From Janthinobacterium tructae (GTDB taxonomy: Bacteria; Pseudomonadota; Gammaproteobacteria; Burkholderiales; Burkholderiaceae_D): 64,000 nucleotides of DNA. Made by a program: the position numbers and the translations under genes. The DNA lies in the NCBI RefSeq assembly GCF_006517255.1, contig NZ_CP041185.1, forward strand, positions 4,278,001-4,342,000. Reading direction: 5' to 3'. Position 1 is the stretch's first letter; each line of letters starts with the position of its first letter. A model generated the notes under the pieces. The model ran no database searches. It was not told the origin of the DNA and saw only the letters and a list, made by a program, of their open reading frames with translations. This document shows positions 1 to 64,000 of this stretch, piece after piece.

Positions 1-1
1 C

Positions 2-223
2 GTCGCTGGCAGTCTGGCGTATGCCTTGCTGGTGGTTCGCGGTAGTAGCGACGCCAAAAAGGCTTTTCGCGCGCACTTGCGTGCGGAAATGGTGAAAATA
101 TTTATTACAGCGGTGCTGTTTATATTGGCACTGGTGTTGTTTCAGTCGGCCGCCTGGTTATGGCTGATCTTGGGTTTCGCGGTGGCAACCTTAGCATACT
201 GGTTTTCATTGCTCGCTGTTTAA
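2..223 (+). CDS. atpI: ATP synthase subunit I, 3' part
   Basis: Partial gene cut by the left edge of the window. The frame is open from the first full codon and ends at TAA 221-223, so the upstream start is not visible. The visible 73 residues contain two hydrophobic stretches (roughly residues 34-49 and 52-70) after a basic segment, as in the C-terminal half of AtpI, a small membrane protein that assists c-ring assembly. It lies 51 bp before atpB, the usual AtpI position. The sequence itself is weakly conserved, so the call rests largely on position and membrane topology. Confidence 0.8.
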   Translation, partial: VAGSLAYALLVVRGSSDAKKAFRAHLRAEMVKIFITAVLFILALVLFQSAAWLWLILGFAVATLAYWFSLLAV

Positions 224-253
224 TCATTGGTTTTGGGGCCTGTTGTGCTCTGA

Positions 254-1084
<831 letters not shown>

Positions 1085-1134
1085 TCAGCAACTTTATATT
1101 TTGTTTTTTTAGTATCTTTCGTTTTTAAATTTAG

Positions 1135-1422
<288 letters not shown>

Positions 1423-1465
1423 TTCGCTCCAACCCTAGGAGAAACTTTTAGTTAGGAGCAAAGGT

Positions 1466-1936
1466 ATGGACATCAATATGTCGCTCATCGGCCAGATGAT
1501 CACCTTCGCGGTGTTGGTCTGGTTCTCGATGAAGTTCGTATTTCCAGCGCTGAACACAGCGCTGGATGAGCGTGCCAAACGAATCGCGGATGGATTGGCT
1601 GCGGCCGATCAAGGTCAGGCTTCGATGGCTGTCGCTGAAAAGCGTGCGCAAGAGGCATTGAACAGTGCACGTGAAGAAGCGTCGCAACGCGTTGCGGACG
1701 CTGAAAAGCGCGCGCAGCTGGTTGCTGAAGAGATCAAGCAAAATGCACAAGCTGAAGCGGCGCGTATCATTGCGCAAGCCCAGTCGGACGCGGAACAGCA
1801 ACTGTCGAAAGCACGCGAACAATTGCGCGCTCAGGTGGCTGACCTGGCTGTCAAGGGTGCCGAGCAGATCTTGAAGCGTGAAGTCAACGCTACGGCTCAC
1901 GCCGAAATGTTGCAGCGTCTTGCTGTCGAGCTGTAA
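1466..1936 (+). CDS. atpF: ATP synthase Fo subunit b
   Basis: Peripheral stalk subunit of 156 residues. One N-terminal membrane helix (about residues 5-25) is followed by a long charged, Ala/Gln/Glu-rich helix from about residue 35 that forms the coiled-coil stator and reaches subunit delta. Single-b architecture as in E. coli; no b' paralogue is present. The stop is 2 nt before the atpH start, which implies translational coupling. Confidence 0.97.
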
Positions 1937-1938
1937 TC

Positions 1939-2484
1939 ATGGCAGAACTCGCAACCGTCGCCCGTCCCTACGCGGAAGCTTTGTTCCGCGTAGCCCAAGC
2001 TGGTAAGGAGTCAAGCAACCTCGCGGCGTGGTCCGAACTGGTGTCCGAACTGGCACAGATCGGTAGCCACCCCGAGGTACAGGCGTACGCGCGCAATCCG
2101 AAAGTTTCGGAAAGCGACGTCGCCGCCACCATCCTGTCGTTGTTGAAATCGCCGCTCAATGAAGAAGTCAAAAACTTCGTCACGTTGTTGATCGAAAATG
2201 GCCGCATCAGCCTGCTGCCGGAAATCGGCGCGCAATTCCATGCCTTGAAAAATGGTCTGGAAGGTGCGGCTGACGCCGAGATCACGAGCGCTTTCGATCT
2301 GAGCGAAGGCCAAACGGCCGAGCTGGTCGCAACGCTGGAAAAGAAATTCAGTCGTAAGCTCAACCCTGCCGTCACAGTGGATCCATCGCTGCTCGGCGGC
2401 GTGCGCGTGGTTGTTGGCGACCAAGTGCTCGATACCTCGGTGCGCGCCAAGCTGCAGCAACTGCACGCTGCATTGGTGTCGTAA
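1939..2484 (+). CDS. atpH: ATP synthase F1 subunit delta
   Basis: Stator subunit that joins the b-dimer to the top of the alpha3beta3 hexamer. At 181 residues it has normal family length. The N-terminus ([12 protein letters not shown]) and the C-terminal segment around [18 protein letters not shown] are typical of the OSCP/delta family. It begins almost immediately after atpF and is followed by a 78-bp gap before atpA. Confidence 0.97.
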
Positions 2485-2562
2485 GACACGCGCTTCGGCA
2501 GGCCAGCTAAGACAGACCCTTACCCCTCGCGCAAGCTGAGAGAAACACTTTTAGGAGTTAGT

Positions 2563-4104
2563 ATGCAACTCAACCCATCTGAAATCAGCGAGTTGATCAA
2601 GAGCCGGATCCAAGGTCTTGACGGCGGCGCTGAAGTGCGTAATCAAGGCACGGTTATTTCCGTCGCCGACGGTATCTGCCGCATCCACGGTTTGTCGGAC
2701 GTGATGCAAGGCGAGATGCTGGAATTCCCAGGCAACACGTTTGGTCTGGCAATGAATCTGGAACGCGACTCCGTCGGTTCCGTGATTCTGGGTGCCTACG
2801 AGCACATCTCCGAAGGCGACACGGTGAAATGCACCGGCCGCATTCTGGAAGTGCCAATTGGTCCTGAGCTGCTCGGCCGCGTTGTCAACGCGCTGGGTCA
2901 GCCAATCGACGGCAAAGGCGCCATCGACACGAAACTGACGGCCGCGATTGAAAAAATCGCTCCGGGCGTGATCGCCCGTGAGTCCGTTTCGCAACCAATG
3001 CAAACCGGCCTGAAGTCGATCGATGCGATGGTTCCAGTTGGCCGCGGCCAGCGCGAACTGATCATCGGCGACCGTCAAACCGGCAAGTCGGCTGTGGCGA
3101 TTGATGCGATCATCAATCAAAAAGGCCAGGGCATGAAATGTATCTACGTCGCGATTGGCCAAAAAGCCTCGTCGATCAAGAACATCGTGCGCTCGCTGGA
3201 ACAGCACGGCGCGATGGAATACACCATCGTTGTCGCCGCTTCCGCTTCGGAATCGGCCGCCATGCAATACATCTCGCCGTACTCCGGTTGCGCCATGGGC
3301 GAATACTTCCGTGACCGCGGTGAAGATGCACTGATCGTCTACGATGATCTGTCCAAACAAGCTGTTGCATACCGTCAAATCTCGCTGCTGCTGCGCCGTC
3401 CACCAGGTCGCGAAGCATACCCAGGTGACGTGTTCTACCTGCACAGCCGCCTGCTGGAACGCGCAGCACGCGTGAACGCCGACTACGTCGAGAAGTTCAC
3501 CGACGGCGCCGTCAAAGGCAAGACCGGTTCCCTGACGGCACTGCCGATCATTGAAACGCAAGCTGGCGACGTGTCCGCATTCGTTCCAACCAACGTGATT
3601 TCGATTACCGACGGTCAGATCTTCCTGGAAACCTCGCTGTTCAACGCCGGTATCCGTCCTGCAATTAACGCCGGTATTTCCGTATCGCGCGTCGGTGGCG
3701 CCGCCCAGACCAAGGTCATCAAAAACCTGTCCGGTGGTATCCGTACCGACTTGGCGCAGTACCGTGAATTGGCCGCGTTTGCGCAGTTCGCATCGGACCT
3801 GGACGAGTCGACCCGCAAGCAGCTGGACCGTGGTGCCCGCGTGACGGAATTGCTCAAGCAAGCCCAGTACTCGCCACTGTCGATCTCGCTGATGGCCGTA
3901 TCGCTGTTCTCGGTGAACAAAGGCTTCATGGACGACGTGCCAGTCAAGCAAGTGCTGTCGTTCGAAGCTGGTGTCCACGCTTACATGAAGACCAAGCAAG
4001 CTGCTCTGCTGGCCAAGATCGAAGAAACCAAGCAACTCGACAAAGACAGCGAAGCAACTCTGTCGGCGGCCATTGCTGATTTCAAGAAATCCGGCGCATA
4101 TTAA
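2563..4104 (+). CDS. atpA: ATP synthase F1 subunit alpha
   Basis: Non-catalytic nucleotide-binding subunit of F1 (513 residues). The Walker A motif GDRQTGKS is at residues 169-176, and the later segment [30 protein letters not shown] region carries the Walker B strand and the DDLSKQ motif. An AGGAG sequence lies 9-10 nt before the ATG. Long antisense frames over this gene are composition artefacts. Confidence 0.98.
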
Positions 4105-4166
4105 GCGGCCAGGCGGCGCCCACCTCGAGTGAGGCGCCGCCCTACGCGCAGAAGGAGTAAGGACTC

Positions 4167-6472
<2,306 letters not shown>

Positions 6473-6487
6473 GTTAAGTCTGGGCCT

Positions 6488-6513
6488 AACCCCGCCCCTC
6501 AGAAGGCGGGGTT
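6488..6513 (+). terminator. Intercistronic hairpin between atpD and atpC
   Basis: A perfect 9-bp stem, AACCCCGCC (6488-6496) with GGCGGGGTT (6505-6513), closes an 8-nt loop. It is followed by CTTCAAC rather than a real U-tract. It therefore looks like a weak or partial terminator or an RNA-stabilising 3' end for the atpD message, not an operon end, because atpC follows 22 nt later. Confidence 0.6.
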
Positions 6514-6534
6514 CTTCAACCCGATAGGACACAC

Positions 6535-6954
6535 ATGGCACACACAATTCACGTTGACGTGGTTTCCGCTGAAGAACTGATTTTTTCAGGCGAAGCAGAA
6601 TTCGTCGCGTTGCCGGGTGAACAGGGCGAGCTGGGTATCTACCCACGCCACACGCCGTTGATTACCCGCATCCGTCCGGGCGCGGTCCGCATCAAGGTAG
6701 TCGGCCAGGCTGAAGAAGAGTTCGTCTTCGTTGCCGGCGGCCTGCTGGAAGTGCAACCGGATACCGTGACCGTCCTGGCCGATACCGCAATCCGCGGTCA
6801 CGACCTGGATGAAGCGAAAGCGCTGGAAGCGAAGAAGTTGGCGGAAGAAAATATCCACAACAAGGATTCGGGCATCGACTACGCGCAAGCGCAAGCCGAA
6901 CTGGCCAGCGCGATTGCGCAGCTGGCAGCGATCCAGAAGCTGCGCAAGCATTAA
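6535..6954 (+). CDS. atpC: ATP synthase F1 subunit epsilon
   Basis: Rotor-foot subunit that couples gamma to the c-ring and inhibits ATP hydrolysis. The 139 residues have the N-terminal beta-sandwich ([17 protein letters not shown], then [17 protein letters not shown]) and a C-terminal two-helix arm from about residue 90. Last gene of the operon, 62 bp after atpD and followed by a strong terminator. Confidence 0.97.
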
Positions 6955-6977
6955 TTTGCTCGCACGCAGTAAAACAA

Positions 6978-7007
6978 AAAGGCAGCCTGCGGGCTGCCTT
7001 TTTTTTT
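6978..7007 (+). terminator. Bidirectional intrinsic terminator after atpC and rsgA
   Basis: A 10-bp perfect stem, AAAGGCAGCC (6978-6987) with GGCTGCCTTT (6992-7001), has a TGCG tetraloop and a run of nine T (6999-7007). The opposite flank (6971-6980) is A-rich, so the same hairpin can end rsgA transcription from the minus strand. The two genes converge on it. Confidence 0.93.
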
Positions 7008-7030
7008 CAGCAAACCGATTTCAGTCAAAA

Positions 7031-8095
7031 TTAGCGGCGCTTGTCCTTTCCCCTTTCCAGTCCCGCCTTCAATATCGTCTTCCACTTGGCGCGCGCGGCA
7101 ATGCGCTCGAGCGGCGTTGCCTCGCCACGGCGGGCGTCGCGCAGCAGCTTGTGATAATTGCGCAGGCGGTCCGCATCGACGGCGCCGCGCACTGCGCAAC
7201 CGGGTTCGCTCGCGTGCCGGCAGTCGCGGAACTGGCAGGTGGACGCCAGTGCCGCGATGTCGTCAAACGTGGCCGCCAGGGTCTGCGCATCGGCATCGGC
7301 CTGCCAGCTGCGCAAGCCCGGCGTGTCGATGATGCAGGCGCCGTCCGCGCACTGGTGCAGCGAGCGTGCCGTCGTCGTATGCCGGCCACGGCCATCACCA
7401 TGGCGCACAGCATCGGTTGCCTGCCCGGCCGTACACAGGGTATTGGTCAGGCTGGACTTGCCGGCGCCCGATGAACCGAGCAGCACCAGGGTCTGGCCGG
7501 CGCCCAGCCAGGGTTCCAGGATGGCCACGTCATACGCGTGGCGCGTATCGACGGCAAACAGCGGCACGTGCTGCGGCAGGCGCTGTTTCAGCTGCGCCAG
7601 TTTGCCGGCGACGTCGTCGGCCACGTCGGCCTTGCTCAGCACCACCACAGGCGTCACTTGCGCCGCCAGCACGATGGCCAGATAGCGCTCCAGGCGGCGC
7701 GGATTAAAATCCCCGTCCAGTCCCATCACCAGCAGGGCCGTATCGACATTGCTGGCAAGTACCTGGCGCCGGCCGTCATTGCCGCGCCTGGCGATTTGCG
7801 TGACTGGGGATAAGTGCGCCGTTATCCACAGCGTGCCGTGTGCATCGTGTTCGGCGGCGACCCAGTCGCCGACCGTGAGGACGTCGTCCTGCGCCTGCAG
7901 CTCGTGCAGCAGGCGTGGCAGGATCTGCGCCGGGTGTTCCAGGATGCCGTCGTGCACGCCGATGCTGTCGCGATGCACGGCGCTCACGCGCAGCAGCTGC
8001 GCGGCGGGGGAAGATAAGTCGAGTTGGGTGGCTGCGCCGGCGATGGCCTGCTGCAGCCCGATAAGGCGTAGTTGCGCAAAATCGAATGCGATCAT
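7031..8095 (-). CDS. rsgA: Ribosome small-subunit-dependent GTPase A
   Basis: Circularly permuted GTPase (354 residues) that helps late 30S subunit maturation and releases RbfA. An OB-fold occupies about residues 30-100. The G4 motif (SKAD, about 154-157) precedes the G1/Walker A GSSGAGKSS (about 207-215) and G3 DTPG (257-260), which is the permuted order diagnostic of the YjeQ/RsgA family. The zinc knuckle ligands are C287, C292, H294 and C300. No good Shine-Dalgarno precedes its ATG, whereas a short upstream ORF in the leader has a near-perfect one, suggesting control by the leader. Confidence 0.96.
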   Translation of the reverse strand: MIAFDFAQLRLIGLQQAIAGAATQLDLSSPAAQLLRVSAVHRDSIGVHDGILEHPAQILPRLLHELQAQDDVLTVGDWVAAEHDAHGTLWITAHLSPVTQIARRGNDGRRQVLASNVDTALLVMGLDGDFNPRRLERYLAIVLAAQVTPVVVLSKADVADDVAGKLAQLKQRLPQHVPLFAVDTRHAYDVAILEPWLGAGQTLVLLGSSGAGKSSLTNTLCTAGQATDAVRHGDGRGRHTTTARSLHQCADGACIIDTPGLRSWQADADAQTLAATFDDIAALASTCQFRDCRHASEPGCAVRGAVDADRLRNYHKLLRDARRGEATPLERIAARAKWKTILKAGLERGKDKRR

Positions 8096-8257
8096 GGTAG
8101 CGTGATTCCAGATTCTGTCGTCCGCGTGCGGACGTGAAGCCTGCGCGTGCAGGCACAGCCAGTCGCGATGACTGGCACGAAAGAAGGGGAACGTCGGCTA
8201 CGCGATCACGCGTATGAAGAAGAGCGGGCTAAGGGTCTTAGCCGGGAAAGACAGTGA
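8096..8257 (-). promoter_or_regulatory. Highly structured rsgA 5' leader
   Basis: Between the upstream ORF and rsgA lie three tandem hairpins: stems 8158-8164/8170-8176 (7 bp), 8139-8144/8149-8154 (6 bp) and 8119-8125/8128-8134 (up to 7 bp). Upstream are hairpins 8227-8233/8237-8243 (7 bp, 3-nt loop) and 8200-8204/8209-8213 (5 bp). Both are enclosed by a long-range 7-bp helix, 8193-8199 with 8264-8270, whose distal strand lies inside the upstream ORF. No U-tract follows, so translational or processing control is more likely than termination. I do not recognise it as a known riboswitch. Confidence 0.55.
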
Positions 8258-8296
8258 TCAGGCAGCCGACAGCACGGCAGTATCCGAATGGCGCAT
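8258..8296 (-). CDS. Leader peptide ORF upstream of rsgA
   Basis: A 12-codon ORF, MRHSDTAVLSAA, ends with TGA at 8258-8260. Its ATG is preceded at 7-nt spacing by AGGAGG within AGGAGGTGA, an almost complete anti-16S match and the strongest ribosome site in this region. That site is part of a self-complementary CACCT-CAGG-AGGTG element, which could hide it. The last sense codons pair with the downstream leader, so a translating ribosome would open the long-range helix. Too short for homology; the call rests on the ribosome site and RNA geometry. Confidence 0.5.
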   Translation of the reverse strand: MRHSDTAVLSAA

Positions 8297-8371
8297 ATTG
8301 TCACCTCCTGAGGTGTGAGGGAAAACGCCAGTGTGCCAGCGGCGTACGCCGCCGTCAATGGACGGTGTGGC

Positions 8372-8926
8372 TCAGCTGCACATGCCGTACGCCTGGCGCT
8401 CGGGGAAATAGCGGTACGTAAACGTGCGCACCGGGTAGCGCTTGCCGGCGACGAGCATGTCGGGCATCGACAGATCGAAGCGCTGCGGCAGCTGGCGCGG
8501 CAGTTGCAGGCGCAAGCGCCACTGGGTTTCGGCGCTCGAACCCACGGCGGAAAACATGATGGGCAGTGTGTCGATGACGTCGACCATCTCCGCCTTGCGG
8601 CTCACGCCGCGCTGGTAAATGGTGAGTATCTTGGCTTCGGCGAACGGTGCTTGTTTCGGTTCTTCCAGCAGGAAGGACAGGCGCGTAAAACTGGCTTGGG
8701 TACCGACGGGCAAGGTAAAAATCAGCGCCAGCTCCGTACCGCCTTCCTTCAAGGTGACGGGGGGCGTGGCATACACGCTGATACCGCGCGGCAGCGCGAA
8801 ACGCGAGCCCTCCGTCCAGGTCTTGCACTCGGGCGTGGTAGCCTGGTACAGGCTGGGCGCCGTGTAGTCGTCGCAGGCGGAAACCAGCAGCAGCAGGGGC
8901 AGGGCGAGGAGGGCGGAACGGTGCAT
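8372..8926 (-). CDS. Putative lipoprotein of the speD operon
   Basis: A 184-residue protein with an N-terminal lipoprotein signal: MHRS, a hydrophobic Leu-rich core and the lipobox LVSAC, placing the lipidated cysteine at about residue 18. The mature part is beta-rich, with no family I recognise. It is the last gene of the DUF350-SPFH-DUF4178-speD operon, 69 bp after speD. The ATG at 8926 was preferred to a TTG three codons upstream because it directly starts the signal peptide. Location is probably the periplasmic face of inner or outer membrane; function unknown. Confidence 0.7.
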   Translation of the reverse strand: MHRSALLALPLLLLVSACDDYTAPSLYQATTPECKTWTEGSRFALPRGISVYATPPVTLKEGGTELALIFTLPVGTQASFTRLSFLLEEPKQAPFAEAKILTIYQRGVSRKAEMVDVIDTLPIMFSAVGSSAETQWRLRLQLPRQLPQRFDLSMPDMLVAGKRYPVRTFTYRYFPERQAYGMCS

Positions 8927-8995
8927 GGGAGTCAAGGTTGGAGGATCAGCCGACAGTGTAAGCGATCGCCACGCGATCCACCAGCGACGCCAGGC

Positions 8996-9361
8996 CTACC
9001 CTGGCGGGGCGCGCCGCACGGACTGCAGCTGGCAGTGCGCCGCCTGCAGCGCGTTCTGGATGACGTCGAGCGCCAGCTGCGGCTGCGCCGCGCCGCACAT
9101 GAAGATGTCCACGGCGGCAAAGCTGCATTCCGGCCAGGTGTGGATGGAAATGTGCGATTCGGCCAGCAGCACCACGCCGGTGACGCCCTGGCCTGCGCCA
9201 AAGCTGTGGAAATGGCTGTGCAGCACCTGCGCGCCTGCCGTAGTGGCCGCTGAGCGCAGCAGGCGTTCGAGCGCGGCGCCGTCGCGCAGGCGTTCCGGCG
9301 CGATGCCGGACAAGTCGGCCAGCAGATGGATGCCCAGGGGCAGATGCGGTGTGGCGGTCAT
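8996..9361 (-). CDS. speD: S-adenosylmethionine decarboxylase proenzyme
   Basis: Short bacterial-type AdoMet decarboxylase (121 residues) that makes decarboxylated AdoMet, the aminopropyl donor for polyamine synthesis. The self-cleavage site is in AESHISIHTWPE: Glu68-Ser69, with Ser69 becoming the pyruvoyl group. His74 and Cys89 are the expected processing and catalytic residues. The ATG at 9361 starts 2 nt after the stop of the preceding micropeptide gene. The divergent aminopropyltransferase-like gene at 12527 is its obvious partner. Confidence 0.92.
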   Translation of the reverse strand: MTATPHLPLGIHLLADLSGIAPERLRDGAALERLLRSAATTAGAQVLHSHFHSFGAGQGVTGVVLLAESHISIHTWPECSFAAVDIFMCGAAQPQLALDVIQNALQAAHCQLQSVRRAPPG

Positions 9362-9363
9362 GC

Positions 9364-9534
9364 TTATTTGTGGCTGCCGCCACTGGAGCCGCCGCCATAG
9401 CTGCCGCCGCCGCTGCCCGTGCGCGAACTCCAGCTGCTGCTGCTGCTGCTGCCGGCTACCTTGAACATGCGCACCCAATTGGCGGCCGTGACGGAAAACG
9501 TCACCATCAGGGCATAGATCACGTACTTACTCAT
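9364..9534 (-). CDS. Gly/Ser-rich membrane micropeptide
   Basis: A 56-residue peptide: one N-terminal hydrophobic helix (about residues 4-20, YVIYALMVTFSVTAANWV) followed by a low-complexity tail of six consecutive Ser and many Gly, ending GGSHK. Its ATG overlaps the stop of the DUF4178 gene (ATGA) and its own stop is 2 nt from speD, so it is surely translated with them. Low-complexity tails after a single helix occur in other small proteins of such loci (DUF4247-like, from memory). Function unknown. Confidence 0.75.
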   Translation of the reverse strand: MSKYVIYALMVTFSVTAANWVRMFKVAGSSSSSSWSSRTGSGGGSYGGGSSGGSHK

Positions 9535-10994
9535 GGAGGATTCTTTGCATTCTTGTCGAGGAAAACGGCGGGCAGGAACAGCGCCAGGCAGCCCAGCAAA
9601 CTCCACATCAAGGTGCTGGAAAACGAGACAAACATGGGGATCGCATTCAGGACCAGCACGATGACGATGAAGACCTTGGCGATGCCACGGTGGCTCAGTT
9701 TCGTATTTTGTACCTTGGCGCCGCCATGGAAGGCGGCGCCGAACCAGGCGGCCATCTGGTCATAGGCGACGGGCACGGAGCGCGACCACGTCATTTCCTC
9801 GCCGGTGAGCTCCGCCGCCAGCTTGGTCTGACCCTGTTCGAATTCATAGACGCGCGTGCTGTCGCCGACGGCCACCTTCCAGTTGAAGGCGCCCGCCGCG
9901 TAGACAACCTGCGAGCCGTAGTCGTACAGTTTGCGATAGGTGGCGCCATCGAGCGTGCAGGTAGCGGCGTCCAGCGAGGCCCAGTTGGGCCAGTTCGGCA
10001 GCACGTTCGAGCGCGACCAGCCGTCGTCCGTCTCCACCAGCCAGAAAAAACCGGCGCGCGCGCTGAACAGCAGGTATTCGTTCCACTGACTACCCTCGTC
10101 GTCGGCGCGGCGCATCATGCCGATCACCGTAAAGTCGGCATTGCTGATCTTTGCGCTGGCGCCCAGCTCCAGCGTGATGTCGGCGTTGTCGTGCACCTGT
10201 TTGCCGATGGCCAGCACTTGCGCTTCCGGGCCGCTGGCGTCGAGCTGCGCGTGGCAGGCGGGACACACCAGCTGCGCCGCCGCGCCGGGCACATACTTGA
10301 TGCCGCTGCCGCAGGACGGGCAGTCGAGCGCATCGAGCTTGCCGCGGTACTTGCCGGCGCTTTTGGCGATGGCGTCGTCGTCGCGCAGCAGCTGGCACTG
10401 CAAGCCATCCAGGGTGACGGCGACGCCCTGGTAGACGACCGGGTGCGGGCCATCCGTGTAGTCGAGCGTGACAAAGCTCGCGTAGTTGCGGAAGTCCGCC
10501 ACCTGGATGCGCCAGCCGGCGCCCACCTTGAACGGCAATTCTCCCTGGCCGGCGATGCATTCGGCATTGCGGATCTCGGCCGCCGTGTACGGCTCGCCGC
10601 AGAGCGTATAGCGCTTGCCTGGCGCCAGCTCGCCAAAGACGGGCAGGGCGTCTTGCGTGCTGCGCTCACGCGTCAGGGTGTACAGGCCGGACGAGTCGCC
10701 CAGCCAGGCCGTGCTGGCGTCGTCGAACAGCAGATACCACTCGTTCCACGTGCCGGCGCTGTAGCGCTGCTGGATGCGCCCGACGACGGTGAAGTGCAGG
10801 CCGTCATAGACGCCGGCCGTGCCGATCTGGATCGGTGTATAGTCTTCCAGGACGGCCGACATCTTGCCCACGTCCCTGACGGAATCGGCGTCCTTGAGGA
10901 TGGTGCTGTGGCAGTACTCGCACACGGCGAGCACGGAAGCGTGCGAGCGGAAGCGGACTTCCGCGCCGCAGCTGGGACAGGAAACAGTTTGCAT
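9531..10994 (-). CDS. DUF4178 zinc-ribbon membrane protein
   Basis: A 487-residue protein with a repeated layout: zinc ribbon CPSCGAEV...CEYCHS (about residues 5-29), first DUF4178 domain (about 50-200), second zinc ribbon CPSCGSG...CPACHAQ (about 220-247), second DUF4178 domain (about 265-400), and two C-terminal membrane helices (about 435-480). The W-NE-YLLF signature of DUF4178 appears twice. Cytosolic domains anchored to the membrane are predicted. It sits in a tight operon, 20 bp after the SPFH gene, and overlaps the micropeptide by 4 nt. DUF4178 has no established biochemical function that I know of. Confidence 0.88.
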   Translation of the reverse strand: MQTVSCPSCGAEVRFRSHASVLAVCEYCHSTILKDADSVRDVGKMSAVLEDYTPIQIGTAGVYDGLHFTVVGRIQQRYSAGTWNEWYLLFDDASTAWLGDSSGLYTLTRERSTQDALPVFGELAPGKRYTLCGEPYTAAEIRNAECIAGQGELPFKVGAGWRIQVADFRNYASFVTLDYTDGPHPVVYQGVAVTLDGLQCQLLRDDDAIAKSAGKYRGKLDALDCPSCGSGIKYVPGAAAQLVCPACHAQLDASGPEAQVLAIGKQVHDNADITLELGASAKISNADFTVIGMMRRADDEGSQWNEYLLFSARAGFFWLVETDDGWSRSNVLPNWPNWASLDAATCTLDGATYRKLYDYGSQVVYAAGAFNWKVAVGDSTRVYEFEQGQTKLAAELTGEEMTWSRSVPVAYDQMAAWFGAAFHGGAKVQNTKLSHRGIAKVFIVIVLVLNAIPMFVSFSSTLMWSLLGCLALFLPAVFLDKNAKNPP

Positions 10995-11014
10995 GCAGTC
11001 GTATTTCGCTCTAA

Positions 11015-12049
11015 TCAGCCGATCAGTTTCTTCAGCAGTTCCGCTTTCGCGCCGTCATAGTCGGCCGGCGATATGAGGCCCTTGTCCAATAAACCCTTGA
11101 GCTTTTCCAGGCGCGCCTCGATCGGTTCCTCGGCAGGGGCCGGTGGCGCCACCGGAGCCGGTGCCTGCTGCTGCAGCGCACCGCCCATGCTTTGCGCCAT
11201 CACCTGGCCGATCGACAGCCCGGCGCCGAGTCCCGCGCCGATGCCGGCCATGCCGCCTTCGTTCTGTGCCGCCAGCGGGATCGCGTTGGCCACCTGGAAT
11301 TTGGTGTAGCCGCTCATCTTGTCGGCGCCCAGCCCGCCCTTCATGCCGGCGGAAATACGCTCGTCGAGCGCCGCCTGCAATTCCTCGGGCAGGCTGATGC
11401 TGGCCACGTTGAATTCATCGAGGCCCACGCCATAGCGGGCAAACGCCTGCGCCAGGCCATCTTTGACCTCTTGCGCCATCAGCGCCTGGTTGGCCGCCAT
11501 GTCGAGGAAGGGCACATTCGCGCCGCCCAGCGAGCTGGCCATGCTCGACATCAGAATGCCGCGCAACTGGTCTTCCACCTCGTCGCGCGTATAGATTTCG
11601 CGCGTGCCGCTGATCTCGGTGAAGAAGGTGCGGGCGTCGGCGATGCGGTACGAATACATGCCGAAGGCGCGCACGCGGATCATGTCGAAATCCTTGTCGC
11701 GGATGGTGATCGGCTGCGGCGTGCCCCATTTGCGGCCCGTCTGCACGCGGGTGCTGAAGTAATACACGTCCGACTTGAAGGGCGAGTCGAACAGCTTGTC
11801 CCAGTTTTTCAGGTTGGTCAGCAGCGGTAATGTCTGCGTCGTCAGCTTGTGCGTGCCGGGGCCGAAGACGTCGGCGATCTTGCCTTCATTGACGAAGACG
11901 GCGACCTGCGATTCGCGCACATTCAGGATGGCGCCGTTCTGGATCTCGAAATCCTGCATCGGAAAACGCCAGGCCAGTACGCCTTCCGTTTCTTCGTTCC
12001 ACTGCAGTACGTCGATAAACTGCTTCTTGATAAAGCTGCCGAGGCTCAT
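11015..12049 (-). CDS. SPFH-domain protein with C-terminal SHOCT-like segment
   Basis: A 344-residue stomatin/prohibitin-class protein. The start MSLGSFIKKQFIDVLQW leads into an SPFH domain (about residues 25-230). A Gly/Ala-rich linker follows, and the C-terminal 35 residues (EARLEKLKGLLDKGLISPADYDGAKAELL, described by its ARLEKLKGLLDKG core) resemble a SHOCT oligomerisation motif. This is the cytosolic 'virion core/YdjI-like' SPFH class, probably a peripheral membrane scaffold. The in-frame extension upstream to 12208 overlaps the DUF350 gene and lacks a Shine-Dalgarno, so ATG 12049 with AAGGA upstream was chosen. Confidence 0.88.
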   Translation of the reverse strand: MSLGSFIKKQFIDVLQWNEETEGVLAWRFPMQDFEIQNGAILNVRESQVAVFVNEGKIADVFGPGTHKLTTQTLPLLTNLKNWDKLFDSPFKSDVYYFSTRVQTGRKWGTPQPITIRDKDFDMIRVRAFGMYSYRIADARTFFTEISGTREIYTRDEVEDQLRGILMSSMASSLGGANVPFLDMAANQALMAQEVKDGLAQAFARYGVGLDEFNVASISLPEELQAALDERISAGMKGGLGADKMSGYTKFQVANAIPLAAQNEGGMAGIGAGLGAGLSIGQVMAQSMGGALQQQAPAPVAPPAPAEEPIEARLEKLKGLLDKGLISPADYDGAKAELLKKLIG

Positions 12050-12080
12050 GATGGATATCCTTGAATAAGATAAAACGGTG

Positions 12081-12467
12081 TCAGGAAATGCAGGCGGCGT
12101 TGATGGCGCCGATCGACAGGGAAATGGCGCCCAGCAGGCCGCCGAAGGCGCTGTTGTTCGATTCGATCTGGTCCTTCGACATGCGCAGCAGGCGCGTGGT
12201 GACCACATAGGCGAGCAATTGCACCACCATGGCGCCGAAGGCCCAGGCGAAGAACTGCTGGTAGTCGGCCGTATGCATCAGGGACGAGGCGATGGTAGCG
12301 GAAAAGCCCAGCAGCGCGCCGCCCAGCGACAGCGCCGCCGCCTGGTTGCCCTGGCGAATCAGCAGCACTTCGTTATACGGCGTGACGCGCGTGTAGATGA
12401 TAAAAAATACAATCAACAGCCCGGCGGCCAGTAAAAGATGGATCAGATAGTTTAGGATGGCGGGCAC
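12081..12467 (-). CDS. DUF350 family membrane protein
   Basis: A 128-residue integral membrane protein with four hydrophobic helices (about residues 5-25, 43-63, 68-90 and 105-125). It has the Gly-rich DUF350 pattern GGALLGF and GGLLGAISLSIGAINAACI. First gene of the minus-strand operon and divergent from the aminopropyltransferase-like gene across 59 bp. DUF350 proteins recur next to SPFH, DUF4178 and PspA-type envelope-stress genes; the activity is unknown. Confidence 0.87.
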   Translation of the reverse strand: MPAILNYLIHLLLAAGLLIVFFIIYTRVTPYNEVLLIRQGNQAAALSLGGALLGFSATIASSLMHTADYQQFFAWAFGAMVVQLLAYVVTTRLLRMSKDQIESNNSAFGGLLGAISLSIGAINAACIS

Positions 12468-12526
12468 GGCTTTCCTCGCAATGAGTATTTGATAACGTCA
12501 ACGCATATTAGAACAAAAAAAGTCCA

Positions 12527-14038
12527 ATGAACAAAAAGATTCTGATCTTGTCCGTCTTCGTGGTTGCCTCCTGCGGCCTCGCGTATGAGCTGATCGCCGG
12601 CGCCATGTCCAGCTACCTGCTCGGCGACTCCATCTTGCAGTTTTCCACCATTATCGGCTGCTACCTGTTCGCCATGGGTGTGGGCGCTCACTTTTCCAAG
12701 TATGTAAAGGACGACGACGTGCTCTCGCGCTTCGTCGACATCGAGCTGGCCGTGGGCCTGATCGGCGGCTTGTCGGCCGCCATCCTGTTCATGACGTTTT
12801 CGTGGATGGCGGCGCCATTTCGCACCTTATTGTATGTGATGGTGTTCCTGATCGGCGCACTGGTCGGCATGGAAGTGCCGCTGGTGATGCGTGCCCTCAA
12901 TTCGCGCCAGACGGAATTTAGTGAACTGGTCAGCCGCGTACTGACCTTCGATTACCTGGGCGCGCTGGCAGTTTCGCTGCTGTTCCCGCTGGTGCTGTCG
13001 CCGTATCTGGGACTGGTGCGTACGGGCTTTTTGTTCGGCATGCTCAACGTGGGCGTGGGCCTGTGGACGATTTACGTGTTCCGCGCCGAGCTGAAGAACC
13101 TCACCGGGCGCTTCCTGCGCGCCTGCGTCGTGCTGCTGCTGCTGATCGTCGGCTTTGCCATGTCGGACCGCATGGTGGCCTGGGGCGAACATGGCCTGTT
13201 CGGTGACCAGATCGTGTATTCCACCACCACGCCCTACCAGCGCCTGGTGATCACGCGCTGGAAGGACGATACGCGGCTGTACATCAATGGCAACCTGCAG
13301 TTTTCCTCGCGCGACGAGTACCGCTACCACGAAGCGCTGGTGCACCCCGTGCTGGAAGCCTTGCCATGGGCGCGCCGCGTGCTGGTGCTGGGCGGCGGCG
13401 ATGGCCTGGCGCTGCGCGAAATCCTGCGCTATCCGAATATCGAACACGTCACCGTGGTCGACCTTGACCCCGCCATGACGGCCGCGTTTACCACGCGCCC
13501 GGAACTGGCAAAGCTGAATAACAATTCGTTCTCGGACAAGCGCGTCACCGTCGTCAATGCCGATGCCGCCGTCTGGCTGCGCAACAACGGCGACATGTTC
13601 GACGCGGCCATCGTCGACTTTCCCGATCCGTCCAGCTTCGCGCTCGGCAAGCTGTATTCCGTGCCCTTCTACGACCTGGTGAAAAAACACCTGGCGGCCA
13701 AGGGCTTGATGGTGGTGCAATCGACGTCGCCTTTCTTTGCCCCACACGCCTACTGGACCATCAATGCGACCCTGCGCGAAGTGGGCATGCGTACCTGGCC
13801 CTACCACGCCTATGTACCCTCGTTCGGCGAATGGGGTTTTATCCTGGCTTCACCCCAGCTTGACTACACACCGCCGACGACATACCGCCTGCCGATGCGC
13901 TACCTGAATGCGGACACCACGCGCGAAATGTTCATCTTCCCGCCCGACATGCAGCCGCTGCCGATGGCGCCGAATCGCCTCAACACCCAGTCGCTCGTGC
14001 ATGAATTCGAGCAGGACTGGAACCGGGTGATTCGCTGA
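12527..14038 (+). CDS. Membrane-embedded spermidine synthase-like aminopropyltransferase
   Basis: A 503-residue fusion of an N-terminal membrane domain (about seven helices within residues 5-215) and a C-terminal spermidine synthase fold. The catalytic part shows YHEALVHP (about 267-274), the AdoMet-type loop LGGGDG (288-293), the acidic residues of VVDLDP (310-315) and DFPDPSS (364-370), where soluble SpeE has a DxxDP motif. It would transfer an aminopropyl group from the SpeD product to an amine, at or across the membrane. The gene overlaps the oxidase gene by 1 nt (TGATG). The acceptor substrate is not deducible. Confidence 0.87.
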   Translation: MNKKILILSVFVVASCGLAYELIAGAMSSYLLGDSILQFSTIIGCYLFAMGVGAHFSKYVKDDDVLSRFVDIELAVGLIGGLSAAILFMTFSWMAAPFRTLLYVMVFLIGALVGMEVPLVMRALNSRQTEFSELVSRVLTFDYLGALAVSLLFPLVLSPYLGLVRTGFLFGMLNVGVGLWTIYVFRAELKNLTGRFLRACVVLLLLIVGFAMSDRMVAWGEHGLFGDQIVYSTTTPYQRLVITRWKDDTRLYINGNLQFSSRDEYRYHEALVHPVLEALPWARRVLVLGGGDGLALREILRYPNIEHVTVVDLDPAMTAAFTTRPELAKLNNNSFSDKRVTVVNADAAVWLRNNGDMFDAAIVDFPDPSSFALGKLYSVPFYDLVKKHLAAKGLMVVQSTSPFFAPHAYWTINATLREVGMRTWPYHAYVPSFGEWGFILASPQLDYTPPTTYRLPMRYLNADTTREMFIFPPDMQPLPMAPNRLNTQSLVHEFEQDWNRVIR

Positions 14039-15672
14039 TGCAGCGCCGCTCCTTCATGCTGTGGGCTGCCGGTGGCGCGGCGGCGGCCGCCGCCGGCATC
14101 GGCAGCATTGCCGCGTATCTGCGCTGGCAGGAGATCACGCCCAAGGTGCTGTATCCGGGCCGCAGCGAGGGACACTATTTGCGCACGCTGCTGCGCGAGC
14201 ACACGGCGCTGCCGGCGCCCTCGGCAACCATCACCACGGATGTCGCCATCCTCGGTTCCGGCATCGCCGGCCTGACGGCGGCGTGGCGCCTGAACAAGCT
14301 GGGGCACCAGGATTTCCTGATGGTCGATGGCCCGCAGCCGTATGGCAACGCGGCCGGCGGGCAGTTCGGCGAGCTGGCCTATCCGACCGGTGGCCATTAT
14401 TTGCCGCTGCCTTCACCCGAATCGACCCACGTGCGCGAGATCCTGTTCGACCTGGGGATTATCCAGCGCGACCCGCAGGCGGAAAAGCCGTACTACGACG
14501 AGCGCTATATCCTGCACGCGCCGGAAGAACGATTGCTGTTCAACGGCCTGTGGCAGGATGGCTTCATTCCCACCGAAGGCGTGCCGCCTGCGGAACTGGC
14601 GCAGCACGAACGCTTCTTTGCCGAGGTGCGGCATTTGCGTCAGGCGCGCGGCAACGATGGCAAGCGCGTCTTCGTTTTCCCTACCGTGGAATCGTCGCAA
14701 GACCCGGCCTGGCAGGCGCTCGACGCCATCACCTTGAAGCAGTGGATGGAGCGCGAAGGCTATACCTCGCCCACCCTGCACTGGTATCTGAATTACTGCT
14801 GCCGCGACGACTATGGCACGCGCTACGATCAGGTGTCGGCCTGGGCCGGCCTGCATTACTATTGCAGCCGCTGGGGGCAGGCGGCGAATGCGGGCAATGG
14901 CGCCTGGCTGACCTGGCCCGGCGGCATGCAGCCAGTCGCCACGGCCATGGAGCAGGCCTCAGGCGTCAAACGTCATGCGGGCACGGTGGTTTCCGTGCAG
15001 ACGACAGACCAGGGCGTGGAAGCGCTGTGCCTGGAACTGGTCGACGGCCAGCCACGCACCTACCTGGTCAAGGCACGCAAGGCCATCTGCGCCATGCCCT
15101 TGTATGTGGCGGCGCGCGTGGTGCCGGACATTGCCAGCTACGGCTTTGACGCGAAGCGCGATACGCCCGCGTATGCGCCATGGATGGTGGCGAACTTTTT
15201 ACTGAAACGCTTTCCCGACGAACTGCCGCATGCACCACTGTGCTGGGATAACGTGGTGTACCAGGAACCGGGCCTCGGCTATGTCGTCTCGACCCACCAG
15301 GATATCCGCGTGCGTCCGCCCGAGAAAACCGTCTTCAGCGCCTACGTGGCGCTGTCCGACCGCACGCCGCAGCAAGCGCGCAAATGGCTCGATACGGCCA
15401 CGCCCGAAGAATTGCTGGCGCTGGCCAGCGTCGACCTGAAAACGGCGTATGGACGCGATTTCGCCAGCTGCGTCGAGCGCGTCGACATTACCGTGCGCGG
15501 CCACGCCATGGCCGCACCGTTACCGGGATTTCGCAGCAATGCGGGCTTGAAGGCCTTGCGTGAACATGACGGTGCCATCCTGTTCGCGCATGCCGATCTG
15601 TCGGGCTTTTCCGTGTTCGAGGAAGCGGCGTGGTGGGGGGATAGGGCAGCGCGATTGGCGGCTAACGTCTGA
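14038..15672 (+). CDS. Twin-arginine flavin-dependent amine oxidase-like protein
   Basis: A 544-residue FAD protein. The N-terminus MQRRSFMLW with an Ala/Gly-rich hydrophobic core is a twin-arginine export signal. The dinucleotide-binding segment VAILGSGIAGLTAAWRL (about residues 69-85) is the Rossmann motif of the NAD(P)-binding/amine oxidase clan, and the C-terminal HADLSGFSVFEEAAWWGDRAA helix contacts FAD in this family. It is translationally coupled to the aminopropyltransferase-like gene, so an exported oxidase acting on its polyamine product is plausible. That substrate link is inference from context. Confidence 0.82.
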   Translation: MQRRSFMLWAAGGAAAAAAGIGSIAAYLRWQEITPKVLYPGRSEGHYLRTLLREHTALPAPSATITTDVAILGSGIAGLTAAWRLNKLGHQDFLMVDGPQPYGNAAGGQFGELAYPTGGHYLPLPSPESTHVREILFDLGIIQRDPQAEKPYYDERYILHAPEERLLFNGLWQDGFIPTEGVPPAELAQHERFFAEVRHLRQARGNDGKRVFVFPTVESSQDPAWQALDAITLKQWMEREGYTSPTLHWYLNYCCRDDYGTRYDQVSAWAGLHYYCSRWGQAANAGNGAWLTWPGGMQPVATAMEQASGVKRHAGTVVSVQTTDQGVEALCLELVDGQPRTYLVKARKAICAMPLYVAARVVPDIASYGFDAKRDTPAYAPWMVANFLLKRFPDELPHAPLCWDNVVYQEPGLGYVVSTHQDIRVRPPEKTVFSAYVALSDRTPQQARKWLDTATPEELLALASVDLKTAYGRDFASCVERVDITVRGHAMAAPLPGFRSNAGLKALREHDGAILFAHADLSGFSVFEEAAWWGDRAARLAANV

Positions 15673-15678
15673 CATAAG

Positions 15679-15788
15679 CTACTGCGCGTCGCAATTTGCG
15701 GCCTGCGATGCTCACTGCCTCGGCGGCCCCATGCTAAAGCACAGCTGCGCTTCTTAGCCCCAACTTGCTGCCGCTCGCTACGCTTTTG
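15679..15788 (+). repeat. Dispersed A-tract/hairpin element, copy 1
   Basis: It starts CTACTGCGCG and ends CGCTCGCTACG followed by CTTTT. Most positions match the element at 34429-34532 in reverse orientation, including ATTTGCGGCCT, CGATGCTCACTG and GCACAGCT. It fills the gap between the two convergent operons. Confidence 0.75.
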
Positions 15789-15803
15789 TCCGACGTTATA
15801 TAT

Positions 15804-15829
15804 AAAAAGGCCGGCGCGAACGCCGGCCT
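15804..15829 (-). terminator. Intrinsic terminator of the chvE-mmsA-mmsB operon
   Basis: A 9-bp perfect stem, AGGCCGGCG (15808-15816) with CGCCGGCCT (15821-15829), and a CGAA loop. Read on the minus strand it is followed by TTTTTATA (15808 downward), about 25 bp beyond the mmsB stop. Confidence 0.9.
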
Positions 15830-15853
15830 GAGCCCCCTAAGGCTCGAACCGGT

Positions 15854-17080
15854 CTACTTGTTCTTGTTGATCACGTCGATGAACACGGCCGCCAGCAGCA
15901 CCAGGCCCTTGATCACCTGCTGGTAATCGATGCCGATGCCCATGATGGACATGCCGTTGTTCATCACGCCCATGATGAAGGCGCCGATCACGGCTCCCAT
16001 CACCTTGCCCACGCCGCCCGAGGCCGAGGCGCCGCCGATGAAGCAGGCGGCGATCACGTCCAGCTCGAAACCCGTGCCCGCCTTTGGCGTGGCCGTGTTC
16101 AGGCGCGCCGCGAAAATCAGGCCGGCCAGCGCGGCCAGCATGCCCATGTTGACGAAGGTGTAGAAACTGACCCGTTCCGTCTTGATGCCGGACAGGCGCG
16201 CCGCCTTCTCGTTGCCGCCGACGGCATACACGCGGCGGCCCAGCACGGTGCGGTTGGTGATGAAGGTGTAGGCGACGATCAGCAGCGACATCACGGCCAG
16301 CACGTTGGGAAAACCGCGGTACGACGCCAGCAGGTAGCTGAAATACACCATCACGGCGGCGAAGATGGCGTTTTTCAGCAGGAAGAAGGCGCGCGGCTCG
16401 TTTTCCATGCCGTGTTTCAGTTGCTTGGCGCGGCTGCGCAGCGAGGTGATGATCAGCGCCGCGGCGGCGATCACGCCCAGCAGCAGCGACAAGCCGCGCA
16501 GATTCTCTCCGCCGAACGGATCGGGCAGGAAGCCCGAGCTGAGCATCTGGAAGCCTTCCGGGAAGGGGCCAACCGACTGGCCTGCCAGCAGCGCCAGGGT
16601 CAGGCCCTTGAACACCAGCATGCCGGCCAGCGTGACGATAAACGACGGGATCTTGAAGAAGGCGACAAAATAGCCTTGCGCGCCGCCGATGACGGCGCCG
16701 GCCAGCAGGCAGACGATGCTGGCCGCGACAAAGTTCATCTGGTAGTTGACGATCAGGACGGCCGCCAGCGCGCCGACGAAGCCGACCACGGAGCCGACGG
16801 ACAAATCGATATGGCCGGCCACGATGACCATCAGCATGCCCAGCGCCATGATGACGATGTAGCTGTTTTGCAGCACCAGGTTCGTCAGGTTCAGCGGCTG
16901 CATCAGGGTGCCATCGGTCATGTACTGGAAAAAGCCCATGATGACGATCAGGGAGAGCAGCATGCCGTAGTCGCGCATATTGTTCTTCAAGAAGCCGGCA
17001 TAGCTTTTCGCTTGCGGCGCGGCCGCTGGCGCTGCTGCTGCTGCTGCTGCCGGCGCGCCCGCTGTCAATTTATTGTCCAT
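15854..17080 (-). CDS. mmsB: Multiple-monosaccharide ABC transporter permease (GguB/MmsB)
   Basis: A 408-residue inner-membrane permease of the ribose/xylose/galactose class. After an Ala-rich cytosolic N-terminus come about ten membrane helices. Family signatures include [19 protein letters not shown] (about residues 101-119) and the EAA-like segment [15 protein letters not shown] near residue 300, which contacts the ATPase. It partners MmsA and ChvE in the same operon; its start overlaps the end of mmsA by 11 nt and its Shine-Dalgarno (CGGAGAA) lies inside mmsA. Likely substrates are arabinose, galactose, glucose or xylose. Confidence 0.92.
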
Positions 17081-18611
17081 TGTTTTCTCCGTGTGTAACG
17101 ATCGCGCGCATGATGCGCTCCTGCGATGCTTCTGCCGCGCTCAGTTCTGCCGCGAAGCGGCCTTCGTTCATGACATAGATCCGGTCGCACATGCCCAGCA
17201 ATTCCGGCATTTCCGAGGAAATCATGATGATGCATTTGCCTTCGGCGGCCAGCTCGCTGATGATGCTGTAGATCTCGTACTTGGCGCCCACGTCGATGCC
17301 GCGGCTCGGTTCATCGAGGATCAGGATGTCGGGGCGCGAAAACAGCCACTTCGCCAGCACCACTTTCTGCTGGTTGCCGCCGGACAGATTGACTACCTTC
17401 TGCGCCACGCTCGAGCAACGGGTCTTGAGCTTGCGGCGGAACTCCTCGGCCACGCCGAATTCACGCTGCTCGTCGATCACCATGTGCTTCGAAATCGCAT
17501 CCAGGTTGGCCAGGCTGGTGTTCTTCTGGATGTCTTCCTCGAGGATCAGGCCCAGCCCCTTGCGGTCTTCCGTGACATACGCGAGGCCGTGGGCGATCGC
17601 CTTGCCGATGGTGCTGACGTCGATTTCCTGGCCATTCTTGAGCACCGTGCCGCTGATGCGCTGGCCGTAGGCGCGTCCGAAAATGCTCATCGCCAGTTCC
17701 GTGCGCCCGGAGCCCATCAAGCCGGCGATGCCGATGATTTCGCCTTTTTTGGCGTGCAGGTTGATGCCCTTGATGACGGGGCGGTCGGCATGTTCGGGAT
17801 GGAAGACGCGCCAATCGCGCACCTCGAAAATGGTCGCGCCGATGCTGGGCGTACGCGGCGGATAGCGGTCGGCCATCTCGCGCCCGACCATTTTTTCGAT
17901 GATGCGGTCTTCGCTGACGGGCTCGATGCGGCAGTCGAAACTGTCGACCGTGTTCCCATCGCGCAGCACCGTGATGGCATCGGCGACTCTTGAAATTTCA
18001 TTGAGCTTGTGCGAGATCAGGATCGACGCGATGCCCTGGGCTTTCAGGCCCAGCAGCAGGTCGAGCAGGGCCGCGCTGTCGCTTTCGTTCAGGCTGGCCG
18101 TTGGCTCGTCGAGGATCAGCAGCTTGACGTCCTTGCACAGCGCCTTGGCGATTTCGATCAGCTGCTGCTTGCCTACGCCCAGGTTGGTGATCAGGGTGTC
18201 CGGGGACTCTTTCAGGCCGACTTTGTGCAGCAGTTCGCGCGTCTTCGTTTGCGCGTATTCCCAGTCGATGACGCCCATATGGGCAGGTTCGTTGCCGAGG
18301 AAGATATTCTCGGCGATCGACAGCTGGGGCACCAGCGCCAGTTCCTGGTGGATGATGATGATGCCGATTTCTTCGCTGTCCTTGATGCCGCGGAAGTGCC
18401 GCGTCTGGCCCAGGTAATCGATGTCGCCCGTATAGCTGCCATGGCCGTAGACACCGCTCAGCACTTTCATCAGGGTCGATTTGCCGGCGCCGTTTTCGCC
18501 GACGATGGCGTGGATCTCGCCGCTGCGTACCCGCAGGTTGACATTGTCGAGCGCCACGACGCCCGGGAATGTTTTGCGTATCCCGCGCATTTCCAGGATA
18601 GTGTTCGTCAT
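17070..18611 (-). CDS. mmsA: Multiple-monosaccharide ABC transporter ATPase (GguA/MmsA)
   Basis: A 513-residue double ABC ATPase. The first half has Walker [10 protein letters not shown] (about residues 38-46), signature [13 protein letters not shown] and Walker [12 protein letters not shown]. The second half has the degenerate [10 protein letters not shown] in place of Walker A, as is normal for sugar importers, with an intact [13 protein letters not shown] signature and [13 protein letters not shown]. It powers the MmsB permease. The gene lies downstream of chvE across a hairpin-bearing spacer that may lower its expression relative to the binding protein. Confidence 0.94.
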
Positions 18612-18686
18612 ATAACCTCTCTGGCACGGCCGCGCTGGTCGGCGCCGGTCGTGCGGCAGTCTTGTTCTTGATCGTGCATGAAGCGA

Positions 18687-18709
18687 AAGGCCCGGCAGCG
18701 CCGGGCCTT
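18687..18709 (-). terminator. Intercistronic hairpin between chvE and mmsA
   Basis: A perfect 10-bp GC-rich stem, AAGGCCCGGC (18687-18696) with GCCGGGCCTT (18700-18709), and a 3-nt loop. On the minus strand the following bases are TTCGCTTC, a poor U-tract. This suits partial termination or mRNA 3'-end protection after the abundant binding-protein gene. Confidence 0.7.
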
Positions 18710-18724
18710 CAGTACCGTCGATGC

Positions 18725-19801
18725 TTATTTCACTTGCGCTTCCGTGTAGTAGCCGCTGCCGGTGACGAGCACCTGCTTCCAGTTCGCCTTGTCGACGGTG
18801 ACGGGTTTGAGCAGATAGGACGGCACGACTTTTACGCCGTTGTTGTAGGTCTTGGTATCGTTGACGGTCGGTACCTTGCCCGACATCATGGCGTCGACCA
18901 TGTTCGCCGTCACCTTGGCCAGTTCGCGCGTGTCCTTGAACACGGTCGACGCCTGTTCGCCGCGGATGATCGATTTCACCGACGGGATCTCCGCATCCTG
19001 GCCCGTGACGACGGGGAACGGTTGTTTCGGCGTGCCGTAGCCGACGCCCTTGAGCGAGGACAGGATGCCGATGCTCAAGCCGTCATACGGCGACAGCACG
19101 GCGTCGACACGCGCATTGCCGTAGTAGGCGCTGAGCAGGTTGTCCATGCGCGCCTGGGCCACGGCGCCATCCCAGCGCAGGGTGGCTACCTTTTCCATGC
19201 CCATCTGCTTCGAGCGCACCACCAGCTTGCCGCTGTCGATGTACGGTTTCAGCACCGACAGCGCGCCGTTGTAGAAGAAGTGCGCGTTGTTGTCGTCGGC
19301 CGAGCCACCGAACAGTTCGATATTGAACGGACCCTTGCCTTCCTTGAGTTTCAGCGCCGATTCGATATAGCCCGCTTGCAGCACGCCGACCTGGAAGTTG
19401 TCGAAGGTGGCGTAGTAATCGATGTTTTTCGTGCCGCGGATCAGACGGTCATACGAGATGACCTTGATGCCCTTGTCGGCCGCCTTTTGCAGCACGTTCG
19501 ACAAGGTGGTGCCGTCGATGGCGGCGATCACCAGCACCTTGGCGCCCTTGGTGATCATGTTTTCCACCTGCGCCAGCTGGTTCGGGATATCGTCGTCGGC
19601 AAACTGCAAGTCCGTCTTGTAGCCGCGCTCCTTGAATACCTTGACCATGTTGTCGCCATCGGCGATCCAGCGCATGGACGACTTGGTCGGCATCGAGATG
19701 CCGATCGCGCCCTTGTCGGCGGCACTAGCCACAGGCATTACCGCCATGCCGGAGATGGCCAGCGCCAGGCTCGCGGTCAGCATTTTCATTGTTGTTTTCA
19801 T
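18725..19801 (-). CDS. chvE: Periplasmic sugar-binding protein ChvE
   Basis: A 358-residue type-I periplasmic binding protein with a Sec signal peptide (cleavage after about residue 27, VASA|AD). The lobes show [17 protein letters not shown] and [15 protein letters not shown], typical of the ChvE/MmsA-system sugar receptors. It delivers aldoses such as arabinose, galactose, glucose and xylose to MmsAB. ATG 19801, with GGAGA upstream, was chosen over earlier in-frame starts because it begins the signal peptide. First gene of its operon and divergent from the xylX-like gene. Confidence 0.93.
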
Positions 19802-19945
19802 TTCAGGTCTCCACCGTCTTCGATAGTTGAATGTGCCAGGGCCGTCGTCCCAGTGGGCGGGCTCCGTGCGGATGGCCGATTGCAGGCCACGGCTGATACT
19901 AGTTTGTCCATCCATCCCTCACCAATCACTTTTTTCGCATAGGCG

Positions 19946-19967
19946 ATATCCAAAACGGTATCGATCA
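19946..19967. promoter_or_regulatory. Candidate operator shared with the dgoK region (site 1)
   Basis: The pattern ATATCC-N-AA-N-CGGTATC-N-AT-N-A matches the site at 30005-30026 in 18 of 22 positions. Its arms ATATCC and GGTATC form an imperfect inverted repeat. It lies about 145 bp from the chvE start and 210 bp from the xylX-like start, a suitable place for one regulator to act in both directions. Confidence 0.5.
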
Positions 19968-19993
19968 GCCAATTGATGCAATGCGCCATTGCG

Positions 19994-20026
19994 CCCGTTT
20001 CCGCCTGCTGACAGGGCGGAAACGGG
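19994..20026. repeat. Perfect 12-bp inverted repeat
   Basis: CCCGTTTCCGCC pairs with GGCGGAAACGGG around a 9-nt loop. As RNA on the plus strand it would be a very stable hairpin about 150 nt before the xylX-like start; as DNA it could bind a dimeric regulator. There is no immediate U-tract on either strand. Confidence 0.7.
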
Positions 20027-20177
20027 GGCCGGGCGGCGGCTTTTTTTGGTGCGCTGCAATACCAATAATCATCATTCAATTTGGTGATTTTCGTAATTGC
20101 GGCGACACAGGGCGGCGCGCAGAATCGGTCCGGACTTGAAGACCGGCCATCCCGTCACGACCTTTTGAAAGCTTGCC

Positions 20178-21338
20178 ATGCAGCCGATTTCCCCCGCTTC
20201 CCTGTTGCCCGCCGACCTGGCGCAGGCCCTCCTTATCGGCCGCATCTGGCGTGACGGACCCTGCGTCGTCGCCGTGCGCGGCGGCGAAGTGGTCGACCTC
20301 ACGCAGACGGTAGCGACGGTGGCCGAGCTGTTCGAGCGCAGCGATGCGCTCGATATCGCCCGCCATGCGCCCGGTATCGCGCTCGGCTCCGTGCAGGCGC
20401 TACTGGCGCAGGCGCTGGCCGCACCGGCAGGTGAGCCGCTGCTGCTGGCGCCGTGCGACCTGCAGGCCGTCAAGGCCTGTGGCGTGACCTTCGCCGTCAG
20501 CCTGCTCGAACGGGTGATCGAAGAGCAGGCGGGCGGCGACGCGGCACGCGCCGCGAGCCTGCGCACTGCGCTGCAAACGACCCTGGGCGGCGACTTGTCG
20601 GCCCTGAAACCGGGCTCGGAGGCGGCGCAGCGCCTGAAACAGCAGCTGCAGCAGCGCGGCGCTTGGTCGCAATACATGGAAGTGGGCATTGGCCCCGATG
20701 CGGAAGTGTTTACCAAGGCGCAGCCGATGTCGTCGGTGGGCTGCGGCGCGCAGGTGGGCTTGCTGCCATCGTCCGCCTGGAACAACCCGGAGCCGGAGAT
20801 CGTCCTGGCCGTCAACAGCCGCGGCGAGGTGCTGGGGGCGACCCTGGGCAACGACGTCAACCTGCGCGATATCGAAGGGCGCAGCGCCCTGTTGCTGGGC
20901 AAGGCCAAGGACAACAACGGCTCCTGCGCCATCGGCCCCTTCATCCGCCTGTTCGATGAACACTTCACGCTCGACTCCGTGCGCCAGGCCGAAGTGTCGC
21001 TGTTGATCGAAGGCGCGGACGACGGCTTTGTGCTCGAAGGCGCCAGCTTCATGCGCGAGATCAGCCGCGACCCGCTCGACCTGGTGCGCCAGACGGCGGG
21101 CCAGTACCACCAGTATCCGGACGGTTTCATGCTGTTCCTGGGCACCATGTTCTCACCCGTGAAGGACCGTGGCGCACAGGGCGGCGGCTTCACGCACCAT
21201 CTGGGCGACCGCGTGACGATTGCCAGCGCCGCGCTGGGCGCGCTGGTCAACGACGTGCAGCGCTGCGATGCGATCCCTCCCTGGACGTTCGGCGTGCGCG
21301 CGCTGTACCGGAACCTGGCCCGTCGCGGTTTGCTTTGA
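20178..21338 (+). CDS. FAH-family 2-keto-3-deoxy-pentonate dehydratase (XylX/AraD1-like)
   Basis: A 386-residue protein of the fumarylacetoacetate hydrolase superfamily, close in layout to Caulobacter XylX and to AraD1/GguC. The C-terminal catalytic fold shows NNPEPEIVLAVNSRGEVLGATLGND, whose E-x-E metal ligands are typical, and later LGTMFSP and HHLGDRVTI segments. Expected reaction: 2-keto-3-deoxy-D-xylonate or -L-arabinonate to alpha-ketoglutarate semialdehyde. It heads an operon with a sugar dehydrogenase and xylonate dehydratase, which supports the Weimberg role. Whether the C5 substrate is D-xylo or L-arabino is not settled by sequence. Confidence 0.88.
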   Translation: MQPISPASLLPADLAQALLIGRIWRDGPCVVAVRGGEVVDLTQTVATVAELFERSDALDIARHAPGIALGSVQALLAQALAAPAGEPLLLAPCDLQAVKACGVTFAVSLLERVIEEQAGGDAARAASLRTALQTTLGGDLSALKPGSEAAQRLKQQLQQRGAWSQYMEVGIGPDAEVFTKAQPMSSVGCGAQVGLLPSSAWNNPEPEIVLAVNSRGEVLGATLGNDVNLRDIEGRSALLLGKAKDNNGSCAIGPFIRLFDEHFTLDSVRQAEVSLLIEGADDGFVLEGASFMREISRDPLDLVRQTAGQYHQYPDGFMLFLGTMFSPVKDRGAQGGGFTHHLGDRVTIASAALGALVNDVQRCDAIPPWTFGVRALYRNLARRGLL

Positions 21339-21364
21339 TTCCAATTTTTTAAAAGAGAGACACC

Positions 21365-22132
21365 ATGCAGCATGCAACTTACCCCAGCCTGGCAGGTCAG
21401 CGCGTCATCATCACGGGCGGCGGCACCGGCATCGGCGTGGCCATCGTCGAGGCGTTCGCGCGCCAGGGCGCCCACGTCACCTTTCTCGACATCGCCCGCG
21501 AGGCGTCGCTGGTGCTGCAGGACAAGCTGGCGCACCTGCCGCAGCCACCCGTTTTCCGCTATTGCGACCTGACGGACCTGGCAGCCCTGGCCGCCACCTT
21601 CGCCGATATTGAACACAGCGCGGGCGCCACGGATATCCTTGTCAACAACGCCGCCAATGACGACCGCCACCAGTTGCAGGACGTCACGCCCGCGTACTGG
21701 GACGAGCGCATCGCCGTCAACCTGCGCCACCAGTATTTCTGCGCCCAGGCAGTGGCGCCGGCCATGCGGGCCAAGGGCAGCGGCGTGATCCTCAACCTGG
21801 GCTCGATTTCCTGGCACCTGGCGCAGGCGAACCTGTCGATCTACATGACGGCGAAAGCCGGCATCGAGGGTCTCACGCGCGGCCTGGCGCGCGACCTGGG
21901 CGTCGACGGCATCCGCGTCAACTGCATCATTCCCGGCGCCGTGCGTACGCCGCGCCAGGAGCGGCTGTGGCATACGCCGGAAGCGGAAGCGCTGATCCTG
22001 CAGGGACAATGCCTGCAGACGCGCGTGGAGCCGGAAGACGTGGCGGCGCTGGCGCTGTTCCTGGCGTCGGACAATGCGGCCAAGTGCGCCGGCCGCGAAT
22101 ACTATGTCGACGCAGGCTGGTACGGCGCATGA
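21365..22132 (+). CDS. SDR-family sugar 1-dehydrogenase
   Basis: A 255-residue short-chain dehydrogenase. The cofactor loop TGGGTGIG is at residues 17-24, NNAAND at 94-99, and the catalytic set is Ser147/149, Tyr160 and Lys164 (YMTAK). In this operon it most likely oxidises D-xylose, L-arabinose or D-galactose to the lactone, the first step of oxidative sugar catabolism. Substrate assignment is inference. AGAGAGA lies before the ATG, and its stop overlaps the xylD start (ATGA). Confidence 0.88.
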   Translation: MQHATYPSLAGQRVIITGGGTGIGVAIVEAFARQGAHVTFLDIAREASLVLQDKLAHLPQPPVFRYCDLTDLAALAATFADIEHSAGATDILVNNAANDDRHQLQDVTPAYWDERIAVNLRHQYFCAQAVAPAMRAKGSGVILNLGSISWHLAQANLSIYMTAKAGIEGLTRGLARDLGVDGIRVNCIIPGAVRTPRQERLWHTPEAEALILQGQCLQTRVEPEDVAALALFLASDNAAKCAGREYYVDAGWYGA

Positions 22133-23925
22133 GCGACCTGAAAATTCCGCCATCGACCGCACCGCGCCGCTTCCGCTCGCAGGACTGGTTCGACAATCCC
22201 GAGCACATCGACATGACGGCGCTGTACCTCGAGCGCTTCATGAACTACGGCATTACGGCCGAGGAGCTGCGTTCAGGGCGGCCCATCATCGGCATTGCGC
22301 AAAGCGGCAGCGATATCAGTCCCTGCAACCGCATCCACCTGGAATTGGCGCAGCGCGTGCGCGACGGCATCCGCGACGCGGGCGGGATCCCGATGGAGTT
22401 CCCGCTGCACCCGATCTTCGAGAACTGCCGCCGTCCCACGGCCGCGCTGGACCGCAACCTCGCGTATCTGGGCCTGGTGGAAATCCTGCATGGCTACCCG
22501 ATCGACGCCGTGGTGCTGACCACGGGCTGCGACAAGACCACGCCGGCCCAGCTGATGGCCGCCGCCACGGTGGACATTCCCGCCATCGTGCTGTCGGGCG
22601 GTCCCATGCTCGATGGCTGGATGGACGGCGAACTGGTCGGTTCCGGCGCGGCCATCTGGAAGGGCCGCCGCCAGCTGTCCGCCGGCTTGATCGACAACGA
22701 CAAATTCCTGCAGATCGCCGCCGCCTCTGCGCCGTCGGCCGGCCACTGCAACACCATGGGCACGGCATCGACCATGAATGCGCTGGCCGAGGTGCTGGGC
22801 ATGTCCCTGACGGGCTGTTCGGCCATCCCCGCGCCGTACCGCGAGCGGGGCCAGATCGCCTATGCCACGGGGCGCCGCATCGTCGAGCTGGCGCATGACG
22901 ACGTGCGCCCGTCGAGCATCCTCACGCGCGAGGCCTTCCTGGACGCCATCATCGTCAACGCGGCCATCGGCGGCTCGACCAACGCGCAGCCGCATTTGAT
23001 GGCCATGGCGCGTCACGCGGGCGTGGCATTGCACTCGAGCGACTGGATGGAACACGGTTACGACGTGCCGCTGCTGTTGAACATGCAGCCGGCCGGGAAG
23101 TATCTGGGCGAGCGCTTCCACCGCGCCGGCGGCGTGCCCGCCGTGATGTGGGAGCTGCAGCAGGCGGGCCTGCTGCATGCCGAGCGGCCCACCGTCACGG
23201 GCCAGAGCATGGCGCTAAACCTGGCGGGCCGTGAAAGCGCGGACCGCGAGATGATCCGCCCGTTTGCCGCGCCGCTGAAGGAAAAGGCCGGTTTCATGGC
23301 CTTGCAGGGCAATCTGTTCGACTTCGCCATCATGAAGACCAGCGTGATCTCGCCCGCTTTCCGCGAGCGCTACCTGTCGCGTCCCGGCAGCGAAGGCGTG
23401 TTCGAGGCGCGCGCCATCGTCTTTGACGGGTCAAACGACTACCACGCGCGCATCAACGACCCGGCCCTGGCGATCGACGACAGCTGCATGCTGGTCATGC
23501 GCGGCGCCGGCCCCGTGGGCTGGCCCGGTTCGGCCGAAGTGGTCAACATGCAGCCGCCCGATGCGCTGCTCAAGGCCGGCATTTTGAACCTGCCGACCCT
23601 GGGCGACGGGCGCCAGTCGGGCACCTCGGACAGCCCCTCGATCCTGAACGCGTCGCCGGAAAGCGCCGTGGGCGGCGGCCTGGCGCTGCTGCGCACGGGC
23701 GACATCATCCGCGTGGACTTGAACGCGGGCCGTTGCGACATGCTGGTCGAGGCACAGGAGCTGGCGCGCCGCGCGCAAGAACTGCCGCCGCCCGTCAACG
23801 ACAGCGCCACGCCGTGGCAAGAGATCTACCGCGCCAGCGTGGGCCAGCTGGAAACGGGCGCCTGCATGGAGCTGGCGCTGAAATACCGCGCCGTGGGCCA
23901 GACCCTGCCACGCCATAACCATTAG
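22129..23925 (+). CDS. xylD: D-xylonate dehydratase, IlvD/Edd family
   Basis: A 598-residue [2Fe-2S] dehydratase. The three cluster cysteines are visible at C66 (SPCNRIH), C134 (TTGCDKTTP) and C207 (GHCNTMG). The C-terminal domain carries RQSGTSDSPS with the catalytic serine. Length and the N-terminal FRSQDWFDNPEHIDM motif match the xylonate-type branch rather than dihydroxyacid or phosphogluconate dehydratases. It converts sugar acid to 2-keto-3-deoxy acid, the substrate of the XylX-like enzyme two genes upstream. The start at 22129 overlaps the SDR stop, which fixes it over the longer frame. Confidence 0.9.
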   Translation: MSDLKIPPSTAPRRFRSQDWFDNPEHIDMTALYLERFMNYGITAEELRSGRPIIGIAQSGSDISPCNRIHLELAQRVRDGIRDAGGIPMEFPLHPIFENCRRPTAALDRNLAYLGLVEILHGYPIDAVVLTTGCDKTTPAQLMAAATVDIPAIVLSGGPMLDGWMDGELVGSGAAIWKGRRQLSAGLIDNDKFLQIAAASAPSAGHCNTMGTASTMNALAEVLGMSLTGCSAIPAPYRERGQIAYATGRRIVELAHDDVRPSSILTREAFLDAIIVNAAIGGSTNAQPHLMAMARHAGVALHSSDWMEHGYDVPLLLNMQPAGKYLGERFHRAGGVPAVMWELQQAGLLHAERPTVTGQSMALNLAGRESADREMIRPFAAPLKEKAGFMALQGNLFDFAIMKTSVISPAFRERYLSRPGSEGVFEARAIVFDGSNDYHARINDPALAIDDSCMLVMRGAGPVGWPGSAEVVNMQPPDALLKAGILNLPTLGDGRQSGTSDSPSILNASPESAVGGGLALLRTGDIIRVDLNAGRCDMLVEAQELARRAQELPPPVNDSATPWQEIYRASVGQLETGACMELALKYRAVGQTLPRHNH

Positions 23926-23942
23926 CAGGCAGGTCGGGGTAG

Positions 23943-23972
23943 GTCGGGTTAGCGCTCTGCGCGTAACCCGAC
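23943..23972. repeat. REP-like palindrome 1
   Basis: GTCGGGTTA (23943-23951) pairs with TAACCCGAC (23964-23972). It is a single stem of the GTCGGATTA family, in the xylD-xylF gap, and a sequence variant (GGGTTA instead of GGATTA) that keeps pairing through a compensatory change. Confidence 0.85.
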
Positions 23973-24050
23973 ACCACCACAGACATAAAATTTTTCAGCA
24001 GCACCCGTAGTGAAAAAACGTTGTTAATAAAATCCACAAGGAGACACACA

Positions 24051-25052
24051 ATGAACAAGATCATCAGTGCAGCCATCATGACCGCCATGCTGGCATTGAG
24101 CAGCAGCGCCGCCCTGGCTGATGCGAAAAACCCGAAGATCGGCTTTTCCATCGACGATTTGCGCGTGGAACGCTGGACGCGCGACCGCGATTTCTTCATC
24201 GCCGCCGCCGAAAAACAGGGCGCCAAGGTCTTCGTGCAGTCGGCCGACGCCAGCGAGCAGCGCCAGATTTCGCAGATCGAAAACCTGATTTCGCGCGGCG
24301 TGGACGTGCTGGTGATCGTGCCGTTCAATGCGACTGTGCTCAACAACACCGTCAAGGAGGCGAAAAAGGCCGGCATCAAGGTGCTGTCGTATGACCGATT
24401 GATCCTGAATGCCGATATCGACGCGTATATCTCGTTCGACAACGAGAAAGTGGGCGAGATGCAGGCCGAAGGCGTGACCAAGCTGCAGCCAAAGGGCAAT
24501 TACTACCTGCTGGGCGGCTCGCCGACCGACAACAATGCCAAGATGCTGCGCGAAGGCCAGATGAAAGTACTCAAACCGTTCATCGACAAGGGCGACATCA
24601 AGATCGTCGGCCAGCAGTGGGTGAAGGACTGGAGCGCCACCGAAGCGCTGTCCATCGTGGAAAACGCGTTGACGGCCAACGGCAACAAGATCGACGCCAT
24701 CGTCGCCTCGAACGACGGCACGGCCGGCGGCGCCATCCAGGCCCTGGCTGCGCAAAAGCTCGCTGGCAAGGTGCCCGTCTCGGGCCAGGATGCCGACCTG
24801 GCGGCGGTGAAACGGGTGATCGCCGGCACGCAGTCGATGACCGTCTACAAGCCGTTGAAAACCATCGCTTCGGAAGCGGCCAAGCTGGCCATCCAGCTGG
24901 CGCGCAATGAAAAGCCGGCCTACAACTCCAGCTATGACAACGGCCTGAAAAAGGTCAGCACGGTGCTGCTGAAACCAACGCCCCTGACCAAGGCGAATGT
25001 GAACATTCTCGTCGATGACGGCTTCTATACCAAGGCGCAGCTGGGTAATTAA
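24051..25052 (+). CDS. xylF: D-xylose ABC transporter binding protein
   Basis: A 333-residue periplasmic receptor with a Sec signal (cleavage after about residue 23, AALA|DA). The mature N-terminus KIGFSIDDLRVERWTRDRDF and the internal VSGQDADLAAVKRVIAGTQ are characteristic of XylF. The ATG has AAGGAG 8 nt upstream, which rules out the TTG-initiated extension. It is followed by a REP pair and then xylG, a common layout that protects the receptor mRNA. Confidence 0.94.
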   Translation: MNKIISAAIMTAMLALSSSAALADAKNPKIGFSIDDLRVERWTRDRDFFIAAAEKQGAKVFVQSADASEQRQISQIENLISRGVDVLVIVPFNATVLNNTVKEAKKAGIKVLSYDRLILNADIDAYISFDNEKVGEMQAEGVTKLQPKGNYYLLGGSPTDNNAKMLREGQMKVLKPFIDKGDIKIVGQQWVKDWSATEALSIVENALTANGNKIDAIVASNDGTAGGAIQALAAQKLAGKVPVSGQDADLAAVKRVIAGTQSMTVYKPLKTIASEAAKLAIQLARNEKPAYNSSYDNGLKKVSTVLLKPTPLTKANVNILVDDGFYTKAQLGN

Positions 25053-25076
25053 GTCCCTCGAGAATATTGGACGTAG

Positions 25077-25164
25077 GTCGGATTAGCGTAGCGTAATCCG
25101 ACATCCGCCGGCTCCGGAAAACGCTGGTGGTGGTGTCGGCTTACGCGCTGCGCGCTAAGCCGAC
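25077..25164. repeat. REP-like palindrome pair 2 (BIME)
   Basis: Stem A: GTCGGATTA (25077-25085) with TAATCCGAC (25094-25102). Stem B: GTCGGCTTA (25135-25143) with TAAGCCGAC (25156-25164). The pair is in opposite orientation, with CGTAGG flanking one side and CCTACG the other. It sits between xylF and xylG. Confidence 0.88.
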
Positions 25165-25217
25165 CTACGCCGGTCTTCCAGCCTGTGGTTTTCCCTGTAT
25201 CCGCAACGAGAGTGAGC

Positions 25218-26789
25218 ATGTCCGACTATCTGCTTGAAATGAAAGGCATCGTCAAACAGTTTGGCGGTGTCCGCGCGCTTGACGGCATCGACCTGCAGGT
25301 GCGGGCCGGCGAGTGCATCGGCTTGTGCGGCGAGAATGGCGCCGGCAAGTCGACCCTGATGAAGGTGCTGTCCGGCGTCTATCCGCATGGCACCTGGGAT
25401 GGCGAGATCCTGTGGGAGGGCCAGCCCCTGCGCGCGCAATCGATCCGCGACACGGAAGACGCGGGCATCATCATCATCCACCAGGAACTGATGCTGGTGC
25501 CGCAGCTGTCCGTGGCCGAGAATATCTTCATGGGACGCGAGCTCACCCTGCCCGGCGGGCGCATGCATTACGCGGCCATGTACAAGCGCGCCGACGAGCT
25601 GCTGCGCGAACTGAAAATTCCCGAACTGAACGTGGCGCAGCCCGTGATGAATTACGGCGGCGGCCACCAGCAGCTGGTGGAAATCGCCAAGGCGCTCAAC
25701 AAGAATGCGCGCCTGCTGATTCTCGACGAACCGTCGTCGTCGCTGACGGCGTCGGAAATCGCCGTGCTGCTCGATATCCTGCGCGCCCTGAAAGCCAAGG
25801 GCGTCACCTGCATCTACATTTCGCACAAGCTCGATGAAGTGGCGGCCATCTGCGACACCATCGTCGTCATCCGCGACGGCAAGCATATCGCCACCACACC
25901 GATGGCGCAGATGAACGTCGAGCGCATCATCGCGCAGATGGTGGGCCGCGAAATGAGCCAGCTGTACCCGCAACGCGCGCAGCCGGCACCTATCGGCGAA
26001 GTGCTGTTCGAGGCGCGCCACGTGAGCTGCATCGATGCCGACAACCCGCAGCGCAAGCGCGTCGACGACGTGTCATTCAGCCTGCGCCGTGGCGAGATCC
26101 TCGGCATCGCCGGCCTGGTGGGGGCGGGGCGCACGGAGCTCGTCTCGGCGCTGTTCGGCGCCTACCAGGGGCCGTGCCAGGCCGAAGTGTGGCTTGATGG
26201 CCGCCGCATCGATACCAGCTCTCCGCAAAAGGCGATTGCCATGGGCCTGGCCATGGTGCCGGAAGACCGCAAGCATCACGGCATCGTGCCGGACCTGGAC
26301 GTGGGGCAGAACATCACCCTGGCCGTGCTGGAGACATTCGCGCGCGCCACGCGCATCGATGGCGAGGCGGAATTGACGGCCGTGCGCGGCGAGATCGCCC
26401 AGCTGGAACTGAAGGCGGCCAGCCCGTCGCTGCCCATCACGAGCCTGTCGGGCGGCAACCAGCAAAAGGCCGTGCTGGCGAAGATGCTGCTGACGCGCCC
26501 GCGCGTGCTGATCCTCGACGAGCCCACGCGCGGCGTCGATGTGGGCGCCAAATATGAAATCTACAAATTGATGCTGGCGCTGGCCGACCGGGGCGTGGCC
26601 ATCATCATGGTCTCGTCGGAACTGGCCGAAGTGCTGGGCGTGTCGGACCGCGTGCTGGTGATGGGCGAAGGCCGGTTGCGCGGCGACTTTATCAACGATG
26701 GCCTGAGCCAGGAAACCGTGCTGGCGGCGGCGCTGGACCAGCGTCCGGCGCCCGCCACCAACACCGCTAACAAGGAACCCGCAGCATGA
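25218..26789 (+). CDS. xylG: D-xylose ABC transporter ATPase
   Basis: A 523-residue double ABC protein. Domain 1 has GENGAGKST and signature [16 protein letters not shown]; domain 2 has the degenerate [10 protein letters not shown] and [13 protein letters not shown] with [13 protein letters not shown]. It energises XylH. The ATG at 25218 begins [17 protein letters not shown], the normal start of the first ABC domain. It ends in a 4-nt overlap with xylH. Confidence 0.94.
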
Positions 26790-27928
26790 AACCGCACAGT
26801 ATCAAACAGCTGTTCACCCAATACAAGATGCTGGCCCTGCTGATCGCCGTAGCGCTGATCTGGGCCTTCTTTTCGTGGAAGACGCAGGGCAGTTTCCTCA
26901 CGCCGCGCAACCTGTCGAACCTGCTGCGCCAGATGTCCGTCACCGGCATCCTCGCCTGCGGCATGGTGCTGGTGATTATCGCCGGCGAGATCGACCTGTC
27001 GATCGGCTCCCTGCTGGGGCTATTGGGCGGCATCGCCGCCGTGCTGGACGTGACGCAGCACTGGCCGCTGGCGCTGAACCTGGCGGCCGTACTCGGCTGC
27101 GGCCTGGTGATCGGCCTCTTGAATGGCTACCTGACGGCGTACCGGGGCATTCCGTCCTTCATCGTCGGCCTGGGCGGCATGCTTGCGTATCGCGGCGTCC
27201 TGCTGGGCATCACGGGCGGCATCACGATCGCGCCCGTCTCCGAGCCGATGGTCTACCTGGGGCAGGGTTACCTGCCCGCGGTGCCCGGCATCGTGCTGGG
27301 CGTCGGCCTGTTCCTGCTGGCCGCCTTCCTGACGTGGCGCGCGCGCGCCAGCCGCGCGCAGCATGGCTTGCCGCAGACGGCGCCCTGGGCCGACGGCTTG
27401 CGCCTGGCCGTCATCGGCGCCGTGCTGTACGCCTTCGTGCAAACCCTGAACGGCTATGAAGGCATCCCGCTGCCCGTGCTGTTGCTGCTGGCCTTGCTGG
27501 GACTGTTCAGCTACATCACCAGCCAGACCGTGTTCGGCCGCCGCATCTACGCCGTCGGCAGCAATATGGAGGCGACGCGTTTGTCCGGCATCAACGTGAA
27601 AGCCGTCAAGCTGTGGATCTTCGGTATCATGGGCCTGATGTGCGCGCTGGCGGGCCTGATCAACACGGGCCGCCTGGCGGCCGGTTCGCCCTCGGCCGGC
27701 ACCTTCAGCGAACTCGATGCCATCGCCGCCTGCTTCATCGGCGGCACTTCGATGCGCGGCGGCTCGGGCACCGTGTACGGCGCCCTGATCGGCGCGCTGG
27801 TCATGGCCAGCCTCGATAACGGCATGTCCATGCTGGACGTGGACACTTACTGGCAGATGATCGTGAAAGGCAGTATCCTCACTCTCGCCGTGTGGGTCGA
27901 TGTTAGCACGCGCGCGGGGCGTAGATAG
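26786..27928 (+). CDS. xylH: D-xylose ABC transporter permease
   Basis: A 380-residue inner-membrane permease with about ten helices. The family signature [20 protein letters not shown] lies near residues 53-71, and [16 protein letters not shown] near residue 255 is the coupling segment. It completes xylFGH. An element with terminal inverted repeats starts 7 bp after its stop. Confidence 0.94.
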
Positions 27929-27935
27929 CGGGGAA

Positions 27936-28046
27936 CCTCGATAAACCTACTGCGCGTCCCACTATCGCCTCTGCGTTGCTCAGCGTACCTTCGTACGCTT
28001 GCGCTACTCAAGGCGATATTGGACCGCTCGCTACGGTTTTTCGAGG
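27936..28046. repeat. Dispersed A-tract/hairpin element, copy 2 with terminal inverted repeats
   Basis: Left end CCTCGATAAACC (27936-27947) and right end GGTTTTTCGAGG (28035-28046) are inverted repeats matching at 11 of 12 positions. Inside are CTACTGCGCG next to the left end, CGCTCGCTACGG next to the right end, and a central perfect 7-bp hairpin, AGCGTAC (27982-27988) with GTACGCT (27993-27999). It separates xylH from xylR. Confidence 0.78.
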
Positions 28047-28085
28047 CCCCGAAAGGCCTAGCCGCCACATGGAGGAGACACCAGC

Positions 28086-29267
28086 ATGAAGTTACCGACC
28101 GCGCACCGGATCGCGCTGCTGTTTAACGGCAATAAAATCTACGACCGCGACATCATCGCGGGCATCGCCGCCTACCTGAACACCACGCGCGTGTCGTGGG
28201 ACCTGTTCCTGGAAGAGGATTTTCGCTGCCGCCTGCCCGGCATCGAGCGCTGGCAGGGCGACGGCATCATCGCCGATTTCGACGATCCCGCCGTCTGCGC
28301 GGCGCTGGCGCACAGCCGCCTGCCCGTGGTGGCCGTGGGCGGCTCGTATGCGCGCGCCGAGGATTACCCGGCTGGCATCCCGTACGTGGCGACCGATAAT
28401 TTCAAGATCGTCAAGCTGGCCTACGAACACCTGGTGGAAGCGGGATTGAGCCGCTTTGCCTGTTTCAGCCTGCCCGAGGCCGATGTCAACCGCTGGGCGC
28501 AGGAGCGCGAAACGGCGTTTTGCGCGCTGATGGAGCGCGACCACATGCGCGCCGACGTGTATCGGGGCGTCGCCACCAGCGCGCCCTCGTGGGATGAAGC
28601 GGTGGAGCAGCAGATCGCCTGGCTCAACAGCCTGGAAAAACCCGTCGGCATCATCGCCGTCAGCGACGCGCGCGCGCGCCAGCTGCTGCAAGCCTGCATG
28701 CATGCGGGCATCGCCGTGCCGGAGCAAGTGGCCCTGATCGGCATCGACAACGACCCGCTGGCGCGCATGCTCACGCGCATTCCATTGAGTTCCGTGATCC
28801 AGGGCACCGAGGAAATGGGCCGCACCGCGGCGCATTTGCTGCACCAGATGTTGAATGGCGCGCGCCTGTCCGGCACGCGCATCCTGGTGCCGCCGGCCGG
28901 CCTGAACGTGCTTGCTTCCACGCGCCACCAGCCCTTCCAGCACCCGCAGGTGATGCAGGCGCGCCATTTCATCCGTCAGTACGCCTGCCAGGGCATCAAG
29001 ACGGAGCAGGTAGCCGATTACGTGGGCGTGTCGCGTTCCTCGCTCGAAGCGCACTTCCGCCAGGAACTGGGGCGCAGCGTGCACGATGAAATCCTGCATT
29101 TCAAGCTCGATGCGGCCAAGACCCTGCTGGCGCGTGGGCCGGGGCAGGTGGCCGAGGTGGCAGTGCGTTGCGGCTTTACCACGGTGCAGTACATGCACGC
29201 CGTCTTCAAGCGCGAACTCGGCTGCACGCCGCGCGAATTCCAGCAGCGCAGCGGGCCACCGCCATGA
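28086..29267 (+). CDS. xylR: XylR-type transcriptional regulator
   Basis: A 393-residue regulator with a LacI/type-I periplasmic-binding-like sensor domain (about residues 8-275; RIALLFNGNKIYDRDIIAGI and VALIGIDNDPLARMLTRIPLSS) and a C-terminal AraC-type double helix-turn-helix (about 290-390; IKTEQVADYVGVSRSSLEAHF, CGFTTVQYMHAVFKRELGCTP). This is the architecture of E. coli XylR, which binds D-xylose. GGAGGAG precedes the ATG. It probably activates xylFGH and/or the xylX operon. Confidence 0.92.
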   Translation: MKLPTAHRIALLFNGNKIYDRDIIAGIAAYLNTTRVSWDLFLEEDFRCRLPGIERWQGDGIIADFDDPAVCAALAHSRLPVVAVGGSYARAEDYPAGIPYVATDNFKIVKLAYEHLVEAGLSRFACFSLPEADVNRWAQERETAFCALMERDHMRADVYRGVATSAPSWDEAVEQQIAWLNSLEKPVGIIAVSDARARQLLQACMHAGIAVPEQVALIGIDNDPLARMLTRIPLSSVIQGTEEMGRTAAHLLHQMLNGARLSGTRILVPPAGLNVLASTRHQPFQHPQVMQARHFIRQYACQGIKTEQVADYVGVSRSSLEAHFRQELGRSVHDEILHFKLDAAKTLLARGPGQVAEVAVRCGFTTVQYMHAVFKRELGCTPREFQQRSGPPP

Positions 29268-30040
29268 CGATTTTTACCTTGCACAATACGCGCGGCATGC
29301 GCGTGGCCATCGACGCGCACGATGCCAGCGTGCGGGCCTGGTGGGCACCCGACCGCTATGGCCGCCTGGCCGATGTGCTGGGCGCTGCGCCCCCTGCTGC
29401 GCGGTTGTCCACGGGTTGGCGGTGCGCGCCACCGGAGGACGGCCACTTGCTGCTGCACCTGGCGCACGACGGCCTGTCGGTGCGCCTGGCCTACCGGCTT
29501 GACGACGATGGCAGCTTGCACCTCGACTGCGCCGCCACGGCCGATACCATTTCCCGTTTCGCGCTTGCCGCGCCGCGCTTCAATTTGCAGGGAAGGGGGG
29601 CTGCCGTGGCCGACCATGTGCTGCGCCTGGCCGCCGACCATTATTGGCCTTGGCCAGGCCGCTGCGCCAGCGATGCTCTGCTCGATGTGGCGGGCAGCGC
29701 GTTTGACTTTCGCCAGCCGGCGCCGCTCGCATCGCGCCTGGCCTGGCCCGCGCTGGTGAACTTGCCGGGATTTGGGCATGACTTTTACTGGACCGGCAGC
29801 GGCCAGCTGCGCGAGGTGGCGCGGGTTGCCGATCCCGCGTCTGGCCGGGTCTTGCGTTTTTCCAGTAGCCAGGACAGCTGCCATCTGTCTTCCGATGCAC
29901 GCTGTTTTTCCCTGCTGGCGCGGGGCGTGCAATTGCAGCCGGGACAGCTGATGCGCTTCACGCTAGCCTACCGTTTGGGCGTGCAGGATCTCGACGCGTT
30001 TGACATATCCGAACCGGTATCAATGATGTCAAATAAGTGA
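29264..30040 (+). CDS. Shortened aldose 1-epimerase-like protein lacking catalytic residues
   Basis: A 258-residue galactose-mutarotase-fold protein; canonical GalM enzymes are about 340 residues. The N-terminal strands (TLHNTRGMRVAID and VRAWWAPDRYGRLADVLGA) and the later FNLQG and ADHVLRLAADHYWPW strands align with GalM. The middle section that carries the NRI and LHGG motifs is missing. The catalytic histidine before YFNL is replaced (AAPRFNL), and no Glu is seen in the usual C-terminal EPQ position. It overlaps xylR by 4 nt. Probably a non-catalytic sugar-binding or decayed mutarotase. Confidence 0.65.
   Translation: MTIFTLHNTRGMRVAIDAHDASVRAWWAPDRYGRLADVLGAAPPAARLSTGWRCAPPEDGHLLLHLAHDGLSVRLAYRLDDDGSLHLDCAATADTISRFALAAPRFNLQGRGAAVADHVLRLAADHYWPWPGRCASDALLDVAGSAFDFRQPAPLASRLAWPALVNLPGFGHDFYWTGSGQLREVARVADPASGRVLRFSSSQDSCHLSSDARCFSLLARGVQLQPGQLMRFTLAYRLGVQDLDAFDISEPVSMMSNK
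30005..30026. promoter_or_regulatory. Candidate operator shared with the chvE/xylX region (site 2)
   Basis: The same ATATCC-N-AA-N-CGGTATC-N-AT-N-A pattern as 19946-19967, 18 of 22 identical. It is enclosed by TGACAT (30001-30006) and ATGTCA (30025-30030), a perfect outer inverted repeat. It overlaps the end of the epimerase-like gene, about 100 bp before dgoK. Confidence 0.5.
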
Positions 30041-30124
30041 TTGGTCAGATATGCGGGGCAGTTCTACCATGGGGTAGTTTTCCCCTCATTTATTTTTGTC
30101 CTGACCGACGCTGCGAACCTGCCC

Positions 30125-31138
30125 ATGAACATACTCACCATCGATGCCGGCACCACCAATACGCGTACCTTGCTGTGGCGCGCAGGCGCTGTCGTCGCCC
30201 AGGCGCAGCTGGAAACGGGCGTGCGCAATACCGCCATCGATGGCCATAACGGCGCGCTGAAACAGGCGCTGCGCGACACCATCGCCAGCGTGCTGGCCAG
30301 TGCGGGCATCGCGCCATCCGAGGTGGACCTGGCGCTGGCCTCGGGCATGATCAGCTCGCCCATGGGGGTGCAGGAAGTGGCGCATGTGCCGGCGCCCGCC
30401 GGCCTGGCCCAGCTGGCGCAAGGCATGCAGGCGGTGGACTTGCCCGATGTGCTGGCGCAGCCCCTGTGGCTGATCCCCGGCGTGCGCAACCAGCATGGCG
30501 CCGTCGGCCTGCATAACGTCGAGGCGATGGACATGATGCGCGGCGAAGAGACGGAAGTCGTCGCGCTGCTCGAGCGCTTGCAATTGCGCGGTGCCGCGAC
30601 CTTGATCATGCCCGGTTCGCATACCAAACTGATCAGCGTGGACGAGCAGCGCCGCATCCTCGGCTGCAGCACCACCATCGCGGGCGAGCTGCTGCAGGCG
30701 ATCACGCAGCACACCCTGATCAAGCAATCGGTCGATGGCGGTTTTGCGCAAACCCTGGTGCCGAAAATGCTGCTGGCCGGCGCGGCCGCGGCGCAAAAAA
30801 CGGGGCTGGCGCGCGCCTGCTTCAGCGTGCGCACCTTGGGCCAGTTCAGCGCTGTCGAATGCAATGAGCGGGCCAATTTCCTGATGGGGGCCGTCCTCAG
30901 CGGCGACTTGCTGGCGCTGCGCAACAGCACCGCCATCCAGATGCGGCCCGATACGCCGCTCGTCATTACCGGCAAGCCCATGCTGCGCCAGGCGCTCGGC
31001 TTGCTGATCGAAGAACACGGATTTTTTTATGGCAAGCGCATCATCGTCGACGACCAGCAGCAGGCAAATCTGGCCGGTCACGGTGCGCTGCTGATCGCCG
31101 CCGCGCGCGGCTTGATTTCCCGGCAGGAGACGGTATGA
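30125..31138 (+). CDS. dgoK: 2-dehydro-3-deoxygalactonokinase
   Basis: A 337-residue sugar-acid kinase. The N-terminal phosphate loop LTIDAGTTNTRTLLW and the segment IMPGSHTKLISVD are characteristic of DgoK. It phosphorylates 2-keto-3-deoxygalactonate in the De Ley-Doudoroff pathway. The start at 30125 (MNILTID) is chosen over a longer frame that runs back to the epimerase stop. Its stop overlaps the dehydratase start (ATGA). Confidence 0.91.
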   Translation: MNILTIDAGTTNTRTLLWRAGAVVAQAQLETGVRNTAIDGHNGALKQALRDTIASVLASAGIAPSEVDLALASGMISSPMGVQEVAHVPAPAGLAQLAQGMQAVDLPDVLAQPLWLIPGVRNQHGAVGLHNVEAMDMMRGEETEVVALLERLQLRGAATLIMPGSHTKLISVDEQRRILGCSTTIAGELLQAITQHTLIKQSVDGGFAQTLVPKMLLAGAAAAQKTGLARACFSVRTLGQFSAVECNERANFLMGAVLSGDLLALRNSTAIQMRPDTPLVITGKPMLRQALGLLIEEHGFFYGKRIIVDDQQQANLAGHGALLIAAARGLISRQETV

Positions 31139-32865
31139 GTGACAACAAGAACAAGCGTCCCTTGCGTTCGCAAGCGTGGTTTGGCGGCGACGACAAGGAC
31201 AGTTTTATTCACCGCAGCTGGATGAAGAACCAGGGCTATCCCGGTGACGCCTTCGATGGCCGTCCCGTCATCGGCATCTGCAATACCTGGTCCGAGCTGA
31301 CGCCTTGCAATGGCCATTTCCGCGACCTGGCCGAGATGGTCAAGCGCGGCGTGCTCGAAGCGGGCGGCTTTCCCGTCGAATTTCCCGTCATGTCGCTGGG
31401 CGAGACGAATCTGCGGCCGACGGCCATGCTGTTCCGTAACCTGGCCAGCATGGATGTCGAGGAATCGATCCGCGCCAACCCGATCGATGGCGTGGTGCTG
31501 CTGACGGGCTGCGACAAGACCACCCCGGCGCTGCTGATGGGCGCGGCCAGCGTGGACTTGCCCACCATCGTGCTGTCGGGCGGCCCCATGCTGAACGGGA
31601 ATTACCGCGGCAAACCGATCGGCTCGGGCACCGATGTGTGGAAGTTTTCCGAAGATGTGCGCGCCGGGCGCATGAGCTCAAACGAATTCAAGCAGGCCGA
31701 AGCGTGCATGTCGCGCTCCGCCGGCCACTGCATGACCATGGGCACGGCTTCCACCATGGCCAGCATGGTCGAGGCGCTGGGCGTGACCTTGCCCGGCAAC
31801 GCCGCCATTCCCGCCGTCGATGCGCGCCGCAAGCTGCAGGCGCAACTGACGGGCCGGCGCATCGTCGACATGGTGCATGAAGACCTGAAACTGTCGCAGA
31901 TCCTCACGCGCGACGCATTTGAAAACGCCATCATGGTCAACGGCGCCATCGGCGGCTCGACCAATGCCGTGATCCACCTGCTGGCAATCGCCGGGCGCAT
32001 CGGCGTGGACATGCGCCTGGCCGACTGGGATCGCCTGGGCCGCGACATTCCCTGCCTGCTGAACCTGATGCCGTCGGGCCAGTACCTGATGGAGGATTTT
32101 TACTATGCGGGCGGCCTGCCCGTGATCATCCGCGACCTGCTGGGCAAATTGCATGGCGAAGCGCTCACCGTCACGGGTGCCAGCATGGCCGTCAACGTGG
32201 CCGAAGCGGAAAATTTCAATCCCGAGGTGATCACGCCGCTGGCGCAACCATTCAAGGACGAGGGCGGCATCGCCGTCCTGCAGGGCAACCTGGCCCCGCG
32301 CGGCGCCGTCATCAAGCCTTCGGCCGCTTCGCCGCAGCTGATGCAGCACCGTGGCCGTGCCGTCGTCTTCAACAGTATCGAGCACTATAAAAAAAGAATC
32401 GACGATCCCGCGCTTGATATCGATGCCAGTTGCGTGATGGTGCTGCAAAATTGCGGCCCGCAGGGCTATCCTGGCATGGCGGAAGTGGGCAATATGGGGC
32501 TGCCGAAAAAACTGCTGGAGCAGGGCGTGCGCGACATGGTGCGCATCTCGGATGCGCGCATGAGCGGCACGGCCTACGGCACGGTGGTGCTGCACGTGGC
32601 GCCGGAGGCGGCCGTGGGCGGGCCGCTGGCACTGGTGCGCGATGGCGACATGATTGAACTCGACGTGGCGGGACGGCGCTTGCACCTGGATGTCGACGAG
32701 GCCGAGCTGGCACGCCGGCGCGCAGAGTGGCGCGCACCCGAGCCGGCCATGAAGGGCGGCTACCAGTCCATGTACATCAGGCACGTGACGCAGGCCGACG
32801 AAGGCGCGGACCTGGACTTCCTCGTCGGTTGCCGTGGCTCGGCAGTACCACGCGAATCTCACTGA
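31135..32865 (+). CDS. L-arabinonate/D-galactonate dehydratase, IlvD/Edd family
   Basis: A 576-residue [2Fe-2S] dehydratase paralogous to the xylD product. Cluster cysteines are C58 (LTPCNGH), C126 (LTGCDKTTP) and C199 (GHCMTMG); the catalytic-serine loop is MSGTAYGT. Size and N-terminus (RSQAWFGGDDKDSFIHRSWM) fit the L-arabinonate dehydratase branch. Because L-arabinonate and D-galactonate share C2-C4 configuration, and because dgoK and an aldolase flank it, it may serve both sugars. Exact substrate is inference. Confidence 0.87.
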   Translation: MSDNKNKRPLRSQAWFGGDDKDSFIHRSWMKNQGYPGDAFDGRPVIGICNTWSELTPCNGHFRDLAEMVKRGVLEAGGFPVEFPVMSLGETNLRPTAMLFRNLASMDVEESIRANPIDGVVLLTGCDKTTPALLMGAASVDLPTIVLSGGPMLNGNYRGKPIGSGTDVWKFSEDVRAGRMSSNEFKQAEACMSRSAGHCMTMGTASTMASMVEALGVTLPGNAAIPAVDARRKLQAQLTGRRIVDMVHEDLKLSQILTRDAFENAIMVNGAIGGSTNAVIHLLAIAGRIGVDMRLADWDRLGRDIPCLLNLMPSGQYLMEDFYYAGGLPVIIRDLLGKLHGEALTVTGASMAVNVAEAENFNPEVITPLAQPFKDEGGIAVLQGNLAPRGAVIKPSAASPQLMQHRGRAVVFNSIEHYKKRIDDPALDIDASCVMVLQNCGPQGYPGMAEVGNMGLPKKLLEQGVRDMVRISDARMSGTAYGTVVLHVAPEAAVGGPLALVRDGDMIELDVAGRRLHLDVDEAELARRRAEWRAPEPAMKGGYQSMYIRHVTQADEGADLDFLVGCRGSAVPRESH

Positions 32866-32879
32866 AAGAAGGAACAGAC

Positions 32880-33773
32880 ATGGGAACACGGGCCCAATTA
32901 CTGGTCGATGCGCAGAATTTCCTGGGCGAGGGCGTGCGCTGGTGCGAACGCAGCGGCCGCGTTTTCTGGACGAATATCGAAGGCTGCCAGCTGCATGCGC
33001 TGGTGCTGGCGACGGGCGAACGCCAGAGCTGGGCCATGCCCGAGCGCCTGGCCTGCTTTGCGCTGACGCACAGCGACGACGTGCTGCTGTTGGGACTGGC
33101 CTCGCGCCTGGCGTGGTTTGACGCGCGTAGCGGGGCCGTCACGCCCTTGCACACGGTGGAGGGCGACTTGCCCATGACGCGCCTGAACGATGGCCGCTGC
33201 GACCGCCAGGGGCGCTTTGTCTTTGGCACGCTCGATGAGCGCCCCTGCCGCGATGCGATCGCCAGCTTTTACCGCCTCAACCTGGACTTGAGCCTGGAGC
33301 GCCTGCCGCTGCCGCCCATCGCCATCTCGAACAGTATCTGCTTCAGCATCGATGGCACGGCCATGTATTTTTGCGATTCGATGAAGAAGGCGATCTACCG
33401 CTGGGACGATTACCTGGGGGGCGACGCCAGCCGGGTGCGCGTGTTTGCCGTGCTCGATCCCGGCCCCGGCGCCGCCGACGGCGCGACCATCGATGCGCAC
33501 GACCACTTGTGGAGCGCGCAATGGGGCGCGGGACGCGTATTGCGCTTCGCGCCGGATGGCGGCGTCGAGCGCGCGATCACCTTGCCCGTCTCGCAGCCCA
33601 GCTGCGTGAGCCTGGGTGGGCCGCACTACGACGAATTGTTCGTCACCACCGCTCAGGAGAGTTTGACACCGGCCCAGCTGGCGGGCGAACCGCTGGCCGG
33701 GGGATTGTTTCATGCGCGCCAGGTGGACGTGCGCGGTTTGCCGGAAGTGCGCTTTGGCGCCCTGCCGGCCTGA
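32880..33773 (+). CDS. SMP-30/gluconolactonase-family sugar lactonase
   Basis: A 297-residue six-bladed propeller of the SMP-30/regucalcin family. Metal-site residues are visible in FLGEGVRW (Glu), LNDGRCDRQGRFVFGT (Asn/Asp), ISNSICFSIDG (Asn) and AADGATIDAHDHLW (Asp). It should hydrolyse the aldonolactone made by the sugar dehydrogenase to arabinonate, galactonate or xylonate. GAAGGA precedes the ATG at 32880. Confidence 0.9.
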   Translation: MGTRAQLLVDAQNFLGEGVRWCERSGRVFWTNIEGCQLHALVLATGERQSWAMPERLACFALTHSDDVLLLGLASRLAWFDARSGAVTPLHTVEGDLPMTRLNDGRCDRQGRFVFGTLDERPCRDAIASFYRLNLDLSLERLPLPPIAISNSICFSIDGTAMYFCDSMKKAIYRWDDYLGGDASRVRVFAVLDPGPGAADGATIDAHDHLWSAQWGAGRVLRFAPDGGVERAITLPVSQPSCVSLGGPHYDELFVTTAQESLTPAQLAGEPLAGGLFHARQVDVRGLPEVRFGALPA

Positions 33774-33786
33774 CAGGAGAGAGCAT

Positions 33787-34440
33787 ATGCAAAAACATAC
33801 GATTTTCGAGGGTATCCTTGCTCGGGGCATGGTCGGCATCGTGCGCGCCGGCTCGCCCGATGCGGCGCTGCAGATCGCCGAGGCGTGCATCGCCGGCGGC
33901 ATCACGGCGCTGGAAGTGGCCTTCACCACGCCCGATACCCTGGGCGTACTGCGCACCCTGCGCGAACGCCATGGAGACGACGTGCTGCTGGGCGCGGGTA
34001 CGGTGCTCGATACGGAGACGGCGCGCGCCGCCATCCTGGCCGGCGCCCAGTTCATCATTTCGCCCGGCGTGAACGTGGAAACGATCGCGCTGTGCCAGCG
34101 CTACCAGGTGCTGGCCATGCCGGGCGCGATGACGCCGACGGAGATCGTCACGGCCCTGCAGGCGGGCGCCGACATCGTCAAGGTCTTCCCCGCCGAGATG
34201 TTCGGCCCCGCCTACATCAAGGCCCTGCGCGCCCCCTTGCCGCAAGCGCCGTTGATGCCGACGGGCGGCGTGACGGTGGAGAACTTGCATGCATGGTTTG
34301 CCAGCGGCGCCGTGGCCGTGGGCATCGGCGGCAGCCTGAGTGGCCCGGGCGCCACGGGAGATTACGCGGCCGTGACGGCGCGTGCGCAGGCGTTCGTGGC
34401 GAAGATGGCGGCCGTGCGTTCTCAGAGTAAAAAACCGTAG
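33787..34440 (+). CDS. KDPG/KDPGal-family aldolase
   Basis: A 217-residue class-I aldolase of the Eda/DgoA family. GITALEVAFTTPD, the LGAGTVLD strand, FIISPGVN, and the Schiff-base lysine in ADIVKVFPAE are all visible. It would split 2-keto-3-deoxy-6-phosphogalactonate from DgoK into pyruvate and glyceraldehyde-3-phosphate. AGGAGAG lies before the ATG. The final codons and the TAG stop (34438-34440) lie inside a dispersed repeat, so the extreme C-terminus (KKP) is repeat-derived. Confidence 0.9.
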   Translation: MQKHTIFEGILARGMVGIVRAGSPDAALQIAEACIAGGITALEVAFTTPDTLGVLRTLRERHGDDVLLGAGTVLDTETARAAILAGAQFIISPGVNVETIALCQRYQVLAMPGAMTPTEIVTALQAGADIVKVFPAEMFGPAYIKALRAPLPQAPLMPTGGVTVENLHAWFASGAVAVGIGGSLSGPGATGDYAAVTARAQAFVAKMAAVRSQSKKP

Positions 34441-34532
34441 CGAGCGGCAGTGAGTTGTGGCTGAGAAGCGGAGCTGTGCGAATGCACAGTGAGCATCGGA
34501 GGCCGCAAATCGCGTCGCGCAGTAGGTTTTTT
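34429..34532. repeat. Dispersed A-tract/hairpin element, copy 3
   Basis: It is bounded by AAAAAACC (34429-34436) and GGTTTTTT (34525-34532), with CGTAGCGAGCGGCAG and the reverse of CTACTGCGCG just inside the ends. The central hairpin CTGTGC-GAAT-GCACAG (34474-34489) has a different sequence from the hairpin in copy 2 at the same place. It supplies the aldolase stop codon. Confidence 0.78.
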
Positions 34533-34577
34533 CTGCTACGCTAGGCGTGCAATGTCGCACGCCCAACTACAGAAACC

Positions 34578-35000
34578 ATGTCCAACATCGCCCGCATCTT
34601 GCAAGACAGCCGCATCATCGCCATCGTCGGCATGTCCGACAAGCCCGAACGCGCCAGCCATGAAGTGGCAGATTACCTGCTGCAGCATGGCTACCGCGTG
34701 TTGCCCGTCAATCCGGCCCTCGCCGGCAAGGAAGTGCTGGGCCAGCGCGCCTATGCCACCCTGACGCAGGCTGCCGCTGCCGTGGCGCCGGCGCGCATCG
34801 ACATCGTCGACTGCTTCCGCAAGTCCGAGGATATCCTGCCCATCGCCGAGGAAACCATCGCCGTCAAGGCAGGCTGCTTGTGGCTGCAGCTCGATATCAT
34901 CAACGAGCAGGCGGCGCAGCTGGCGCGGGCGGCTGGCCTGGACGTGGTGATGGACCACTGCACAAAAATTGAGCACCGCAAGCTGGCGGTGGCAGCATGA
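34578..35000 (+). CDS. CoA-binding domain protein (YccU-like)
   Basis: A 140-residue single Rossmann-fold CoA-binding domain. Motifs: IAIVGMSDKPERASHEVADYL (residues about 12-32, described by IVGMSDKP), VNPALAGKEVLG and a C-terminal VMDHCTKIEH. These small proteins bind CoA but their role is unclear. It overlaps the PPK2 gene by 4 nt, indicating co-translation. Confidence 0.85.
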   Translation: MSNIARILQDSRIIAIVGMSDKPERASHEVADYLLQHGYRVLPVNPALAGKEVLGQRAYATLTQAAAAVAPARIDIVDCFRKSEDILPIAEETIAVKAGCLWLQLDIINEQAAQLARAAGLDVVMDHCTKIEHRKLAVAA

Positions 35001-35839
35001 AGGCGCGCACGCAATTTCGCGCTGGCCAGGGCTTCGAGCTGAGCGAGGAATTCGCCGGCAAGCGCCTGCTGGGCGCCGCCACCAAGGCGGCCAACAAGAA
35101 GCTCACGCCTGCCCAGTGCAAGGCCCTGGACCGCGAGGAAACCGTGGCCCTGACGGCGCAGATCGCCGAGTGCCAGAGCATGCTGTATGCGCAGCACAAG
35201 AAAAAAGTGCTGCTGGTCCTGCAGGGCATGGATACCTCGGGCAAGGATGGCACTGTCAAGGCCATTTTCAGCAATATCAACCCGATGGGCATCCGCGCCG
35301 TGGCGTTCAAGGGCCCCACCGATATCGAACTGGCGCACGATTACCTGTGGCGCGTGCACCAGCACGTGCCCGTCAAGGGCGAGATCGCCATCTTCAACCG
35401 CAGCCACTACGAAGATGTGCTGATCACGCGCGTGCAGGACATGATCGACAAGGCCGAATGCCAGCGCCGCTACGCGCAGATCCGCGATTTCGAGCGCATG
35501 CTGAGCGAAACGGGCACCGTCATCCTGAAAGTCTTCCTGCATATCTCGAAGGACGAGCAACGTGGAAGGCTGCAGGAGCGGCTTGACGATCCCGACCGCC
35601 AGTGGAAGTTCGATCCCAACGATATCGCCCAGCGCAAGAAGTGGGATGGCTACCAGCGCGCCTATGAAACGGCGATCCGCGAGACCGATGCCGATCACGC
35701 GCCGTGGTACGTGGTGCCATCGAACTCCAAGACGCAGCGCAACCTGGTGGTCGCCTCGCTGCTGCTGGAAACGCTGCAGGGCATGAAGCTGGAGTACCCG
35801 GCGCCGGACCCGAAACTGTCGTCTTTCAAGGTCGAGTAG
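34997..35839 (+). CDS. Polyphosphate kinase 2 family nucleotide kinase
   Basis: A 280-residue PPK2 protein. Walker A GMDTSGKDG is at residues 77-85, and the Walker B/lid region FNRSHYEDVL at 133-142, with KVFLHISKDEQ following. PPK2 enzymes use polyphosphate to phosphorylate nucleoside mono- or diphosphates. The single-domain length near 280 with this lid fits the class that accepts AMP and/or ADP, but class assignment needs alignment. The start overlaps the CoA-binding gene. Confidence 0.9.
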   Translation: MKARTQFRAGQGFELSEEFAGKRLLGAATKAANKKLTPAQCKALDREETVALTAQIAECQSMLYAQHKKKVLLVLQGMDTSGKDGTVKAIFSNINPMGIRAVAFKGPTDIELAHDYLWRVHQHVPVKGEIAIFNRSHYEDVLITRVQDMIDKAECQRRYAQIRDFERMLSETGTVILKVFLHISKDEQRGRLQERLDDPDRQWKFDPNDIAQRKKWDGYQRAYETAIRETDADHAPWYVVPSNSKTQRNLVVASLLLETLQGMKLEYPAPDPKLSSFKVE

Positions 35840-35931
35840 AGGCGAGGGCAATTCAGCGCTGCGCCTGCGGAATCGGCCGCGCTGTGGCATAGTATCCCTC
35901 GTCGATAATTCAAACCAGACCGGAGATCCAT

Positions 35932-37386
35932 ATGCTGCAGTTGAAAGATCCTACCTTGTTGCGTCACCAGGCTTACGTGAATGGAGCCTGGGCGGATGCC
36001 GATGGTGGCCAGACGATTAATGTGAGCAATCCCGCCACCGGCGAGCATATCGGCACGGTGCCACTGATGGGTGCAGCCGAGACGCGCCGCGCCATCGAGG
36101 CGGCCAATGCCGCCTGGCCTGCCTGGCGCAAGAAGACGGCCAAGGAACGCGCGGCCGTGCTGCGCCGCTGGCATGACCTGATCCTGGAAAACGCCGACGA
36201 CCTGGCGCTGATCATGACCACCGAGCAGGGCAAGCCCTTGCCGGAAGCGAAGGGCGAAGTGCAGTTCGGCGCCTCGTTCATCGAGTGGTTTGCCGAAGAA
36301 GGCAAGCGCGTGGCGGGCGATACCCTGCAATCGCCGTGGCCGGACCGCCGCCTGGTCATCACCAAGGAGCCGATCGGCGTGTGCGCCGCCATCACGCCGT
36401 GGAACTTCCCCGCCGCCATGATCACGCGCAAAGTCGGCCCGGCCCTGGCCGCCGGCTGCCCGATGGTCTTGAAACCGGCCGAAGCGACGCCGTTTTCCGC
36501 GCTGGCGCTGGCCGTGCTGGCCGAGCGCGCGGGCGTGCCTGCGGGCGTGTTCAGCATCGTCACCGGTGCGCCGAAAGACATCGGCGGCGAAATGACCTCG
36601 AACCCCATCGTGCGCAAGCTGACGTTTACGGGCTCGACCCAGGTGGGCCGTTTGCTGGCCGAGCAATGCGCGCCGACGATCAAGAAACTCTCGCTGGAAC
36701 TGGGCGGCAATGCGCCATTCATCGTCTTCGACGACGCCGACCTGGATGCGGCCGTGGAAGGCGCCATCGCCTCGAAATACCGCAACGCGGGCCAGACTTG
36801 CGTGTGCGCCAACCGCCTGTACGTGCAGGACAGCGTGTATGACGCGTTCGCCGAAAAACTGGTGGCCGCCGTGGCCAAGCTGAAGGTGGGCAATGGCATC
36901 GAGGCGGGCGTCACGCAAGGCCCGCTGATTGACGCCAAGGCCGTGGCCAAGGTGGAAGAGCATGTGGCCGATGCATTGGCCAAGGGCGGTCGCCTGCTGG
37001 CCGGCGGCAAGCGCCATGCGCTGGGCAATGGCTTCTTCGAGCCGACCATCATCGCCGACGTGACGAACGACATGCGCGTGGCCACCGAAGAAACCTTCGG
37101 CCCGCTGGCGCCGCTGTTCCGCTTCAAGACCGATGATGAAGTCATCGCCCTCGCGAACAACACGGAATTCGGCCTGGCCGCCTACTTCTATTCGCGCGAC
37201 ATCGGCCGCATCTGGCGCGTGGCCGAAGGCCTGGAAACGGGCATGGTCGGCGTCAATACGGGCCTGATCTCGAACGAGATCGCGCCCTTCGGCGGCGTCA
37301 AGCAATCGGGCTTGGGCCGTGAAGGGTCGACCTATGGTATCGAAGATTATTTAGTCATCAAGTACATCTGCATGGGCGGTATCTAA
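35932..37386 (+). CDS. gabD: NADP-dependent succinate-semialdehyde dehydrogenase
   Basis: A 484-residue aldehyde dehydrogenase. The start MLQLKDPTLLRHQAYVNG is the GabD signature; TPWNFPAAMITRK, the glutamate of LELGGNAP and the nucleophile in NAGQTCVCANR are all present. It oxidises succinate semialdehyde and, as in related enzymes, might also oxidise the alpha-ketoglutarate semialdehyde produced by the nearby pentose pathway. That second role is inference. CCGGAGA precedes the ATG. It ends 6 bp from the convergent esterase gene. Confidence 0.92.
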   Translation: MLQLKDPTLLRHQAYVNGAWADADGGQTINVSNPATGEHIGTVPLMGAAETRRAIEAANAAWPAWRKKTAKERAAVLRRWHDLILENADDLALIMTTEQGKPLPEAKGEVQFGASFIEWFAEEGKRVAGDTLQSPWPDRRLVITKEPIGVCAAITPWNFPAAMITRKVGPALAAGCPMVLKPAEATPFSALALAVLAERAGVPAGVFSIVTGAPKDIGGEMTSNPIVRKLTFTGSTQVGRLLAEQCAPTIKKLSLELGGNAPFIVFDDADLDAAVEGAIASKYRNAGQTCVCANRLYVQDSVYDAFAEKLVAAVAKLKVGNGIEAGVTQGPLIDAKAVAKVEEHVADALAKGGRLLAGGKRHALGNGFFEPTIIADVTNDMRVATEETFGPLAPLFRFKTDDEVIALANNTEFGLAAYFYSRDIGRIWRVAEGLETGMVGVNTGLISNEIAPFGGVKQSGLGREGSTYGIEDYLVIKYICMGGI

Positions 37387-37392
37387 GGCAGC

Positions 37393-38517
37393 TTAACGTG
37401 AGCCGCGGCGCGCGGCAAGGCGGTCCAGCATGCCCTTGACCGCTTGCATCTGCGTGCCGCTCTTGCGGTAGAAATCCGGGTCGATCGGATTGATGCTGGT
37501 GTAGCCCCAGAAATCCCAGCAGCCTTTCGGGTTGTACGGGTAGACGGGGCTCGGTTCGGCTTGCGGATACAGCACGATGATCTTGTTGGCATCCGCCACC
37601 TGGTTGTAGCCGGTGCTGGTATAGAAGCGGTCGCCGATCGCCTGCGTCGTTTGCAAACAGCCGTGGAACACCACGTGCACGCGGCAGCTCTCGCTGTCGC
37701 AGGCTTTCGGGATGTAGGCGTAGCCCGTATTGTTCATGCTGGAGTACGCGCTCTGGATGAAGCTGCGCTGGTTGAATGCGATCAGCTTGCCCGTCAGGGT
37801 GGTCGACGACGGTTGCAGGTCCGGGTACAGGTGCTGCAGGATGTCGCGCGCCTGCACGAAGTCGCAGTCGTTGATGAAGGGGGACGCCGTCACGTCGCAG
37901 GCCTTGTCCTGGTTGTTGTCGGTGATGATGGCATGGCCCGCGCCGACCGTATCGACGAAGCGGATCTGCGCCGCCGGCGTGCCCGCCAGTTGATAGAATT
38001 TTCCCACCTGCTCCACCACCGGCCGCGTCACGGTCTGGTCTTTCGTTCCGCTGAACAGATATACGCGCTGGCGTTTCAGGTTGGCCGTGTCGTCGATGAG
38101 ACGGGCGCGCGCAAAATCGTTCGCCGCGCGCAGCAATTCGCTGGCCACGGGCGGCGCCACCTGTGCACTGCCCGGATTCATGCAGGTGGTCAGGGCATTT
38201 GTCAGGTAGGGAATGTAGGGAAAGCGGCCCGGCTGGCCCGAGCAGAAATACGGGCCGCCGGCGATGATGCCGGCGCCGGCCACCGTGGCCGAGTAGGCGA
38301 CGGCAAATTGCGCCGCCATGAAGCCGCCCGAGGACAGGCCCGATACGGTGGTCTGGCTCAGGTCAGCCTGGTAGGCGGGCAGGGCGGCGGCATCCTTGCT
38401 CGCGGCGGGCTTGACGGCTTTGGCGGCCGTGGCGGCGTGCGCGCCGCCAGGCGCCAGGATGAGCAGGCTGGCGGCCAGCAGGGTGGTGGTGAATGCGGTC
38501 AGGTGCGGGAAGGGCAT
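37393..38517 (-). CDS. Secreted PHB-depolymerase-like esterase
   Basis: A 374-residue alpha/beta hydrolase with a Sec signal peptide (MPFPHLTAF..., cleavage after about residue 28, GAHA|AT) and an Ala/Lys-rich linker. The nucleophile elbow is GLSSG (residues 60-64, Ser62), with GFMAAQ following. The C-terminal half has HVVFHGCLQT and the six-plus cysteines typical of exported depolymerase-family esterases. GGAG lies before the ATG at 38517; the longer frame is not signal-like. Substrate could be poly- or oligo-hydroxybutyrate. Confidence 0.85.
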   Translation of the reverse strand: MPFPHLTAFTTTLLAASLLILAPGGAHAATAAKAVKPAASKDAAALPAYQADLSQTTVSGLSSGGFMAAQFAVAYSATVAGAGIIAGGPYFCSGQPGRFPYIPYLTNALTTCMNPGSAQVAPPVASELLRAANDFARARLIDDTANLKRQRVYLFSGTKDQTVTRPVVEQVGKFYQLAGTPAAQIRFVDTVGAGHAIITDNNQDKACDVTASPFINDCDFVQARDILQHLYPDLQPSSTTLTGKLIAFNQRSFIQSAYSSMNNTGYAYIPKACDSESCRVHVVFHGCLQTTQAIGDRFYTSTGYNQVADANKIIVLYPQAEPSPVYPYNPKGCWDFWGYTSINPIDPDFYRKSGTQMQAVKGMLDRLAARRGSR

Positions 38518-38692
38518 GGTGACTCCACAAGGCAAGGGCAGGAAGGCCGAGCATAGGTAAAAAAACTGTGCGTTGGGCAAGTACTGCACTGTCGTTGATG
38601 TCGCTCAAGCTATCGCTGTTGTTGTGGCCCGCATGCGCGTGCGCGGCGTTTGACATAGAATGGTTTTTTTCCGTTCAACCATGGTGCCCCTC

Positions 38693-39286
38693 ATGTCCAA
38701 GACCCTTGCCCAGCTGTTTGCACTGACTACCCTTGCCGCCGGCGCCAGCCTGGCCATGCCGGCCCATGCCGCCGACACCGCACCAGCTGCCGCCGCGCCA
38801 GCGGCCTGTCCCGCCATCCTCAAGCAGACCTTCAACCGCCTGCAGGATGAAGCGCCGCAAAACCTGTGCCAGTACGCGGGCAAGGTCGTGCTGGTGGTGA
38901 ATACGGCCAGTTATTGTGGTTTTACCAATCAATATGAAGGTCTCGAAGCGCTGTACGCCAAGTACGGCAGCAAGGGCCTGGTGGTGCTGGGCTTTCCATC
39001 GAATGATTTCGGCAAGCAGGAGCCGGGCAACAGCAAGGAAATCGCCGATTTTTGCTATAACACCTATGGCGTGAAGTTCCCCATGTTCGCCAAATCGGTG
39101 GTTTCCGGTCCCTCGCCGAATCCGCTGTACGTGGACCTGATCAAGCAGACGGGCAAGACGCCGGCCTGGAATTTCCATAAATACCTGATCGATCGCCACG
39201 GTAAAGTGGTGGAAAGCTTCCCCAGCAAGGTGACGCCGGACGACAAGAAACTCGTTGGCGCGGTGGAAAAAGCGCTGGCGCTGTAA
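38693..39286 (+). CDS. Exported glutathione peroxidase
   Basis: A 197-residue thiol peroxidase of the GPx fold. A Sec signal (about residues 1-26, PAHA|AD) precedes the domain. The peroxidatic cysteine is C75 in NTASYCGFTNQY, with FPSNDFGKQEPG and the tryptophan-containing KTPAWNFHKYLIDRHG. It uses Cys, not selenocysteine, and probably removes peroxides in the periplasm. Starts at 38660 or 38681 would lengthen the signal; none has a clear Shine-Dalgarno. A strong terminator follows. Confidence 0.9.
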   Translation: MSKTLAQLFALTTLAAGASLAMPAHAADTAPAAAAPAACPAILKQTFNRLQDEAPQNLCQYAGKVVLVVNTASYCGFTNQYEGLEALYAKYGSKGLVVLGFPSNDFGKQEPGNSKEIADFCYNTYGVKFPMFAKSVVSGPSPNPLYVDLIKQTGKTPAWNFHKYLIDRHGKVVESFPSKVTPDDKKLVGAVEKALAL

Positions 39287-39300
39287 GTTGCCGACACACA

Positions 39301-39327
39301 AGCAGGCTTGATCGCCTGCTTTTTTTT
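39301..39327 (+). terminator. Intrinsic terminator after the glutathione peroxidase gene
   Basis: AGCAGGC (39301-39307) pairs with GCCTGCT (39314-39320) around a 6-nt loop, followed by seven to eight T (39320-39327). Confidence 0.93.
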
Positions 39328-39401
39328 AATGCTGCGCTTGTCGTCTTGGCATCATTGTCCTAAGCTGGTTGTTCGCGTTTGTCACAACAAAGGAGAACAT
39401 C

Positions 39402-39764
39402 ATGGCGTATGTCGATGGATTTGTGGTGCCCGTACCGAAAGCCAAGCTCGATGCCTACCTGGCCATGTCGCGTGCCTGCGGCGCCGTCTGGCGCGAATAT
39501 GGCGCGCAGGAATTTCGCGAATGCGTGGGCGACGATGTCAAGCCAGGCAAGCTGACCTCGTTCCCGCAGGCCGTGGACTTGCAGGATGGCGAAGTGGTGG
39601 TGTTTTCCTGGATCGTGTTCGAATCGCGCGCCAAACGCGATGAAATCAACGACAAGGTCATGCAAGACCCGCGCCTGGCCGAGATGATGGATCCGGCCAA
39701 GCTGCCGTTCGATGGCAAGCGGATGATATACGGCGGCTACGAGATGCAAGTTGACATCAAGTAA
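39402..39764 (+). CDS. DUF1428 family protein
   Basis: A 120-residue soluble protein starting MAYVDGFVVPVPKAKLDAY, the characteristic DUF1428 N-terminus, with the family's FSWIVFESRAKRDEIN and FDGKRMIYGGYE segments. It has a ferredoxin-like/dimeric alpha-beta barrel fold and no known activity. AGGAG lies 6 nt before the ATG. Its 3' end overlaps the convergent pabBC gene by 8 bp. Confidence 0.9.
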   Translation: MAYVDGFVVPVPKAKLDAYLAMSRACGAVWREYGAQEFRECVGDDVKPGKLTSFPQAVDLQDGEVVVFSWIVFESRAKRDEINDKVMQDPRLAEMMDPAKLPFDGKRMIYGGYEMQVDIK

Positions 39765-41589
39765 TCAGTTTTGCTGCCAACGCCCCGCGCAGCGCATTGC
39801 ACACCACGATGGCTTCCGCTTGCGCCAGCATGGGACGCGTGATGACGGTTTCCTGCGCGTCCCAGGCGGGGTCGGCCAGCATGGCCGCGCGCTGCACGCC
39901 GGGCAGCAGGCCGCAGGACAGGGGCGGCGTGTGCCAGCGGTCATCCAGCTTCACGAAGACATTGCTGCGTCCACCCTCGGTCAGCTCGCCCCGTTCGTTA
40001 AAGAACAGCATGTCGAAGCCGCCTTGCGCCTCGGCCGCGCGCCAGGCTGCGTCGTAGCGCGCGCGCACGCTGCTCTTGTGGCGCAGGAACAGGTCGTCCG
40101 CTGTGGTGGCGTCGGGCGCCAGCATGACTGTTACGGTGTCCGGCAAGGTGCTGAGCGCACCGCTTTGCACTGTGAACCGGCCATCCTGGCGCAGCGCCAG
40201 GCGCAGGCGGAAGGGCGCATCGTCGGGGTGCGCCGCGCAGGCCGCCTGCAGTGCGGCGCGGGCGGCCTGCGCATCCCAGATAAAACCGAAGTAGGCGCAG
40301 GAGGCGGCCAGGCGCGCCAGATGGCGCTCCTGCTGGCGGCAGCCATCGTTGCGGCTGGCGTGCAGGGTTTCGAACAGTTCGAAGTCGTTCGTGAGGCCCG
40401 TGAGGAAGCGGGCCTTGAGCTGGCACTCCGCAAATTCATCGTGCGGGTCGCTGTCGAGCACGATGCCGGCGCCCACGCCCATTTCGCCGCGTCGCATGCC
40501 GCCAGGGCCAGCCGCTTGCAGGGCCAAGGTGCGGATCGGTACGGACATGCAGAAGTCGCCCACGGCGTGAGCGGCGCCGGCGGCTGGTGGATCGAACCAG
40601 CCGATGGCGCCCGTATAGATGCCGCGTGGTGCGGGTTCCAGTTCGGCGATGATTTCCATGGTGCGCCGTTTCGGCGCGCCCGTGATCGAGCCGCAGGGAT
40701 ACAAGGCCTGGAAGATGTCGGCCAGGCTGGCGTCGTCGCGCAGGCGCGCCTGCACGGTGGAGGTCATTTGCAGCACGCTGCTGTAGCGCGTCACCTGGAA
40801 CAGGGCCGGTACCTTGACGGAGCCCGTGGCGGCGATGCGGCCGATGTCGTTGCGCAGCAGGTCGACGATCATTAGGTTTTCCGCGCGATTCTTCGGATCA
40901 TTGGCCAGCGCCCTGGCGCGGTGCGCATTTTCTTCCACCTGTTCGGCAGGAGCGGCCGGCGCCGTGCCTTTCATGGGACGCGCCGTCAGCTCGCCTTGCG
41001 CATGGCGCACGAACAGCTCCGGCGACAGCGACAGCAGGGCGCCGCCATCGGGCAGCATCAGCAGCGCGCCATACGGCACGGGCTGACGCGCGCGCAGCCG
41101 CGCATACAGGGCCAGGGGCGAACCGAAGGCGTCGAAGCGCAAACGATAGGTGTAGTTGACCTGGTAGGTGTCGCCGGCAACGATGTAGTCGTGGATGCGC
41201 TGCAGCGCGCGTGTGAATTCGGCTTGATCCACATTTGCGTGGATAGCGGCCACGCCGGACGGCGCGGTATCCACGCGTGCGTCCAGCCACTGCTGCACCT
41301 CGTCTTGCGACAGCTGCGTGCAATGCTCAAAGACGAGCACTTGCGCCAGCGGCGGCGCGCCGGGGCCGGCCGCGCGCGGCGGCATGGCCAGCAAGTGCGC
41401 GCCCAACTCGTAGCTGCACACGCTGACGGCGTACTGGCCGCGTTCCAAGGCCCCTTGCAGCCCTTCGAGCAGGGCCGGCCACTGCTCCCCCTCGGTGCAC
41501 CGCAAGACCGCCGCCAGGCCCGTGTACAGGCGCGAACCGGCGCCGGGTGTGCTGGCGTCGTCGAGCAGGGCGAAACAGTCGGTATGCAT
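39757..41589 (-). CDS. Aminodeoxychorismate synthase component I fused to PabC-like lyase
   Basis: A 610-residue fusion. The N-terminal two-thirds is a chorismate-binding PabB domain: RPMKGT (PIKGT variant with the catalytic lysine), AENLMIVDLLRNDIGR, GSITGAPKRRTMEII and GEMGVGAGIVLDSDP. From about residue 380 it is a PabC/branched-chain-aminotransferase-like PLP domain (FETLHASRNDG, RHKSSVRARYD with the probable PLP lysine, NERGELTEGGRSNVF). It makes p-aminobenzoate for folate from chorismate, needing a separate PabA glutaminase. Such PabBC fusions are common in betaproteobacteria. Confidence 0.93.
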   Translation of the reverse strand: MHTDCFALLDDASTPGAGSRLYTGLAAVLRCTEGEQWPALLEGLQGALERGQYAVSVCSYELGAHLLAMPPRAAGPGAPPLAQVLVFEHCTQLSQDEVQQWLDARVDTAPSGVAAIHANVDQAEFTRALQRIHDYIVAGDTYQVNYTYRLRFDAFGSPLALYARLRARQPVPYGALLMLPDGGALLSLSPELFVRHAQGELTARPMKGTAPAAPAEQVEENAHRARALANDPKNRAENLMIVDLLRNDIGRIAATGSVKVPALFQVTRYSSVLQMTSTVQARLRDDASLADIFQALYPCGSITGAPKRRTMEIIAELEPAPRGIYTGAIGWFDPPAAGAAHAVGDFCMSVPIRTLALQAAGPGGMRRGEMGVGAGIVLDSDPHDEFAECQLKARFLTGLTNDFELFETLHASRNDGCRQQERHLARLAASCAYFGFIWDAQAARAALQAACAAHPDDAPFRLRLALRQDGRFTVQSGALSTLPDTVTVMLAPDATTADDLFLRHKSSVRARYDAAWRAAEAQGGFDMLFFNERGELTEGGRSNVFVKLDDRWHTPPLSCGLLPGVQRAAMLADPAWDAQETVITRPMLAQAEAIVVCNALRGALAAKLIT

Positions 41590-41610
41590 GGGGACAGCCG
41601 CGGTGGTGAC

Positions 41611-42186
41611 TTACCCCAGCAGCATGGCGATTTGCAGCGCCGCGTCCTGGGATGGATTGATCTTGAAGCCGCTCTTGGCGTAGCGGTGCCAGCGTCCGAT
41701 GACGAAGCCGACGATCAGGGTGGCGCGCGCTGCCACTTCGCTTTCCTTGCCATGGCCTTCGGCGGCAGCCACGCGCAAGGCCTGCTTGAGCGCCAGTTCC
41801 ACGCGGTCGTAGAACTGGTTCATGCGCACTTGCAGGCGCTCGTCCTCATTCACCAGCGCATCGCCGATCAGCACGCGCGTCATGCCCGGATTGCTGATGG
41901 CGAAATTGAGCAGCATGCCGACGATGTCGCGCGTCTGCGTCATGCCGTCGCTGTGCTTTTCCGCGATCTGGTTGATCAGGCCGAAAACGCTCGACTCGAT
42001 GAATTCGATCAGTCCTTCGAACATTTGCGCCTTGCTGGCGAAATGGCGGTACAGGGCCGCTTCCGACACGGCCAGTCTGGCCGCCAGTGCGGCAGTGGTG
42101 ATCTTTTCGCCTTTCGGCTGCTCCAGCATTGCGGCGAGGGCCTGAAGAATTTGTAGCCTGCGTTGGCCCGGCGGTGTGCTTGCCAT
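41611..42186 (-). CDS. slmA: Nucleoid occlusion factor SlmA (TetR family)
   Basis: A 191-residue TetR-family protein. The N-terminal helix-turn-helix is KITTAALAARLAVSEAALYRHFASKAQMF (about residues 28-56; core SEAALYRHF). Length, the GQRRLQILQALAAML start and the neighbourhood (HAD nucleotidase and argB downstream of the same strand order) fit SlmA, which binds chromosomal sites and blocks FtsZ ring formation over the nucleoid. A generic TetR repressor cannot be fully excluded. Confidence 0.85.
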   Translation of the reverse strand: MASTPPGQRRLQILQALAAMLEQPKGEKITTAALAARLAVSEAALYRHFASKAQMFEGLIEFIESSVFGLINQIAEKHSDGMTQTRDIVGMLLNFAISNPGMTRVLIGDALVNEDERLQVRMNQFYDRVELALKQALRVAAAEGHGKESEVAARATLIVGFVIGRWHRYAKSGFKINPSQDAALQIAMLLG

Positions 42187-42233
42187 ATTTTCTCTTGTCG
42201 TTAAAAAAAAGCTGTCTTGATGGGGCGTTCCGT

Positions 42234-42274
42234 CACCGCCGCTAGCGGTGTGGCTTCCGGCGTCAACCGGAAGC
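42234..42274. repeat. Two adjacent hairpins between slmA and the HAD gene
   Basis: CACCGC (42234-42239) pairs with GCGGTG (42245-42250). GCTTCCGG (42253-42260) pairs perfectly with CCGGAAGC (42267-42274). On the minus strand they follow the HAD gene stop by 14 bp but have no U-tract, so they may be an RNA 3' end or weak terminator. Confidence 0.55.
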
Positions 42275-42287
42275 CCAGGAGTCCCCT

Positions 42288-43022
42288 TCAGCGCAGACGG
42301 TGAAGGCGGCGTGCCAAATGCCGGACAGATTTTACTTTGACATCGACGTAAGCGGGGCGATTTAACGCTCTGGGCAGCTTTGCCACGCCGATCGGATCGG
42401 CCATTTTCAGGTATTGCGTGACCCAGGCCGTGCGCAAGCCCAGTCTTTTTGCGCCCTTCAGGTTGGCCAGGGTGTCTTCCACCAGGATGCAGCGGCCAGG
42501 GCGGATCTGATGCTTGCGCATCAGTTTGCGCAGCATCAGGGTCGATGGCTTGGGCCGCAGCTGGCGGTGCACATGCATCGCCTCGATGGCGATATGCTGC
42601 GCAAAGTGCCGGTGCAGGCCCAGATGGCGCATCACGTCGCTCGAGTAGCGCAGCGGCGCGTTGGTGAGTAAAATTTTACGGCCAGGCAGGCGTTTTAGTA
42701 AAGCCCCCAGCCCCCGCTCGGCGCGTATCATGGCGCGCAAATCGTCGAACGCGTGCGTCTCGTGGAGGAAGTGCGCTGCCTGCACCTGATGATGCTTGAC
42801 CATGCCCAGCAAGGTGGCGCCATAGCGGCGCCAGTAGGCCGCGCGCGCCGCATTGACGATGGCGTCGTCGGCCGGCGTCACACCGTCGCCCAGTACGCGG
42901 GCAATATACGTGTTCATATTGGCCGTGATGGTGGGGAAGATGGCGTGCGAGGCATTGTGCAGCGTGTTGTCGAGGTCAAACAGCCAGACCGGCGACGAGC
43001 GGTTAAGATGGGACACAGGCAC
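42288..43022 (-). CDS. HAD-family pyrimidine 5'-nucleotidase-like hydrolase
   Basis: About 244 residues of the HAD superfamily. Motif I is FDLDNTLH, motif II is LLTNAP and motif III/IV is CILVEDTLANLKGAKRLG, with the conserved lysine upstream. It matches the YjjG/SDT1-type pyrimidine nucleotidase group that sits between argB and slmA in Burkholderiales. The start is uncertain: GTG at 43022 or 43016 is close to the fold, whereas the open frame reaches TTG 43067. None has a good ribosome site. Its 5' end faces, and nearly overlaps, the divergent TraB/GumN gene. Confidence 0.85.
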   Translation of the reverse strand: MPVSHLNRSSPVWLFDLDNTLHNASHAIFPTITANMNTYIARVLGDGVTPADDAIVNAARAAYWRRYGATLLGMVKHHQVQAAHFLHETHAFDDLRAMIRAERGLGALLKRLPGRKILLTNAPLRYSSDVMRHLGLHRHFAQHIAIEAMHVHRQLRPKPSTLMLRKLMRKHQIRPGRCILVEDTLANLKGAKRLGLRTAWVTQYLKMADPIGVAKLPRALNRPAYVDVKVKSVRHLARRLHRLR

Positions 43023-43078
43023 AGGAGTCTTTAGGCAAGATGATAAGCAAGATGAAAAATTCAACAATCAGGAAAACC

Positions 43079-43987
43079 ATGCGACGCCAGATTATAGTGA
43101 TGTTTTGCGGATTATTCTTGCTGCCGTTGCCAGCGGCCTTCGCCGAAGTGCCGCCCGTGGCGCAAAACCGGGGCGCCCTGTTCAAGATCCAGGACGGGGG
43201 CCACTCCCTGTATTTGTTCGGCACGATCCACGTTGGCGCACCCGACTTTTATCCGCTCGAGCCGACGGTGACGCAGGCATTGGAAGGCGCCGGGGCACTG
43301 GCGCTGGAGATCGATCCCGGCGCCGACCCGCGCGCCGCCTTGGGCGCCGTGCTGAAATACGGCATGGAGGCGCCGGGCAGCCAAGTGCCGGCCGATTGCC
43401 GCCAGACCCTGGCGCCGCGTCTGGCGCCGTTGTTGAAAAAATACGGTATAGCGCCCGAAGCGGTGGCGCCGATGAAACCGTGGATGCTGGCCAGCATGCT
43501 GGCCATCGGCGAGTTTTCCACACTCGGCTACCGCTCCGACCTGGCGGTCGACAATTATCTGTCGCAGCAGGCCAGGGCGCGCAAGATCCCTGTGGTGGAA
43601 CTCGAATCGATGGAAGGCCAGCTGGCGCTGTTTGGCGCCATGACGCCGCTCGACCAATGCCGCTTCCTGGAAGATGGCGTGGCCTCGATCGAGGACCAGG
43701 AACAAAGCCAGGAAGCGCGCGAGATCGCCAACGCCTGGCGCACGGCCGACGCGGCAGCCTTCGACAAGCTGGCCGCCAAAGCGGCGACAGACCCGTCGTT
43801 TTCCGCGCAGTTCGTGCAAAAAGTGCTGCTCGACGGCCGCAACCCGGCCCTGGCCGACGGCATCGCCAAACTGCTGGCGCGCGAAAAGCACAGCCTGGCC
43901 GCCATCGGCGTGCTGCACCTGGTCGGAACGAAAAGCGTGCCGGATTTATTGCGTCAAAGGGGCTTGAAGGTCGTGCGGGTGTATTGA
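43079..43987 (+). CDS. TraB/GumN-family exported protein
   Basis: About 302 residues with a Sec signal (MRRQIIVMFCGLFLLPLPAAFA|EV). The family motifs GTIHVG (histidine near residue 43) and the distant GVLHLVG are the paired histidine motifs of the TraB/GumN/TIKI metalloprotease-like clan; ELESMEGQLALFGAMT is also typical. Enzymatic activity in bacteria is unproven. ATG 43079 has AGGA 5 nt upstream; ATGs at 43040 and 43052 would give an unusually long signal n-region. Confidence 0.87.
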   Translation: MRRQIIVMFCGLFLLPLPAAFAEVPPVAQNRGALFKIQDGGHSLYLFGTIHVGAPDFYPLEPTVTQALEGAGALALEIDPGADPRAALGAVLKYGMEAPGSQVPADCRQTLAPRLAPLLKKYGIAPEAVAPMKPWMLASMLAIGEFSTLGYRSDLAVDNYLSQQARARKIPVVELESMEGQLALFGAMTPLDQCRFLEDGVASIEDQEQSQEAREIANAWRTADAAAFDKLAAKAATDPSFSAQFVQKVLLDGRNPALADGIAKLLAREKHSLAAIGVLHLVGTKSVPDLLRQRGLKVVRVY

Positions 43988-43989
43988 AA

Positions 43990-44112
43990 CGCGCAGTAGA
44001 TGCGGGCTACAGATAGCAGAGCAGATGGAAAAGTGTTCAGGGCAAGGCGTCCTGACGAAGACAGTACGAATGTACGGCGAGGAAGGACAACGCCGCCATG
44101 GACATTTTTTCA
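43990..44112. repeat. Possible degenerate copy of the A-tract/hairpin element
   Basis: It begins CGCGCAGTAG, the reverse of the CTACTGCGCG end of the other copies. It has a central GTAC-GAAT-GTAC hairpin near 44070 and ends near a T6 tract (44105-44110). The flanks diverge from other copies, so membership is tentative. Confidence 0.35.
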
Positions 44113-44130
44113 GCTGCGGGGAGATATAGT

Positions 44131-44205
<75 letters not shown>

Positions 44206-44237
44206 ATAAAAAATCGGCGCTGGGTGAATTGCGCCGA
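44206..44237 (-). terminator. argB intrinsic terminator abutting tRNA-Thr
   Basis: On the minus strand TCGGCGC (44237-44231) pairs with GCGCCGA (44220-44214) around a 10-nt loop, followed by TTTTTTAT (44213-44206). The next base is the tRNA 5' end. Confidence 0.8.
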
Positions 44238-44245
44238 ATTATTTT

Positions 44246-45169
44246 TTAGTGCGAACGGATCATAGTACCAAAAGCCTGCTCGGTCAACACTTCCAGCAAT
44301 AATGAGTGTTCGATGCGGCCATCGATGATGTGCACCGTGTTCACGCCCGACTTGGCGGCGTCGAGCGCGGACGAGATCTTCGGCAGCATGCCGCCCGAGA
44401 TCGTGCCATCGGCGAACATCTCGTCGATTTCACGCGCGGACAGGTCGGTCACCAGGTTGCCCTGCTTGTCCTGGACGCCAGCGATGTTGGTCATCATGAT
44501 CAGCTTTTCCGCTTTCAGGATTTCCGCGATCTTGCCGGCTACCACGTCGGCGTTGATGTTGTAAGCCTGGCCATCCTGGCCAAAACCGATAGGCGAAATG
44601 ATGGGAATGAAGGCATCGTCCTGCAGTGCCTTGACGACGGCCGGGTTGATCGCATCGATCTCGCCGACAAAGCCGATGTCGAGGAATTCGCCCGGATGTT
44701 CGCGGTCCGGCATCTGCATCTTGCGCGCGCGGATCAAGCCGCCATCCTTGCCCGTCAGGCCGACAGCCTGGCCGCCGTAATGGTTGATCAGCATGACGAT
44801 ATCCTGCTGCACTTCGCCGCCCAGCACCCACTCCACCACTTCCATGGTTTCTTCATCGGTGATACGCATGCCTTGCACGAAGGTGCCTTGCTTGCCGATT
44901 TTTTTCAGCGCGTTGTCGATCTGCGGTCCGCCGCCGTGCACCACCACCGGGTTCATGCCGACCAGCTTGAGCAGGATGACGTCGCGCGCGAAGCCGTGCT
45001 TCAGGCGTTCGTCCGTCATGGCATTGCCACCGTATTTGATGACGATGGTCTTGCCATGGAAATTGCGAATGTAGGGAAGGGCCTCGGCCAGAATCTGCGC
45101 CTTGATTTGCGGCGACACCGCCGTCAAGTCGTCATTCATGTCCAGGTTCAAGTTAGCTAGTTGATTCAT
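44246..45169 (-). CDS. argB: Acetylglutamate kinase
   Basis: A 307-residue amino acid kinase for the second step of arginine synthesis. [10 protein letters not shown] (about residues 42-51), [11 protein letters not shown] (about 74-84), [10 protein letters not shown] and the C-terminal [19 protein letters not shown] are all diagnostic of ArgB. An N-terminal extension of about 25 residues before the core suggests an arginine-sensitive hexameric type, though that is family inference. It ends in a terminator just before tRNA-Thr. Confidence 0.96.
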
Positions 45170-45370
45170 GGCGAGTCCGGAAAATAGATTTGTGCGATTT
45201 TACAGGGAAGAAGAAAATCCTGGAGGCATTATAGGGTGATCTTGTTGTATTTTCCCTGATGATCCTATAGTCTGGCCCGATATGTCCCCCAGCCAGCCTT
45301 TTTACTGCCAGTTACATCTGCGTCGCACCCCGGTGCAGCATGACACACACTTGCCAATTCAAACACAGCC

Positions 45371-45568
45371 ATGAGCGTATGCACTCTCTGTGGCGCCACC
45401 TTCCAGTGTGGCCAGACTGACCCGCAGGCCAGCGGACCATGCTGGTGCGTGGCCCTGCCGCCGGCCATGCCCGTGCCCGGTAGCGTCGCCGTGGGCTGCT
45501 GGTGTCCCGCCTGCCTGCAACAGCGCATCGCCGCCGTGACGCCCCCGGCGGCAACGCCGGCCAGATAA
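45371..45568 (+). CDS. Small cysteine-rich CWC-type protein
   Basis: A 65-residue protein with six or seven cysteines: MSVCTLCGATFQCG, GPCWCVALPP and a C-terminal GCWCPACLQQRI. The paired CxxC and CWC motifs match the Cys-rich CWC family, probably a small zinc-binding protein. No Shine-Dalgarno is evident. It stands alone between the divergent argB and the histidine kinase gene. The 200 bp between it and argB show no other feature. Confidence 0.75.
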   Translation: MSVCTLCGATFQCGQTDPQASGPCWCVALPPAMPVPGSVAVGCWCPACLQQRIAAVTPPAATPAR

Positions 45569-45663
45569 ACGCATCGGCGCGCTTTTTCCTTTGCAAAAGA
45601 CCTTGCATATTGTAGGGGAATACGGTCAGACTTCGATTTTTAAGAATTTCTTATAGGAAAGTT

Positions 45664-48600
45664 ATGCGCTTCAGGGATATCCGCATCGGCGTGCGCATTA
45701 ATGCCGGTTATGCCATTTTGATCGTGCTGATGCTGGTCGTCATCGTCCTGGCCGGTAGCCGCATCTATGCCATCCGCGCCGAGACCGACGATATCCTGCA
45801 GCGCGACTGGGTCGCCGCCAAGGCCACCAGCAAGATCCATGGACTGGCGCGCGAGGCGGCCACGCGCATCGGCAGCTTGCCGAACCAGCATGAATTGGCA
45901 CGGCGCCAGGCGAACCAGGCACGTCTGGAAGCGATCAAGCAAGGCATCGATGAACAGGTGCGCATCCTCGATGGTCTCGATGCGCGGCCGGAAGAACGGC
46001 GCCTGCTGGAACGGATGCATCTGGCACGCGCCGATTACTATGTTTCGCTCAAGACGATCTTCGAACTGGTCGAGCGCGGCGAGGATGCTGCCGCGGAGCT
46101 GGCCATGCAGACACAGACCCTGCCGGTGCTGGAAAAAGTGCTGCTGTATGTGGGCCAGCTCGATGACTTGCAACAGCAACTGATACGCGACAGCGCGGCC
46201 AGGATACGCAACGATATCGATACGTCGCTGATCCTGATGGGCGGTATCGGGCTGGCAGCCCTGTTGATCGGCCTGGCCTTTGCCTGGTCGGCGCGCTCGA
46301 TCACGCGTCCGCTGGGCGAGGCGGTGGCGATCGCTACGCGCGTGGCCAAAGGCGACTTCAGTTCTGTCATCGAAGTGACGTCGCGCGATGAGACGGGCGA
46401 ATTGCTGCAGGCGCTGAAAAACATGAGTACCAACCTGGCCGTCGAGCAGGATCTGCGCCATGCCGTCGAAGTGGCCGAGGATGCGACCAAGATGAAGTCG
46501 GACTTCCTGGCCAATATGTCGCATGAGATTCGCACGCCGATGAACGGCATCATCGGCATGACCCACCTGGCGCTGCAGACGGAGCTCACCTCGACCCAGC
46601 GCAATTACCTGGAAAAGGTAGAGTCGGCGTCGAAGAACCTGCTGGCCATCATCGACGACATCCTCGATTTCTCGAAGATCGAAGCGGGCAAGATGGCCTT
46701 TGAAAAAGTCGATTTTTTCCTTGAGGACGTGCTGGCGCAGATCGCCGACCTGTCCGTGATGCGTGCCCAGGACAAGGGGCTCGAACTGCTGTTCGACATC
46801 GCCCCCGACGTGCCGAACGCCTTGCAGGGCGATCCGCTGCGCCTGGGCCAGGTGCTGATCAACCTGACCAACAATGCCATCAAATTTACGGACAAGGGCG
46901 AGATCGTCGTCAGCATCCGCTTGCAGCAGCTGGAAGAACATGCGGCGGTGCTGCGTGTCGACGTGCGCGATACGGGCATCGGCCTGACGCCGCCCCAGCG
47001 CAGCAAATTGTTCCAGGCATTTACCCAGGCCGACACCTCCACCACGCGCCACCACGGCGGCACCGGCCTGGGGCTGACCATCAGCAAGCGCCTGGTGGAA
47101 ATGATGGAAGGCGAAATTGACCTGGTCAGCGAAGCGGGCGTGGGCAGCACCTTTTTCTTCACGGCCCGCTTCGGCCTGGCCGCCGTGCCGCGCGACAGCC
47201 TGCCAGTGCCGCCGCAGTTCCAGGGCCTGCGCGTGCTGGTGGTCGATGATAACCCCAGCGCGCGTGAAATTTTCGTCAGCATGCTGACGGCGCTCGGTTT
47301 CGATGCGCGTGCCGTGTTTGGCGGCGTGCTGGCCATCGGCGCCGTGGCGCAGGCGCGCACCGAGGGGCGCCCTTACGGGCTGGTGCTGATGGACTGGAAA
47401 ATGCCGGGCATGAACGGCCTCGATACGCTGGCCGGCATCCGTGCCGATGCCGCCGGCATCGATGTGGCGCCGGCCTGTATCATGGTCACGGCCTTCCATC
47501 GGGAAGCACTGCTGGAGGCGGCGCGCCAGCGGGAATTGCCGCTCGATGGCGTATTGAACAAGCCGGTCAGCGCCTCGACCCTGCTCGACCAGATATCGTT
47601 CGTGTTTGGCGGCGTGACAGGGCAGAGTCGCAAGACGCAGCGCCAGAGCAGCTACCGCGACGACGAACGCGCCCTGCGCGGCGCCTGGCTGCTGCTGGTG
47701 GAGGATAACGAGGTGAATCAGGAAGTGGCGCAGCATATTCTCAACGATGCCGGCATCCGTGTCGACATCGCGAGCAATGGCGCCATCGCGCTGGCGAAGA
47801 TCGAGGAAAACGCCTATGACGGCGTGCTGATGGATTGCCAGATGCCGGTAATGGATGGCTACCAGGCCACGCGCAAGCTGCGCCAGGATCCCCGTTATTC
47901 GGATTTGCCCGTGATCGCCATGACGGCCAATGCCATGGTCGGCGACAAGGAAAAATGCCTGGACGCCGGCATGAACGATTTCATCGCCAAGCCGATCGAC
48001 GTGGCGCAGCTGTTCGGTACCCTGGCGCGCTGGATCGCGCCGGCTGCGCCGCAGGAAATGACGGTGGTGGTGGCGCAGCCGGAAGCGGAGCTGCCCGTGA
48101 TCGCCGGCCTGAAAATGGCGGAGGCCATGCGGCGCGTGGGCGGCAATGCCACTTTGATGCGAAAATTGCTGGATCGTTTTGTGGAAACCCAGTTCGATGC
48201 CATGCAGCGCATCGTCGCCGCCATCGAGAACAACCAGCTCGAGACGGCAATCCGGGAAGCGCATACCCTGAAGGGCCTGGCCGGCAATATCGGCGCCGGT
48301 GGCCTGGCCGACAGCGCGGCGCGGGTCGAGCATTTGCTCAGCCTGGGATCGCATGACGGCTTGCCGCAGGCGCTGGCGGCCTGCACCCTGGCGCTCGACG
48401 AACTGGTGCCGAAGATCGTGCTGGCCATGCAGTCGCGCAGCAATGTGCCCGAGCCGGGCAACGCCGTGGCGGCACCGGTGGACCGGGCATACCTGGAGGC
48501 GGGCTTGCGCGAACTGTCGCAACTGCTGCAGCAGGACGATGCGCAAGCCGTCAAGCATCTCGATGGCATCGGTCCCGTGCTGGTCGCGGCCGGGCAGGCG

Positions 48601-48702
48601 GAACATGCGCGCCAGCTGAAGCGCATGCTGGGACAATACGATTTCGAAGGTGCGCTGGCGCAGCTGGGCGAGGTGGCCGATGCGCTGGAGCTGACACTGT
48701 GA
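45664..48702 (+). CDS. Hybrid sensor histidine kinase with two receivers and an Hpt domain
   Basis: A 1012-residue membrane kinase. TM1 is about residues 14-33, a helical periplasmic sensor spans about 34-184, TM2 is about 185-208, followed by HAMP (209-260), HisKA with His287 ([11 protein letters not shown]) and HATPase with N-box NLTNNAIKF (about 400), DTGIGL and GGTGLGL. Receiver 1 has phospho-Asp577 (LMDWKMPG), receiver 2 has Asp724 (LMDCQMPV), and the Hpt domain has His867 ([10 protein letters not shown]). All phosphorelay residues are intact. The downstream HD-GYP response regulator, 31 bp away, is the probable output. Confidence 0.95.
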
Positions 48703-48733
48703 CAAGGATAACTATGCAGAGCGAAGGACGGGC

Positions 48734-49885
48734 ATGAGAGCGTCAGCAAGCAAGCCAACCATCCTGGTAGTCGACGACACGCCAGACAATATCGATCTGC
48801 TGCGCGCGGTGCTGGAAGACGATTACCGCACCAAGATCGCCGTCAATGGCGAGCGCGCCCTGAAGATCGCCGCCGGCGGCGACCAGCCCGATCTGATCCT
48901 GCTCGACATCATGATGCCGGGCATGAGTGGCTACGATGTGTGCCGCGCGCTGAAGGCCGATCCCGCCACGGCCGGCATCCCCGTGATTTTTGTGACCGCC
49001 ATGAGCGAAGTGGCCGACGAGCAGCTGGGCCTGGCCCTGGGCGCCGTCGATTACATCACCAAGCCGATTTCGGCGCCCATCGTGCTGGCCCGTATCAAGA
49101 CGCAGCTGGCGATGAAGCAGATGCAGGATTTTTTGCGCGACCAGAATCATTACCTGGAAACGGAAGTGGAGCGCCGGGTGCAGGAAGTGGCGGCGCTGCA
49201 GGACGTCACGATACACGCCATGGCTTCGCTGGCCGAGACGCGCGACAGCGAGACGGGCAACCATATCCGCCGCACCTCGCACTACCTGAAGGCGCTGGCC
49301 GAGAAAGTGCGCGACCTGCCGCGTTTCCGCGATTTTTTGACGGACAAGAATATCGAACTGCTGTTCAAGACGGCGCCGCTGCACGATATCGGCAAGGTGG
49401 GCATCCCCGACCATATTTTGCTCAAGCCGGGGCGTTTCGAGCCGCACGAAATGGCCATCATGAAGACGCACACCACCCTGGGGCGCGACGCCATCCTGGC
49501 GGCCGAGCACGAGCTGGGCATCGAGGTCGATTTCCTCAAGTACGCGAAAGAGATCGCCTACAGCCACCATGAAAAATGGGATGGCAGCGGTTACCCGCAA
49601 GGGCTGGCTGGCGAAGACATCCCGATTTCGGCGCGCCTGATGGCGCTGGCCGACGTGTATGACGCCCTGATCAGCCGACGCATCTACAAGCAGGGCATGG
49701 AGCATGCACAGGCCGTGCAGATTATCATCGAGGGGCGCGGTTCGCACTTTGACGCCGAGATCGTCGACGCCTTCCTGCAGATCCAGGACCAGTTCATCGC
49801 CATCTCCAGCCGCTATGCCGATGGCGTGTGCGAGATCGCCGACAAACAGCGGCAGATCGCGCCATACACCGAAAACATCAGCTGA
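48734..49885 (+). CDS. Response regulator with HD-GYP c-di-GMP phosphodiesterase domain
   Basis: A 383-residue RpfG-type protein. An N-terminal receiver has phospho-Asp58 (LLDIMMPG). A coiled linker leads to an HD-GYP domain with intact APLHDIGKVGIPD, HTTLGRDAI, HHEKWDGSGYP and LADVYDAL motifs, so c-di-GMP hydrolysis is expected. It probably receives phosphate from the upstream hybrid kinase. Its last codons (NIS and TGA, 49874-49885) run into a sequence duplicated from the neighbouring depolymerase gene. Confidence 0.95.
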   Translation: MRASASKPTILVVDDTPDNIDLLRAVLEDDYRTKIAVNGERALKIAAGGDQPDLILLDIMMPGMSGYDVCRALKADPATAGIPVIFVTAMSEVADEQLGLALGAVDYITKPISAPIVLARIKTQLAMKQMQDFLRDQNHYLETEVERRVQEVAALQDVTIHAMASLAETRDSETGNHIRRTSHYLKALAEKVRDLPRFRDFLTDKNIELLFKTAPLHDIGKVGIPDHILLKPGRFEPHEMAIMKTHTTLGRDAILAAEHELGIEVDFLKYAKEIAYSHHEKWDGSGYPQGLAGEDIPISARLMALADVYDALISRRIYKQGMEHAQAVQIIIEGRGSHFDAEIVDAFLQIQDQFIAISSRYADGVCEIADKQRQIAPYTENIS

Positions 49886-49995
49886 CGGTCTTGAAGAAGC
49901 GCAGCTGCTTTTTGCGACCGGCGGCTGGCGTCCGGGCCTTTACCGTCGGTCGCATGACTGTCGCTGCCGCCGGACCAGGCATGGCCGGCGCCGTG
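49880..49995 (-). pseudogene. Decayed partial copy of the depolymerase gene 3' end
   Basis: Three blocks repeat the end of the adjacent esterase gene in the same order: 49880-49905 equals 50020-50045 (26 nt identical), 49922-49940 equals 50052-50070 (19 nt), 49963-49995 equals 50096-50128 (33 nt). Read on the minus strand, one frame gives HGAGHAWSGGSDSHATDGKGP like the intact protein, and a frameshift near an A-run precedes LRFFKTVS and TGA. No 5' part of the gene is present. Confidence 0.85.
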
Positions 49996-50017
49996 CATGC
50001 CACGTCCAGATCGGTGC

Positions 50018-51289
50018 TTAGCTGACGGTCTTGAAGAAGCGCAGCATCTCCCGGCTGGCGTCCGGGCCTTTTCCGTCCGTGTAACTGCCATTATTGCTGC
50101 CGCCGGACCAGGCATGGCCGGCGCCGTGGACGACCCAGTGTTCTCCCAACGGCGAGCCATCGGCCTGGCTGTGCGTGGTGCGCGTGTAGCGGTGGCCATT
50201 TGGCACGCTGCCGTCGATGGAAGCAGCCTTGGCCGCCTGGCCGCCCGCCTGGCTGCGCACACCCTGGGCAATCAGTTCATCGCCATTGCGCGGGTTGACG
50301 GTGGTGTCGCGGTCGCCATGGAAAACGATGATGGGTACGCCGCCGGCCGGTGCCTTGCGCTGGCCATTGGGCATGGCGCCGCCCTTCATGGCGGCCAGCG
50401 CCGACGGCAAGTCCTGCGCCGAGGCGAAGGGCAGGCCCGAATGCACGCCCACGGCGGCAAACAGGTCGGGGTACAAGGTGCCGACGATGACGGCCATGGC
50501 GCCACCTGCCGACAGGCCGGCGACGAACACTTCGCGTTCATTCACCGGGTAGTCGTCGATGACTTGCCGCGCGATGCCGGCGATCAGCGACGGTTCGCCC
50601 TGGTCGCGTTGCTGGTCGATGGCATTGAACCAGTTCCAGCAGCGCGAACTGTTGGCACCCTGCGTCTGCGCCGGATAGACGACAAAACATTCCTTTTCTT
50701 CGGCCAGCGCATTCATCTGCGTGCCGGCGGCGAAATCGTCGGGATTTTGCGTGCAGCCGTGCAGCATCACGATCAGCGGCATGGCCTGGCCGTGATAGCT
50801 GCTGGGGATATACAGTTTGTAGGAGCGCGTGCCCGCATGGTTGCGGTACACGCCGTCGATGAACTGCGCGCCAGCCGGCATCTGCGTCGGCGCGGCGGCC
50901 GGCGCGTTGAAACCGGGCGGATGAAAATTCGGCATCTCGAAACTGGGCATGTCGAAGCTGTGCTGGCCCAGGCCGGCGGGCACGCCCAGGCGCGCCATGA
51001 AATCCTGCGCGAATTCCTGCGCCGCCTGCGCGGGCGTGGGCGGCACCGCGTCAGCTTGCGGCGCCTCGGCCCGGGCCTGCGCAGGCGGTGGCGCCGGTGG
51101 TGGCGCCGGTGGTGGATTAATATCGCGCATCGGCTGCGCTGGCGGCGCTTGCGTGGCTGCCGCCGGCGGCGTCAGGCCGGCGGCAGACAGCGCCTGCTGG
51201 ATCGCTTCGGTGGCGGCGGCGGGGCCGCTGCCCATCAGATTACGGGTCGCTGCGCGCATCTGCGCCAGCATGTTGAGAGGTAGTTTCAT
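50018..51289 (-). CDS. PHB-depolymerase family esterase (cytoplasmic type)
   Basis: About 423 residues. The first 140 are Ala/Pro-rich and phasin-like in composition, with helical NMLAQMRAATRNLM and a PPPAPPPAPPPAQ linker; there is no signal peptide. The hydrolase domain has VMLHGCTQN (oxyanion strand), nucleophile elbow GLSAG (258-262, Ser260), FHGDRDTTV (Asp) and HGAGHAW (His). The N-terminus may target PHB granules. ATG 51289 has AAGGA at proper spacing; ATG 51295 does not. A partial duplicate of its 3' end lies downstream. Confidence 0.88.
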   Translation of the reverse strand: MKLPLNMLAQMRAATRNLMGSGPAAATEAIQQALSAAGLTPPAAATQAPPAQPMRDINPPPAPPPAPPPAQARAEAPQADAVPPTPAQAAQEFAQDFMARLGVPAGLGQHSFDMPSFEMPNFHPPGFNAPAAAPTQMPAGAQFIDGVYRNHAGTRSYKLYIPSSYHGQAMPLIVMLHGCTQNPDDFAAGTQMNALAEEKECFVVYPAQTQGANSSRCWNWFNAIDQQRDQGEPSLIAGIARQVIDDYPVNEREVFVAGLSAGGAMAVIVGTLYPDLFAAVGVHSGLPFASAQDLPSALAAMKGGAMPNGQRKAPAGGVPIIVFHGDRDTTVNPRNGDELIAQGVRSQAGGQAAKAASIDGSVPNGHRYTRTTHSQADGSPLGEHWVVHGAGHAWSGGSNNGSYTDGKGPDASREMLRFFKTVS

Positions 51290-51343
51290 GACCATCCTTA
51301 ACGGTGCCGCGCATCGGCCGGGTCATCGCCGCGAACCAATACG

Positions 51344-51757
51344 CTAGTGAATTCGCCCTGCGAGCGCCGTCTTGACGACGGTGCTGGCGTGCAGGGCACC
51401 TAATACGAAAATCGACTCGATGGTGGCCAGTGCCAGTTCCACGGAGACGTCGCTGGCGATGCTGGCCAGTCCCAGCACCTGGATTTGCAGGCGCTGGCCG
51501 GCTGCCTGGATCGCTTCCAGGTCGGCGCGCGAATAATGCTGCATGCCCAATACCAGGCTTTTACGGGCGACGGTTTGCTTCACCACGTCGGCGTGGATAC
51601 CCAGCTGGTTGCGGATGGCAGTACGGATCAGATCCGTGCGGTTGGAATAAAATCCTTCCTGAACCAGCAAATCGATCTGCCCCAGGTCGATCAAGCCGAG
51701 GTTGATCGTGATTTTCTCGGATTCCCCAATTTTGGGCTTGCTGTCTTGCTTGGCCAT
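51344..51757 (-). CDS. CopG/ribbon-helix-helix family regulator
   Basis: A 137-residue protein. After a basic N-terminus the RHH element is KITINLGLIDLGQIDLLVQEG (about residues 15-35; core NLGLIDLG) followed by FYSNRTDLIRTAIRNQLG. The C-terminal half (HYSRADLEAIQAAGQRLQIQVLGLASIASDVS) is a conserved accessory domain. It likely represses itself and perhaps the depolymerase gene 54 bp downstream. ATG 51757, with GGAGAG close before it, fixes the start over the longer frame. Confidence 0.82.
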   Translation of the reverse strand: MAKQDSKPKIGESEKITINLGLIDLGQIDLLVQEGFYSNRTDLIRTAIRNQLGIHADVVKQTVARKSLVLGMQHYSRADLEAIQAAGQRLQIQVLGLASIASDVSVELALATIESIFVLGALHASTVVKTALAGRIH

Positions 51758-51800
51758 ATCTCTCCAAAAACTCCACGTGGCATCCAATTGCCATCTGTAT

Positions 51801-51835
51801 GGATGGTAGTATAGTTGTGTAGTATCGCAAGTCAA
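51801..51835 (-). promoter_or_regulatory. Sigma-70 promoter with tandem operator half-sites
   Basis: On the minus strand, TTGACT (51835-51830), a 16-bp spacer and TATACT (51813-51808) give a near-consensus promoter for the RHH gene, with a start predicted near 51801. ATACTAC occurs twice, at 51825-51819 and 51812-51806, 13 bp apart; one copy is in the spacer and one overlaps the -10. This arrangement suits cooperative RHH autorepression. Confidence 0.65.
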
Positions 51836-52034
51836 GCAGGATCTGGCCTGATCGTGTTGTAGGACGGGCACCCGCAGAGTGAGAATGGCTGCAAAATAAA
51901 TTTCCGGAAGATGCATTTTTGATCATGCTTTCACTTAAAAATATATTCACAAAAACATTGCATGCCGAGGCCATCGCCTCGCCAGCGCGGTTTCGCGGCA
52001 TAATGCAAGCCTCCACGTTCACCGATGCCGCTCC

Positions 52035-52268
52035 ATGATGGTCGCTACCCCACCTCCGCCAGCCGTTCCACTTCCCTTGCCGTCACCGGTGCCGTCGCCC
52101 TGTGTCAGCCTGTGCAAGATGAACCGCAACAGCGGCTTGTGCGAAGGCTGTTTGCGCACGCTCGACGAGATCATCGCCTGGAGCAAGGCTGACGACGATT
52201 TCAAGCGCGCCGTGTGGGCCGAATTGCCGGGACGCGAATCCCTGCTCGATTTCGAGCCCGACTACTGA
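52035..52268 (+). CDS. DUF1289 family small protein
   Basis: A 77-residue protein with a Pro-rich N-terminus and the DUF1289 core SPCVSLCKMN...LCEGCLRTLDEIIAWS. Four cysteines suggest a small metal-binding module. The start is either ATG 52035 or ATG 52038. It lies 8 bp before the MBL-fold gene, so the two are probably co-transcribed. The roughly 200 bp upstream, toward the divergent RHH promoter, hold no other gene. Confidence 0.85.
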   Translation: MMVATPPPPAVPLPLPSPVPSPCVSLCKMNRNSGLCEGCLRTLDEIIAWSKADDDFKRAVWAELPGRESLLDFEPDY

Positions 52269-52276
52269 GGAAGCCC

Positions 52277-53200
52277 ATGCCGCGATCGCCAGCGCTGTTC
52301 CCCGATTCCATGCAGGTGTTCGAACGCGGCTGGCTGTCGTCGAACAACATCCTGTTCCAAGGCAAGGACGACACGGCCCTGATCGACAGCGGCTATGTCA
52401 CGCATGCGCCGCAAACCCTGGCCTTGCTGCGCCATAGCTTGCAAGGGCGACCGCTGCACCGCTTGTTCAACACCCATCTGCACTCCGACCATTGCGGCGG
52501 CAACGCGCTGCTGCAAGCCGAATACGGCTGCCGTACGGCCATTCCCGTGTCGGAGGCGGACAAGGTGCGAGTATGGGATGTCGATGCCCTCAGCTACCAG
52601 GCCACGGGCCAGCAATGCCCGCGCTTCGGCTTTGACGCCACCGTCTCGCCCGGCGACACGTTGACCTTGGCCGACATGGCCTGGCAGGCGCTGGGCGCAC
52701 CGGGACACGACCCGCACTCGCTGATTTTTTACTGTGCCGACGAGGGCATCCTCATTTCCGCCGACGCCCTGTGGGAAAACGGCTTTGGCGTGATCTTCCC
52801 GGAACTCGATGGCGGCTCCGGTTTTCTGGAAGCGCGCGCCACGCTGGACCTGATCGCCAGCCTGGACGTGCGCGTGGTGATTCCCGGCCACGGGCGGCCG
52901 TTCCAGGACGCTGCCGGCGCCCTGCAGCGCGCCTATTCGCGTCTCGACTACCTGTCGTCCGACCCCGTGCGCAATGCGCAGAATGCGGTGAAAGTGCTGC
53001 TGAAATTTTTGCTGCTGGAGCGTCAGCGCATCGCGCTCGCCGCAATACCGGCCTTGCTGCGCGGCATGCCCATCTTCGAAGAGGCCAACCGGCGCTTCCT
53101 GCGCCTGGAGGCGGCCGCGCTGGCCGAGTGGGCTGTGTCGCAGCTGGTGAGGGCTGCAGCGGCACGCGTCGAGGGTGAGTACTTGCTTAACGAGGGCTGA
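52277..53200 (+). CDS. MBL-fold metallohydrolase
   Basis: A 307-residue metallo-beta-lactamase-fold hydrolase. The metal motif THLHSDHCGG (H-x-H-x-D-H), GAPGHDPHSLIFY, SADALWENGFG and VIPGHG are intact. A C-terminal helical region of about 90 residues follows the catalytic domain. Substrate unknown; glyoxalase II-like or lactonase-like activity is possible. TGAGGAAG lies upstream of ATG 52277. Confidence 0.88.
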   Translation: MPRSPALFPDSMQVFERGWLSSNNILFQGKDDTALIDSGYVTHAPQTLALLRHSLQGRPLHRLFNTHLHSDHCGGNALLQAEYGCRTAIPVSEADKVRVWDVDALSYQATGQQCPRFGFDATVSPGDTLTLADMAWQALGAPGHDPHSLIFYCADEGILISADALWENGFGVIFPELDGGSGFLEARATLDLIASLDVRVVIPGHGRPFQDAAGALQRAYSRLDYLSSDPVRNAQNAVKVLLKFLLLERQRIALAAIPALLRGMPIFEEANRRFLRLEAAALAEWAVSQLVRAAAARVEGEYLLNEG

Positions 53201-53299
53201 AACGGTCGGGTGATAAATTCAGCACGATCGTACTTTTTCTGCACTATAATCAACGTTCAGTGTGTTCCTCATCCCGATCAACTTTCCAGCGAGTCCGCC

Positions 53300-54253
53300 A
53301 TGGCATTGCCTGTTGCGTTGCAAAACCTCTCCTTACCCGTTATCGCCTCGCCGATGTTCATCGCCAGCGGCCCGGCCCTCGTCGCGGCGCAGTGCAAGGC
53401 CGGCATCGTCGGTTCCTTCCCGGCCCTGAACGCGCGTCCCGCTGAATTGCTTGATACCTGGCTCACGGAGCTGCAGGCCGAACTGGCCGCCTTCCAGGCC
53501 GCCAATCCCGATAAAAAAGTGGGACCGATCGCCGTCAACCAGATCGTGCACCAGTCGAACGACCGCCTGGCGCATGATGTGGAAGTGTGCGTGAAACACC
53601 GCATTCCCATCATCATTTCCTCGCTACGCGCGCCACCCAAGGAAATGCTCGACGCTATCCACAGCTATGGCGGCATCGTGCTGCACGATGTGATCTCGAT
53701 CCGCCACGCGAAAAAGGCGCTGGAGGCGGGCGTCGATGGCCTGATCCTGGTGGCCAGCGGCGCCGGCGGCCATGCGGGCACCCTGTCGCCGTTCGCGCTG
53801 GTGGGTGAAGTGCGCAAATTCTTTGACGGTCCGCTGGCGCTGTCCGGCTCCATCGCCACGGGCGACGCCGTGCTGGCCGCACAGGCCATGGGCGCCGACT
53901 TTGCCTATATCGGCTCGCGCTGGCTGGCGACCAAGGAATCGAACGTCAGCGACGGCTATCGCGATGCCATCGTGGATTCAAGCGCGGCGGACATCGTCTA
54001 CACGAACCTGTTTACTGGCGTGCACGGCAATTATCTGAAAAAATCGATCGTCGCGGCCGGACTCGATCCGGAAGCCTTGCCCGAAGCGGACAAGAGTTCG
54101 ATGAATTTTGGCTCCGGCAGCGCCAAGGCCTGGCGCGACATCTGGGGCGCGGGCCAAGGCGTGGGCTTGATGGATGATGTGCCAAGCGTGGAAGAGATGG
54201 TGGCGCGCCTGAAGGCCGAATACGATGCGGCGCGCGCGCGCCTGAAGCTGTAA
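53300..54253 (+). CDS. Nitronate monooxygenase
   Basis: A 317-residue FMN TIM-barrel enzyme of the 2-nitropropane dioxygenase family. Motifs: VIASPMFIASGP (about residues 14-25), GSFPALNARP, LVASGAGGHAGTLSPFAL with the catalytic-type His, and ALSGSIATGDAVLAAQAMGADFAYIGSRWLAT (FMN phosphate site; core GADFAYIGSR). It oxidises toxic nitronates such as propionate-3-nitronate. ATG 53300 begins the barrel; a longer frame exists without a ribosome site. Confidence 0.92.
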   Translation: MALPVALQNLSLPVIASPMFIASGPALVAAQCKAGIVGSFPALNARPAELLDTWLTELQAELAAFQAANPDKKVGPIAVNQIVHQSNDRLAHDVEVCVKHRIPIIISSLRAPPKEMLDAIHSYGGIVLHDVISIRHAKKALEAGVDGLILVASGAGGHAGTLSPFALVGEVRKFFDGPLALSGSIATGDAVLAAQAMGADFAYIGSRWLATKESNVSDGYRDAIVDSSAADIVYTNLFTGVHGNYLKKSIVAAGLDPEALPEADKSSMNFGSGSAKAWRDIWGAGQGVGLMDDVPSVEEMVARLKAEYDAARARLKL

Positions 54254-54274
54254 CGCTGGTGCTGCGGTGGTGGT

Positions 54275-54363
54275 GTCGGATTACGCTGCGCTAATCCGAC
54301 CTACGTCCGACCTGCCGCGTCAACCATGGGTAGGTCGGATTAGCGCGCCGCGCGTAATCCGAC
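54275..54363. repeat. REP-like palindrome pair 3 (BIME)
   Basis: Stem A: GTCGGATTA (54275-54283) with TAATCCGAC (54292-54300). Stem B: GTCGGATTA (54334-54342) with TAATCCGAC (54355-54363). The pair is in opposite orientation and lies between convergent genes. Confidence 0.9.
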
Positions 54364-54372
54364 AACACCACA

Positions 54373-54966
54373 TCACTCCTGCTTCAAATCCTCGGGCTTG
54401 ATGGCCCACAGCCCTGGCAGGTTGCGCCAGTAGCCGTACGCATCCATGCCGAAGCCGACGACGAAGCGGTTCGGGATCACCAGGCCGACGATGTCGGCCT
54501 GTACGGGCTTTTTCTTGCCGATGGCTTTGTCGGCAAACACAGCCAGGATGACTTCCGAGGCGCCCATGTCCAGCAAACGCTGCTTGACGTGCGCCAGGGT
54601 TTCGCCTTCGTCGAGAATATCGTCGAGCACGATGACGGTGCGGCCCGCCACGTTCGAACGGGGGATGACTTTCCACACCACTTCGCCACCCTTGTCGTCG
54701 TCGCCGTAGCGGCTCACATGGATGTAGTCGAATTCGAGCGGGAAGCTCAGTTGCGGCAGCAGGTTGCCCGTAAACACGACGGCGCCGCCCATCACGCCCA
54801 GCACCAGCGGGAACTCTTTCGAGTCCTCGGCGTTGAAGCGCGTGTTGAGCACATCGGCCATGCGCGTGATCGACGACTGCACGGTATCTTGGTCGAACAG
54901 CAGTTCCGCGTTCTTGATCAGGTCACGGGCACGGTTGTGATGAAATTCTTGCATGGACTCTTGCAT
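54373..54966 (-). CDS. hpt: Hypoxanthine-guanine phosphoribosyltransferase
   Basis: A 197-residue type-I phosphoribosyltransferase for purine salvage. The PRPP motif VIVLDDILDEGETL lies near residues 110-123, with the substrate loop VSRYGDDDKGGE before it and the purine-binding VVGFGMDAYGYWRNLPGLWAI near the C-terminus (core GFGMDAYGYWR). The start may be ATG 54966 or 54954. It ends 10 bp from a BIME. Confidence 0.93.
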   Translation of the reverse strand: MQESMQEFHHNRARDLIKNAELLFDQDTVQSSITRMADVLNTRFNAEDSKEFPLVLGVMGGAVVFTGNLLPQLSFPLEFDYIHVSRYGDDDKGGEVVWKVIPRSNVAGRTVIVLDDILDEGETLAHVKQRLLDMGASEVILAVFADKAIGKKKPVQADIVGLVIPNRFVVGFGMDAYGYWRNLPGLWAIKPEDLKQE

Positions 54967-55017
54967 GGCGATGAATGGGGCTGATGGTCAATGCGGGTAT
55001 TATCCCGCAAATCGGCC

Positions 55018-56274
55018 TTATTTGTAATCGCGCATGTCGTCGATGACCTTGCCATCCTGCGCCAGGCTGCCCACGGCCACCAGCACCACGTCGCCGCGCA
55101 GCTTGGTCAGTTCGCGGATCGAGCCGATGATGGCTTCCACGCCGCTGGCGTCCGCCGGATCTTCGACTTCGCAATGCAAAGCCATCTCGTCGTTGGCCAT
55201 GCGCCCGGACACCACCAGCCGCGCCTTCCTGATTTGCGGATGGCGGCGCGCGATGTCATGCACCTGCGACGGATGCACGAACATGGCGCGCACCTTGGTG
55301 GTCTGGTCCGCGCGCCCCATCCAGCCTTTGATGCGCGTATTCGTGCGGCCGCACGGCGAATCCTGCGCATTGACCAGTACGGCCGACAGGTCGCCCGTGG
55401 CGAAGCGGATCAGCGGATAGTCGGCATTGAAGACGGTGACGACGACTTCACCCACTTCGCCCGGTGCGACGGGAATGCCGCTGCCCGGATGGACGATTTC
55501 AAGCAGGACGTTTTCATCGACGACCATGCCCGGATTGAGCTTGCCATTGCTGGCCGTTTCATAGGCGATGCTGCCGATATCGGCCGAGGCATAGGTCTGG
55601 AACACGTGCGGCACGCCGTTCTCGGCAAACCAGCTGCGCAGGGATTCGGGCAAGGCTTCCGCGCCCATCAAGGCCTTGGTGACGCTGCTGATGTCGGCGC
55701 CCATTTCGCGCGCCTTCTCGATGATCAGTTTTAAAAATGACGGCGTGCCGATATACGTGTCGGGCTTCAGGTCGACCATCGCCTGCACCTGCATTTCCGT
55801 CTGCCCGATGCCAGCCGGGATGACGGTGCAGCCGATGCGTGCGGCGCCCCCTTCGACCATGAAGGCGGCCGGCGTGAAGTGATACGAAAAGCAGTTCTGC
55901 AGCAAGCCGCCGGCGCGCACGCCGGCCGCATACATGGGCCGCGCGAAGCGCCACCAGTCCGGGCCGCGGCCTTCCGGATCGAAGATGGGGCCGGGCGAGA
56001 CAAAGACGCGCGACAGGGCGTTTTTCGGCGTCGTGTTCAAGCCGCCGAACGGCAGCGCGCCGTGCTGCAATTGCTTGAGGTCGGACTTGCGCGTCACGGG
56101 CAGCTGCGCCAGCGCGGCGCGGCTGGTGATGTCGGCCGCGTTGACGCCATCGAGAATGCGGGCCCAGCCCGGCGCCTGTTGCGCGCGCGCGATCAGCTGC
56201 GGCAGGCCGGCCATCAATTCGCGTTCGCGCGCTTCGGGGGCGCGTGCTTCCAGACTATCGAGCGTATCGGTCAT
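55018..56274 (-). CDS. PaaK-family adenylate-forming protein with altered P-loop
   Basis: A 418-residue member of the phenylacetate-CoA ligase family. RKSDLKQLQ, GTPSFLKLIIEKA, TYASADIGSIAYE and the C-terminal RIKGWMGRADQTTKVRAMFVHP (core GRADQTTKVRAMFV) are PaaK-like. At the usual SSGTTGKP phosphate loop it instead has FVSPGPIFDPEGRGPD. It is the last gene of the LIV-transporter/acyl-CoA-ligase group and overlaps the MmcQ gene by 4 nt. Activation of an aromatic or branched acid is possible; the loop change leaves activity uncertain. Confidence 0.83.
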   Translation of the reverse strand: MTDTLDSLEARAPEARERELMAGLPQLIARAQQAPGWARILDGVNAADITSRAALAQLPVTRKSDLKQLQHGALPFGGLNTTPKNALSRVFVSPGPIFDPEGRGPDWWRFARPMYAAGVRAGGLLQNCFSYHFTPAAFMVEGGAARIGCTVIPAGIGQTEMQVQAMVDLKPDTYIGTPSFLKLIIEKAREMGADISSVTKALMGAEALPESLRSWFAENGVPHVFQTYASADIGSIAYETASNGKLNPGMVVDENVLLEIVHPGSGIPVAPGEVGEVVVTVFNADYPLIRFATGDLSAVLVNAQDSPCGRTNTRIKGWMGRADQTTKVRAMFVHPSQVHDIARRHPQIRKARLVVSGRMANDEMALHCEVEDPADASGVEAIIGSIRELTKLRGDVVLVAVGSLAQDGKVIDDMRDYK

Positions 56275-56630
56275 GTTGCTGATTCTCCAATGTCACGTTG
56301 CATTTTTTTCGTCAGCCCCGCAACAATCAGGCTGTATGAGCGCTGCAGCAGGGCGGCCATTTCGTCATCGTCCAGCGCGTCGGGGCTGGCGACCAGCACC
56401 CATCTGGCCCGCGCCAGGTAGGGCGCCGGGCGAAAACCGGGACGGTCCGTCAATTCCAGGAAGCGCTCCGCATCGACCTTGAAGCTGATGCCGCGCGGGC
56501 TGTGGTCTTCCGCGCCGCACAGGGCGAACAGCTTGCCGCCGACGCAAAACGCCAGCACGTTGCTCCACTTGATGTCTTCTGTCGCGCCGGGAAAGCCGCG
56601 GCACACTTGCTTCGCCCGTTCCAGGTCCAT
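56271..56630 (-). CDS. MmcQ/YjbR family protein
   Basis: A 119-residue small protein with the family's N-terminal FPGATEDIKWSNVLAFCVGGKLFAL (core FPGATEDIKW) and SFKVDAERFLELTDRPGF. The fold resembles a DNA-binding double-wing domain, but function is unknown. It lies 16 bp after livF and overlaps the PaaK-like gene by 4 nt, so it belongs to the operon. Confidence 0.88.
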   Translation of the reverse strand: MDLERAKQVCRGFPGATEDIKWSNVLAFCVGGKLFALCGAEDHSPRGISFKVDAERFLELTDRPGFRPAPYLARARWVLVASPDALDDDEMAALLQRSYSLIVAGLTKKMQRDIGESAT

Positions 56631-56646
56631 GACGGCTGCTCCCGTG

Positions 56647-57483
56647 TCAGGCCAGCCAGCGCTTGCGGCGGCGGTAGAACTTCATGTCGCGGAAGCTCTT
56701 GCGCCCGGCGCTGGAGACGCCCAGATAAAACTCTTTGACGTCTTCATTGCTGGCCAGTTCCTGCGCTTGTCCTTCCATCACGACGCGGCCGTTTTCCAGG
56801 ATGTAGCCGAAGTCGGCGTAGCGCAGCGCCACGTTGGTGTTCTGTTCGGCCAGCAGGAACGACACGTTTTCCTTGTGGTTCAGGTCCTTGACGATGCCGA
56901 AGATCTCTTCGACGATCTGCGGCGCGATGCCCATCGACGGTTCGTCCAGTAAAATCATCGATGGCTTGGCCATCAGCGCGCGGCCGATGGCGCACATCTG
57001 CTGCTCGCCGCCCGAGGTATAGCCAGCCTGGCTGCTGCGCCGCGTTTTCAGGCGCGGAAAGTAGTGGTAGACCTTCTCCAGCGCGTCTTTCAGTTCGCCG
57101 CGTGACAGGCTGCGCGTGTAGGCACCCGTCAGCAGGTTTTCCTCGATGGTGAGGTGGCCGAAACAGTGGCGCCCTTCCATCACTTGCGACAGGCCCCGCT
57201 TGACCAGCTCATTCGGCGTCAATTGATCCACGCGCTCGCCCTTGAACTGGACTTCGCCCTTGGTGACGTCGCCGCGTTCGCCGCGCAGCAGGGTCGAGAT
57301 GGTTTTCAGGGTGGTCGACTTGCCGGCGCCGTTGGCGCCCAGCAGCGCCACGATCTTGCCCTGCGGCACTTGCAGCGACACGCCCTTCAGGACCAGGATC
57401 ACGTGGTCGTAGATGACTTCGATATTGTTCACCGACAGGTAGGGCGGTGGGGTGTCTGGTGTTGGCGTGGCAGTGGGTGTCAT
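56647..57483 (-). CDS. Branched-chain-type ABC transporter ATPase (LivF-like)
   Basis: A 278-residue ATPase. Walker A is GANGAGKST, the signature is YTSGGEQQMCAIGRALM and Walker B is MILLDEPSMGIAP. Compared with LivF it has a longer Thr/Pro-rich N-terminus and a basic C-terminal tail (SFRDMKFYRRRKRWLA). It partners the LivG-like ATPase at 61050. It is separated from the binding-protein gene by a BIME. Confidence 0.92.
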   Translation of the reverse strand: MTPTATPTPDTPPPYLSVNNIEVIYDHVILVLKGVSLQVPQGKIVALLGANGAGKSTTLKTISTLLRGERGDVTKGEVQFKGERVDQLTPNELVKRGLSQVMEGRHCFGHLTIEENLLTGAYTRSLSRGELKDALEKVYHYFPRLKTRRSSQAGYTSGGEQQMCAIGRALMAKPSMILLDEPSMGIAPQIVEEIFGIVKDLNHKENVSFLLAEQNTNVALRYADFGYILENGRVVMEGQAQELASNEDVKEFYLGVSSAGRKSFRDMKFYRRRKRWLA

Positions 57484-57515
57484 GGCTGCTTCGTTTTCAT
57501 GTGATGTTGGTGCTT

Positions 57516-57590
57516 GTCGGATTACGCTGCGCTAATCCGACCTACGATGTATCCAGGTAGGTCGGATTAGCGCAACGCGCGTAATCCGAC
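57516..57590. repeat. REP-like palindrome pair 4 (BIME)
   Basis: Stem A: GTCGGATTA (57516-57524) with TAATCCGAC (57533-57541). Stem B: GTCGGATTA (57561-57569) with TAATCCGAC (57582-57590). The two CCTACG/GTAGG flanks face each other. It sits between the binding-protein and livF-like genes inside one operon. Confidence 0.9.
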
Positions 57591-57607
57591 ACCACTTTGA
57601 GAGCCGC

Positions 57608-58927
57608 TTACTTCATGCACGCCGGCGTGATCTTCTTCTCTTCGGCGTACTTGCCGGACGATTCCTCGACGAGTTTACGCACCAGGGCCTTGTCGCCGAC
57701 GATCCATTTCGGCGTGATGGCGGTCCACTTCTTGCCATCCCACTGCTGTACCTTCACGGCGCCCGAACCTTCATGGTCGTCGCAGCTGGTCTTCACTGTG
57801 GGGAACATGCCCAGCGCGCCGACGGCCTTCTGGCGCGCGTCGTCGACGTTCAGGTTTTCCAGGCCCCAGCGCATCTGCTCGCCCGTGACAGGCTTGCCCT
57901 TGCCGAATTTTTCCTGCGCCACGCGGATCGCTTCCACCCACAGGATGCCGGCGGTCACGCCGCGCATGTGGTAGACGGAGCCGACGCGCGACTGGTCGGA
58001 CAGGTTACCCTTGCCGGACGCGTAGAGTTTCTTGCGGATGTCGTCCAGCACGGGGTAGTTGCCCGGCGTATTGAACGTCATCGCCGTGTAGCCCTTGGCC
58101 GCGTCGCCCGATGGAATCGTGTCTTCCTCGGAGCCGGCCCACCAGACGCCCAGCATTTTGTCGCGCGGGAAGCCGTTGCGCTGCGCCGTCTTGATGGCAA
58201 CGGAGTTCATCACGCCCCAGCCCCACAGGATCACGTGGTCCGGCTTGGCCTGGCGGATTTGCAGCCATTGCGATTGCTGTTCGCTGCCTGGCGGCGCGAC
58301 GGGAATTTTCACCAGTTCAAAGCCGTACTGTTTCGACAGCGCTTCGAGCACGGGCAGCGGCTCCTTGCCGAAGGCCGAATCGTGGTACAGGTGGACGATC
58401 TTTTTGCCTTTCAGCTTGTCCATGCCACCATCCTTGTCGCCCAGGTATTTGATCATGGCGGCGGCCTGGCTCCAGTAGCTGGAGATCAGCGGATACACAT
58501 ACGGGAAGACCTTGCCGTTGGCGGCGTCCGAGCGGCCGTAGCCGATCATCGTCATGGGGATCTTGTCCTGCGCCACGCGGTCCAGAATGCCGTAGGCGAC
58601 GCCGGTGGAGAGGGTTTCGACCAGGGTGGCGCCGCCCTGCTTGGTTTTCAGGCGCTCATAGCATTCGACGCCGCGCGATGGGTTGTATTCGGTTTCGCAT
58701 TCTTCCCAGCTGATCTTGACGCCATTCACGCCGCCGGCCTGGTTGACCAGGTTGAAGTAGTCGATGGCGCCGCCGTAGAAACCGGAGCCGCCGGCCGCGT
58801 AGGGACCCACGCGGTAGGACGGCAGGGCGATGTACTGTTCCTTGTCCTGGGCCTGGGCGCTGCCGGCCATGGTGAGTGCGGCACTGGCGATGGCGGCGGC
58901 CAGCATGAGCGATTTGATGTGTTTCAT
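57608..58927 (-). CDS. LIV-type ABC transporter substrate-binding protein
   Basis: A 439-residue periplasmic receptor with a Sec signal (cleavage after about residue 26, AQA|QD). The mature start YIALPSYRVGPYAAGGSGFYGG and the segment GGVNGVKISWEECETEYNPSRGVECYERLK (core ISWEECETEYN) match receptors found with LivHMGF-type importers and acyl-CoA ligases rather than classical leucine-binding proteins. The ligand is probably an aromatic or other carboxylic acid. GAGGAGA lies before the ATG. Confidence 0.88.
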   Translation of the reverse strand: MKHIKSLMLAAAIASAALTMAGSAQAQDKEQYIALPSYRVGPYAAGGSGFYGGAIDYFNLVNQAGGVNGVKISWEECETEYNPSRGVECYERLKTKQGGATLVETLSTGVAYGILDRVAQDKIPMTMIGYGRSDAANGKVFPYVYPLISSYWSQAAAMIKYLGDKDGGMDKLKGKKIVHLYHDSAFGKEPLPVLEALSKQYGFELVKIPVAPPGSEQQSQWLQIRQAKPDHVILWGWGVMNSVAIKTAQRNGFPRDKMLGVWWAGSEEDTIPSGDAAKGYTAMTFNTPGNYPVLDDIRKKLYASGKGNLSDQSRVGSVYHMRGVTAGILWVEAIRVAQEKFGKGKPVTGEQMRWGLENLNVDDARQKAVGALGMFPTVKTSCDDHEGSGAVKVQQWDGKKWTAITPKWIVGDKALVRKLVEESSGKYAEEKKITPACMK

Positions 58928-58992
58928 TGTGTGTCTCCTCTTGTTTTATTTGATTTCAAGTCAACCGACATCAGACTGCAAGGTACAAATTT

Positions 58993-60051
58993 CTAGTGCG
59001 GGAAAGGCCACAGGCGCAGTTTCTCTTTCGCGATTTGCCACAGTCTGGCCAGGCCGTGTGGTTCGACGATCAGGAAGAAGATGATCAGCGCGCCGAACAC
59101 CATCAGTTCCAGGTTCGAGGCCACGCTGGTCGGTAATGCCAGGCCGTGCGCGATGGTGTTCAGGAAGACGGGCAGCAGCACGATGAATGCCGCGCCGAGG
59201 AAGGAACCCAGGATCGAACCGACGCCGCCGATGATGATCATGAACAGGATGCGGAAGGACAGGTCCAGGTTGTACGCTTCCGGCTCCACCGTGCCCAGGT
59301 AGGCATACGCATACAGGGCGCCGGCCACGCCGCAGTAGAACGAGCTGACGGCAAACGCCAGCAGCTTGGTGCGCATCAATCTGAAACCGATCACCTCGGC
59401 GGCCATGTCCATGTCGCGCACGGCCATCCACGAGCGGCCCACGTTCGAGCGGATCATGTTCTTGGCCAGCAGCGCCATGCCGGCGACGATGGCCAGCACC
59501 AGCAGGTATTTGCTTTGCGGCGTATCGAACTGGTAGCCGAGGATGGTCATTTTCTGTACCGTGATGACGCCCGAGGAGCTGTAGTTGGTCAGGTACGGGA
59601 TCTTGGTCAGGCACCAGACGACGAAGAACTGCGTCGCCAGGGTGGAGGCGGCCAGGTAAAAGCCGCGGATGCGCAGGGAGGGCAGGCCGAAGGCGATGCC
59701 CACCATGGCCGCACACAGGCCACCGAGGATGAACGACACCAGCAGCGGCAGTCCTGGCAGGCGCGCCATGAAGTTATACGAGGCAAAGGCGCCCACGGCC
59801 ATGAAGGCGGCCGTGCCCAGCGACAGCTGGCCTGCGTAACCGGTCAATATGTTCAGACCCAGCGCTGCCAGCGCGAAGATCAGGAAGGGAATCAGGATCG
59901 CCGACAGCATGTAGGGCGAGGCAAAATACGGTAGCAGGAAGACGGCGACAAGAAGCGTGGCCGTCAGCGCCAGGCGGTCCTGGCGGATCGGGAAAATCTG
60001 GTTGTCAGCCTGGTAGCTGGTCTTGAATTGTCCTGCTTCACGGTAAATCAT
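58993..60051 (-). CDS. Branched-chain-type ABC permease (LivM-like)
   Basis: A 352-residue inner-membrane permease with about ten helices. The family motifs LNILTGYAGQLSLGTAAFMAVGAF (core GYAGQLSLG) and RDMDMAAEVIGF-type coupling loop are present. It partners the LivH-like permease downstream of a single REP stem. Positions of charged loops are normal. Confidence 0.92.
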   Translation of the reverse strand: MIYREAGQFKTSYQADNQIFPIRQDRLALTATLLVAVFLLPYFASPYMLSAILIPFLIFALAALGLNILTGYAGQLSLGTAAFMAVGAFASYNFMARLPGLPLLVSFILGGLCAAMVGIAFGLPSLRIRGFYLAASTLATQFFVVWCLTKIPYLTNYSSSGVITVQKMTILGYQFDTPQSKYLLVLAIVAGMALLAKNMIRSNVGRSWMAVRDMDMAAEVIGFRLMRTKLLAFAVSSFYCGVAGALYAYAYLGTVEPEAYNLDLSFRILFMIIIGGVGSILGSFLGAAFIVLLPVFLNTIAHGLALPTSVASNLELMVFGALIIFFLIVEPHGLARLWQIAKEKLRLWPFPH

Positions 60052-60082
60052 GGCGTGTCCTTTACTGGCTGTTGGGGTGTTT

Positions 60083-60110
60083 GTCGGATTACGCCTTCGG
60101 CTAATCCGAC
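60083..60110. repeat. REP-like palindrome 5
   Basis: GTCGGATTA (60083-60091) with TAATCCGAC (60102-60110) around a CGCCTTCGGC core. A single stem between the livM-like and livH-like genes. Confidence 0.88.
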
Positions 60111-60129
60111 CTACGATGCTCTTGGGGCC

Positions 60130-61032
60130 TTATATTCGCCGGATGATCTTCTCGCCGAACAGGCCTTCCGGGCGCACCAGCAGGAACAGCAGGGCCAGCA
60201 CATACGGGAACCAGCCTTCGATGCCGCCGCCCACCATGGGGCCGAGGTAGACTTCGGCCAGCTTTTCCGAGGCGCCGATGATCAGGCCACCGACGATGGC
60301 GCCCGGCACGGAAGTAAAGCCGCCGAGTATCAGCACCGGCAGGGCTTTCAGGGCGATGAAGGTGAGGGCGAACTGCACGCCGTTGCGCGCGCCCCACAGC
60401 AAGCCGGCCACCATGGCCACCAGGCCCGCCACGCCCCATACCACGGCCCAGATGCGCTGCAGCGGGATGCCCACCGCCAGCGCCGCCTGGTGGTCGTCGG
60501 CGACGGCGCGCAGGGCGCGGCCCACCTTGGTTTTCGAAAACAGCAGGGCCAGGCAGATCACCAGCAGCGCGCAGATGCCGGCCGCCATCAGGTCGAACTG
60601 CGAGATGTTGATGTCGAAGCGGTCCATCAGGAACTGCATCGGTACGTCTTCGATGGGCAGGTCCAGCTTGTGCACTTGCGAGCCCCACATCAGCTGCGCC
60701 AGGCCTTCGATGAAAAAGGTCAGGCCGATGGTGGCCATGAACAGCGTGATTTCGGGCTGGTTGACGAGCGGGCGCAAGACCACCCTTTCAATCGCCATGC
60801 CCAGGGCTATCATGGTGAGCATCGTCAGCGGGATGGCCAGCCATAGCGACAGGCCGAACTTGTCCATGATGCCGACGCAGGTGAGGGCGGCGAAAAACAC
60901 CATCGCTCCCTGCGCAAAATTGAACACGCCCGAGGCCTTGTAGATCAGGACAAAACCGATCGCCACCAGCGCGTACATGACGCCTGACAGCAGACCGCCG
61001 ATCAGCACTTCAAAGAAAAAATTGATATTCAT
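60130..61032 (-). CDS. Branched-chain-type ABC permease (LivH-like)
   Basis: A 300-residue permease with about eight helices. GLLSGVMYALVAIGFVLIYKASGVFNFAQGAM near the N-terminus (core YKASGVFNFAQG) and VGRALRAVADDHQAALAVGI are LivH signatures. The start at 61032 (MNINFFFEVLIGG) was chosen; the longer frame overlaps livG and lacks a ribosome site. It lies 17 bp after the livG-like gene. Confidence 0.93.
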   Translation of the reverse strand: MNINFFFEVLIGGLLSGVMYALVAIGFVLIYKASGVFNFAQGAMVFFAALTCVGIMDKFGLSLWLAIPLTMLTMIALGMAIERVVLRPLVNQPEITLFMATIGLTFFIEGLAQLMWGSQVHKLDLPIEDVPMQFLMDRFDINISQFDLMAAGICALLVICLALLFSKTKVGRALRAVADDHQAALAVGIPLQRIWAVVWGVAGLVAMVAGLLWGARNGVQFALTFIALKALPVLILGGFTSVPGAIVGGLIIGASEKLAEVYLGPMVGGGIEGWFPYVLALLFLLVRPEGLFGEKIIRRI

Positions 61033-61049
61033 ACGGTGTCCAATGCGTC

Positions 61050-61883
61050 TTAGTGGGCCACGCCGAGATAGGCGTTGATGACATCCTGGTTGCTGCGCAC
61101 CTCGTCGGGCGTGCCGTCGCCGATCTTCTTGCCGTAGTCGAGTACCACCACGCGGTCGGAGATATCCATCACCACGCCCATGTCGTGCTCGATCAGCACG
61201 ATGGTCGTGCCCAGCTGGTCGTTGACGTCGAGGATGAAGCGGCACATGTCCTGCTTTTCTTCCACGTTCATGCCGGCCATCGGTTCATCGAGCAGCAAAA
61301 TTTCCGGTTCGGCCACCAGTGCGCGGCCCAGCTCCACGCGCTTTTGCAAGCCGTAGGGCAGGCGCCCCACGGGTGTCTTGCGGATGGCCTGGATTTCCAG
61401 GAAGTCGATGATCTCTTCGGCCTTCTTGCGGTGCTCGATTTCCTCGCGCCGCGCCGGGCCCCAGTACAGGGCTTGCAAGAGAAAATTCGACTTCATCTTC
61501 AGGTTGCGTCCCGTCATGATGTTGTCCAGCACCGTCATGCCTTTAAAAAGCGCGATGTTCTGGAAGGTGCGCGCAATGCCGGACTTGGCGGCTGCGTAGC
61601 AATCCATGCCGCGCCGGTGTTCGCCCCGGTAGATGATCTCGCCCTGCTGCGGGCGGTACACGCCATTGATGACGTTCAGCATCGAGCTCTTGCCGGCGCC
61701 ATTCGGGCCGATGATGGCGCGAATTTCATGCTGTTTCACGTCAAACGAGATGTCGGTCAGCGCTTTCACGCCGCCGAACGACAGTGAGATGTTCTTCAGG
61801 TCGAGGATCACGGGGCCGGTCTTGCGGGCCGTGCCGAAATGGGCGTCGGGTTCGTTCATTTGCATCGTGCTGTGCTCCATCAT
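61050..61883 (-). CDS. Branched-chain-type ABC transporter ATPase (LivG-like)
   Basis: A 277-residue ATPase. Walker A GPNGAGKSS, signature LPYGLQKRVELGRALV and Walker B ILLLDEPMAGMN are present, plus the LivG-specific GIARTFQNIALF. Its ATG overlaps the acyl-CoA ligase stop (ATGATGG); ATG 61880 is an alternative start. Confidence 0.93.
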   Translation of the reverse strand: MMEHSTMQMNEPDAHFGTARKTGPVILDLKNISLSFGGVKALTDISFDVKQHEIRAIIGPNGAGKSSMLNVINGVYRPQQGEIIYRGEHRRGMDCYAAAKSGIARTFQNIALFKGMTVLDNIMTGRNLKMKSNFLLQALYWGPARREEIEHRKKAEEIIDFLEIQAIRKTPVGRLPYGLQKRVELGRALVAEPEILLLDEPMAGMNVEEKQDMCRFILDVNDQLGTTIVLIEHDMGVVMDISDRVVVLDYGKKIGDGTPDEVRSNQDVINAYLGVAH

Positions 61884-63835
61884 GCGGCCAGGCCCTGGGG
61901 CCGATACGTTTTGCTGTCCCAGATCTGCAGGTCGGCGCTGGTCGAACCGGTGCGGCCATCCTCGAATTTCACCTGGGTCTCGATGTATTGCGTTGCCTTG
62001 CCCTCATACAGGGCGGAAATGAGCACCGCGTATTTTTCGGCGATGAATTTGCGGCGCACCTTGCGCGTGCGCGTCAGTTCGTCGTCATCCGGGTCGAGTT
62101 CCTTGTGCAGCACCAGGAAGCGGTGGATCTGCGTGCGGTCCATCAGTGGATCGGTCGCCAGTTCCGCGTTGACCTGCTCGATGCAGTCGCGGATCAAGCC
62201 GTAGGTTTCGGCGCGCGCCGCCAGGTCGGTGTAGCCGGCATACGCGATGCCGCGCCGCTCCGACCAGTTGCCCACCGCTTCGATATCGATGTTGATGAAG
62301 GCGCACACCTGGTCGCGCGCATGGCCGAAGGCCACCACTTCCTTGATGAAGGGGAAAAACTTGAGCTTGTTCTCGATGTAATTGGGCGCGAAGATGGCGC
62401 CGCACGTCAGCTTGCCGACATCGGCCGCGCGGTCGATGATTTTCAGGTGGCCTTCGCTGTCAAATACGCCCGCATCGCCCGTATGAAAGTAGCCGTCGGC
62501 ATCGATCACTTCGGCGGTGGCATCGGGACGCTTGAAGTAGCCGCTCATGGTGGCCGGCGACTTCACCAGCACTTCGCCATTGGCCGCCAGTTTGACTTCC
62601 ACGCCCGGTGCGGGCAGGCCCACGCTGTCGAACTTGATATTGCCGTCCGGCTGCAGACACACATAGGCGCAGGTTTCGGTGGAACCGTACAATTGCTTCA
62701 GATTGACGCCGATGGAACGGTAGAAGCGGAACAGGTCGGGGCCAATGGCGGCGCCGGCCGTGTAGGCGACGCGTACGCGCGACAGTCCCAGTACGTTTTT
62801 CAGGGGACCGTAGACCAGCAGCTCACCGAGCTTGTAGCTGAGGCGATCCGCCAGCGGCACGGGCTTGCCATCCAAAATCTGCGCGCCGCAGCGCTTGGCC
62901 ACGTCCATGAAATGGCTGAACATGTGGCGCTTGATGCCGCTGGCGTCTTCCATGCGTATCATCACGCTGGTGAGCATGTTTTCGAACACGCGCGGCGGCG
63001 CAAAGTAGCAGGTGGGGCCGATTTCGCGCATGTCGATCATCACCGTGTCGCCCGATTCGGGGCAATTGACGGTGAAGCCGGCCACCATCGCCTGCGCCAG
63101 CGAAAACAGGCAGTCGCCCACCCATGCCATGGGCAGGTAGGACAGGATGTCTTCCTCGTCGGTGAGCTTGTCGAAGGCCACGCCGCCTTCGCCTGCCGCC
63201 AGCAGCGCCGTGTGGCTCTGGCACACGCCCTTCGGTTTACCCGTGGTGCCCGAGGTGTACAGGATGACGGCCGAGTCGCCGCCTTGGCCCGCTGCCACGG
63301 CAGCGTCGAAGAAGCCCGGATGCTCGCGGTCGTAGGCCCGGCCCAGCACCTGCAGGGCGGCAAAGGACATCAGCTCCGGCTGGCGGTAATGGCGCATGCC
63401 CCGTTCATCGTCGTAGGCGATGTGGGCGATGTGCGGATACAGCGCTTTCAGTTCGAGCAGCTTGTCGACCTGCTCCTGGTCTTCGACGATGGCGTAGCGG
63501 ATTTCCGCATCCTGCAGCACATAGGCCATGTCGGCGGCCGGCGCGTCCTGATACAGTGGCACCGGCACGCCGCCCAGGCTTTGCGCTGCCAGCATGGCCC
63601 AGTACAGGCGGGGACGATTGTCGCCGATGATGGCCAGGTTCATGCCGCGCTGAAAGCCGATGGCAGCCAAGCCGCAGGCCAGCGCGCGCACCTCCTCGTT
63701 GACCTGGGACCAGGTCCAGGTTTGCCAGATACCCAGGTGTTTTTCGCGAAAGGCGGGCTTGTCGGATCGTACTGTCCCGTGTTGCAATAAGCGCCGCGGA
63801 AAAGTCGGCATCGTTGCTGTGGTAGTCGTTTGCAC
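61880..63835 (-). CDS. AMP-dependent acyl-CoA ligase
   Basis: A 651-residue long-chain acyl-CoA synthetase-type enzyme. The phosphate loop YTSGTTGKPKG is at residues 193-203, the A5 motif is YGSTETC, and the GYFHTGD / LKIIDRAADVGKL segments follow. It heads the LIV-type operon, so the imported acid is probably activated on entry. GTG 63835 has GGGAG at 6-nt spacing and is preferred to GTG 63868, which lacks one. The 165 bp to the window edge are upstream sequence with no gene seen. Confidence 0.88.
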   Translation of the reverse strand: MQTTTTATMPTFPRRLLQHGTVRSDKPAFREKHLGIWQTWTWSQVNEEVRALACGLAAIGFQRGMNLAIIGDNRPRLYWAMLAAQSLGGVPVPLYQDAPAADMAYVLQDAEIRYAIVEDQEQVDKLLELKALYPHIAHIAYDDERGMRHYRQPELMSFAALQVLGRAYDREHPGFFDAAVAAGQGGDSAVILYTSGTTGKPKGVCQSHTALLAAGEGGVAFDKLTDEEDILSYLPMAWVGDCLFSLAQAMVAGFTVNCPESGDTVMIDMREIGPTCYFAPPRVFENMLTSVMIRMEDASGIKRHMFSHFMDVAKRCGAQILDGKPVPLADRLSYKLGELLVYGPLKNVLGLSRVRVAYTAGAAIGPDLFRFYRSIGVNLKQLYGSTETCAYVCLQPDGNIKFDSVGLPAPGVEVKLAANGEVLVKSPATMSGYFKRPDATAEVIDADGYFHTGDAGVFDSEGHLKIIDRAADVGKLTCGAIFAPNYIENKLKFFPFIKEVVAFGHARDQVCAFINIDIEAVGNWSERRGIAYAGYTDLAARAETYGLIRDCIEQVNAELATDPLMDRTQIHRFLVLHKELDPDDDELTRTRKVRRKFIAEKYAVLISALYEGKATQYIETQVKFEDGRTGSTSADLQIWDSKTYRPQGLAA

Positions 63836-64000
63836 CAGTGTCTCCCTGTTGCTTGTCTCAGGCTCCACCTCGTTGGATGGCGCTCTGTGTTTTTATGTAT
63901 AAGGCGTTTGTGCAATGATAGTAGCCTGCGTTAGTTTGCCGAGTTGTCTTTTCGGGGACATTTACCCACTTTTCGATGGTGCATCGCACAATGACCTACC

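Follow-up and report, generated by a model that had tools for sequence, protein, structure and literature searches.

The locus at positions 8372-15672 of the window (the whole stretch of DNA analysed, 64,000 nt, positions 4,278,001-4,342,000 of the forward strand of NZ_CP041185.1 in the Janthinobacterium tructae assembly GCF_006517255.1) represents the SPFH branch of a widely distributed envelope system centred on a fusion of a seven-transmembrane domain with a SpeE-like aminopropyltransferase (7TM-SpeE). A lysine-ended micropeptide, overlooked as such in the earlier note, is a core part of this system. The flexible tail of the micropeptide ends in Lys in almost all of the relatives that we examined, and this suggests that the enzyme acts on a protein tail outside the cell membrane and does not make free polyamines. 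We tentatively propose, with slightly less than even confidence, that 7TM-SpeE aminopropylates the C-terminal lysine of the tail at the outer face, that an exported oxidase processes the product and that DUF4178, DUF350 and SPFH proteins hold the assembly. The kind of system is partly known, from PspA operons with 7TM-SpeE, DUF350 and DUF4178 (Ravi et al. 2024; Li et al. 2019); the micropeptide result is new.

The arrangement described in the earlier note, a minus-strand gene set divergent from 7TM-SpeE and an oxidase, was recovered with every named gene by profile matches and reading. The minus-strand set comprises a DUF350 membrane protein (12081-12467; PF03994, 109.8 bits), an SPFH/Band-7 protein with a C-terminal SHOCT domain (11015-12049, its start placed by homology; PF13421, Band_7_1, 247.6 bits; PF09851, SHOCT, 27.4 against a cut-off of 27), a DUF4178 protein with zinc-ribbon-like parts and two C-terminal hydrophobic segments (9531-10994; PF13785, 88.7 bits, matched in two stretches, with weak zinc-ribbon matches), the micropeptide (9364-9534) and SpeD, a class 1b S-adenosylmethionine decarboxylase (8996-9361; PF02675, 123.5 bits; TIGR03330) with the motif ESHISIHTWPE. 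The micropeptide, identified by reading of the sequence, has 56 aa with one transmembrane (TM) segment and a Ser/Gly-rich tail ending in GGSHK; its start overlaps the DUF4178 stop as ATGA and its terminal Lys codon lies at 9367-9369. On the plus strand, 7TM-SpeE (12527-14038; NF002956, 688.5 bits, cut-off 472) shares one base with the frame of a twin-arginine FAD oxidase of the amine-oxidase superfamily (14038-15672). A lipoprotein gene (8372-8926, minus strand) with a lipobox-like LVSAC and no Pfam match at E 0.001 flanks the set. The earlier interpretation had counted this lipoprotein as part of the system; a profile built from one sequence, which could miss distant forms, picked it up in just 2 of 80 related loci, and we dropped it as a core part and place it probably outside. 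What stood of that interpretation is the conserved module, the multi-TM aminopropyltransferase, the Tat-type N-terminus of the oxidase and the apparent lack of an ordinary SpeE in the J. tructae genome by profile search.

The linkage of these genes is conserved. The earlier note had asked for a survey of gene neighbourhoods and named a lack of linkage beyond close relatives as refuting its reading; this was not seen. A sample of 249 Pseudomonadota genomes has DUF4178 in 19, where it always shares a contig with 7TM-SpeE and lies within about 10.5 kb of it, and the oxidase subfamily in 10, where it too always shares a contig with 7TM-SpeE and lies near it (27 7TM-SpeE matches lie over the cut-off among the matches listed). 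The named loci are the best 80 of 577 relatives by identity to the SpeE of the window, and are biased to the SPFH branch because they were picked in this way; the locus sets include near-copies (L092 is the window itself and L093 a 97% relative), and Pfam scans of relatives covered chosen representatives. PspA and SPFH were never found together in one locus among 27 sampled loci, and a SpeE tree parts the PspA and SPFH loci with one change. The absence of pspA from the window, as claimed before, extends to the whole genome searched, where PF04012 gave no match, and the PspA context that the earlier note gave to the locus was dropped.

Related operons have been described. Passages of Ravi et al. 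(2024; PMC11237479) report a PspA-CesT/Tir operon with 7TM-SpeE, DUF350, DUF4178 and a lipoprotein, and a variant in an ATP-grasp group in which Band-7-SHOCT, AdoMet decarboxylase and polyamine oxidase replace the PspA dyad. Common to that system and ours are 7TM-SpeE, DUF350 and DUF4178, with polyamine genes tied to a membrane scaffold; here, however, no PspA match was found in the genome and no CesT was seen in the locus, SPFH-SHOCT is the scaffold in a DUF4178/7TM-SpeE group, and we find the Lys-ended tail, which is absent from the passages of PMC11237479. As for the features of Ravi group 2 and of Li 2019, the multi-TM-SpeE fusion, linked DUF350 and DUF4178 and an AdoMet decarboxylase are present here, but the PspA-CesT/Tir dyad is not. 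The 7TM-SpeE family shows the transferase motifs intact, YHE, GGGDG and DxxDP (the dcSAM/catalytic motifs) being invariant or nearly so across 107 sequences. Li et al. (Biochem J, 2019) reportedly described an MFS-SpdSyn fusion with AdoMetDC and DUF350, and 7TM-SpeE relatives are said there to fail to restore spermidine in an E. coli speE strain. Both that fusion and ours join a membrane domain to a SpdSyn-like domain with linked SpeD and DUF350; the present locus further supplies SPFH, DUF4178, a linked oxidase and a candidate for the acceptor.

The hydrophobic segments of 7TM-SpeE read as seven TM segments, and a K+R charge bias for an N-in/C-out orientation is present in 107 of 107 sequences; the catalytic domain is therefore predicted to lie, probably, on the outer face. 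The acceptor side reads PSFGEWG and not YPSGxW in an alignment with one usable canonical sequence; a YPSGxW-type motif forms the putrescine side of spermidine synthases. The SpeD of the locus is the sole SpeD match in the genome, and five of the 27 sampled genomes that have 7TM-SpeE gave no SpeD match. Three weak SpeE matches elsewhere in the genome were rejected as spermidine synthases, two of them lacking the Asp of GGGDG and DxxDP when aligned and the third (L004) judged by eye only. The oxidase carries a Rossmann FAD motif (PF13450, 30.5 bits) and an amine-oxidase domain (PF01593, 31.6 bits), and its best PDB relatives are monoamine and putrescine oxidases. Its N-terminal twin arginine recurs in 12 of 12 aligned rows and in 33 of 36 further oxidases, the 36 being those parsed out of 57 (the FAD motif pattern failed in the other 21); of the three without it, two have Arg-Lys and one sequence looks cut.

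Of 107 loci, 87 encode a low-complexity tail that ends in lysine, either in a standalone protein or in a fusion, and they span seven phyla; these 87 are the loci with a long-form DUF4178 or with LIP17 or LIP19 (labels coined in this analysis), 65 of the tails coming from a blind pick and the others having been read afterwards. The blind pick took the small TM open reading frame nearest the DUF4178 stop, and 65 of 69 such picks end in Lys at the less strict of two hydropathy thresholds, the other having missed some micropeptides. The four others (L066, L077, L131 and L171) were judged spurious after the fact, and the blind rule passed over the tails of L171 and L155, which were read afterwards. 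Long-form DUF4178 loci thus carry the tail in 76 of 76 cases (65 by blind pick, two standalone tails read afterwards and nine fused), and loci with LIP17 or LIP19 in 11 of 11, five of these not blind. The same pick made after other genes gave a Lys end in 4 of 54 cases, and 10 of 305 other proteins of the loci end in Lys. In 19 further loci the tail was present in 19 of 19, and 18 fitted a rule written beforehand; L212 carries it in a fusion not named by the rule, and L206 fitted through an alternative clause, the end of DUF4178 itself, its nearest small frame being DUF350.

Among 106 compiled tails, no residue exceeds 59% at any position apart from the last, the last 15 residues contain hardly any other Lys while Arg is used there, and none ends in Arg; the Lys ends of all 106 are not an independent count, the four non-Lys blind picks having been replaced in the compilation. 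No feature of the tails is more constant than their final lysine, and it is the best candidate for the modified group. The carriers vary between the micropeptide, DUF4178, LIP17 and LIP19, and the tail is independent of oxidase and scaffold, being found both in PspA loci and where no oxidase is linked (for example L078, L080 and L219-L221). The LIP17 carriers resemble lipoproteins with a C-terminal Lys in 5 of 6 cases. Fused forms have an odd TM count in 7 of 9 cases and two TM segments before the tail in the other 2 of 9, and the flanking charges of the micropeptide leave its own orientation undecided. The charge bias of 7TM-SpeE, the lipoprotein-like carriers and the odd TM counts all point to an outside placement.

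DUF4178 away from SpeE was sought in 9 of the 17 second-survey loci without DUF4178 nearby; some of these DUF4178 genes may seem unlinked only through broken contigs. The tail lies beside DUF4178 in 7 of 8 genomes, none being seen beside the DUF4178 of G254, and G255 gave no DUF4178 match. These seven tails, like those in the LIP19 gap of five loci, are not blind because they were sought by their terminal Lys. In 20 of 107 loci a composition-filter search found no convincing tail in cis (the 17 second-survey loci without DUF4178 nearby and L076, L084 and L087 of the first survey). Several of the tail-less loci are contig ends; L087, however, holds PspA and a short DUF4178. One of the best 120 relatives of an acidobacterial micropeptide ends in Thr.

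These observations can be accommodated in a single series of reactions. SpeD would form decarboxylated SAM (dcSAM), which would be supplied to the outer face, the 7TM part being a possible route. There 7TM-SpeE, its catalytic domain predicted to face outward, would move the aminopropyl group of dcSAM onto the lysine that ends a flexible tail anchored in the membrane, in this locus the tail of the 56-aa micropeptide. With its aminobutyl amine the lysine side chain resembles one half of putrescine, and the product would be N-epsilon-(3-aminopropyl)lysine, a spermidine-like side chain bound to protein, which the Tat-exported flavin oxidase may oxidise or restore to lysine. DUF4178, DUF350 and SPFH, or in the other branch PspA and a CesT-like partner, would hold and regulate the assembly at the membrane. 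The oxidase's substrate and the purpose of the modification we infer from sequence. To our knowledge, dcSAM outside the cytoplasmic membrane has no precedent. The fully extracytoplasmic version of the proposal, in which dcSAM fed by the 7TM domain serves to modify the Lys of a swinging tail and the exported oxidase acts on the protein-bound spermidine, is somewhat less likely than not. The wording aminopropyl-lysine gave no match in the open-licence literature.

Other acceptors have to be weighed against the tail. That 7TM-SpeE works at the membrane on a small molecule or a lipid as aminopropyl acceptor, the Lys-ended tail being a binding or assembly element of a DUF4178 complex, is the view of the earlier note and close to those of Ravi et al. 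(2024) and Li et al. (2019). The enzyme is membrane-embedded and its 7TM domain could serve to bind or transport an acceptor that is hydrophobic, yet the Lys tail ends, the near-absence of Lys elsewhere despite Arg and the shift of the tail among its four carriers would be left unexplained, and we hold this reading to be unlikely, if well short of negligible. Rather improbable, in our judgement, is a covalent peptidoglycan anchor made by an L,D-transpeptidase at the terminal Lys, which would tether the complex to the wall while aminopropylation concerns something else. Braun's lipoprotein is likewise Lys-ended and wall-linked through that Lys, and the lipoprotein-like LIP17 carriers fit such an anchor; standalone tails of 25-48 residues after the TM segment would, however, by an estimate of the distances, barely span the gap between inner membrane and wall, and the strict linkage to an aminopropyltransferase is left unexplained. 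Braun's lipoprotein shares with our tails an extracytoplasmic place and a functional C-terminal Lys (both predicted here), but it has no aminopropyltransferase, is attached to the wall and is a structured coiled coil.

The SpeD match, the intact transferase motifs and the NCBIfam name of the fusion, polyamine aminopropyltransferase, would suit a cytosolic pathway in which SpeD and a membrane-fused SpeE make spermidine in the ordinary way. We consider this very improbable, since the acceptor-side motif differs, since bacterial relatives are uninvolved in spermidine or spermine synthesis according to a passage of PMC12803844, and since two sampled genomes (G082 and G171) have, apart from the 7TM form, one more open frame that matches both SpeD and SpeE. 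A general bacterial preference for basic C-terminal residues, with Lys there at 2.32 times its bulk frequency across bacteria in a passage of PMC7246954, hardly accounts for the terminal lysine: it covers Arg too, yet no compiled tail ends in Arg, and the neighbouring proteins of the loci are seldom Lys-ended.

If our proposal of an aminopropylated tail is true, it would be a bacterial counterpart, in several phyla, of hypusine and silaffin chemistry. Hypusine arises when deoxyhypusine synthase acts on eIF5A; a single Lys with a polyamine-derived amine would be common to both, and hypusine differs in its aminobutyl group from spermidine, its internal Lys, its cytosolic place and an enzyme unrelated to 7TM-SpeE. 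In silaffins of diatoms, protein lysines are alkylated with (methylated) aminopropyl units, as given in passages of PMC4557024; aminopropyl units on protein Lys would be common to both, but silaffins are eukaryotic silica proteins with many lysines and methylation, and no enzyme is named in those passages. Many bacterial genomes hold aminopropyltransferase-like membrane proteins and SAM decarboxylases without a known product; a constant Lys-ended tail offers a concrete candidate substrate and would join polyamine chemistry to PspA and SPFH membrane systems. Where SpeD accompanies a 7TM-SpeE that carries the annotation polyamine aminopropyltransferase, spermidine synthesis does not necessarily follow.

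The gene content that the earlier note had claimed for the locus, a minus-strand operon (DUF350, SPFH-SHOCT, DUF4178, micropeptide, SpeD, lipoprotein) divergent from 7TM-SpeE (a multi-TM domain fused to a SpeE-like aminopropyltransferase) and a twin-arginine FAD oxidase, was borne out by Pfam and NCBIfam; the observation is confirmed, and its interpretation in part. The 56-aa micropeptide runs on the minus strand from an ATG at 9534, overlapping the DUF4178 stop, to a TAA at 9364, and its final codons encode Ser-His-Lys. The oxidase gene overlaps that of 7TM-SpeE by one base, with which it begins. Both divergent operons share an intergenic region of only 59 bases (12468-12526), and their promoters must therefore overlap or sit partly within coding sequence. 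The host genome (one contig, 6.31 Mb, completeness 100) contains a single SpeD match, at this locus, and no PspA match anywhere. Apart from 7TM-SpeE, three weak SpeE-like frames lie elsewhere in the genome, and in the two of them that were aligned both the Asp of GGGDG and the DxxDP motif are missing. The closest database relative of the oxidase is a Janthinobacterium protein (94%), and the best named locus for the SpeE is that of Janthinobacterium lividum (97%).

The proposal of a neighbourhood conserved beyond close relatives held up, as judged from 80 named loci, the best 80 of 577 relatives by identity to the 7TM-SpeE found here, which come from eight phyla. Linked partners in these best 80 of 577 were DUF4178 (63), DUF350 (59), SPFH (58), the oxidase (57) and SpeD (51), and PspA was linked in none of them. 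Where at least 7 kb upstream and at least 4 kb downstream were available (53 of the 80), all five partners were present in 31 loci and none in 5. Pseudomonadota contributed 60 of the best 80 of 577 loci, Acidobacteriota 9, Gemmatimonadota 5, Bacteroidota 2, and Fibrobacterota, Elusimicrobiota, Nitrospinota and Spirochaetota one each; SPFH linkage was found in four of these eight phyla. Linkage within the cluster is thus not confined to close relatives. Among 249 Pseudomonadota genomes of at least 90% completeness, the 7TM-SpeE model exceeded its cut-off in 27, and all 19 genomes with DUF4178 were among these 27, each carrying it on one contig with 7TM-SpeE and no more than about 10.5 kb away. 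The oxidase profile, with at most five candidates scored per genome, reached an E value of 1e-30 or better in 10 of the 249, in every case within about 5 kb of 7TM-SpeE. In one sampled genome (G178, locus L069) about 10 kb of other genes lie inside the cluster, between SpeE and DUF350/DUF4178.

The 27 sampled loci comprised 9 with linked SPFH, 10 with PspA, none with both and 8 with neither (one at a contig end); a linked oxidase accompanies 7TM-SpeE in 10 of the 27, none of them a PspA locus. In a tree built from 107 7TM-SpeE sequences by a quick method with SH-aLRT only, with long branches flagged and 30 rows in neither group left uncounted, a single change with support of 99 separated the SPFH from the PspA rows. 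Ravi et al. (PMC11237479) describe a PspA-CesT branch carrying 7TM-SpeE, DUF350, a lipoprotein and DUF4178, and a neighbouring ATP-grasp group with a Band-7-SHOCT variant, AdoMet decarboxylase and polyamine oxidase. By this description and the split, the locus belongs to the SPFH branch of a system described in part. Previous work records the system as an association of genes with no function assigned, and the SPFH branch with the oxidase is a variant of it. DUF350 varies in size by branch, as a half unit of 69-74 aa, a unit of ~130 aa or a form of ~280-310 aa (L066-L092, L092 being the present locus).

By reading, the stretch after DUF4178 in very different phyla contains small one-TM ORFs with a low-complexity tail ending in Lys. 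When the small TM ORF whose start lies closest to the DUF4178 stop was picked without regard to its ending, 65 of 69 picks had a terminal Lys (51 His-Lys, 12 Gly-Lys, 2 Ile-Lys), encoded by AAG in 35 and by AAA in 30; the rule picked nothing at 7 of the 76 loci. In the remaining 11 of the 76 the tail was fused to the DUF4178 C-terminus (nine) or standalone and missed by the rule (two), so all 76 long-DUF4178 loci can be read as Lys-ended, 65 of these being blind picks. Within the named set such tails span seven phyla. Proteins we label LIP17, at loci lacking a long DUF4178, end in Gly-Lys in 6 of 6 cases. In all five loci of the LIP19 type, a gap noted beforehand between SpeE and LIP19 encodes a small protein with one TM segment and a Gly-Lys end; these five were found not blind, by seeking Lys there. 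LIP19 itself (2-TM) resembles the membrane/beta module at the C-terminus of long DUF4178 proteins, split off as its own gene (L079, L085, L088, L090, L091).

Overall, 87 of 107 loci carry a tail in cis. The 20 in which none was found comprise 17 loci of survey 2 without a nearby DUF4178 and three of survey 1 (L076, L084, L087). A whole-genome search for nine of the 17 returned a DUF4178 match outside the locus stretch in eight and none in one, and a tail, searched for by its Lys ending, lay beside seven of these eight matches. L087 is an exception without explanation: it is of the PspA type and holds 7TM-SpeE, DUF2170 and a short DUF4178, and no DUF350, LIP17 or Lys-ended tail was detected in it.

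A prediction written before retrieval was applied to 19 further loci from 18 genomes, the source draw having yielded 45 of 397 genomes above cut-off. The rule held in 18 (L206 through an alternative clause), and in the nineteenth, L212, the tail is fused to LIP19 and ends in GGSRGGK. The same pick made after the SPFH, SpeD, oxidase, SpeE and DUF350 stops gave a Lys end in 4 of 54 cases, and other locus proteins had a C-terminal Lys in 10 of 305. A bacterial preference for C-terminal Lys is general, but covers Arg too (PMC7246954). Across 106 compiled tails, all Lys-ended by these readings, no residue exceeded 59% at any position besides the last, and within the last 15 residues Lys is otherwise almost absent and Arg common. 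The acidobacterial form belongs to a family of 1438 clusters; among the 120 of 1438 matches listed, the last residue is Lys in 119 and Thr in the other, and none has a Pfam domain. The tail did not come up in the literature surveyed, in searches that did not use names it might bear.

More Lys and Arg residues lie in the loops following TM2, TM4 and TM6, taken together, than in those following TM1, TM3 and TM5, and this holds for all 107 7TM-SpeE sequences. This bias and the seven crossings would put the SpeE domain outside; it is predicted to face outward on TM segments drawn from hydropathy, where a miscount would reverse the side. The twin-arginine pair of the oxidase is present throughout one alignment of 12 rows. 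Among 36 more oxidases with a parsed FAD motif (of 57 in all, 21 unparsed and left out of the count) it occurs in 33, eight of which have a lipobox-like cysteine after the pair. By eye, five of six LIP17 carriers are lipoprotein-like. Of the nine fused tails, five follow one TM segment, two follow three and two follow two, so that seven of nine would lie outside provided that DUF4178 is cytosolic. Charges in the micropeptide itself do not settle its side of the membrane.

The transferase motifs are invariant or nearly so across the 107 sequences, and the best solved-structure relative is thermospermine synthase (1.5e-54). Near the C-terminus, PSFGEWG stands in place of YPSGxW, the corresponding motif of spermidine synthases. 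Like half of putrescine, a Lys side chain presents an aminobutyl amine, and its aminopropylation would therefore yield a spermidine-like side chain. The oxidase falls in the amine-oxidase superfamily, its best solved relatives being monoamine and putrescine oxidases. The terminal Lys of the tail as aminopropyl acceptor is the most economical reading, which we hold to be about as probable as its opposite. Aminopropyl units on protein lysines are known from silaffins (PMC4557024), and bacterial membrane-aminopropyltransferase fusions are reported, in a passage of PMC12803844 citing Li 2019, to be uninvolved in spermidine or spermine synthesis.

In a related ATP-grasp/DUF350 system (16 loci, L173-L188), DUF1190 lipoproteins also bear Ser/Gly-rich tails, ending in Gly-Gly in 8 of about 13 whose frame looks right; a glutathionylspermidine-synthetase-like ligase whose target is a C-terminal glycine would fit such ends. 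Two sampled genomes (G082 and G171, loci L068 and L070) have, besides 7TM-SpeE, adjacent SpeD and SpeE matches within one open frame of about 450 aa, which looks like a SpeD-SpeE fusion.
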